DNA of 39,605 bases from an uncultured bacterium. Its GTDB lineage: Bacteria; Patescibacteriota; Minisyncoccia; Phycocordibacterales; GWA1-40-21. The notes below the pieces were generated by a model. That model was not told the origin of the DNA and did no database searches. It was given only the letters and a program-made list of their open reading frames with translations. Below are positions 1-39,605 of this stretch, in pieces. The position numbers were made by a program, and so were the translations under genes. Numbering within the stretch: the first letter of the stretch is position 1; each line of letters opens with the position of its first letter. The stretch is from the NCBI GenBank assembly GCA_903822075.1, contig CAIJNK010000010.1, forward strand, positions 1-39,605, read 5' to 3'.

Positions 1-459
1 ATAGAAAACATCAAACCACAAGGCCTCGGATGTGTTCTGCATAATCCGAACCTCATACGGCCCGCCGCTTTTCTGCCCTCGATAGTACCCACCATCCGTT
101 GACCACCATATGAACTCCCAGGTTTCAACGAGTTGTATCTCGCGACAGCCCAGGGGGGTTGTTACTACCGTTACTTCGGGGTTTGTCTTTTCTTTACTCA
201 GAAACCAGATGATTCCCAAGGTCAGAAGAGCCGCAAGTATGGCTGCGATGGCTAGCGACAACAACCCGAAACCTTTTCGTGCTGATGTCGCAGTCGCACC
301 TGTTGTTGTGGTCGATCCTCCCATCTTCTTCAGAATTGGAGGAACGAATAGCGCGGCTAAAATTACGCCGACCACTATTCCTAACCCCCACATTAAACCA
401 AAGAAATGATAGATAACCACCAGCAGGCACAAAACCAGTGCCGTCAGTAGCAACTTCAT
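1..459 (-). CDS. Hypothetical membrane protein, partial (runs off window start)
   Basis: Reverse-strand ATG at 459 opens a 153-codon frame with no stop to position 1 (MKLLLTALVLCLLVVIYHFFGLMWGLGIVVGVILAALFVPPILKKMGG...); hydrophobic segments; start overlaps the stop of the upstream CDS (ATGA). Absent from the ORF track because it is truncated. Confidence 0.7.
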   Translation of the reverse strand, partial: MKLLLTALVLCLLVVIYHFFGLMWGLGIVVGVILAALFVPPILKKMGGSTTTTGATATSARKGFGLLSLAIAAILAALLTLGIIWFLSKEKTNPEVTVVTTPLGCREIQLVETWEFIWWSTDGGYYRGQKSGGPYEVRIMQNTSEALWFDVFY

Positions 460-1721
460 GGCTTACCTCCTTTGCCCGTTGATATTGCGGCCGTAACATT
501 TGAACCACTTTCAACCAGTGTTCCCAGTTTTGTTTCGGACAAACCTTTTGTCCGGAGCATTTCACGGGAAATCCTCTCAGCTTGATCGGGACTCATACCC
601 TCCTTTATCAGTTTTTTGATCGTGCTGAGCAATATTTCCTGTTGGGCTAGCATGTCTTCCTGGTTGGCTCTTTTCACGGCTTTTATACCAGCCGCTTCCT
701 GATTCTTTACATATCTGGTCGTATTGGCTATCCGTATCTTCTCGATATCTTCCGGCTTTCCAGCCAGTTCATAATCGACATAGGTAATCTTCTTAGATTC
801 AAAGGTTACCCCGTAAACCTGAATTTCACCTATATTGTCGATTATTTCCTGGACCAGATCACAATACTCGGATACCGGTTCACCACCCTCACTTTTCTTG
901 GGTGCTCTTTGTTCAATGAGCTCGTCTTGGCTGGTATGTCCCAGGAAAGCCTGGACAAACCGCATCAACTTACCTTGAACGCCGTTCATCCAATTCGTGG
1001 CGATGATGGCCAGATGGGGATCATCTATTGTCCCTTGGAGCATCAGGAGAATGTTAACCAGAATTCTTTCGAGTTTCTGATCATCTCCTGTTTGCTTTTT
1101 ACCCGGCTTATCTTTATCTGAATCCCGGCCAAGAACCAGCTCTGGCAGCTTGAAGCCGAAAGTCTTGGTGATAGCAAAGGTGGTGATTGGTTCATCTTTG
1201 TGTTCGACGAATTTACCACCCTCGACGCTAAACCAACTCATTCTTCGTTCAAGCAAACCATGAATGAAGGGAACGCCGACAAAGCGGATCCCCAACAGTC
1301 GTTCCACCGGACCGAGAGTTTGTAAAACCTTACCTCTCGCACCCAGATCGACAAATTTACCCAAGGGGTACCCATCGCACTCTATCAACTTCATGTTCTT
1401 GGAGTTGTAGATTATACCAACCACTTCTCCGCCTTTTGTGACAAAGGCGAAGCGGTTGATCGGCAGAGTGACGTAGAACGTATTTAGGCCACTCTTCGCG
1501 TATATGAACGCGGCTAGCAAGTACACCCCAACTGTCAGCAGAAAACCGAGACAGACATGATATACCCGGACAGATTGAACGATGTCCGTCAGCCTGGTAA
1601 GACCAGAAATCGCGAACGTCTTTCCGTCGACGTTTTCGCAAATAACTGGGCCCCAAGCGAGCCAACTCAATGCAGCGGCAATGCCAACCAACAGAACAAA
1701 CAACCATTTTCTCCAACTCAT
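456..1721 (-). CDS. Membrane-anchored SPFH/band 7-like protein (tentative)
   Basis: Long ORF (track 456..1751); two N-terminal hydrophobic segments, then a beta-rich region and a charged helical C-terminus (GVTFESKKITYVDYELAGKPEDIEKIRIANTTRYVKNQEAAGIKAVKRANQEDMLAQQ) typical of SPFH proteins. MSW start at 1721 preferred. Confidence 0.6.
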   Translation of the reverse strand: MSWRKWLFVLLVGIAAALSWLAWGPVICENVDGKTFAISGLTRLTDIVQSVRVYHVCLGFLLTVGVYLLAAFIYAKSGLNTFYVTLPINRFAFVTKGGEVVGIIYNSKNMKLIECDGYPLGKFVDLGARGKVLQTLGPVERLLGIRFVGVPFIHGLLERRMSWFSVEGGKFVEHKDEPITTFAITKTFGFKLPELVLGRDSDKDKPGKKQTGDDQKLERILVNILLMLQGTIDDPHLAIIATNWMNGVQGKLMRFVQAFLGHTSQDELIEQRAPKKSEGGEPVSEYCDLVQEIIDNIGEIQVYGVTFESKKITYVDYELAGKPEDIEKIRIANTTRYVKNQEAAGIKAVKRANQEDMLAQQEILLSTIKKLIKEGMSPDQAERISREMLRTKGLSETKLGTLVESGSNVTAAISTGKGGKP

Positions 1722-1939
1722 TTCACACCAACCCTTTCTGTACAAGCGCAACTTAACTGCTTACATTTTGTTTCCAAACCTTGTCAAAGATCTGGTAGGG
1801 GATCTTCCCCTTCTGAGGTAATTTTACCTCTGTTGTCTGTTGCTCAGATTAGCATATTTCAACACAAAAGTCAAGGTAAAATTGAGTCGGAACTTCCATG
1901 TGAAATACGCCTTAAAATAAGGTTTAAATGATAATTTAG

Positions 1940-2020
1940 TGGGCGAGGGGAGACTTGAACTCCCATGCCTTGCGGCACTAGCTCCTAAGGCTAGCGTGTC
2001 TACCGTTTCACCACTCGCCC
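1940..2020 (-). tRNA. tRNA-Leu(TAG)
   Basis: Acceptor GGGCGAG/CTCGCCC, anticodon arm CTAGC-CTTAGGA-GCTAG, long variable arm, T arm GGGAGTTCAAGTCTCCC. Confidence 0.93.
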
Positions 2021-2062
2021 GATGCGTTAGTTTCTATATTATTATCGCAAACAAAACGCTTG

Positions 2063-2135
2063 TCCGCCCGCTCGGGATCGAACCGAGGACCTTATCCTTA
2101 AGAGGGATCTGCTCTACCAGCTGAGCTACGGGCGG
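2063..2135 (-). tRNA. tRNA-Lys(CTT)
   Basis: Acceptor CCGCCCG/CGGGCGG, anticodon loop CTCTTAA, T arm CTCGGTTCGATCCCGAG. Confidence 0.92.
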
Positions 2136-2212
2136 GAACCAGAAAAGAATAACAGAAAAAAAGAAAATAATCAAATAATGATAAATAATCTTGCTGTCGA
2201 AGTTATATTGTG

Positions 2213-2284
2213 TGCCCCCAGCTGGAATCGAACCAGCATTTCAAGCTTCGGAGGCCTGCGCTCTATCCGTTGAGCTATGGGAGC
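2213..2284 (-). tRNA. tRNA-Arg(CCG)
   Basis: Acceptor GCTCCCA/TGGGGGC, anticodon loop CTCCGAA, T arm GCTGGTTCGATTCCAGC. Confidence 0.92.
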
Positions 2285-2286
2285 TT

Positions 2287-2373
2287 TGGTGCCCGGAATC
2301 GGAATCGAACCGATATGGTGTTGCCACCGAGAGATTTTAAGTCTCTTGCGTCTACCTATTTCGCCACCCGGGC
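2287..2373 (-). tRNA. tRNA-Leu(TAA), CCA apparently encoded
   Basis: Acceptor GCCCGGG/TCCGGGC-ACCA, anticodon arm AGAGA-CTTAAAA-TCTCT, long variable arm. Confidence 0.93.
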
Positions 2374-2395
2374 ATATTTAAATTTCAATTTACGG

Positions 2396-2467
2396 AGGCC
2401 TGGGGCGGAATTGAACCGCCGTATAAAGATTTTGCAGATCTTTGCCTTACCACTTGGCTACCAGGCC
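2396..2467 (-). tRNA. tRNA-Cys(GCA)
   Basis: Acceptor GGCCTGG/CCAGGCC, anticodon arm AAGAT-CTGCAAA-ATCTT, T arm GGCGGTTCAATTCCGCC. Confidence 0.93.
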
Positions 2468-2512
2468 GACAGGTAAAATACTAGCACAAAAGTCTGATTC
2501 CTGAAAGAATAA

Positions 2513-2842
2513 TTATTTTGTGGTTATTATCTCGTCAATTCGTTGCCGGTGCTTTTCTCCGCGGTCAATGTCAAAATGAAAATAAGGCATTCGGCCGGTC
2601 TTCACTTTTTCATTCATATATTCTCGGAAGTCTGTTAACTGTCGGCGAGCAAATTCCAAGGCTGCTTCTTGTTTGCTTTCCGGTAAGACCGTAAAAAGGA
2701 CCGTGGCTTCTCGAGCTTCTTTACCAATGAGTACATTAGTCACGGTGATAAGTGAGGCGCCGCTAGATTCCCGTTGTAGGAACTCGGCCGCCCACTTATG
2801 AATCTGATCTTTTAATTTTTCATCTTTAAAAGTGGTATTCAT
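2513..2842 (-). CDS. rbfA: Ribosome-binding factor A
   Basis: 109 aa directly downstream of infB; RbfA-like pattern (ITVTNVLIGKEAREATVLFTVLPESKQEAALEFARRQLTDFREYMNEKVKTGRMPYFHFDID). Confidence 0.85.
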   Translation of the reverse strand: MNTTFKDEKLKDQIHKWAAEFLQRESSGASLITVTNVLIGKEAREATVLFTVLPESKQEAALEFARRQLTDFREYMNEKVKTGRMPYFHFDIDRGEKHRQRIDEIITTK

Positions 2843-2843
2843 G

Positions 2844-4334
2844 TTATTTTTGGATTATTTGGTAAGCTTCAATTTTATCTCCGGGGGCCGGAGTGATAGC
2901 TGACTGTAGTTGGCAACCAAACTCGACGCCGGACCGAACCTCGCTCACCTTTTCTTTCATTTGCTGGAGTTCGCGAATTTTTCCACGTCCAATTTCAATT
3001 TCTCGACGTATCAATTTTACTTCGTCACCAACCCTGATCTCACCTTCTTCCACTCGAGCCCCGATGACATTCTTATCTTTTACGGCACTAAAGAATTTTA
3101 GGATTTTGGCGCGGCCAGTCATTTCTTCAACATTTACTTTGGGTGTCTTGGCGATGGCCATTTCTTGGAGCCACTCGGTCAACTTATATATAATATTAAA
3201 AGTCATTATTTGAATGCCGGATTTTTCGGCTGAGGCCAGAGCCTTCTGGTCGGCTTTTACATTAAAACCTAGGACTAAAGAGCCGGCCTTTCCACCCAAC
3301 ATGTGGATGTCATTTTCTGTGATGTCACCAACACCAAAATGCACTATTTTTACTTTCATTCGATCTGTCTTTATTTTCTCCAGTTCGTGTTCAATGCCCT
3401 CAATTGAACCGGTAACGTCTGCTTTTATTATTACATCAATCGTTCCAATGTTTTCTCCTTCCTCTGTTGGCACGTATTTTATGAGAATTGGTTCTTGATA
3501 ACTCAGGATGGACATCAAGGCTTCTTCCTTGTCCGTAAAAGCAAAGAATTTATTGCCAACTTTTGGCAAGGTATCAAAGCCAATAATCTTGATAGGGGAA
3601 GAGAAAGTTGCTTCAGATATTTTTTTACCTAAAAAATCCTCCATAATCCTAGTTGGCGCCAAAGCTTTGCCGCAAGTCACAAACATTCCGCTTTTAATAG
3701 TTCCATCTTTGATTATCATCGTAGCAGAAATACCTTTCTGTTTGTTCATGTTGGCCTCAATGATTACCCCTTCAGCTAGTTTATCTTTATCGCCTCGAAG
3801 TTCAGACATTTCGGCTACCAAGAGCATTAGGTCCATAAGCTGATCTACCCCTTGGCCGGTCTTGGCGGAAATCGGCATGAAAGGTACTTCACCACCGTAC
3901 CCCTCTAGGTATATTTCATTTTCTGCTAGGTTAACTTTTGTTCTTTCAATATCGGCACCGGGTTTGTCGATTTTGTTGATAGCCACAATCATCGGTGTTT
4001 GGCTTTCCTGGATACAATGGAGTGCTTCCAGAGTCTGTTTTTTTACGCCGTCTTCGGCAGAAACAACAAGTACGGCAATATCGGCTACACTGGCACCACG
4101 CTGTCTGATTTTAGCAAAACTTTCATGTCCGGGAGTATCCAGAAAAGTGATTTTCTGGCCTTTGTGAGTTACTTCATAAGCCGAAATTTTCTGGGTAATT
4201 CCACCAGCTTCCGAATCAACAATATTGGTTTTTCGAATGTAGTCTAAGAGTGTCGATTTGCCATGATCAATATGCCCCATGATGCAGATTACGGGTGGAC
4301 GCTCGGTTTTCTTTTGTGCGTTCTCTTTGGCCAT
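2844..4334 (-). CDS. infB: Translation initiation factor IF-2 (short form)
   Basis: GHIDHGKSTLLDYIR, GGITQKISAYEV, DTPGHESFAKIRQRGASVADIAVLVVSAEDGVKKQTLEAL, NKIDKP motifs; 496 aa, N-terminal extension absent. Confidence 0.97.
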   Translation of the reverse strand: MAKENAQKKTERPPVICIMGHIDHGKSTLLDYIRKTNIVDSEAGGITQKISAYEVTHKGQKITFLDTPGHESFAKIRQRGASVADIAVLVVSAEDGVKKQTLEALHCIQESQTPMIVAINKIDKPGADIERTKVNLAENEIYLEGYGGEVPFMPISAKTGQGVDQLMDLMLLVAEMSELRGDKDKLAEGVIIEANMNKQKGISATMIIKDGTIKSGMFVTCGKALAPTRIMEDFLGKKISEATFSSPIKIIGFDTLPKVGNKFFAFTDKEEALMSILSYQEPILIKYVPTEEGENIGTIDVIIKADVTGSIEGIEHELEKIKTDRMKVKIVHFGVGDITENDIHMLGGKAGSLVLGFNVKADQKALASAEKSGIQIMTFNIIYKLTEWLQEMAIAKTPKVNVEEMTGRAKILKFFSAVKDKNVIGARVEEGEIRVGDEVKLIRREIEIGRGKIRELQQMKEKVSEVRSGVEFGCQLQSAITPAPGDKIEAYQIIQK

Positions 4335-4378
4335 ATTGAATTTTAAAGGGTAATTTTAAACGAAAAACGTTCATGATT

Positions 4379-4849
4379 TTACTTTATTTTGATGGAATCT
4401 TTAGCTTTATTCATGGCCTCTCTTTCTTCGGCTGTCAGTTCACCTTGTTCGGAAACTAAATTCTTGATTGGCTTGGAAAAAACACTGACATGATCTCGGC
4501 TATACATGCTCGAAATGATGACGCCGTCTTTCTCTTCGTTTAAGAAGGCTGTGGCAAAGCTCTGATTACCGCCAGAACCGTCACCCTTAAAAGGGTTGAA
4601 ACGAATTGTTTCCAAACCGGAGATGGTCTTCTTCAGACGTGCATCAGTGGCCTTAAAGGTTTCAAGGGCTTCATTCTTGAATTTCTTGAGTTCAACAATT
4701 TCCTTATTCAATAAAGCAAAAGATTCGTCCAGGTTTTTACTTTTACCAATCAAGAGCTTACCCAGTTTGTTTTGTAGCCAAACAATCCAGATAAACAAGA
4801 TTATTATAACGAGCGCCAGCGCGCCCAAGGTGTATATTTCAAAAGTCAT
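4379..4849 (-). CDS. DUF4446 family membrane-anchored protein
   Basis: N-terminal TM, coiled coil, then IRFNPFKGDGSGGNQSFATAFLNEEKDGVIISSMYSRDHVSVFSKPI; ATG at 4849 lies 10 nt after a reverse-strand TATAAT. Confidence 0.85.
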   Translation of the reverse strand: MTFEIYTLGALALVIIILFIWIVWLQNKLGKLLIGKSKNLDESFALLNKEIVELKKFKNEALETFKATDARLKKTISGLETIRFNPFKGDGSGGNQSFATAFLNEEKDGVIISSMYSRDHVSVFSKPIKNLVSEQGELTAEEREAMNKAKDSIKIK

Positions 4850-4967
4850 ACAGTGAAGGATTATACCCCAGAATAATAAAAAAGACAACAAGAAATTATA
4901 TTGCAGAAATCAGAAAAGAAAAAGGCTGGCGTTCTTACGTCAGCCCATGATAACCGATTACCTGATA

Positions 4968-5432
4968 TTACTTGAACATTTGGAACTCTCTTTCCGATCT
5001 TGGCTCACCGTGTGGTAGCCGCCGAATTCTGAACGGGTAACCACCCCTACTGAATCTCATGTTCATGGTTGTGCATTTGGTGCAGGTTAACTTTGCCAAC
5101 CTTGGGAATTTTTGCTCGACGTCATCCCGAGAAACTGGTCGATTTTTTCTTTCCCGAAGGGTACCTATGATGGCAGCTTCACCTGTATTCCAATTGAAGC
5201 TGGAAATCAGGTTCCAATCTTCCTCCGTCAAGTTTGGATTATCGGGTCTTAGCGGTTTTTTACGCCCGCCTGGTTCAATCTTCACTTTTACGATCGGAGT
5301 TTTCTTGACTTTGATCGTCACGGATACTTCCACAGTCTCTCCTTTGGAAAGCATCTGTCCGGCGGTGACCCAGTCCTCCAGTTCCTCAGCGATTTCTCGC
5401 TCTTTTGTGACCAGTAGTGCTGCTGGTATCAT
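4968..5432 (-). CDS. Hypothetical protein (154 aa)
   Basis: Continuous ORF; 3' hairpin GGCTGACG/CGCCAGCC followed by T run on the minus strand (about 4918-4950). Confidence 0.7.
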   Translation of the reverse strand: MIPAALLVTKEREIAEELEDWVTAGQMLSKGETVEVSVTIKVKKTPIVKVKIEPGGRKKPLRPDNPNLTEEDWNLISSFNWNTGEAAIIGTLRERKNRPVSRDDVEQKFPRLAKLTCTKCTTMNMRFSRGGYPFRIRRLPHGEPRSEREFQMFK

Positions 5433-5493
5433 TCTAGCCCTTTCTATGTAGGTTGTTCTTATCTGTTAAATAGGTTATATCATAATAGTACAC

Positions 5494-5522
5494 TTGTCAA
5501 ACTTAAAAATATCTGGTAGTAT
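5494..5522 (+). promoter_or_regulatory. Promoter TTGTCA-N17-TAGTAT driving a leaderless transcript
   Basis: -35 5494-5499, -10 5517-5522, ATG at 5530. Confidence 0.65.
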
Positions 5523-5529
5523 ATTCCAA

Positions 5530-6717
5530 ATGAGAGGAAGAAAAGTAATCTATCTCGATAGTGCCGCCACTACCCCAGTCCGAAAGGAGGTGGTTTTGGC
5601 CATGAAACCGTATTGGAGTGAAGGTTTTGGCAATCCGGGCTCGATCACAAAAATCGGGGTAAAAGCCAGGGAAGCGGTGGAAAATTCCCGAAAGATTATT
5701 GCCGAATGTTTGAACGCTAGACCGCAAGAAATAACTTTTACTTCTGGTGGTACAGAATCAAATAATCTGGCGATTTTTGGAGTGGTAAATGATTTGGTAA
5801 AGAAAGGAGTGAAGATTTTTGATATGCATTTTATCACTACCAATATTGAACATAGTTCTGTTACAGAATGTTTTAAAGAGTTGGAGAGACGGGGAGGGAA
5901 AGTGGATTATTTGAAAGTGAATGAAAAGGGAATTGTTGAGCCAAAAGATTTGCGAAAAATTATCAAGCCGAATACGGTTTTGGTTTCAATCGGTTACGCC
6001 AATAATGAGATTGGTACCATTCAGCTAATCCGAGAAATTGCCAAAGAAATCCGCCACGCCCGAAAAACAAATCCTGCTTTGCTTTTTCACACCGATGCCA
6101 GTCAGGCCGGACTATATTTGAATTTGAACGTTTTGGAGTTGGGTGTGGATTTGCTTACCTTAGATGCACAAAAAATTTATGGTCCGAAAGGAGTGGGAAT
6201 TTTGTTCGTCAAAGCCGGCGTGGAAATATCGCCGATCATTTTTGGCGGTGGACAGGAAAAAGGTTTACGTTCCGGAACAGAAAATGTGCCGTTAATTGTT
6301 GGTATGGCTAATAGTCTTGAGGTTAGTAGAAAAGATTTTACAAAAAAAGCCGATAAAATTAAAATCGTTCGTGATTATTTGTGGCAAAAAATTCAGAAGG
6401 AAATTCCGGAAGCAATTTTGAACGGGGACTTGGAAAATCGCCTGCCGAATAATTTGAACATTTCCATTCTGGGCATTGATTCGGAATTTACCGTTTTGTG
6501 TCTGGATGAAGCCGGTATTGTCTGTTCCACTAAAAGCGCTTGCAATCATGATGAAGACGGCTCATTTGTCGTCCGCGCTCTTGGTAAGTCTGAAGAACTA
6601 TCAAAATCCACTTTACGTTTTTCTTTGGGAGATGATGTTACTAAAAATGAGGTTGATTATGTCGTAAAAATATTAAAAAATATTGTGCAGAAGCAGTTGA
6701 CATTGGTTACTGTTTAG
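5530..6717 (+). CDS. Cysteine desulfurase (NifS/IscS family)
   Basis: FTSGGTESNNLAI, ANNEIGTIQ, HTDASQAGLYL, DAQKIYGPKGVGILFV, SGTENVP motifs. ATG at 5530 preferred because track start 5494 coincides with the -35 box. Confidence 0.93.
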   Translation: MRGRKVIYLDSAATTPVRKEVVLAMKPYWSEGFGNPGSITKIGVKAREAVENSRKIIAECLNARPQEITFTSGGTESNNLAIFGVVNDLVKKGVKIFDMHFITTNIEHSSVTECFKELERRGGKVDYLKVNEKGIVEPKDLRKIIKPNTVLVSIGYANNEIGTIQLIREIAKEIRHARKTNPALLFHTDASQAGLYLNLNVLELGVDLLTLDAQKIYGPKGVGILFVKAGVEISPIIFGGGQEKGLRSGTENVPLIVGMANSLEVSRKDFTKKADKIKIVRDYLWQKIQKEIPEAILNGDLENRLPNNLNISILGIDSEFTVLCLDEAGIVCSTKSACNHDEDGSFVVRALGKSEELSKSTLRFSLGDDVTKNEVDYVVKILKNIVQKQLTLVTV

Positions 6718-6761
6718 CTTAATCTGGAATTAGAAAGCATAGTGAAATATAGAAGGAGGCA

Positions 6762-7094
6762 ATGATGAACGTGACTAAGAGAGGCGTCTATTTTACTGAT
6801 CCGGGCGATATCACTCCAGATGAGATCTTGAACCAGATGACGAACCCGGATCGTGTCCCAATATGGCAGATGCACCCGTGTGTGCAGCATGCTATCAGGA
6901 TGTGTGATCTACAGCTACCAAGTATCATTCAGCGGTATGACACTGATCGCTGCCGTTGGGTTCGGGACCATACGCGGGGCGCGCAGATTTTCATGGAGAT
7001 ATATCGAGTCAGAAGAATATCGCTGAAATTCTCGCTGAAGTTTCTGAACGAGGTCACGTGCATTAGTTCATGGCCGACCCGTCATCGCAAATAG
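6762..7094 (+). CDS. Hypothetical protein (110 aa)
   Basis: SD GAAGGAGG upstream of ATG; followed by hairpin AAGGGCGTTGTC/GACAGCGCCCTT. Confidence 0.65.
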   Translation: MMNVTKRGVYFTDPGDITPDEILNQMTNPDRVPIWQMHPCVQHAIRMCDLQLPSIIQRYDTDRCRWVRDHTRGAQIFMEIYRVRRISLKFSLKFLNEVTCISSWPTRHRK

Positions 7095-7111
7095 TGGTAT
7101 GTCCACCGAGA

Positions 7112-7143
7112 GAAGGGCGTTGTCTGCGGACAGCGCCCTTTAA
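7112..7143 (+). terminator. Hairpin terminator candidate
   Basis: AAGGGCGTTGTCTGCGGACAGCGCCCTTT. Confidence 0.6.
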
Positions 7144-7192
7144 ACCCTAAGAATTCACTTGATTTTTATGTATTAAGTTCTATAATACAGCC

Positions 7193-8053
7193 ATGGATAT
7201 GGAAAAACTGACAAAGCAACAAATAGTTTTAGTGACATTGCTCGTGAGCTTTGTCACTTCTATTGCCACGGGTATTGTGACAGTAGCTTTGATGGATCAG
7301 ACACCACCCGGAGTAACGCAAACTATTAACCGAGTGGTGGAAAGGACGATTGAAAAAGTTACCCCATCGCCAACCACTGATAACGCCGCCACCGTCTTAA
7401 CCAGGGAAACTGTTGTGGTCAGTGAAGACGACAAGGTTATGGAATCTGTTGATAAAAATAAAAACAGTGTGGTCAGGATCTATACCAACGCTAAAAACTC
7501 CGGAGATGTGGCTGAAAAAACGCTAATTGGTCTTGGAACAATCGTTTCAAAAGACGGCCTGATTGTGACTGGTGATGTTTTTGCGGATACAAACGGCCGC
7601 TATGTCGTAACTCTCGATAACAGTCATTTTTACGACGTCAATGTTTTGCCTAAAAAGGAAGGTGACCAGCTTTATTTTTTGAGAGTGATTCAGAGTAAAA
7701 AAAGTCCCATTAGTTTTACTCCCGTTACTTTTTCAGATTCGGATGGTTTGAAATTAGGTCAAACCGTGATTGCTTTGGGCGGACAAGAGCAGAATGCGGT
7801 TTTTACCGGCATAATCTCCAGTTTGAATATGTTGGAGTCGGCCAGTACCACCGCGACCTCTACCAATAATATTCGAAAAGTATCAGCCATCAATACCAGT
7901 ATTAGTCTGATTAACAGCCTCTCTGGTGGCCCTTTACTTAATTTGAGTGGAGAAATTGTTGGGCTGCTGGTCAGCCCAAGTTTGTCTGATAAGTATAATT
8001 TTCTTCCCGCCAATCAGTTGAGCAAAGAGACTGCCGAGGCCGCCATCTTATAG
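7193..8053 (+). CDS. Trypsin-like (HtrA/DegP-type) protein, likely catalytically degenerate, membrane-anchored
   Basis: N-terminal TM; VVRIYTN...GLGTIVSKDGLIVTGDVF...LKLGQTVIALGG...SLSGGPLLNLSGEIVGLLV. Confidence 0.8.
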   Translation: MDMEKLTKQQIVLVTLLVSFVTSIATGIVTVALMDQTPPGVTQTINRVVERTIEKVTPSPTTDNAATVLTRETVVVSEDDKVMESVDKNKNSVVRIYTNAKNSGDVAEKTLIGLGTIVSKDGLIVTGDVFADTNGRYVVTLDNSHFYDVNVLPKKEGDQLYFLRVIQSKKSPISFTPVTFSDSDGLKLGQTVIALGGQEQNAVFTGIISSLNMLESASTTATSTNNIRKVSAINTSISLINSLSGGPLLNLSGEIVGLLVSPSLSDKYNFLPANQLSKETAEAAIL

Positions 8054-8099
8054 AACTTTTAATTTGAAGTTTATCTTTATTTTGATATGATGTATTTCT

Positions 8100-10739
8100 A
8101 TGCCCCCATTTAACAATTTTACAACTAAAGCTAAAGAGGTGATCAGGCGTGCTCATGAGCTCGCTATTGAACGTGGTCAAAACCATGTGAACCCAACACA
8201 CCTTTTGGTGGCGCTGATAATGCAGGAAGAAAGCATGGTCTCATCCATCTTGGATAGATTGGAAGTTGACGTTATTTCGCTGACGGACACTCTGCTTGAA
8301 ATCATTGACGAGATATCCCCTAATACCAATATTTCTTCGCCGGCCATGCAGATATATTTAACACCGGATTTGGCCCAAATAATTGAAGCTTCCGGCAATA
8401 TCGCTAAGGAACTTAAAGACGAGTTTATTTCGACCGAACACCTTTTTGTTAGCGTGATTGATACTCCTAGTCTCGCCAGAGATATTTTAGCGCGGTTTAA
8501 GATCGATCGTGTCCGAGTTGTAAAAGTATTGGAAGAATTCAAGAGTAACAATATCAGTGAAGTGCAGCCCGTAAAGAAATTCAAGGCAATTTTGAAGTAT
8601 ACCAGGAATCTGACTAAACTGGCCAAGGAAAATAAATTAGATCCAGTCATTGGTCGGGATGCCGAAATAGGACGAATAATTCAGATATTATCAAGGCGCA
8701 CAAAAAACAATCCGATCTTGATTGGTGAAGCGGGTGTAGGTAAAACGGCCATAGTGGAAGGCTTGGCTCTTAGGATGTCCACTGGAGATGTGCCGGAATC
8801 GTTGAAAGATAAAGAACTGGTTTCCCTGGATATGGGGATGTTGATTGCTGGAACAAAATATCGCGGGGAGTTTGAAGAGCGTTTGAAAAACATCATTAAG
8901 GAAATTGAAAAATCCGAAGGTAAAATAATTGTGTTCATCGATGAGATTCATACCATCGTGGGTGCCGGTTCGGCCGAGGGATCCATTGATGCTTCCAATA
9001 TGCTAAAACCGGCCCTGTCTCGTGGTGAATTTAGAACCATAGGCGCCACCACAACAAAAGAATATCAAAAGATTGAAAAAGATCCGGCTTTGACTCGTCG
9101 TTTTCAATCTGTTTATGTGAATGAGCCGTCGATTGAAGACGCAATTGCGATTTTGCGTGGTTTGAAGGATAAGTATGAGTTGTATCATGGGGTACGCATC
9201 ACTGATGACGCAATCATAGCATCGGTAAATCTGAGTTCACGTTATATTACAGATAGGTTTTTGCCAGATAAAGCTGTGGACTTGATTGATGAGGCGGCCT
9301 CTGCTTTGAAAATTTCATTAGAAAATATGCCACCGGTTTTGGAAGAAACACACCGAAAAGTTTTACGTTTGGAAATTGAACGTGAAGCTTTGAAGAAGGA
9401 AGCGGATCTCGGCGACAAGAAGGCTATAACCCGGACCAAAATAATCGAGAAAGAAATAGCTGACCTAAAAGAGAAAACTTCCGAGATTGAGTTAAAATGG
9501 AAAAATGAAAAAGAGATAATAACGGACATCAAAGCAATTAAAAAAGGTTTGGAACAGGCTAGGATAGAAGCCGAGGCGGCTGAGGTGCACGTGGATTTGG
9601 CCAAGGCGGCGGAGATTCGCTATGGCCGTATTCCACAGATGGAGAAAGACTTAATGGCAAAGGTAAAACGTTTGAAGATTTTACAGAGTTCGAGACAGAT
9701 GCTTAAGGAAGAAATAGGTGAGGAGGATATTGCTGACATAGTTTCCCGTTGGACGGGTGTGCCGGTGACAAGAATGTTAGAGGCGGAGGCCGAGAAACTG
9801 AATCGCATGGAGGAGGAGTTGAAAAAAAGGATTATTGGTCAGGACGAGGCGGTTAAAAAAATATCCGATACGGTTAAACGATCTCGGGCGGGGATTTCTG
9901 ACCCTAATCGTCCTATCGGTTCCTTTATTTTCCTTGGACCGACTGGTGTTGGTAAAACCGAATTGACCAAAGCTTTGGCCGAATTCATGTTTGACGATGA
10001 AAATTCTCTGATTCGGGTGGATATGTCTGAACTCATGGAGCGTCACTCCGTTTCTAAGTTAATAGGTTCTCCGCCAGGTTATGTGGGCTATGAAGAAGGT
10101 GGTAATTTGACGGAACAAGTCAGGCATCGCCCTTACTCCGTGATCCTTTTTGACGAAATTGAAAAAGCTCACCCGGAGGTATTTAACATTCTGCTTCAAG
10201 TATTGGATAACGGCAGGCTGACCGACGCCAAAGGACGCACGGTAAATTTCAAGAATACCGTCATTATTCTTACTTCCAATATTGGTGCGCAATACATCGA
10301 TAAAATGGAAGAAATTGGTTTCAGTATGGATAAAGGGAGTAAGGCGGAATATGAAGACGTGAAGGGTAGGGTAATGAAAGCTTTGAAAGATAATTTCCGG
10401 CCAGAGTTCCTGAATCGTTTGGACCATGTGATTGTCTTTGATATCTTGAGTGAGAAAGCCGTCGCTCAGATTGTGGACATCCAATTGGATATTATTCGTA
10501 AAAGGTTAGAGGAAAAAGAAATTAAACTGGTAATTAGTAAGGAAGTTATTTCCTATTTGGCTAAAGAAGGTTATAATCCGCAGTATGGCGCTCGGCCTTT
10601 AAAACGTTTGATTCAAGATAAGATTCTCACGCCAGTGGCATCTCTGATGATTTCACGTGGGGTTGCCGCTCACGGCGTTATTAATGTCGGACTAAAAAAT
10701 AAAGAATTCACTTTTGAGGTTAAAGGGAAGAAAAAATAA
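8100..10739 (+). CDS. clpB: ClpB/ClpC-type AAA+ ATPase (Clp/Hsp100)
   Basis: Clp N domain, two Walker A motifs ([18 protein letters not shown]), ClpB-like M domain ([15 protein letters not shown]), [17 protein letters not shown]. Confidence 0.92.
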
Positions 10740-10792
10740 CCACCTCTTGATTGATAACAAAAATCTGATAGACTGTATCGGTCAGTAAATAT

Positions 10793-10875
10793 GCGCCGGT
10801 CGTATAGCGGCTATTACAGGAGACTGTAAATCTCCCACCCTATGGGTATCGTTGGTTCGAGTCCAACCCGGCGCA
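10793..10875 (+). tRNA. tRNA-Tyr(GTA)
   Basis: Acceptor GCGCCGG/CCGGCGC-A, anticodon arm GGAGA-CTGTAAA-TCTCC, long variable arm, T arm GTTGGTTCGAGTCCAAC. Confidence 0.93.
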
Positions 10876-10880
10876 CAAAA

Positions 10881-10912
10881 ATTTTAACCTTGTAAAACAA
10901 GGTTATTTTTTG
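10881..10912 (+). terminator. Rho-independent terminator after tRNA-Tyr
   Basis: AACCTTGTAAAACAAGGTTATTTTTTG. Confidence 0.8.
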
Positions 10913-10951
10913 TTAGAGGTATGGATGTTGGAATTGTGATATAATTTTTGG

Positions 10952-11452
10952 ATGAAAAAAGGAATAAAAATTATTTTAGCTTTAGTTGCGCTTATTGTGT
11001 GTGCGTTTTTTGCTTATCAATTTTATATGTCTAAAACAGAAATAAAATTTGAAAACGTTAATGAAAATAATATGAAGCAATATTGTGAAAATGTTGGTCA
11101 AAAATATTACAAAGAACGAATCAGGACATATAAATATCCAGAACAAGTTGATCACTATATAAACGATGAAGCTAAGGGGCAGGTCGAAAATTGCTACACC
11201 GCTATTGCTGTAAAAAATAATAATACTAAAATTTGTAAGCAAATTAATGATGAGGATAGTATGCAGCTTTGCTATCTAAATGTTGCCTGGATCAATAAAA
11301 ACCCGCAAACTTGTCTTGTTGCTGAAGCTGGATATTGGAAAGATTATTGTTACACTGGACTTATTACAGGTGGATATTTAAAAGACAGGAGTCTTTGTGA
11401 TAATATTCAGAAAGCAGGGGACAAAGAATACTGTTATAATCTATTTCATTAA
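10952..11452 (+). CDS. Hypothetical secreted/membrane-anchored protein with repeated Cys pairs
   Basis: N-terminal hydrophobic segment MKKGIKIILALVALIVCAFFAYQFY; repeated CY.....N..xxxC pattern; TATAAT about 8 nt upstream of start. Confidence 0.75.
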   Translation: MKKGIKIILALVALIVCAFFAYQFYMSKTEIKFENVNENNMKQYCENVGQKYYKERIRTYKYPEQVDHYINDEAKGQVENCYTAIAVKNNNTKICKQINDEDSMQLCYLNVAWINKNPQTCLVAEAGYWKDYCYTGLITGGYLKDRSLCDNIQKAGDKEYCYNLFH

Positions 11453-11603
11453 ACAGAAAGTTTTACTTCATTACCCATTTAGACAAATTAGGGATATACG
11501 GAATCACCTTACTCTTCATTAACTCAGTTCTAACATTATCCAGTACTCCGCACATTAAAAAAACGGCTACGGCCGGTTTTTTAATGTGCGCCGAGCAAGT
11601 AAG
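11453..11603 (-). repeat. Dispersed repeat copy 1, containing a minus-strand C-terminal coding remnant
   Basis: Minus-strand peptide CGVLDNVRTELMKSKVIPYIPNLSKW matches CGVLYDVRTELMKSPVTPYIPNLSIW at 13060-13165; adjacent inverted repeat 11550-11589. Confidence 0.75.
11550..11589. repeat. Inverted repeat/hairpin (terminator-like)
   Basis: GCACATTAAAAAAACGGCTACGGCCGGTTTTTTAATGTGC. Confidence 0.85.
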
Positions 11604-11616
11604 ATTACTTACTTGC

Positions 11617-11740
11617 GTGGTTGGACTCGAAGCCCTTCTCCCATATTTGTGAGTAATTCTGATTATGAACAAATGGGAAAGGGATACTGCTCCTGTAAGG
11701 AGAGAGACGTGGAGCGATCCAACCCGGCGAACAAAACAAT
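11617..11740 (+). other. Structured segment containing tRNA-Tyr 3'-end-like fragments
   Basis: GGTTGGACTCGAA (inverted copy of TTCGAGTCCAACC) and GATCCAACCCGGCGAACAAAA (direct match to the tRNA-Tyr end); they can pair, enclosing CCCTTcTCCCATatTTGT/ACAAATGGGAAAGGG. Confidence 0.6.
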
Positions 11741-11766
11741 CCGTATCAGAGGGGGTTTTGCATGCA

Positions 11767-11795
11767 TTGACAAATAATACTAAAAGTGCTATACT
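11767..11795 (+). promoter_or_regulatory. Promoter TTGACA-N17-TATACT (TGC before -10)
   Basis: -35 11767-11772, -10 11790-11795. Confidence 0.75.
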
Positions 11796-11829
11796 TGTAC
11801 GAGTGCCAGTCCTTTAAAAAATATCTAGA

Positions 11830-11878
11830 TTTGGCTGCATCTTTTAGGGCATCTTGTGCTTTAAAAGATGCGGCCAAA
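11830..11878 (+). promoter_or_regulatory. Long leader hairpin
   Basis: TTTGGCTGCATCTTTTA...TAAAAGATGCGGCCAAA in the 5' leader of the downstream CDS. Confidence 0.65.
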
Positions 11879-11935
11879 TGACTTGACCGTATGCAAAAAT
11901 CCTAAGCAACCACCAAGCGGTGGTAAGGAGAAAGA

Positions 11936-12352
11936 ATGAACGAGAAACGTAGGTTGTTGAAGGTTGAACCGGCGGTATGGAAGTTTGCATTTCTGGATAA
12001 TATGTCATCACCCAATTTGTGGGGTTGGCATCAAGCTAGAGAGCTCCTGATCGTCATTAACAACATTCTAGCTAGTCTTGGCCAGAAGCCAATGACAACG
12101 GCGGATCTCTTGAGGGAGTATCCCTTCATCACCCCGTGCTTTAAGGGGGAATCAGGGAGAAGCTACTGGCACGTGGACAAAGATGAAAAGATTTGGAACA
12201 CGGTTGTCGGCGCTTACGAGAACTGGCTTGAAGAACTGGTCTCCAATGATCATTTTCTGCCGGCCGGAATCGGGTCGCTCTTTATTGAGGCGATCAAGGA
12301 TCCAATCGAAAGCCAAAAAAAGAAACTGGCTTGGATGACGGCTGGTCAGTAA
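11936..12352 (+). CDS. Hypothetical protein (138 aa)
   Basis: SD GGTAAGGAG upstream, consensus promoter, downstream hairpin GACCCC.../...GGGGTC. Confidence 0.75.
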   Translation: MNEKRRLLKVEPAVWKFAFLDNMSSPNLWGWHQARELLIVINNILASLGQKPMTTADLLREYPFITPCFKGESGRSYWHVDKDEKIWNTVVGAYENWLEELVSNDHFLPAGIGSLFIEAIKDPIESQKKKLAWMTAGQ

Positions 12353-12476
12353 CGACCCCGTGCGTAGACGTCGAAGGACCCCAAACTTCTGTCTAAGTGC
12401 GGGGTCTTTCATTTGCATATTTTTATTGAGATTAAATTTGAATTTTATATCCTATTTACTAAGGTGGGGCTAAACT

Positions 12477-12505
12477 TGACATATTACTACATATATGCTA
12501 GTCTA
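12477..12505 (+). promoter_or_regulatory. Promoter TTGACA-N17-TAGTCT
   Basis: TTGACA TATTACTACATATATGC TAGTCT, followed by a roughly 160-nt structured leader. Confidence 0.6.
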
Positions 12506-12675
12506 AAAACAGAGAGCGTACTTCACAAGGAAGTAACAATCTGCTAACTACAGGGTACAGTAGTAGAAAGAGCTCAGACATCCTCCCTTGTTTCGTAGGA
12601 ATACGAGGCAGAAGAAAGGATGGGTTCTCATATAAACCACGGCATGATGCCGTCGGTAAATAGGAGGACTAGCAA

Positions 12676-12975
12676 ATGCACAAAGTGAAGTGTGGAAAGT
12701 GTGATAAGGAGTATCTGAAGAACGACGAAGTAGCGGTAGGTTGCAACGATATCTGTTATGACTGTGCTCTAAAAGGGTTCATCGGCAACGGTGGACCAGA
12801 AGAGTCGGACATAAACACGGCCTTGCTTCAGTCAGGAGAAATCTCTGACGCGGATCTGATTTGCTTACAGAGAGATTTGGAAGCGGTAGATTACGCGGCA
12901 CGAGCTTGCTCCGATTGTGGCCAGATTCGATGCTGTTGCGATCCAAGTGAGCAAATTGACGAAGACGAGTATTGA
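12676..12975 (+). CDS. Small Cys-rich (zinc-ribbon-like) protein
   Basis: CGKCDKEY...CNDICYDC...CSDCGQIRCCC; SD TAGGAGGA upstream. Confidence 0.75.
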   Translation: MHKVKCGKCDKEYLKNDEVAVGCNDICYDCALKGFIGNGGPEESDINTALLQSGEISDADLICLQRDLEAVDYAARACSDCGQIRCCCDPSEQIDEDEY

Positions 12976-13000
12976 TCTCGACAACGCTCTACTCACGACG

Positions 13001-13042
13001 GAGCCCCAATATCCAACATTCGGTTGGTGCGGGGCTCTTTTT
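13001..13042 (+). terminator. Rho-independent terminator
   Basis: GAGCCCC...GGGGCTCTTTTT. Confidence 0.75.
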
Positions 13043-13061
13043 ATATAGTGTCCTAGGGTGT

Positions 13062-13212
13062 AGGCTGAAACAGCTTTACTTTATCAGCCCAAATTGATAG
13101 ATTAGGTATATAAGGGGTCACTGGAGATTTCATTAATTCAGTTCTAACATCATAAAGTACTCCGCACAAAATAATCCCCGCAAGAGCGGGATTTTTTGTG
13201 CACCGAAGTAAA
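13062..13212 (-). repeat. Dispersed repeat copy 2, containing a minus-strand C-terminal coding remnant
   Basis: Minus strand encodes ALKYQHIGVYFGAQKNPALAGIILCGVLYDVRTELMKSPVTPYIPNLSIWADKVKLFQPTP*; hairpin at 13163-13201. Confidence 0.75.
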
Positions 13213-13324
13213 CCCCAATATGCTGATATTTAAGAGCATCTAGGATTAAATGGTAAAAGGAATTATATTTGAACTTAAGCCTTATAATTACTGTATTTTT
13301 TTGATATAATTGGTTAATAAAACT

Positions 13325-16300
13325 ATGTTAGAAAAAAGTGAGCTAAAACCAGACACAGCCGAGAAGGCTGACGTTAAAGAAGGACGGCAGCAGGAAAAAG
13401 GTATCTCACCTAGAGAAGGTTGCTTTGATTGGGATGAAATGACCGATAAAATGAAATTTTTTGTTGGCAGATTGGAAAAGGCTCGAGCTATTGATAAAGC
13501 AGAGAGGAGCCGGCGCGATATGGAAGAATTATCTAAGATGGAAGAAGAGCAGGTTCAAATATATGGAGAACAATTGGGTTTTGTTCAGGATCCAAATTTT
13601 TTAATAGAAATCGCCGAAATCGCCGGTAGCTTGACTAAAGCCGCCGGTTTTGAAGAAGACATATTGGTTTTGCCCATTTTAAGTAATGAAGTAAATGCAT
13701 TTGTTTACACAAACATAACAAAAAAATCTTCTGGAGAAACAGCTAAGGATGATGAGCCCAGCATTTATAGTCAACCTGGCGCAATGGGACGTCATATTTT
13801 TCTTTGTACCGGATTAGTTACTAAGTTTAAAGAATTTTGTGAAAAAAGGGGTGAAGAGATGACCAAGGATGACTTGGCTTTTGTTTTGTCACATGAATTG
13901 CGCCATTTGATCCAACAGCGCCAGAAAGAAAGAACATATATCACAAGGCGACAGGAGGAGTATGACGCTGATTTGGGTGGTATGGATATTTTAGGCAGAG
14001 CCGGATTTAATCCTCGCGAGGCAGTCAAGGCAATGGAGTTTTTATGTTCTGAGGGTGGCGGTTATTCTGATACGCACCCTGCATCTGCAAGTCGATTGGT
14101 GGAGATATCGAAAAGAATCGCTGATCCTGATATGCCATTCCGCGGACTAGGCGCTGTCCCTAAGAAGATTGAATCTATAACTAAATTTGAATCAAGAAGT
14201 GTAAAATTTGCAGAGGTTGTTAAAACAAGCCCGAATCTAGAAAGTTTAATAGTACAGTTAACTAAGGAAACCGATTCGCTTCCAAAACTTTTGGCAACTC
14301 TGCCACTAGCTTGCAGCGCTATAAGATACGCGGCCTTTCAAGAAATAGGAAGCACACCGTGTTTGGAGAGCTTATTTACTAAATATCTATATCAAAAAGG
14401 GATAGAAACGGCTAAATTTTTAGAAGAAATAAGAAAGAAAATTTCAGATGCAAATATAAAAATAGAAGAGCTTGAAGCCAAAGAAAATTTAAATAATAAG
14501 GAAACTGTTGAACTACGTAATTTGAAGGCCCGCGTCAGACGCGATGAGGAAGAGATGAGAGAGTTTAAAAGGTTTGATGTTAGTAATGCAAACTTAAATC
14601 CAAAAGAGAACGATTTTCTACAAGCTTGGGAGAAAACTAATGTAAAAACTGAAAAGCTTCCTATGGTAGGACAGCCAACAGAAGAGGATCTAAAAGTTTT
14701 TCTTCAGCCGAAGATCTTTAAATGCAGGTCGGGGTCAAAAGAGTTGGATTTTAAAAATCTGCCTGATTTTGATTGGGCTGAAATTTCTAAAGCATGGATT
14801 GAGGGCGGGGAGGTTAGCTCGGAAATATCTGAAGTTTTGTCTTTGGGTATGTGGGCATTTGAAAGAGATAACGTAAATAGAGAGAGGCTTCTCAATAAAA
14901 AGATACCTATTAATGATTTGGGAAATGAGGCATCGCGAAGAGCAGTATCTAGAGAATTTGCAATAAATTTTGTCGAAAATTATAATATTGACGACGCCAC
15001 TCGCAATTATGACAAAGATGCAGATCCTGACCTAAAGATTTTTTACGCAAAGTTTGATAATTTTCTTAAGGCTGCTACGACAGAAGGCTTAAAACCTATT
15101 ATTGATAAAATCCCGGAAATTGTATCAAAATATTTGCCATCAAATTTATCAGTCGAGGATCGTGATAGAATTATTAAAGAATTGGTGCCTTATGTTGTTC
15201 CGATGAATACGGCGGTGGCTCTAAGATACCCGCAAGACGATTCATGGTCGTCAAGAAGGCTGACTCCTGAACAAGCCACAATTATTTTAGAGGCATTCCC
15301 CAGTATGATTTTTGACAGTGTCTTATGGAAAGATAATAATTTGAAAGCGTATGACTTGGGCTGGGGTCCAAATTATGAATATTTTTTTCACAATACAGGA
15401 TTATCGCAAAAAGGACAAATTAGCGTAGAAGTTGTTGACCGGGCAAAAGAGCGTTTAATGGGGAGATTACCTAAAAACCAAGAAAAAATAAGAACATTGG
15501 ATGAAATGAAAAAAGGACGCTTCCTACTTAGGGGTATCGCCGCTCTAGAATTTTGCAGAGATAAGATTAATGCTGGTGTGGACGAAGTTGAGTTGAAACA
15601 AATTGTTTGGCAAATAGTCGAATCGGACATGTATTCGAACGAGCAAATAGCGATTCTCTTAAGGCTCAACGGTATTCGTAATTTTGAAGGCATAAGTAAA
15701 TTAGGTTACTCTTTGAAAGAAGAAACTCCATTAACTAAGGACGAAGTTGAGAAATTTCTTTCTTTCGTAATAGGGAGTGATCTTGGTTATGACAAGAAAT
15801 CTGAAATTATCCGGTCCCTCTCCCTGAGTTTCTACGGTTTTATAAAAAAAGAAGACTTAGATTCTCGCATATTATCTGAAACATGTTTAAGATTTTTACA
15901 CCGAGATAAGGATTCTGATGAGGAATGGCTAACTGAAAATTTGAAGGGCCTATCGATAGAAACAAAAAAGCCAATACCTGAAATTTTAGGGAGATTTTTA
16001 GATGGAGACTTGGTTATAAATGCTAAACATTTGCAAGGATTGGCAACAAACGAAGATATAAGCGCTCAAGATTTAAGAACCTATTACCGACAAGTAATAT
16101 CCAGGTTGGGCGTAGATGGTAATCGAATACGAGAAAATATTGAGGATTTTAGATCCGGCTTCAGTGGGGGGCATCAGCCGGAAACCGTATATCTTGAAAA
16201 ATTGATGGTTTTAATAGCGGGCGCCTCTTTCATGAAAGATAATCCAGAATTATCGGAAAAAATTTATAAGTGCGATAGCGCATATCAATTTAAGGAGGTG

Positions 16301-18883
16301 TTAGAAGAGGCAGAGTTAACATTTGAACAAATTACAGAATATTTTCCTGAAAGTTCTATGCGAAATGGATTATTAATGGATTGGTGGAGAGGAAATAATT
16401 TTGAAGTCGCTCTTTTTGATAAAATTTCACCATTTTTAGATAAGAAAGACGGTAATGAGCAACTCACAAAAAGTGAAAAGTTTGAAAAATTTGAAGATGG
16501 CAGAAACGTTCTAAGCTTTCCTGAACTTATTAAGATGGGAGAGAATCTAGTTGAAGGCAAAGGCGCGGAAGAAATTGAAGATAGCAAATCGGCTTTTGAA
16601 AGGTATAACGCACTTAAGGCCGAAAGTAAATTAATTGATTATGGTCATTCTCGTGTTTTTGGAGGCGAAGGCTATCTTGGTATTCTTGAAAAAAAATATG
16701 GACAAGATCCAGGGTATTTCATTAATTCTGAAAGTATTCTAGAGGAGAATCTTCGGAGAATTTTAGATGTTTGTCCGCCGTCTGGATTTAGGGATTATTT
16801 AATCTCGCGCGCTTTTAAAATCGAACTTTGGAAAAAATGTGAGAAAAAGCCAAATCTGGAAATATCCCCTCTCTTTGAACAAATAGAAAATGAATTCATG
16901 AGAGCTTCGGTCGAAGATCAAACAATTTTGGCTATTGTCGATAAGCTGGATTTCCCTGCGACTGAAGATTTGAAGAAACTAGATAAGGTTGATTTAATAC
17001 GTCATATACGTGCCGTGATCCCGCATATTGAAGACGAACAGGAAAGGATGGGTTTGGGTAGGTGGGCTTTTGAGCTTTTATCTCCAAAAACCAAAGAGGA
17101 AGAATTTAAACTGATAAACGAATTTTTTTCTGAGCCAAGTTTTGCAAAAGATCACTACCTTAAGAACTATATGCTTAAGTATTCGCTTGCCGTTTCAGAG
17201 ATTAAGGGTTTGGAGGGTTTACTTACACAAAATTTGATTCGAAATGGTAACCTACCCGAGGTGAAAATTTTAGGGGCAGAAATAGAAAGAAATCAAATAA
17301 AGGATTTATCTCCTAAAACAAGATCAGAATATCTCTCGTGGTTATTGGGTATTAACGAAGACCCGCCTATGCAGCTAATTCTTTCTGGGGGAGTATTTGG
17401 TTTTGATTACGGTTCGGTAAAAGATAATTTTTTCAGATTAACAAATACTGAGAAAACTGAATTTTTAAGGGAGTTTGTTCTTTTTGAAGGCGGGCTTTTT
17501 CAACCAAAGAAGTCGGAAGAAGAGAAGATAATGACTGATTTTATCGGCAACGTGTATGACAAAAAGTTGGCTGATGGCGCCACTGACAATGGTCTTTTAA
17601 GAGAAATATTTATTAATATATTCGATAAATCAATTCCCGAGAAAAGACATTTGTTATTTACGTCTTTACTATTCGCACTTGAAAAAAACAAAAGTGAAGG
17701 AAAAGATGTGCTAAGTTCTGACGAGAAGATAAAACTAATGCTTGAGCAAACCGGAGTAGTTGGAATAAAAGTAGGCCAGGTCCTATCGGAAAGTGCTAAT
17801 GTGCCATTCAGTAATGGTACCGAGAAGATGTCGGCCGGATTAAAAGAAACATTAAGTAGTCTTAAAGATGGCGTAGGACCATTCAACATAATCGGTGCGG
17901 TGTACCGTTTAGAGGATAATGGAATAGCTGGTGAGGTTAAAAGTATAGATAAGTTCTTGGCAACAGCCTCCATAAAACAAGCTCATGCTATCACTACCGA
18001 AAGAGGCGCCGAAGTGTTAAAAGTGAGAAGGCCTTCGGCCGATAAATATATTGAACATGATCAGAAACTCTTGGAGTCTTCGCTGGAAATTGCCCGAGCG
18101 CACGGCAAATTAGTTCCGAAATATTTCTCCGACTACGTGATGTCAATTCTTAAGGAAGAATCTGATTTTAGAAATGAAGCTGAAAATCAGAAATTATTAT
18201 CTCAGAATATTTCACAATCAAGAGGCGGCTGGGAATTTAGGGTGCCGGATATATCATACGCTTCAAGTGATTTGATGATTGAAAAATTTGCTTCAGGTAA
18301 GTCGCTAAGCGTCATAAAAAAAGATAATCCGAAACTTTATAAGGAAATTTCTGCTTTAGTGGGTATCGAATTGTTAAGTCAATTTTTTGAAAAGGGAGTA
18401 TATCATGCCGATCTACATGACGGGAATGTCTTTGTTGATGAAGAAAGTAAAAAAGTCTTCCTGATTGACGCCGGCGCGGTTGGAGACGCTAGAAATGAAT
18501 TGAAACCATTAAAAAGAATATTCAGGGGTTTAATTATGGGCGACTCAAACTCAGTTGCTGCGTCAATTTCTCAGATGACAGATAAACAAGCAATGTCGGC
18601 AGAAGACCTAAAAATAGAGCTAGTTAGAAAGTTAAAACCAATTATGGAAGGAAAAACAAGCTTGGAAGAAAAGGTTCAGGCACTTTCTTTTGAAATTTTA
18701 GACCAATGTTTGCCCAATAAATCTCTGCGTTACTTTTTGAAGGCAATGGCCACAGGTGCTCACCATCTAGATCAAATTATGCTGTCAATGACTGGTAAGG
18801 AAGACGGTATTTGGCAAAGAATGAGATCGATTCGTGAATTAGGACCAACGCTTGTAAAAGTTATGTTTTCTGTTTTAAGGTAG
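13325..18883 (+). CDS. Giant protein (about 1852 aa): N-terminal M48-like zincin plus C-terminal UbiB/ABC1-like atypical kinase
   Basis: SHELRHLIQQRQ, EEYDADLGGMDILGRAGFNP, THPASASRLVEI (M48-like); C-term KVGQVLSE, TASIKQAHA, EVLKVRRP, EESDFRNEAEN, HADLHDGNVFV, IDAGAVG (UbiB-like). Track start TTG 13310 overlaps a TATAAT box, so ATG 13325 is preferred. Confidence 0.85.
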   Translation: MLEKSELKPDTAEKADVKEGRQQEKGISPREGCFDWDEMTDKMKFFVGRLEKARAIDKAERSRRDMEELSKMEEEQVQIYGEQLGFVQDPNFLIEIAEIAGSLTKAAGFEEDILVLPILSNEVNAFVYTNITKKSSGETAKDDEPSIYSQPGAMGRHIFLCTGLVTKFKEFCEKRGEEMTKDDLAFVLSHELRHLIQQRQKERTYITRRQEEYDADLGGMDILGRAGFNPREAVKAMEFLCSEGGGYSDTHPASASRLVEISKRIADPDMPFRGLGAVPKKIESITKFESRSVKFAEVVKTSPNLESLIVQLTKETDSLPKLLATLPLACSAIRYAAFQEIGSTPCLESLFTKYLYQKGIETAKFLEEIRKKISDANIKIEELEAKENLNNKETVELRNLKARVRRDEEEMREFKRFDVSNANLNPKENDFLQAWEKTNVKTEKLPMVGQPTEEDLKVFLQPKIFKCRSGSKELDFKNLPDFDWAEISKAWIEGGEVSSEISEVLSLGMWAFERDNVNRERLLNKKIPINDLGNEASRRAVSREFAINFVENYNIDDATRNYDKDADPDLKIFYAKFDNFLKAATTEGLKPIIDKIPEIVSKYLPSNLSVEDRDRIIKELVPYVVPMNTAVALRYPQDDSWSSRRLTPEQATIILEAFPSMIFDSVLWKDNNLKAYDLGWGPNYEYFFHNTGLSQKGQISVEVVDRAKERLMGRLPKNQEKIRTLDEMKKGRFLLRGIAALEFCRDKINAGVDEVELKQIVWQIVESDMYSNEQIAILLRLNGIRNFEGISKLGYSLKEETPLTKDEVEKFLSFVIGSDLGYDKKSEIIRSLSLSFYGFIKKEDLDSRILSETCLRFLHRDKDSDEEWLTENLKGLSIETKKPIPEILGRFLDGDLVINAKHLQGLATNEDISAQDLRTYYRQVISRLGVDGNRIRENIEDFRSGFSGGHQPETVYLEKLMVLIAGASFMKDNPELSEKIYKCDSAYQFKEVLEEAELTFEQITEYFPESSMRNGLLMDWWRGNNFEVALFDKISPFLDKKDGNEQLTKSEKFEKFEDGRNVLSFPELIKMGENLVEGKGAEEIEDSKSAFERYNALKAESKLIDYGHSRVFGGEGYLGILEKKYGQDPGYFINSESILEENLRRILDVCPPSGFRDYLISRAFKIELWKKCEKKPNLEISPLFEQIENEFMRASVEDQTILAIVDKLDFPATEDLKKLDKVDLIRHIRAVIPHIEDEQERMGLGRWAFELLSPKTKEEEFKLINEFFSEPSFAKDHYLKNYMLKYSLAVSEIKGLEGLLTQNLIRNGNLPEVKILGAEIERNQIKDLSPKTRSEYLSWLLGINEDPPMQLILSGGVFGFDYGSVKDNFFRLTNTEKTEFLREFVLFEGGLFQPKKSEEEKIMTDFIGNVYDKKLADGATDNGLLREIFINIFDKSIPEKRHLLFTSLLFALEKNKSEGKDVLSSDEKIKLMLEQTGVVGIKVGQVLSESANVPFSNGTEKMSAGLKETLSSLKDGVGPFNIIGAVYRLEDNGIAGEVKSIDKFLATASIKQAHAITTERGAEVLKVRRPSADKYIEHDQKLLESSLEIARAHGKLVPKYFSDYVMSILKEESDFRNEAENQKLLSQNISQSRGGWEFRVPDISYASSDLMIEKFASGKSLSVIKKDNPKLYKEISALVGIELLSQFFEKGVYHADLHDGNVFVDEESKKVFLIDAGAVGDARNELKPLKRIFRGLIMGDSNSVAASISQMTDKQAMSAEDLKIELVRKLKPIMEGKTSLEEKVQALSFEILDQCLPNKSLRYFLKAMATGAHHLDQIMLSMTGKEDGIWQRMRSIRELGPTLVKVMFSVLR

Positions 18884-18973
18884 ACTTGACCTTTGCGCCA
18901 AAAATATTCAAGAGGTATAATGCATAATTAATTATGCGGAATCATTAATAAAAATTAAAATTCGTAAATATAT

Positions 18974-21900
18974 ATGGAAGGACCAAAGCTAGTAACCAAT
19001 GAAAAAATTACCAATGGAGACAGAAAACTGGCTTTGAAGACGGAATTTGGAGCCTTAAGACATGATTGGTTTAAATCCAAAGGCATTAATATAGAAGGTA
19101 AAGGTTATTCTGAAATTAAGAAAGCTATTGGGCAATTTTATACTGAGAATTCTGGAGTAATTAAGGAGGCGATGGAAGCAACTGAAGTAGATATGGAGAC
19201 TGAATTGGGGGAGCTTTCTGTAAAAAATCTAGATTTTAGGCGATTAGCTGAAGTCCGAAAGAAACTTAATTTGCCCAAGTATGTATCCTTGTCCGAAGCG
19301 GTGGCCTTTATCAAGACGGCTATGGATCTTAGTGATGATACTATAACTGAAAGATATGCCGAATATTGCGCCTCTGGTATTTCACTTGATGACATGCGAA
19401 ATACTTTGGCTTATGAAAATGATGTCAAACCGGTTCGCCTGGACACCGATATATATCACCAATCTCCAGAAAGGACCCGTTCGGCCGTCGAAATTGTCTC
19501 AAATGCAATTGATGCTATGAATAAAACCGGTATTACCATCGGTCGGTTTGGTGTTGGCTTCTATCAGATCCTATCTCATCTAAAAGAAGGTGACGATTAC
19601 GTAAAAGTCACGACAGGCAATGAAGAAACAGGTTTTTACGAGATTAGCTTTAAATTGGAAGGAAAAGAGATTAAATTTCACCTCCAAGAGGTAAAGGGAG
19701 AAAGGAATAGCGGAACAACTGTTGAACTTCATGTGAAAGATTTTCCAAAAGATGAAGCTGAAACTTTAGTTAAAAAACACTTTGCATTCAACTCTGGTGC
19801 CAAGGTAAAATGTAACGGCGAGCAGGTAAACAATCTCGATTCCTTTGGTGTTGATCAATCAAAACAGAATACTGCCGATATTAAACTTACTGAGTATGGT
19901 TTTCAAGTTACTGATACTGGTATCGGTATGTCTCCTCAAGTTATTCTGGAAAAACTGTTGGTCCCAAAGATTTCTGGAAAGAAACCAATCCAAGAAATGA
20001 TGGATTTGGATATTCAGCCTACGTATATAATTGAACGAGGTGGGGATAAGTCATTCACGGGCGGAAAAGTGGTTGTAAATGTTGGTGGGGTGGTAATTGA
20101 AGAGATTCCTCTGACTGGTATTAATGTTCTTAAAACCTTAGTAATCGACCTACCGCCTTTTACTTTACTCGGTGAAGAGAGAAATCAGGTGGCTGTAGAT
20201 GAAATAACCATAAAGGCAATGAAAAAGGTTATTGACAATGTTGTCCAAGGTGGAGATTTCCAGACAATTAATTCCTTAGCTCCTATTGTGAATAAATTGC
20301 AAGGCAGATCTATGAATCACCACGAAGGGAACAATCTGAGTGAATATCTAAATAAAAAGGCTGGCGAACTTCTTCCGGATATAAATAAATATTTCCCTAA
20401 TATATCAGGTTTTGAAAGACTGGATATTCGTGACGCTGTTTTTCTCGATCCAGATGTAAGACAGACTAACTGGAATACGATACCAGAAATATTTAAGCCA
20501 AATATGAACGAATCTGGTGGTCTTATCTTTATCGCTCCTCTTACTGATTCAATTGAGAGTCCCTTAATAAGGTGGCGTAATCGGATAATATTTAGTCAAA
20601 AGTTATATGATAAATACAGGGATGACCCAACCGTCATTAACATATTTTTGGAAGCATTTGAGCACGGTAATGATCTCAAACTGAAACGTCTGGCTGATAA
20701 ACAGGAAAAAATCTCAGGAATTCAATTAGAAGCAGGAGAGAAGAAAGAATATAAGGATTTTTCTCAATTTGTTGTTGAAAATTGGAGAGCTTTAGGCTTT
20801 AAAGATAAAAATACGGCTGAATTGCTATTAAGTAATTTAAATAATGAGAAGTATTTTATCGACTTAGAGGGTAAGGTTTTATCTGAGTCTCTGATCGAAG
20901 AAGGAAGGAAAGAACAACAACGATTATTACAACTGGTACATAAATATATAATAGTTAATTTTCCGGAATATTATGCGCGATATTTTGTGGATGCTGTTTT
21001 ATATAATCAGATTCCTCCGCTTACCGAGGAAAATTTAGCTAATTTTGCTACCCTTGCCAGGTGTGCCAAATTACCGGTATTGCTATCGGATTTAATGATC
21101 TACCCAATTGTCAGTCGGGAGGAACAAATTGATCACTTTGACGGAATCGGATTCAAACCTAAGCTAAGTGATCCTTATGATGATATGAGCTATTGCGCTT
21201 CAACTGACGAGCAAAGGAAAGAAGAGGGTGTTTGGGGGACGAGGGATCATTTATATGGTGAACGTGATAATAATATTGGTAAGTGGTATACAATTCATCA
21301 GTGGGATCGAGAAAATCTGGTTCATATCGGTGGAGAAGTCTTTCCGGGAGAAGCTACACATCTGAATAGGTCAGGTATGTTTTTTGTGCGAGATGGTAGA
21401 AAATATTATATGGTCAATGAGAGGACTAGGGAAAGAATAGATATAGATTATAGATTTAAATTTGATATTAAAAAAAGTTATCAATTTCACGAATTTCCTT
21501 TCGGTAATCAAGAGCTTGTTGAAGTATACTGTGGAGAATTTCTTTCTCGCGACAGAAGAAGGATGGAAGAGTATATCTTTGGCGATCGTGATAGTAGCTC
21601 AGGAGAAGGATTTGTACTTTTTGATGTAAATAATCGAACTGAATTTAACCCTCGACCTGAGCTTGGTGAGATAATCGATTATGTTAATTCAGATAAAAAG
21701 GAGTACAGGTCATTTGCGGTTGAGCATACATATTTACTTTACGAAAAGACAGTGGGCGTTAAGAAAAAATATTTTGCCTATTTTCCTGACGATACTTGGG
21801 AAGAAGTATTTACCAAAGATGAATGTATCCCTGAGAGAATGCAAAAAGATATTAAGGAAAAAGGCACAGTTGAAAGAGGGGACTTCTATAAGTCTTCGTT

Positions 21901-24493
21901 CTATACGGGTTCAGCCTATGGCGATAAGAATTATAGAAGAGAGATAGGTTACATACCAGGTAAGGACATGTTGGTAGCCTATGGGAAGATGACATTTGAC
22001 AAAAATGGAAAACCAGACAATTACCCTAGTAGTTTAGCACTTATTAAAAAAGCAACTGAATTAAGCGAAGTAAAAGCCAATGCTGTCTATCGTGTACTGG
22101 AATCAAGCTCGGTTGAAAGTGAGCAGAAACATAGGAGATTTTTGAATAGAATATTTAAGTACAGTTATCTTAGTGACCAGGCTTTTAATTATATCGCTGA
22201 TGTTTTGTTGGAAGTGGATGACATAGAACCATCGGTATTGCAAGAAGATCTAATCAGTGAAACTGAAGTTCGATTGGCCGGTTATGATAAGGATGCAAAA
22301 ATTTGGTTTTATCGGCTGTTAGTTAAGATGGTTGATGACGAGTGGAATAAGGATGAACTGAACGTTTTTTTTGGTAAATTTGTACGGGTCTATATTGATA
22401 AAGTACTCGATCTATCAAACTCAGAGAAGGAGTCGATGTTCAAGATTTTTAATGAGGCCAGGGTTTATGGAAAAGAATATATCGTAAATGGCTGGAACAT
22501 TATTAAATATAAAACACCAATACCAACACAACAAATACCAGAGAGTATAAGACCAATCGTAGATTTTTTGAGGTCTGATGAAAAAACGATGTTTGGAAAA
22601 TCAAGAGAGGAAATTGCTTTTGCTCAATCCTCCCAATTTACTTTATCACAACTTATTCAGGCCAAGAGATTAAATGAAACACAAATTCGAGGTTTTAATG
22701 GGAATACAGCAGAATTAGAACAACTTGTTAAAGAAAAAGTTGAGGGGAAAAAACAGGATCATATTCAGAGAGAAATAATTCATCCTATTTATTACCAAAG
22801 TGTTAATAATCCATATCTTTTTATTAGAGAGTTAGTACAAAATGCACACGATGTGGTAATTCAGAATAGACTTAAATCCAAAAAAGATAAGTCGGTAACT
22901 ATAGATATTTTTAGCAGAAAAGAAGAATCAGTCACCCTAAGAATTGAAGATCATGTCGGTATGTCACTTGGAGAAGTGTTAAATTATTTCTTGATACCGG
23001 GAGAAACTACAAAAATTGGGCAAAAGGATGTAATCGGTTACTTTGGTCAGGGGTTGTTTACGCTTTTTCGAGGGGCGAAAGAAGCTGTACTTAAAACTAG
23101 TAAAGGAGATGGTTTTATTACTAAACTCAAAATAATACCTAAACTTGATGATAAAGGTATGGTTTCTGACCTGGATTTGACGATTGAACAGGAGGAGGGT
23201 GATTTCAAAGGTACTATAATTGAGCGAACGGTTGATACGGAATACCCGACTGTAGAGGGTGCTTATATTAAAAATGCCACCGCCACCTTTACTTCTTTGG
23301 TTGATGGGAATGTGGTAGATATTTATATGAATGGTCAAAGATTGAATGATAAACAAATTAAGCTTGCTTCCATTGATGTTCCTGGGGTTGGTGAAATGCA
23401 AATCTTTGATGCTCCAAATAATGTAATTACCCAGAGAGGTCTTTTTGTTAAGAGTGTAGATTCTGATTTTAATACAGAAATGCACGATGTTGAAGCTATG
23501 CTGGAACATAGGGGTTACGTACTGAATATCCCGGATGATGTTCGTTTGACAAGATCAAGAAATGAGATAGCACAGAAACAGGAAACACTTGAAAAAATAA
23601 AGGCTTACCTTCCTACCCTTAAGGTTAAGGCATATATAGAGATTTTTAGGCAGGATATTATAAGAGGTCATGTTATTCAGCTAAAAGATCTTCCTTCTGA
23701 TTATTTTTACCAGGATTACAACCCTAGTCAAAAATTGGCAAATGATGCTGAAAAAATTCGAAAGGGCCAGTCGCTTGATGATGTGAGTCCATATTTGGAA
23801 AGAAGTAGTTTAATTTCCTTACTTGTTTTATTGCCAGTAGTTGAAATTGGAAGCAAATCTTATTCTTTAGCAGAACTCAAAGCCGCTTCATTAACTGATG
23901 CACCGCCTCTTTCCTCGGAAAGAGATTATGAGCAAATTCCGGCTGTAATAAGAAACAGACTGCTTGATGGTAAAAAAGAGCACGGAAGAATACAGTCCGC
24001 TATGTCTCAAGCAGAGATGGATGGAAGAAAGGTTCCAGATTTTTCGATTAATGATTGGCAGAGACAACCTGAATTTATTAAAGAGCAGGTACAAAAACAA
24101 CTTGATGAATATGGCAATATGTCTAAACTTACTGATAGGTTTAATGAAATAACTTGCCGTTCATTTGGAGACGGAAGATCTGTTGAAACGACATTCTACA
24201 ATGCACCTGGATCAAAAGCACATGCCACTCAAGGATTTGGAGGACTTGGATGGAATCTAGAATATTGGAAAGGCTGGAATATTAGGATGTTTGGGCAAAA
24301 AAATCCATCCGACCATGAATTAAAAAACTTCCTAGATGTTTGGAGTCATGAGTTCGGACATATTCTTGAGGAGAGTGGTTTTACTCATAACCCCAAATTT
24401 TATAGAAGACAGGCCGAAGCTTTATCAAGGTTTATGTATGAAAGAGAGGTTGGCTTGACAAAGAAGAGCTTGGTTGACAAGCTCAACCGGTAG
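18974..24493 (+). CDS. Giant protein (1839 aa): two HSP90-like GHKL ATPase modules plus C-terminal HExxH (HEFGH) metallopeptidase-like domain
   Basis: Module 1: EIVSNAIDA, IGRFGVGFYQIL, VTDTGIGMS; module 2: FIRELVQNAHD, RIEDHVGMS, VIGYFGQGLFTLFRGA, GTIIE; C-term DVWSHEFGHILEESGF (HEFGH at nt 24347-24361). Confidence 0.85.
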   Translation: MEGPKLVTNEKITNGDRKLALKTEFGALRHDWFKSKGINIEGKGYSEIKKAIGQFYTENSGVIKEAMEATEVDMETELGELSVKNLDFRRLAEVRKKLNLPKYVSLSEAVAFIKTAMDLSDDTITERYAEYCASGISLDDMRNTLAYENDVKPVRLDTDIYHQSPERTRSAVEIVSNAIDAMNKTGITIGRFGVGFYQILSHLKEGDDYVKVTTGNEETGFYEISFKLEGKEIKFHLQEVKGERNSGTTVELHVKDFPKDEAETLVKKHFAFNSGAKVKCNGEQVNNLDSFGVDQSKQNTADIKLTEYGFQVTDTGIGMSPQVILEKLLVPKISGKKPIQEMMDLDIQPTYIIERGGDKSFTGGKVVVNVGGVVIEEIPLTGINVLKTLVIDLPPFTLLGEERNQVAVDEITIKAMKKVIDNVVQGGDFQTINSLAPIVNKLQGRSMNHHEGNNLSEYLNKKAGELLPDINKYFPNISGFERLDIRDAVFLDPDVRQTNWNTIPEIFKPNMNESGGLIFIAPLTDSIESPLIRWRNRIIFSQKLYDKYRDDPTVINIFLEAFEHGNDLKLKRLADKQEKISGIQLEAGEKKEYKDFSQFVVENWRALGFKDKNTAELLLSNLNNEKYFIDLEGKVLSESLIEEGRKEQQRLLQLVHKYIIVNFPEYYARYFVDAVLYNQIPPLTEENLANFATLARCAKLPVLLSDLMIYPIVSREEQIDHFDGIGFKPKLSDPYDDMSYCASTDEQRKEEGVWGTRDHLYGERDNNIGKWYTIHQWDRENLVHIGGEVFPGEATHLNRSGMFFVRDGRKYYMVNERTRERIDIDYRFKFDIKKSYQFHEFPFGNQELVEVYCGEFLSRDRRRMEEYIFGDRDSSSGEGFVLFDVNNRTEFNPRPELGEIIDYVNSDKKEYRSFAVEHTYLLYEKTVGVKKKYFAYFPDDTWEEVFTKDECIPERMQKDIKEKGTVERGDFYKSSFYTGSAYGDKNYRREIGYIPGKDMLVAYGKMTFDKNGKPDNYPSSLALIKKATELSEVKANAVYRVLESSSVESEQKHRRFLNRIFKYSYLSDQAFNYIADVLLEVDDIEPSVLQEDLISETEVRLAGYDKDAKIWFYRLLVKMVDDEWNKDELNVFFGKFVRVYIDKVLDLSNSEKESMFKIFNEARVYGKEYIVNGWNIIKYKTPIPTQQIPESIRPIVDFLRSDEKTMFGKSREEIAFAQSSQFTLSQLIQAKRLNETQIRGFNGNTAELEQLVKEKVEGKKQDHIQREIIHPIYYQSVNNPYLFIRELVQNAHDVVIQNRLKSKKDKSVTIDIFSRKEESVTLRIEDHVGMSLGEVLNYFLIPGETTKIGQKDVIGYFGQGLFTLFRGAKEAVLKTSKGDGFITKLKIIPKLDDKGMVSDLDLTIEQEEGDFKGTIIERTVDTEYPTVEGAYIKNATATFTSLVDGNVVDIYMNGQRLNDKQIKLASIDVPGVGEMQIFDAPNNVITQRGLFVKSVDSDFNTEMHDVEAMLEHRGYVLNIPDDVRLTRSRNEIAQKQETLEKIKAYLPTLKVKAYIEIFRQDIIRGHVIQLKDLPSDYFYQDYNPSQKLANDAEKIRKGQSLDDVSPYLERSSLISLLVLLPVVEIGSKSYSLAELKAASLTDAPPLSSERDYEQIPAVIRNRLLDGKKEHGRIQSAMSQAEMDGRKVPDFSINDWQRQPEFIKEQVQKQLDEYGNMSKLTDRFNEITCRSFGDGRSVETTFYNAPGSKAHATQGFGGLGWNLEYWKGWNIRMFGQKNPSDHELKNFLDVWSHEFGHILEESGFTHNPKFYRRQAEALSRFMYEREVGLTKKSLVDKLNR

Positions 24494-24517
24494 AACCAGA
24501 ACTCGATTCGATAACCC

Positions 24518-24554
24518 GAGACCCCAGTAAGCTAACGCTTCGGGGTCTTTTTTA
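24518..24554 (+). terminator. Rho-independent terminator after the giant ORF pair
   Basis: GAGACCCCAGTAAGCTAACGCTTCGGGGTCTTTTTT. Confidence 0.8.
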
Positions 24555-24827
24555 ATTATATATATTATTTTTGAATTTTATGTAAGGGCTGTTTTTTGCT
24601 AGGGGTGGACGTTACGATTAGGTTCATATACTATTAATGTTAATTTTATACAATAAGCTGGCATAGGGTTGATTCCATTGATCTGGTAGATTTAATTCAT
24701 TTTAATAAATGTAATGATAGAAAGAAACATAACAAAAAATGATAATGACAAGAAGCTTCCGATTACTCTTATTAATAAATTGGTAAAGGCGAGGATAAAA
24801 TTTAATGAGGCAAGGTAAAATAAATGT

Positions 24828-25142
24828 ATGACAGAAAAGATAATTTCAGGTGGTACGGTACATAAAATTTCATCGGATTTACAAAAAGCTCTCACTTCTG
24901 ACAAAGCGGCGCTTACAAAATGGGAGAGCCTCACGCCACTTGCTCGTAACGAGTGGATTTGCTGGACCATCTCTATTAAGAAAGCTGAAGTACGTCAAGA
25001 GCACGTCAAGAGAGTGATGTCGGAATTAAAGGAAGGTATGCGCCGTCCGTGTTGTTGGATCGGTTGTATTCATCGCGCAGATAAACCGATAAGTCCTTCA
25101 GTGCAAGGTTTGCTGAATAAAAAATCTAGAAGAATATTTTAA
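24828..25142 (+). CDS. YdeI/OmpD-associated (OmdA-like) family protein
   Basis: LTPLARNEWICWTISIKKAEVRQEHVKRVMSELKEGMRRPCCWIGCIHR pattern. Confidence 0.7.
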   Translation: MTEKIISGGTVHKISSDLQKALTSDKAALTKWESLTPLARNEWICWTISIKKAEVRQEHVKRVMSELKEGMRRPCCWIGCIHRADKPISPSVQGLLNKKSRRIF

Positions 25143-25160
25143 GATTAAACAAAATTTAAC

Positions 25161-25189
25161 TTGACAAAAAAGATGAAAGGTGTTATTCT
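25161..25189 (+). promoter_or_regulatory. Promoter TTGACA-N17-TATTCT
   Basis: TTGACAAAAAAGATGAAAGGTGTTATTCT. Confidence 0.65.
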
Positions 25190-25246
25190 TGTCAGTAGAT
25201 CGAGAATCAAAATCGTAAATACAAACAAGAAAGGGGATAAAATCCC

Positions 25247-25666
25247 ATGATCAGAGAAATCTTGAGTGATATATTTTCCCCTTACTCGTCGCTTGGGGAA
25301 AGGTGCTGGGCCACACTTATAGTGTTGCTCGTGCTCGTGATAGTTGGATTGTTTTGTTATTTGGGATTTACTTTTGTCGATTCCGCAGCCATCACTCCCA
25401 CGAGGATGACGGTTACGGTGGTCGATGTAAAAGAGGTCGTTCCTGCTTATACCACCATTATCATGGTAAGGAACGTCACGATCCCAGAGTACAACCCGGA
25501 ATCCTACCGACTTCATTTTAAGCTTGATGGAGAGAAGGTCTCTTCGTCCGTTGAAAAGAAATTATTCGAGGAGATCAATGTTGGCGATAGGATCGAGGTC
25601 GTTTACGGATTCGGACGACTAAGCAAATCGCACCAGCCAACGCGAATCAGGCTGATAGGAAACTGA
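25247..25666 (+). CDS. Hypothetical single-TM protein (139 aa)
   Basis: TM segment LIVLLVLVIVGLFCYLGF; downstream terminator CCCACCA...TGGTGGG-T run. Confidence 0.7.
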   Translation: MIREILSDIFSPYSSLGERCWATLIVLLVLVIVGLFCYLGFTFVDSAAITPTRMTVTVVDVKEVVPAYTTIIMVRNVTIPEYNPESYRLHFKLDGEKVSSSVEKKLFEEINVGDRIEVVYGFGRLSKSHQPTRIRLIGN

Positions 25667-25679
25667 AAGGATTATTCAA

Positions 25680-25731
25680 CCCACCAAAAGAATGCCCACT
25701 GGGCACCTTGTCTGGTGGGTTTTTCTTTTAC
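25680..25731 (+). terminator. Rho-independent terminator
   Basis: CCCACCAAAAGAATGCCCACTGGGCACCTTGTCTGGTGGGTTTTTCTTTT. Confidence 0.75.
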
Positions 25732-25842
25732 GTAAAATTATTAAGTTTGTATCTTTTTACCCTTATTGAAAACCCTTTATGGATATGATAGGCTCTTTAA
25801 AGAATTTGGAGTCGGTGAAAAATACGCAAAAGGAGAAACGGT

Positions 25843-26001
25843 ATGGGCTACGAAGGCAAGAAGTATCAAAAGAAGAGCGGTAACGGTCTCTGTCGTCGGT
25901 GCAACAGGCCCCTTTCGGGTTCGAAAAAAAAGAAGGGTGAAACCATCTGTGCAATCTGTGTGGTGGAAGAGAGACAGCAGGCCCAAAAGCGCCGGTGGTA
26001 A
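25843..26001 (+). CDS. Small zinc-ribbon protein (52 aa; below the ORF track cutoff)
   Basis: SD AAAAGGAG upstream of ATG; MGYEGKKYQKKSGNGLCRRCNRPLSGSKKKKGETICAICVVEERQQAQKRRW*; CxxC...CxxC; followed by hairpin TGGCGGTCC/GGATCGCCA-TTTTT. Confidence 0.75.
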   Translation: MGYEGKKYQKKSGNGLCRRCNRPLSGSKKKKGETICAICVVEERQQAQKRRW

Positions 26002-26024
26002 AACATCCACAACTTCTTGATTTA

Positions 26025-26060
26025 TATGGCGGTCCACGACACGGATCGCCATTTTTGTTT
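26025..26060 (+). terminator. Rho-independent terminator
   Basis: TGGCGGTCCACGACACGGATCGCCATTTTTGTTTT. Confidence 0.75.
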
Positions 26061-26087
26061 TCTGGGTTTTTATGTTATAAAGATTTT

Positions 26088-26762
26088 ATGACTTTTCATA
26101 TAATAACCTTGTTTCCGAACATTTTTGACTCATATATAAAAGAGTCCATTTTGGGGCGGGCGGGGAGAGAAGGAAAGATAAAGTTCTATTTTTATAATCC
26201 GCGGGATTTTGTTGTCCCAACTAGGATCCAAAAGAAAAATGACAAGCCGTATTTGCGTGTTGATGATAAGCCATATGGCGGAGGCCCAGGTATGGTCATA
26301 CAAGCCGAACCGATAATAAAGGCCATAGACGAGGCTAAAAAAAAGATAAAGAGTAAGAAGACCAGGATAATTTTTTTGAGCCCAGCGGGGAAGCAGTTTG
26401 ATACAACATATGCCAAAGTGGCGGCTAAAAAATACACGGATATTATTATAATTTGCGGGCGATACGAAGGTGTTGACGCTCGGGTAAAAAAAATATTCAA
26501 AGCTGAGGAGATTTCCATCGGTCCGTTTGTCTTGACTGGCGGAGAGCTACCGGCCATGATTATGACGGACTGTATTTCTCGACAGATAGAAGGAGTACTT
26601 GGTAATTTTGATTCAAGGGAAGAAGAAAGAATTTCTAGTTCGGAAACTTATACTCGACCAGAAGTGTTGTTATACAAAGGTAAAAAATATAAAGTACCGC
26701 CCGTCCTCTTGTCTGGTGATCACAAAAAAATTGATAAGTGGCGAAGCGGTAAAAATGTCTAA
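26088..26762 (+). CDS. trmD: tRNA (guanine37-N1)-methyltransferase
   Basis: MTFHIITLFPNIFDSYIKESILGRA, DDKPYGGGPGMV, ICGRYEGVDARV, SIGPFVLTGGELPAM motifs. Confidence 0.95.
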   Translation: MTFHIITLFPNIFDSYIKESILGRAGREGKIKFYFYNPRDFVVPTRIQKKNDKPYLRVDDKPYGGGPGMVIQAEPIIKAIDEAKKKIKSKKTRIIFLSPAGKQFDTTYAKVAAKKYTDIIIICGRYEGVDARVKKIFKAEEISIGPFVLTGGELPAMIMTDCISRQIEGVLGNFDSREEERISSSETYTRPEVLLYKGKKYKVPPVLLSGDHKKIDKWRSGKNV

Positions 26763-27372
26763 ACCTAGATACATCATTGGTGTAGATGAAGTGGGGCGCG
26801 GACCAATTGCCGGTCCAGTAGCGGTGTGTTCATTGTGTCTAAAACCAGGTTTTGATTTTGAAAACTTTAGCCCCCTCGACAGATTCGGAATGAAGAAATT
26901 TCGCGATTCAAAAAAACTTTCACCTATCCAGAGACTAAAATGGTTGGAAAAGATTGATCTGGAAAAAAAGAAAGGGAATTTAACTTACAAAGTTTGCTTT
27001 GAAAGTAATAAGACTATCGATCAAAAGGGAATTGTTTTTGCGATTAGCAGAGCTCTAAAAAACTCTCTGAATTCTTTAAAAGTAAATAAAAAAAGCTGCC
27101 AAGTACTTTTGGATGGGGGTTTAAAAGCACCGGTAGAATATAAATATCAAAAGACAATTATTAGAGGTGATGAAAAGGAATTAGTTATTGCCCTAGCTTC
27201 TATCGTGGCTAAAGTGACCAGAGATGCCTTGATGGTCAAAATAGCTTTAAAATACAGTGGTTATGGCTTGGAAAAGCATAAGGGGTATGGTACTGCCGCC
27301 CACTATAGAGCCTTGAAAAATATAGGTATTTCTCGTATTCATCGCAGAAGCTTTTTAAGGAAGGTAATTTAA
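26755..27372 (+). CDS. rnhB: Ribonuclease HII
   Basis: IGVDEVGRGPIAGPV, FRDSKKLSP, LLDGG, ALASIVAKVTRD, GYGTAAH; overlaps the trmD 3' end. Confidence 0.95.
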   Translation: MSKPRYIIGVDEVGRGPIAGPVAVCSLCLKPGFDFENFSPLDRFGMKKFRDSKKLSPIQRLKWLEKIDLEKKKGNLTYKVCFESNKTIDQKGIVFAISRALKNSLNSLKVNKKSCQVLLDGGLKAPVEYKYQKTIIRGDEKELVIALASIVAKVTRDALMVKIALKYSGYGLEKHKGYGTAAHYRALKNIGISRIHRRSFLRKVI

Positions 27373-27385
27373 ATCAATAAAGTCC

Positions 27386-27414
27386 TTGACAGATAATATA
27401 TTTGGGTGTATAAT
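27386..27414 (+). promoter_or_regulatory. Perfect-consensus promoter TTGACA-N17-TATAAT
   Basis: -35 27386-27391, -10 27409-27414. Confidence 0.8.
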
Positions 27415-27496
27415 TGACAACAGAGATAAGTAAGGATTTTGTGCGAGTGCACACTAATCCATCGACAACGACATTTGGATCAATTGGAGATGAAGG

Positions 27497-28015
27497 ATGA
27501 ATATTCCATACGCGGGTGTGTTTGTGATCGATATGACGGACTGGATGGTTCTCGCCGGGACAGATTCTAAATATCCGGAAGAACTCAAAGCCCTTGGCGG
27601 AATGATGAAGCCCGGGGATAAGTCCATTCGGGCCACTGCATATCGCGAGTTGGCTGAAGAGGGACAGACCCAGGTTCTGGAAAGCACTTTGGTTTTTGTT
27701 GAGCCGTACAAAGGTCATCTGCGGCATTTCTTTCTGGCCGACAAGATCTCGAGCGCTCTCGATAAAGGGGCCACGTGGGAGGTTGAAGAACGGGGCGCTG
27801 ATGGCCGGGTGGTTGAAAAAATCACCGCCAGGTGGGTTCCGCTTTCCGAGTTTGTCCACCGATTGTTCCCCAAGCAGCACCCGGCTTTTGGCGCCGTATT
27901 GGCCAAGCTCTCGGAACGGAATCCGGGCCTTATCCGGAGCGAACGCTTTCGCGCGTTGCTCCAGCGCTTCCCGGCACCCAATAATCTGGGTTTGCAGGGT
28001 GCCCAAGTCGATTGA
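27497..28015 (+). CDS. NUDIX hydrolase-like protein
   Basis: GGMMKPGDKSIRATAYRELAEEGQ Nudix-like box (one residue longer than canonical); own promoter, SD and terminator. Confidence 0.75.
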   Translation: MNIPYAGVFVIDMTDWMVLAGTDSKYPEELKALGGMMKPGDKSIRATAYRELAEEGQTQVLESTLVFVEPYKGHLRHFFLADKISSALDKGATWEVEERGADGRVVEKITARWVPLSEFVHRLFPKQHPAFGAVLAKLSERNPGLIRSERFRALLQRFPAPNNLGLQGAQVD

Positions 28016-28037
28016 TCTCGACTGATCAGGTTTGTCG

Positions 28038-28076
28038 AAGCCGCCTACTGTGCAGACAGTCGGCGGTTTTTTTATA
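28038..28076 (+). terminator. Rho-independent terminator
   Basis: AAGCCGCCTACTGTGCAGACAGTCGGCGGTTTTTTT. Confidence 0.8.
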
Positions 28077-28130
28077 CTCATTATTTTAATGGACTTGATT
28101 TTAAAAACAAAATAAGTTAGTATAGTGCCC

Positions 28131-28358
28131 ATGGTAAATCATATGAGACATAATCGTTCCCGAGTGGGAATGACCAGATCACATCACGCTCTGAAGGTTC
28201 AGGGTCTTTCTGTTTGTCCTGATTGTCAGGCTAAAAGATTAAGTCATAAGGTCTGTGCTAACTGTGGAAAATATAACGGCCGAGTAGTACTGGACGTCTT
28301 AGCTAAAACCGTTAAGAAAGAAAAGAAACTCAAAGCTAAGACTGAAGCGGCTAAATAA
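28131..28358 (+). CDS. rpmF: 50S ribosomal protein bL32
   Basis: RHNRSRVGMTRSHHALK...CPDCQAKRLSHKVCANCGKYNGRVVL; zinc-ribbon CxxC/CxxC. Confidence 0.93.
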   Translation: MVNHMRHNRSRVGMTRSHHALKVQGLSVCPDCQAKRLSHKVCANCGKYNGRVVLDVLAKTVKKEKKLKAKTEAAK

Positions 28359-28363
28359 AGACA

Positions 28364-28400
28364 AAAAGAGCTTCCATAAACTTGGAAGCTCTTTTTGTTG
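28364..28400 (+). terminator. Rho-independent terminator
   Basis: AAAAAGAGCTTCCATAAACTTGGAAGCTCTTTTTG. Confidence 0.9.
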
Positions 28401-28465
28401 CTTTTCTTTTTTTTGATTTGGGTATATAATAGTGGCAGGTTAATTTTTTAATTAAAGTTATTTAA

Positions 28466-29377
28466 ATGGCAAATAGGCACATTGCAAGATCCATCGTTCT
28501 TCAGTCACTCTTTGAACTTGATTTCAGGGATTATTCTGAGTTGAAATCCAAGGAAGAGATACTTTTGCGTAATGCGGCTGAATTTGCCAATGATGTTGTT
28601 GATCAAACTTTTGTCAACGCTCTCTTTGACGGTGTTATCAGTAAAAAGGAAGAAATAGATTTGGTCATCCAAAAGGCCGCTCCGGATTGGCCCCTGGAAA
28701 AAATCTCTACTATTGATCGAAATATTTTGCGTATCGGTCTTTATGAGCTTCTCTTTGCGGACAGTAAGGAAGTGCCGGCCAAGGTGGCTATTAATGAGGC
28801 CATTGAATTATCCAAGAATTACGGCGGGGAAAAAAGTAGCAAATTTGTAAATGGCGTTTTGGGTTCAGTGTATAAAGAATTGGGTGAACCGGATAAGGAT
28901 GCCGTCTCAAAAAAGAAAAAGAAAACGATCATGGATATTCCATATGAAGAGATGCCCATTGAGCGCTTGGGTGGAGCGGTCGTTTATGCAAAAAATGGTG
29001 ATGATTATTATCTGGCAATGGTCCATGATGTCTTCGGTTTTTGGACCCTGTCAAAAGGCCGTCTGGAAGCCGATGAAAAAGAAATTGATGGTACCAAGAG
29101 AGAAATTAAAGAAGAAATCGGTCTGGACGTTGAGGTCTTGGATGAAATAGGTCGTAACGAGTATATTGCCAACCATCCGGAAAAAGGCAAGCTGCGTAAA
29201 CAGGTTATATATTTTTTGGCTAAAGCCGATTATAAAGATCTACAATTAGAAAAGGATAACGGTGGCTTGGATGAGGCACGTTGGTTTAAACTTTCCGAAC
29301 TGGAGGATGTAAAAACCTACGGTGATATTCTACCTTTCATTACCAAAGCCGTCTCCTTGATTTCCCAACAAAAATAG
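28466..29377 (+). CDS. NusB-like antitermination factor fused to a C-terminal NUDIX hydrolase domain
   Basis: N-term ARSIVLQSLFELDF...IDRNILRIGLYELLF...VPAKVAINEAIELSKNYGGEKSSKFVNGVLGSV (NusB); C-term SKGRLEADEKEIDGTKREIKEEIG (Nudix box). Confidence 0.9.
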   Translation: MANRHIARSIVLQSLFELDFRDYSELKSKEEILLRNAAEFANDVVDQTFVNALFDGVISKKEEIDLVIQKAAPDWPLEKISTIDRNILRIGLYELLFADSKEVPAKVAINEAIELSKNYGGEKSSKFVNGVLGSVYKELGEPDKDAVSKKKKKTIMDIPYEEMPIERLGGAVVYAKNGDDYYLAMVHDVFGFWTLSKGRLEADEKEIDGTKREIKEEIGLDVEVLDEIGRNEYIANHPEKGKLRKQVIYFLAKADYKDLQLEKDNGGLDEARWFKLSELEDVKTYGDILPFITKAVSLISQQK

Positions 29378-29390
29378 CTAATATAGAGAC

Positions 29391-30098
29391 ATGATGAAAA
29401 AAAGTACTCCGGATTTTGCCAAGTTTGAAGCTAGCGCTGGTATTACCTTTAGAAACAAGGAACTGCTTCGCCGTGCATTTACTCACCGCTCCTTTTTGAA
29501 TGAAAACCGCGGGAGCGAATCATCACACAATGAACGTTTGGAATTTTTAGGTGATGCTGTATTGGAACTGATGGTGACCGAATATCTTTTTGAAAAATAT
29601 CCAGATAGTAATGAGGGAGACTTGACCGCTTATCGCGCTTCTTTGGTGAACGCCATCACCCTATCCGAGGTGGCCCAAAAGATAAACGTAAATGATTTCC
29701 TTCTTTTGTCCAAAGGTGAGGCCCGTGATACCGGCAAAGCACGTCAATACATTTTGGCCAATACCATGGAAGCAATCATCGGCGCCATCTATTTGGACCA
29801 AGGATATGACGCTGCTAAATATTTTATTTCAAAAAATCTGTTCCATTTGATCGATCGAATAGTTCAGGAAAAAACTTGGATTGATGCCAAGAGCTTGTTT
29901 CAAGAAAAAGCCCAGGAAAAAGAAAGTCTGACCCCACAGTATAAAAGCTTAAAAGAAGAGGGTCCGGATCATGATAAAAAGTTTACCGTGGGTGTCTATC
30001 TGGATAAAGAATTGGTAGCCGAAGGTGACGGTATGTCCAAGCAGGAAGCAGAGCAGGTAGCCGCCAGAAAAGCACTCGAGGCTAAAAAGTGGTTATAA
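29391..30098 (+). CDS. rnc: Ribonuclease III
   Basis: NERLEFLGDAVLELMVTEYLF, ANTMEAIIGAIYLDQG; C-terminal dsRBD. Confidence 0.95.
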   Translation: MMKKSTPDFAKFEASAGITFRNKELLRRAFTHRSFLNENRGSESSHNERLEFLGDAVLELMVTEYLFEKYPDSNEGDLTAYRASLVNAITLSEVAQKINVNDFLLLSKGEARDTGKARQYILANTMEAIIGAIYLDQGYDAAKYFISKNLFHLIDRIVQEKTWIDAKSLFQEKAQEKESLTPQYKSLKEEGPDHDKKFTVGVYLDKELVAEGDGMSKQEAEQVAARKALEAKKWL

Positions 30099-30114
30099 AT
30101 AATTATGTAATAAT

Positions 30115-30435
30115 ATGTCAAACGAACAAGCGTTAAACGGTCCGTCGCAAGCTGAGATTGAAAAAACAGTGACCAGGAAGATTAACGAATTCAAAAAGAA
30201 GAAGGAGACTTACTATTCCTCTCACAGCCGTGCCGAAAAATATGAACGAGATGTGGATACAATGAACTCTCTTGCCACTAGATTTTATATTGAAGGGGAA
30301 AATATCAGAGAATATGTTTTTTGGAGAATTCTTGTTGGTGACACAATTGCTGGTATTAATTTGCTAACAACCAAGCTTGATACTGATAATGGTGATATAG
30401 AAAAGCTACTAGATGAAATGCTTGCCGCTAAATAA
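30115..30435 (+). CDS. Hypothetical protein (106 aa)
   Basis: ORF directly downstream of rnc and upstream of smc. Confidence 0.6.
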   Translation: MSNEQALNGPSQAEIEKTVTRKINEFKKKKETYYSSHSRAEKYERDVDTMNSLATRFYIEGENIREYVFWRILVGDTIAGINLLTTKLDTDNGDIEKLLDEMLAAK

Positions 30436-30473
30436 GACTTTTATCTCTTCAAAATATCTGTTAGAATACTCTT

Positions 30474-32732
30474 ATGTTAAAAAGCATTGAGCTATGCGGT
30501 TTTAAGTCGTTTGCCAAGAAGGCGGTGCTCAATTTTAATACCCCCATTTCCTCCATTGTGGGGCCAAACGGCTCCGGCAAGAGCAATGTGGCTGAGGCTT
30601 TTAGATTTGTTTTAGGTGAACAGAGCATTAAATCATTGAGAGGGAAAAGAGTTGAAGACCTGATTTTTAACGGCGGCAAGGACGCCCCGCGAGCTAATCG
30701 AGCCTCGGCTAAAGTGGTGTTTGATAATACGCGGCGCATTTTTAATGTTGATTTTGACGAAGTGTCAATTGAGCGTGTGATTCATCGCGACTCTGTAAGC
30801 GAGTATTTTATAAATGGCTCTCCGGTACGCTTGAAAGACATCATCGAGCTTTTAGCCAGCGCTCACATTGGAGCTTCCGGCCACCACATTATTTCCCAAG
30901 GCGAAGCAGACAAAATTTTAAATTCCAATATCAAAGAGAGGCGGGAAATGATCGAAGACGCTCTCGGCCTGAAAATTTATCATTATAAAAAAGAGGACAG
31001 TCAGCGAAAATTGGAAAAAACAGAGGAGAATATTAAACAGGTAGAATCTTTGCGTCGCGAGATAGCGCCACATCTGAAATTCCTTAAAAAACAAGTCGAG
31101 AAGATTGAGAAAACAATTGAGATGCGCGAGCAGTTGAAGAATTTTTATCTGGAATATTTTAAGCGAGAAGATGAATACATTAAGGGGGAAAAAGATCGAC
31201 TAACGGAAGAAAAGAGGTTGCCCCAGGCTGAGCTTCATCGCCTTGAACATGAACTTCGCCAAGCCAAAGATATTTTAAACAAATCCGAAAGCAAAGATAT
31301 AAAGAGCGATGAAGTAATGCGGCTAGAAGGTCAGTTGCGAGAGACCCGTTTAACCAAGGACCTATTAGTGCGTGAAATCGGCCGAATGGAAGGAGAGATA
31401 AACTATTTGGACCGACAGTATAAAAAACAAATCCAGGTCGCTACTTCGGTTGAGACTAAAAATGTGGACTTGAGCGCCGTGGAGACGCTGTTTAATGAAG
31501 TTTCACTGGAAATTGACCAGGGTAATGCTAGTGATGACCTAAATATTATTAAAGGTATTTTGAATAAGATAAAGGGCGTACTAAAGGATTTTGTAAACAA
31601 GAACAAGGATAATCGCGACGAGGAATCATTAAAAGAGCTGGAGCGTGAGATTGTTGATTTGCGTCAAAAAAAGGCTGAAGCCGATACTGAGTTGTTTAAT
31701 CTTAAAAACAAAGAAGTAGAATTCACAGCTGATTATAATGCCGTCAAGGAGGAGATTGAAAAAGAAAAAGATTCAAACCGAGACGCTGAAAAAGCCGTGT
31801 TTAGGATCATGGCCGAGCAGAATGAAATAAATACCAGGTTGGCGTCCTTACAAAACCGGGAGGATAGACTGATAACAGATGAAAACAATTTCAAACAGGA
31901 ATTGATCGAAGCCGGGGTTCTGGTGGGTGTAGAAGCTGTGCGCTATAAGGAGGTGGCGTTTGAGATGATACCCGAGGAAAGAAATCGACAGGATGAGCGC
32001 CGAAAAAATATTGAGAGATTAAAAATTAGGATCGAGGATGCCGGCATTGGTTCTTCAGATGAAGTACTGAAAGAATATCGTGAAGCTAGTGAGCGTGATG
32101 CCTTCCTAGAAAAGGAATTGGTGGATTTACACACCTCGTCTGATTCCTTACAGGCACTGATCAAAGAACTGGATGATAAGTTGACTACCGAATTCAAATT
32201 TGGTGTTGATAAAATCAATACGCAATTCCAAGATTTCTTCAGTAAGATGTTTGGCGGCGGGACAGCTAAATTATCCGTGATTAGAGAAATAAAGAAAAAG
32301 AGAAAGGATACCGACTTGTCTGTTTTGGAAAGGGAAAATATGGATAATGAATCTGATAGCGGAGAAGAAGAATCAGAAGAGGGTATAGACATTGAAGTCA
32401 ATTTGCCGAAGAAAAAGATCAAAGGTTTGATGATGCTGTCCGGCGGGGAGCGGGCCCTGACTTCCATTGCCTTGCTTTTTGCCATGTCCCAGGTAAATCC
32501 ACCACCGTTTATCATCTTGGATGAGACGGATGCTGCTTTAGATGAAGCAAACTCCAAGAAATACGGCGATATGATTGCCGAGCTCTCCAAATATTCCCAA
32601 CTAATCTTGGTTACTCACAATCGGGAAACCATGTCTCGGGCCGGTATTATCTACGGCGTCACTATGGGGATGGATGGAATTTCTAAACTTCTCTCAATTC
32701 AATTTGAAGAGGCAGTTCAGGTTGCAAAATAA
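30474..32732 (+). CDS. Short SMC-family chromosome segregation ATPase (752 aa, no recognisable hinge)
   Basis: Walker A GPNGSGKSN, LRGKRVEDLIFNGG, GHHIISQGEADKIL; C-terminal LSGGERALTSIALLFA and ILDETDAALDEAN. Confidence 0.9.
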   Translation: MLKSIELCGFKSFAKKAVLNFNTPISSIVGPNGSGKSNVAEAFRFVLGEQSIKSLRGKRVEDLIFNGGKDAPRANRASAKVVFDNTRRIFNVDFDEVSIERVIHRDSVSEYFINGSPVRLKDIIELLASAHIGASGHHIISQGEADKILNSNIKERREMIEDALGLKIYHYKKEDSQRKLEKTEENIKQVESLRREIAPHLKFLKKQVEKIEKTIEMREQLKNFYLEYFKREDEYIKGEKDRLTEEKRLPQAELHRLEHELRQAKDILNKSESKDIKSDEVMRLEGQLRETRLTKDLLVREIGRMEGEINYLDRQYKKQIQVATSVETKNVDLSAVETLFNEVSLEIDQGNASDDLNIIKGILNKIKGVLKDFVNKNKDNRDEESLKELEREIVDLRQKKAEADTELFNLKNKEVEFTADYNAVKEEIEKEKDSNRDAEKAVFRIMAEQNEINTRLASLQNREDRLITDENNFKQELIEAGVLVGVEAVRYKEVAFEMIPEERNRQDERRKNIERLKIRIEDAGIGSSDEVLKEYREASERDAFLEKELVDLHTSSDSLQALIKELDDKLTTEFKFGVDKINTQFQDFFSKMFGGGTAKLSVIREIKKKRKDTDLSVLERENMDNESDSGEEESEEGIDIEVNLPKKKIKGLMMLSGGERALTSIALLFAMSQVNPPPFIILDETDAALDEANSKKYGDMIAELSKYSQLILVTHNRETMSRAGIIYGVTMGMDGISKLLSIQFEEAVQVAK

Positions 32733-32782
32733 GGCTTTTTTGGGATTTGAATAAAGAAAATGTGTAAAGGTATCTAAAATAC

Positions 32783-32810
32783 TTGACATTTTGTGTGTAT
32801 ATGCTATACT
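32783..32810 (+). promoter_or_regulatory. Promoter TTGACA-N16-TATACT (TGC before -10) for structured RNA A
   Basis: -35 32783-32788, -10 32805-32810. Confidence 0.75.
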
Positions 32811-32816
32811 ACAAAA

Positions 32817-33240
32817 CAGACAACTTGAAATGAATTTGCCGGACCTAGTTTATCGCGGTCAGGGTTTTCCTGGATACCGCGCGGTGGTCTGGCATTATGA
32901 GATGGGAACGGGGCGCAGTTAGTTCGCCGCGTAGGTACGGGTACGGGCTCGAGTTTCTCGAGCTGCTGCGACCAAATTCGACCAAATTGCGGCGGTTGCC
33001 CCATGGTACCATCTCTCGGGGTATTGCTGAAAAGCAATAGCTCCTACATCCCAACGAACGGTCATCGGTTCGCTTGGGTGAGCGTATAATCAACAGGTGT
33101 GCGCACAAGAGTGTCTGCTTCGGTGGACATGCTCATGGTGGTTACGGCCATTGTGCAATAAAATACGTATCTGGTGGGAGGACGAATATCTCGGGCTCTC
33201 TGCTCGAATTTTCTATCCTCTCACCACCTTTTGCTCTTTT
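32817..33240 (+). ncRNA. Unassigned structured RNA A
   Basis: No convincing ORF; nested helices GCCGGACC/GGTCTGGC, CGCGGT-CAGGgttttCCTGG-ACCGCG, GAGATGG/CCATCTC, GCTCGAGtttCTCGAGC, TATTGCTgaaaAGCAATA, CCCAAcGAAC/GTTCGcTTGGG; 3' stem GGTGGGAGGA/TCCTCTCACC then a T-rich tail. Confidence 0.65.
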
Positions 33241-33262
33241 CAGAAACGAGCCAAAAATATGC

Positions 33263-33268
33263 TATAAT
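33263..33268 (+). promoter_or_regulatory. Extended -10 (TGCTATAAT) for structured RNA B
   Basis: ATATGCTATAAT. Confidence 0.65.
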
Positions 33269-33274
33269 AGAGTC

Positions 33275-33694
33275 TTGAAAGTACTGTTTCAGTAGGCATT
33301 CGTTTGCCTACCAGCTTCTGAAAATCGGCTGTGCAATGCGTCCTAGCGGGTAACCTCGCGTTTTAACGGATAGCTGAGCACTTTGACGAGGGCTTATAAC
33401 CCCACCGAGGAAGCTGAGGAAAATTCAAGATTCGGAACAACACAGGAGGAAACAGCAAATAAGTTAACATAGTGTAAATTTTTCGCCGCGTTGGTGTCAC
33501 CACAAGACAATGATAAATAGTGGGCTGGTGTGGCATAGCACTAGGCGTTCATGGGAGCTGGGAAAAACTCATGAGCTTAAGCGGGGCAATATCCGTTTGA
33601 TAGGTCACCACTGACTGGACCTCGAAAAATAGGTGGGAGTTGTGAAGCACTTCACTATCGAAAGACCCGACGCTAACGTTTGGTCTTTTTTTTA
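33275..33694 (+). ncRNA. Unassigned structured RNA B
   Basis: No ORF; promoter-terminator bounded; helices GTAGGC/GCCTAC, TAGTG/CACTA, AGGTC/GACCT; ends in terminator AAAGACCCGACGCTAACGTTTGGTCTTTTTTTT. Confidence 0.65.
33661..33694 (+). terminator. Rho-independent terminator of RNA B
   Basis: AAAGACCCGACGCTAACGTTTGGTCTTTTTTTT. Confidence 0.85.
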
Positions 33695-33709
33695 TGCTAA
33701 AATATCCAG

Positions 33710-33982
33710 ATGAGAATAATCGTCAAAGCCAAGACTAAGGCTAAAATAGCCAAAGTGGAAAGAGTGAGTCAACCGTCACTGGATTTGAATATCAAGAAAG
33801 AGGTAAATCAAAAAATGGAAGAACCGGTTATATATAAAGTATCAGTTAAAGAAGCACCGATTCAAGGTAAGGCCAATGAAGCAGTTATTAAAGCGCTGGC
33901 AGAATATTTTGATGTTGCCCCATCTCGTATACAGCTTATCTCCGGTCAAACCTCCAAGCAAAAAATATTTGATCTATCATAG
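33710..33982 (+). CDS. DUF167 (YggU-like) family protein
   Basis: VSVKEAPIQGKANEAVIKALAEYFDVAPSRIQLISGQTSKQKIFDL. Confidence 0.88.
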   Translation: MRIIVKAKTKAKIAKVERVSQPSLDLNIKKEVNQKMEEPVIYKVSVKEAPIQGKANEAVIKALAEYFDVAPSRIQLISGQTSKQKIFDLS

Positions 33983-34038
33983 AAACTGTGGTATGCTTTT
34001 ATCAGATTGATCTCAGGCAAAACGTAGGGAGAAAAAAG

Positions 34039-34344
34039 ATGGGAAAGATGAAGGTCATTGTCCAAGTCAATAGCTCCGTAACGCTCGATGAAAATCTGAG
34101 GAATGTCAGCCGTTCGGTCAATGCCGATCTGCAAGCGGCCGGTTGGACAACCCAGGAAGTCTTGTCTTTTAAGGCCAGGACCCAGGCCGGAATTATCGTA
34201 GACGTGGACCAGCTAGTGGTGCACCACATTCGAACAAATGATCCGAAAGAGCTTGAATTTCTTCGTGCTGTGGGTATCACGGTGACCAAACTTGGCAAGA
34301 GGTATATACTGCATCCTCACGATGATTTGGCTTCACTTAATTGA
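34039..34344 (+). CDS. Hypothetical protein (101 aa)
   Basis: SD TAGGGAGA upstream of ATG 34039; downstream terminator AGGCCACT/AGTGGCCT. Confidence 0.7.
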   Translation: MGKMKVIVQVNSSVTLDENLRNVSRSVNADLQAAGWTTQEVLSFKARTQAGIIVDVDQLVVHHIRTNDPKELEFLRAVGITVTKLGKRYILHPHDDLASLN

Positions 34345-34398
34345 TGAGCCGTTTTCCTATTTTGAAGGCCACTTTACGGAGTGGCCTATTCTTTTATT

Positions 34399-36354
34399 TT
34401 ACACCAACAAGCAGTCGATGGCGCGTTTTTCTAGGTCGGCGCCGGTAATTTTAAATTTGACCTGATCGCCCAGGCTGAATTTCTTTTTGGTCTTTTCACC
34501 AATCAAACAATAATTTTTCTGGTCCAATATAAAGTAATCATCACCAAGATCACGGATTCGGACCATACCCTCAGCCCGAGTTTCTTTTTCTTCGACGTAT
34601 ACACCCCACTCTGTAACACCGGTAATGGTACCATTAAAGGTTTGTCCCACTTTATCTTTCATATATTCGATCTGTTTGTATTTTTTGGAATCACGTTCGG
34701 CTTCTGCGGCCCGAATTTCTTTCTCGGTGGCATCGGCGGAAATTTTTTCATATTTTACCCACTCGCTTTTGGACAGTTTCTCACCTTTCAGATGTTTTTC
34801 CAGCAGGCGGTGGACCAAGAGATCCGGATAGCGGCGAATAGGGGAAGTGAAGTGAGTATAGAATTCAAAGGCTAGTCCAAAGTGACCAATATTCTTGGTG
34901 GAGTAGATGGCCTTGGCCATAGAGCGGACGGCAGCAGTCTTAATCATGCTTTCCTCGGCTTTGCCTTCAATCTGCTTGAATAGGTTCTGTAAATCTAAGG
35001 CGCTAATTTGCTTACCTTTTTTGATTGGTAAATCGTACCCCAAGGCTTTGACAAAAACGCTTAAGGCGCTTATTTTCTCATTATCCGGTAAATCATGGAT
35101 GCGGTAAATAAATGGGCTGTCGGAGTTTGTTCTCTTGTACGCCTTGAAAATAAACTCAGCGACTTCCTTATTTGCCAAAAGCATATATTCCTCTACCAAC
35201 TTGTGCGTATCAAGTCTTTGTTTTTTATAAATTCTAATCGGTTTACCATTCTCATTAAGTTCAAAAGCCACCTCGTCCTGTTCAAAGTCAATGGCCCCAT
35301 GAGCAGTCTTCTCTGCCCGCAATTTCTTGGCAATATCATCTAAGGTCTTTAGCTCATTGTGGAATTCACCTAGCGGATTATTCAGACTCTCCTGGGCTAA
35401 TTCGTAGGTGAATCTTTTGTTGGATTTGATGATTGTTTTCCCAAACCACCGGGTGACAACTTTCCCGCCCATGGTCATTTCAAAGGCAGCCGAGAAAGTT
35501 AATTTTTCTTCACCGGGGTTTAAGCTGCAAATGTCATTGGATAGAACTTCCGGCAACATGGGGATGGTACGGTCTACCAGGTAGACGGAAAATTCTCTCT
35601 TAACTGCCTCCGCATCCAAAAAAGTTTTCTCACGGACATAATGGGACACGTCGGCAATATGTACGCCTATTTCAAAATTACCATTTGGCAAACTTTTGAT
35701 AGAAATAGCATCGTCAAAATCTTTGGCATCTTTTGGGTCAATGGTGAAAGTCAAAGTGTTTCTAAAATCTCGACGTTTAGAAATTTCCGCCAGGGGGATA
35801 GGCTTCTCGGTTTTTTCCAGTTTTTCCGCTTCCGCCTCTACTGCCAGGGGGAAATTAATTTCAAAACCTTTTTCATACAGGATAGATTCCATCTCCGTGT
35901 TATGTTCACCGGCTTTTCCTAAAATCTGAATAATCTCCCCTTCGGGATTTGCCCCTTTATTCCACTGGTTAATTTTAACCAATATTTTCTGACCAATCTC
36001 GGCCTTTTTAGCGTTTATGTTATCTTGGGAAATAATAATGTCAGCATACATTTTCTTGTCATCGGGTTGCAAAAAAAATGTATCTTTTTCCTTCTGGAGA
36101 ATTCCGGCAAAAGTCCTCTTGGCTCGATTTTCAATACTCACAATCTTACCGGCGGTTCGTTCACCTTTTCGGCTTGGCAGCAGGCTGACATTAACACTAT
36201 CACCGTGCAGAGCGGTATTTAAATTACTATTCTGAATCTCAATATCCTCTATGGTCTTGTCTTTGGTTCTTAGATAACCGGTTCCGCGGGCATTCACGCT
36301 TAGAATACCGGAAATGGTCTTACTCTTAAACTCTGGTCTTTTTACATTAGGCAT
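34399..36354 (-). CDS. rnr: Ribonuclease R (RNB family exoribonuclease)
   Basis: TIDPKDAKDFDDAISI, HIADVSHYVREKTFLDAEA, VYLVDRTIPMLPEVLSNDICSLNPGEEKLTFSA, HFTSPIRRYPDLLVHR; C-terminal S1 domain. Confidence 0.95.
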   Translation of the reverse strand: MPNVKRPEFKSKTISGILSVNARGTGYLRTKDKTIEDIEIQNSNLNTALHGDSVNVSLLPSRKGERTAGKIVSIENRAKRTFAGILQKEKDTFFLQPDDKKMYADIIISQDNINAKKAEIGQKILVKINQWNKGANPEGEIIQILGKAGEHNTEMESILYEKGFEINFPLAVEAEAEKLEKTEKPIPLAEISKRRDFRNTLTFTIDPKDAKDFDDAISIKSLPNGNFEIGVHIADVSHYVREKTFLDAEAVKREFSVYLVDRTIPMLPEVLSNDICSLNPGEEKLTFSAAFEMTMGGKVVTRWFGKTIIKSNKRFTYELAQESLNNPLGEFHNELKTLDDIAKKLRAEKTAHGAIDFEQDEVAFELNENGKPIRIYKKQRLDTHKLVEEYMLLANKEVAEFIFKAYKRTNSDSPFIYRIHDLPDNEKISALSVFVKALGYDLPIKKGKQISALDLQNLFKQIEGKAEESMIKTAAVRSMAKAIYSTKNIGHFGLAFEFYTHFTSPIRRYPDLLVHRLLEKHLKGEKLSKSEWVKYEKISADATEKEIRAAEAERDSKKYKQIEYMKDKVGQTFNGTITGVTEWGVYVEEKETRAEGMVRIRDLGDDYFILDQKNYCLIGEKTKKKFSLGDQVKFKITGADLEKRAIDCLLV

Positions 36355-36382
36355 TGGCTAATCCTAGCAGATAATGTGAGAT

Positions 36383-36411
36383 TTGACTATTTTATTCTTT
36401 TAGTATAGGAT
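36383..36411 (+). promoter_or_regulatory. rpsP promoter TTGACT-N17-TAGGAT, leaderless geometry
   Basis: -10 ends 7 nt before ATG 36419. Confidence 0.65.
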
Positions 36412-36418
36412 ACCCGTT

Positions 36419-36808
36419 ATGTTAATGATCAGATTACAAAGGGTGGGGAGAATACACGAGCCAACTTTCCGTGTTGTTTTAGTGGACTCAAAGAGAAGCA
36501 CCAAAAGCGGCCAGGCTTTGGAAATCTTGGGTAACCATGATACCAGAAAGGCCAAGAATAATAGCAATGTAGATGCTGACCGAATTAAGTATTGGATTTC
36601 CAAGGGCGCACAGTTGTCTGATACCATGAGAAACCTTTTAATTTCCAAAAAAGTCATTACCGGTAAGAAAGTAAACGCTCTCCCTAAAAAGCGTCCAATC
36701 AAGAAAGAATTGACCGAAGAAGAAAAGAAAGCCGCTGCCGATGCCGAGGCAAAAGCCAAAGCAGACAAGGCCGCTTCCGCCGCTCCAGCCGAGACGCCAA
36801 AAGCCTAA
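36419..36808 (+). CDS. rpsP: 30S ribosomal protein bS16 with Ala/Lys/Glu-rich tail
   Basis: MLMIRLQRVGRIHEPTFRVVLVDSKRSTKSGQALEILGNHDTRK. Confidence 0.95.
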   Translation: MLMIRLQRVGRIHEPTFRVVLVDSKRSTKSGQALEILGNHDTRKAKNNSNVDADRIKYWISKGAQLSDTMRNLLISKKVITGKKVNALPKKRPIKKELTEEEKKAAADAEAKAKADKAASAAPAETPKA

Positions 36809-36817
36809 TAAATAAAA

Positions 36818-36855
36818 TCTAAAAAACACCTGCACATCTTGCGGGTGTTTTTTGT
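36818..36855 (+). terminator. Rho-independent terminator
   Basis: AAAAAACACCTGCACATCTTGCGGGTGTTTTTTG. Confidence 0.85.
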
Positions 36856-36944
36856 TTATGATAATATTTACCCAGGCAGTATTATTAATAATTACAGGTC
36901 GAACTACTGCAGAGTGAATTAAAGAATGAATTAAAAAAAATACA

Positions 36945-37289
36945 ATGGAAGCAGATGCAATGTTCTTGGATTATGTCATCAAGGGTTTGGTGGACAATCC
37001 AAATGATGTGAAGATCAAGAGAACGGTAGATGAGATGGGTGTATTACTTACTTTGGATGTCAATGCCGCCGATATGGGCAAGGTCATCGGAAGAATGGGT
37101 AATACCGCCAAGGCCATCAGAACCCTTTTAAGAGTCGTTGGAATGAAGAATAACTCCCGAGTTAATCTAAAAATCAGCGAGCCAGAAGGAGGTTTGAGAC
37201 CAGAGATGAGAGCGGCTGATGCTGCAAAGCCAGCTGAATCAAAAGCTTCAAAGACAGTTGATGAAGCAATGGCCGGATTAGGTTTGTAA
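36945..37289 (+). CDS. KH-domain RNA-binding protein (KhpA-like)
   Basis: DYVIKGLVDNPNDVKIKRT...GKVIGRMGNTAKAIRTLLRVVG. Confidence 0.9.
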   Translation: MEADAMFLDYVIKGLVDNPNDVKIKRTVDEMGVLLTLDVNAADMGKVIGRMGNTAKAIRTLLRVVGMKNNSRVNLKISEPEGGLRPEMRAADAAKPAESKASKTVDEAMAGLGL

Positions 37290-37294
37290 TACTA

Positions 37295-37388
37295 TTAAAA
37301 ACCACCCTGCAATAATTTTAAAAGTCCTCGGGTCGCCAATAGTAAGGCTCAACCAGACATTTTAAAATCATTGCAGGGTGGTTTTTTG
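37295..37388 (+). terminator. Very long inverted repeat acting as terminator
   Basis: AAAAACCACCCTGCAATAATTTTAAAA ... TTTTAAAATCATTGCAGGGTGGTTTTTT. Confidence 0.8.
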
Positions 37389-37458
37389 TTTGACTTTTAA
37401 ATCTCTGGTGTTAGATTTAGTTCAGATAAGGTTGATCTTCGAGAAGTAAGGGTAAAAA

Positions 37459-38691
37459 ATGAAAGCGAGGAAGATAGTGAAGAAGAGTAGAAAGGGCGGA
37501 GATATGTCTCGGTATGAACGGCGTGGAGTCTCATCTACCAAGGAAGAAGTCCATGCGGCCATTGCCCATCTGGACAAGGGTTTATATCCTGGTGCGTTCT
37601 GTAAGATCTTACCGGACGTACTTGGTGGTGATCCAAAATACTGCAATATCCAACACGCTGATGGGGCCGGCACCAAAGCTGGTCTGGCTTATCTCATGTG
37701 GAAGTTGCACAACCTCGTCGGTGTTTGGAGGGGGGTTGTACGTTGCAGCCTCTTCATGAACTTGGATGACGTGGGGTGTGCGGGCGGAGTTGGTCCATTC
37801 CTTGTTTCACTTGCAATTGATCGGAACAAAGCTTTGATCCCCGGGGATGTTATCTCGGAGATTATCAACGGCTGTCAGGAAGTCTGCGACCTACTTACGA
37901 GCTATGGAATCCCTTGCGTGTTTAGTGGTGGAGAGACGGCCGATGTCGGTGACCTGGTGCGAACTATCACTGTAAACAATACGGTGACTGTGCGGTTTAA
38001 GCGTCGGGAAGTCATTGACGCGAGCCGAATCAGTGCGCCGGCATATATTGTCGGTTTCAGTTCAACCGGTCAGGCACAGTGGGAAACGGAAATCAATTCC
38101 GGTGTTGGCGCAAATGGTTTCACCAACGCCAGGCACGATGTTTTGAGCCCTGTGTATCGAAAGCATACTGAGACTTATGCTCCGGAAACGGAGGAGAATC
38201 TCGTGTACTGTGGTGATTACACTCTGCTTGATGCTTTGCCTGGGGATATACGTTTTTCAATTGGGACGGCGCTGCTGTCACCTACGAGAACGTATCTACC
38301 TCTGTTTGTGAGGTTATTTCAGGAAGTTGGGCGCAAGAATTTCTTGGGGCTCGTTCACAATTCTGGTGGTGGACAGATCAAGTGTGGAAAATTTGGTCAG
38401 CTTGGGATTGCTTACGTTAAAGACCAATTGTTTCCAGTCCCGCCGCTCTTCGCTCTGCTCAAGAAGGCCCGTGGGCTCTCTTGGAGGGAAATGTACACTT
38501 CATACAATATGGGTCATCGGCTGGAGGCTGTGGTGCGGTCAAAGGAGATTGCCCGAGACTGTATTGCTGTGGCCAAGGCGTGTGGTATTGATGCTCAGAT
38601 TGTCGGAAAGGTTATCCAAGATAAGAAGAATCCTGGTCGGAGATCTGTGCGAATCAAGACGGCTGACGCCTCTGAAAGATATTGGTTCTGA
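37459..38691 (+). CDS. PurM-like AIR synthase family protein (phosphoribosylformylglycinamidine cyclo-ligase homologue)
   Basis: HADGAGTKAGLAY, NLDDVGCAGGVGPFLVSLAIDRN, GIPCVFSGGETADVGDLVRT, NSGGGQIKCGKFG, YNMGHRLEAVV. Confidence 0.82.
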   Translation: MKARKIVKKSRKGGDMSRYERRGVSSTKEEVHAAIAHLDKGLYPGAFCKILPDVLGGDPKYCNIQHADGAGTKAGLAYLMWKLHNLVGVWRGVVRCSLFMNLDDVGCAGGVGPFLVSLAIDRNKALIPGDVISEIINGCQEVCDLLTSYGIPCVFSGGETADVGDLVRTITVNNTVTVRFKRREVIDASRISAPAYIVGFSSTGQAQWETEINSGVGANGFTNARHDVLSPVYRKHTETYAPETEENLVYCGDYTLLDALPGDIRFSIGTALLSPTRTYLPLFVRLFQEVGRKNFLGLVHNSGGGQIKCGKFGQLGIAYVKDQLFPVPPLFALLKKARGLSWREMYTSYNMGHRLEAVVRSKEIARDCIAVAKACGIDAQIVGKVIQDKKNPGRRSVRIKTADASERYWF

Positions 38692-38698
38692 AGATCGT

Positions 38699-38733
38699 TT
38701 GTGCGGGGTTGCCAAAAGCACCCCGCACTTTTT
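38699..38733 (+). terminator. Rho-independent terminator
   Basis: GTGCGGGGTTGCCAAAAGCACCCCGCACTTTTT. Confidence 0.85.
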
Positions 38734-38747
38734 AATATGTATTTAAG

Positions 38748-38775
38748 TTGACAATACCCTAGGGGGGTATATACT
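38748..38775 (+). promoter_or_regulatory. csoR promoter with embedded CsoR-type operator
   Basis: TTGACA-N16-TATACT; spacer carries G-tract palindrome ATACCCTAGGGGGGTAT. Confidence 0.75.
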
Positions 38776-38782
38776 TGTAACT

Positions 38783-39046
38783 ATGAACAAGGAAAAACAA
38801 AAAGTATTGCGGCGTTTACAAATTGTGGAAGGTCAGATCAGGGGTCTGCAGGAAATGCTAAAAAAGGACGTTTACTGCATTGATATCATTACCCAGACTT
38901 CGGCGGTGAAACAGGCCTTGTCCGGCATTGAGGACGCCTTGATGGAAAGTCATTTGAAAACCTGTGTGATGGATCAGATTCAAAAAGGCAAGGAGGTAAA
39001 AGCGCAGGCGGAAATATTGAAAGTTTACAAGTTGAAAAGGAAATAA
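38783..39046 (+). CDS. csoR: Copper-sensing transcriptional repressor CsoR family
   Basis: LRRLQIVEGQIRGLQEMLKKDVYCIDIITQTSAVKQALSGIEDALMESHLKTCV; C-H-C ligand set. Confidence 0.92.
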   Translation: MNKEKQKVLRRLQIVEGQIRGLQEMLKKDVYCIDIITQTSAVKQALSGIEDALMESHLKTCVMDQIQKGKEVKAQAEILKVYKLKRK

Positions 39047-39053
39047 AATATTT

Positions 39054-39605
39054 ATGACCGGTACCCAAACATATAAAATAAAAGGCATGCACTGCGCTTC
39101 GTGCGTGGCGGTGATTGAAAAAACGCTCAGGAAAACTGAGGGTGTGGTGCTGGCTGACGTGAATTATGGGACTGAGTCTTTAAGATTGGCTTTTGATGAA
39201 ACCAAAACAGATTTAAAAAGACTTTCATTGGAGGTAGAAAAGTTTGGTTATTCATTTGAGCTGAATCAGGTAAGGAATGGGAAAATGGAAAACCTTAAAA
39301 AGATGAAAAATAAAGTCATCATCTCGGTTATTTTGGCAATCATGGCCATACTGATGATGGTCTTGGATATGTTTGGTCAAGGCGCTATATTTAAGTATCT
39401 ATTGCCATTTATGGCTGCTTACATGCTCTTTTTTGTCGGTTGGCCATATCTTTTGGGAGTTTACCGGTTTATTCGTTACGGCAAAGCCAATATGGACACT
39501 TTGATAGGTATTGGAACCTCGGCCGCTTTTATATACAGTTTTTTTAATCTGAATAATAATTATTTTGATACGGTGATTGTGGTGATTGCATTTATCACTC
39601 TCGGC
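39054..39605 (+). CDS. copA: Copper-translocating P-type ATPase, N-terminal part (runs off window end)
   Basis: MTGTQTYKIKGMHCASCVAVIEKTLRKTEGV (HMA, GMxCxxC), TM segments, GKANMDTLIGIGTSAAF; open to window end. Confidence 0.88.
   Translation, partial: MTGTQTYKIKGMHCASCVAVIEKTLRKTEGVVLADVNYGTESLRLAFDETKTDLKRLSLEVEKFGYSFELNQVRNGKMENLKKMKNKVIISVILAIMAILMMVLDMFGQGAIFKYLLPFMAAYMLFFVGWPYLLGVYRFIRYGKANMDTLIGIGTSAAFIYSFFNLNNNYFDTVIVVIAFITLG

Follow-up and report, generated by a model that had tools for sequence, protein, structure and literature searches.

The two adjacent giant genes of this uncultured bacterium appear, on balance, to encode two independent soluble ATP-dependent proteases that lie side by side and were probably acquired horizontally as accessory genes. 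A single chain, that of the first protein (ORF A), displayed conserved residues of both an M48 zinc site and a UbiB-type ATP site, and where the gene was split its halves remained neighbours. The second (ORF B) displayed two probable Hsp90-like GHKL domains and a zincin-like C-terminus. Of chief interest are the M48-UbiB family and the apparently permuted GHKL domain of ORF B, the latter if the permutation is confirmed. Searches of open-access literature returned no paper whose title or abstract describes either architecture.

The window (the whole stretch of DNA analysed, 39,605 nt, G000:C10:1-39605) belonged to a genome of 819 kb in 22 contigs, consistent with Patescibacteria in its size and in the genes it carries. 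As an earlier note had described, two co-directional ORFs of about 1850 aa (1857 and 1839 aa) were found on the same strand, separated by 90 nt (Table 1). The start that it gave, position 13325, was corrected, being an ATG inside ORF A, which opens at the TTG at 13310. The strong terminator noted after the second gene was recovered (-17.4 kcal/mol, z -3.95), and none was present in the terminator listing for the intergenic gap; given the common strand and the short gap, ORF A and ORF B would be co-transcribed. Both genes were lower in G+C (37.6% for ORF A and 36.8% for ORF B) than the window (40.9%), and their GC3 (32 and 30%) was below the 43-45% of two further large genes in it.

Table 1. 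Features of the giant-gene locus and of the region upstream (positions in the window)
Feature	Position	Strand	Description
tRNA-Tyr	10793..10876	+	anchor of variable region / integration hotspot
att-like repeat copy 1	11474..11582	+	contains ...AGTACTCCGCACA
att-like repeat copy 2	13088..13196	+	just upstream of ORF A
ORF A	13310..18883	+	1857 aa: M48 metalloprotease - ~1,200-aa linker region - UbiB/ABC1-type kinase
ORF A M48 zinc site	13892..14113	+	HELRH aa 195-199, EEYDAD aa 216-221, THP aa 255-257
ORF A UbiB/ABC1 kinase domain	17717..18589	+	KVGQ 1487-1490, ATASIKQ 1551-1557, K1571, HADLHDGN 1699-1706, IDAG 1719-1722
ORF B	18974..24493	+	1839 aa: GHKL1 - middle region - GHKL2 - C-terminal zincin-like domain
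ORF B GHKL1	19487..19984	+	N-box SNAIDA aa 176-181, G2 box GRFGVGF aa 190-196, G1 box DTGIGM aa 314-319
ORF B GHKL2	22799..23104	+	RELVQNAHD aa 1285, DHVGM aa 1326-1330 (degenerate G1), GYFGQGLF aa 1355; canonical order
ORF B zincin-like motif	24344..24391	+	SHEFGH...FTHN aa 1791-1806
Intrinsic terminator 3' of ORF B	24518..24553	+	GACCCC...GGGGTC-T6

The M48-like protease and UbiB-like kinase that the earlier note had read at the two ends of ORF A were both borne out by Pfam matches above curated cut-offs, for Peptidase_M48 (PF01435; E=7e-10, 39.4 bits against 20.3) and for ABC1 (PF03109; E=8e-27, 94.4 bits against 22.9). In addition to these scores, the N-terminus displayed the HExxH motif and the downstream Glu ligand of M48 peptidases, and the C-terminus the KxGQ motif, the catalytic HxDxHxGN motif and the metal-binding Asp of the UbiB/ABC1 kinase superfamily. 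The single HExxH of ORF A fell within the M48 match (0.02 expected from shuffled sequences). Solved structures were matched at both ends, namely ABC1-family (E 1e-14 with the ORF A profile) and COQ8 structures, and the M48 structure 3c37. A true UbiB orthologue was rejected as an identity for ORF A, since the UbiB equivalog profile (NCBIfam) reached 121 bits over aa 1430-1757, far under its cut-off of 487.6. No transmembrane segment or signal peptide was evident in ORF A (max KD19 1.25).

The ORF A family is real but rare. Searches covered an order sample, a 380-genome phylum sample and 353 genomes of the class of G220, and giants were found in five other genomes. The phylum sample contained G220 (1908 aa), G510 (1886 aa), G379 (1796 aa) and G365 (split), and the giant of G1043 was truncated by the contig start. 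Zinc-site residues H195, E196, H199, E217, D221, H256 and P257 were invariant across the giant homologues, and an alignment of four diverged giants displayed invariant M48 and kinase residues in catalytic and structural motifs. Kinase domains of six giants, including that of the window, formed one group with 100/100 support in two tree builds that included 12 stand-alone UbiB-type rows from the phylum; the branch of G220 was long and its exact placement unsure. The Lys two residues past the A-loop Ser was kept in all six. The giant of G365 was split over two adjacent ORFs with a 4-nt overlap (L039:7149-14194), one for the M48 half (922 aa) and one for the kinase half (1426 aa), which suggests a functional tie between the halves. 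Two large ORFs devoid of Pfam matches (L038:3358-6363 and L038:1470-3431) were observed near the giant of G510.

Giant relatives of ORF A or ORF B were absent from the genus, family and order samples, as well as from virus contigs searched with single proteins and with alignments. The alignment scans of viral contigs returned two ordinary UbiB-type matches for ORF A and none for ORF B, and degenerate-peptide scans of viral and genome contigs with the single proteins retrieved no relatives of either.

For ORF B, two GHKL domains followed by a HEFGH protease had been proposed; the GHKL domains were supported through a homologue and Hsp82 structures, and the zincin by its motif and that one homologue. 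In the window protein, both GHKL domains scored under the Pfam cut-offs (18.8 and 17.3 bits). GHKL2, with N, G1 and G2 in order and DHVGM as G1, reached 17.3 bits against a cut-off of 25, and a sub-threshold sacsin-type match was obtained over aa 1283-1367. The homologue from genome G270 scored higher (HATPase_c_3, 48.9 bits; sacsin-type ATP-binding domain, 53.9 bits, above cut-off) and Hsp82 structures were matched (E 0.003 with ORF B alone, E 0.0005 for GHKL2 with a two-row profile), which supports the GHKL calls. The single HExxH of ORF B (HEFGH, aa 1792) compared with 0.05 expected from shuffled sequences, and HE..H and FTHN were common to ORF B and its homologue. As this end had no Pfam profile match and no PDB match in a profile search of solved structures, the zincin call is based on the motif and these two sequences. 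Single-sequence AlphaFold models were unusable (mean pLDDT 35.4 in the GHKL1 region and 33.5 in the C-terminal third).

The G270 protein (1822 aa), from another class, was the one other member of the ORF B family and had the same layout, with 29% identity over the alignment. The family was thus present in 2 of up to ~780 genomes, window genome included. The two-sequence profile found no further member in 286 genomes of the class of G270, and tblastn found no relative of ORF B in phage and plasmid records. In G270, the homologue lay beside YceG-like, nucleotidyltransferase and PAP2 genes (L036:2652-12056). Genes for NusB and RNase III were located ~1.6 kb from it and, in the window, ~4-5 kb past ORF B, a common proximity that may be coincidence. 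One ORF of the window (28466-29377) fused NusB and NUDIX domains.

The first GHKL domain of ORF B displayed the abnormal motif order N-G2-G1, a feature absent from the earlier note, whereas the canonical order N-G1-G2 was found in the G270 homologue. Against this homologue, GHKL1 aligned out of order, as the N box, the G2 segment (aa 188-291) and the G1 segment (aa 299-337). With the G1 segment moved ahead of G2, the local alignment scored 413 instead of 244, while 313 was the most that any of 288 random segment swaps gave. The Pfam HATPase_c match rose from 16.1 to 28.0 bits, so that the cut-off (26.4) was passed only by the reordered domain. The reading frame was open across all three junctions (near 19520, 19862 and 19985) and no joining repeat of more than 10 nt was found in their neighbourhoods, which makes a simple assembly error driven by repeats less likely. 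The order reflects either a real permutation or a misassembly, and the rearranged domain might no longer bind ATP.

The region 3' of ClpC (8100-10739) and tRNA-Tyr was variable within the family. tRNA-Tyr followed ClpC in G148, G004 and G151, as in the window, and the genes past ClpC differed in these three genomes and in G150, with no giants among them; other genes also stood ahead of TrmD in G148 and G149. Other members of the window genome's family lacked the A and B pair. The recombination scars mentioned in the earlier note correspond to att-like repeats adjoining tRNA-Tyr. These repeats (~109 nt) recurred several times in G148, of the same genus, where one copy lay at the right end of the post-tRNA-Tyr insert, next to a copy of the terminator sequence of the tRNA. 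Serine recombinase, NrS1-polymerase-like and DnaB (replication) genes were carried by this insert (L079, L096). ORF A and ORF B sat immediately right of the window's last att-like repeat. A location inside an att-bounded insert was rejected, as no repeat was found right of ORF B in a search extending to position 25300. Because of its low G+C and its place in the variable region 3' of the tRNA-Tyr hotspot, the pair was probably acquired as accessory cargo. Acquisition is the simplest reading; absence in relatives through loss is possible, and low G+C can result from weak codon selection.

A co-evolved two-protein machine, the earlier note's view, in which for example ORF B would unfold or present a substrate and ORF A cleave or phosphorylate it, now seems unlikely. 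The genes share a strand, a 90-nt gap in which no terminator was found and one strong terminator after both, and they are alike in size and base composition. Chance adjacency of two such rare families is itself improbable, so that a true partnership, or transfer of both genes together, is conceivable, and cooperation in this genome is possible without being a conserved property. The distribution of the families argues the other way: when each profile was run over the genomes holding the other family, no match was obtained, and among the genomes searched both occurred only in the window genome. The searched flanks of ORF A giants contained no ORF B or GHKL giant. The genome-neighbourhood search suggested in the earlier note thus returned no second pair, with one case of adjacency in all, and homologues occurred as the unlinked singletons that it had named as counter-evidence. 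Since the families neither co-occurred nor adjoined elsewhere (five other genomes for A, one for B), a conserved two-gene system is unsupported and a conserved operon was rejected. A and B look like accessory proteins rather than a dedicated two-part machine.

It is similarly doubtful that A and B are anti-phage or conflict proteins of a defence-type island, acting as large multidomain sensors with an NTPase and a protease effector. Their patchy distribution, giant multidomain build and position at a tRNA-Tyr integration hotspot, where G148 has serine recombinase and replication genes, would agree with such a role, and GHKL ATPases do function in defence, as in the GHKL-nuclease VcSduA (PMC12137116). 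PADLOC matches were nevertheless weak and of generic kinase or GHKL type (best E 6e-4), the identified neighbours of A and B homologues were metabolic or envelope genes, and no known defence gene was among the identified G148 cargo; neither a specific PADLOC match nor defence-gene linkage thus placed A or B in a known anti-phage system. An action of ORF A on membrane lipids or isoprenoid/quinone-type molecules, its M48 part performing quality control at the same membrane surface, is rather improbable as well. The UbiB equivalog match, the ABC1-family and COQ8 structures and the co-residence of PGM48 (M48) with ABC1 kinases in plant plastoglobules point in this direction, but that match attained 121 of 488 bits and no hydrophobic segment was found in ORF A, whereas UbiB and M48 enzymes are often membrane proteins.

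Two independent soluble proteases therefore remain the preferred reading, for which the following mechanism may be drawn. In ORF A, the long linker would join an M48 gluzincin to an atypical kinase of UbiB/COQ8 type; its shape would change with the nucleotide state of the kinase end, or when substrate binds there, and so gate the protease. ORF B would be chaperone-like, its two Hsp90/sacsin-type GHKL domains clamping with ATP and delivering substrate to the terminal zincin; clamping followed by cleavage is suggested by the domain order. We infer the ATPase-protease coupling and the substrates of both proteins from sequence, and the likeliest role would be conditional protein quality control, or a part in stress or defence, for a cell that has few enzymes of this kind. 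The ATP-dependent proteases known so far are mostly AAA+ machines. A new non-AAA+ class of ATP-driven proteolysis, with a functional GHKL1 of transposed N-G2-G1 order in a chaperone-protease partnered with a UbiB-kinase-gated M48, would be a very improbable outcome. The fusion of M48 and UbiB-type kinase, as a family of single origin, offers an entry point to roles of UbiB-type kinases outside quinone metabolism, and the permuted GHKL domain, if confirmed, probes how much rearrangement the fold tolerates.

Compared with known systems, ORF A shared with UbiB/ABC1/COQ8 proteins (PF03109) the KxGQ motif, the A-rich loop, the HADxHxGN catalytic loop and the IDxG metal site. Unlike them, its kinase terminates an 1857-aa protein, the family has an A-loop Lys (ASIKQ/ASNKQ instead of the ASIGQ type), IDAG/IDLG replaces DFG, and the giants form a separate tree group. 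HExxH, ExxxD and THP were conserved as in M48 peptidases (PF01435), whereas ORF A is fused to a kinase and had no transmembrane segment detected. Plants also pair M48 and ABC1 kinases, within one compartment: three reports (PMC12587418, PMC3635846, PMC4915526) place the M48 protease PGM48 and ABC1 kinases among plastoglobule core proteins. These are separate proteins on plastid lipid droplets, and the likeness to ORF A is one of analogy only. ORF B resembled sacsin/Hsp90-type GHKL proteins in its repeated Hsp90-like ATPase domains within one giant chain. Unlike sacsin, whose architecture includes DnaJ and HEPN (PMC3710099), it had no Pfam match to either domain, ended in a zincin-like C-terminus and, in the window copy, carried a permuted GHKL1.
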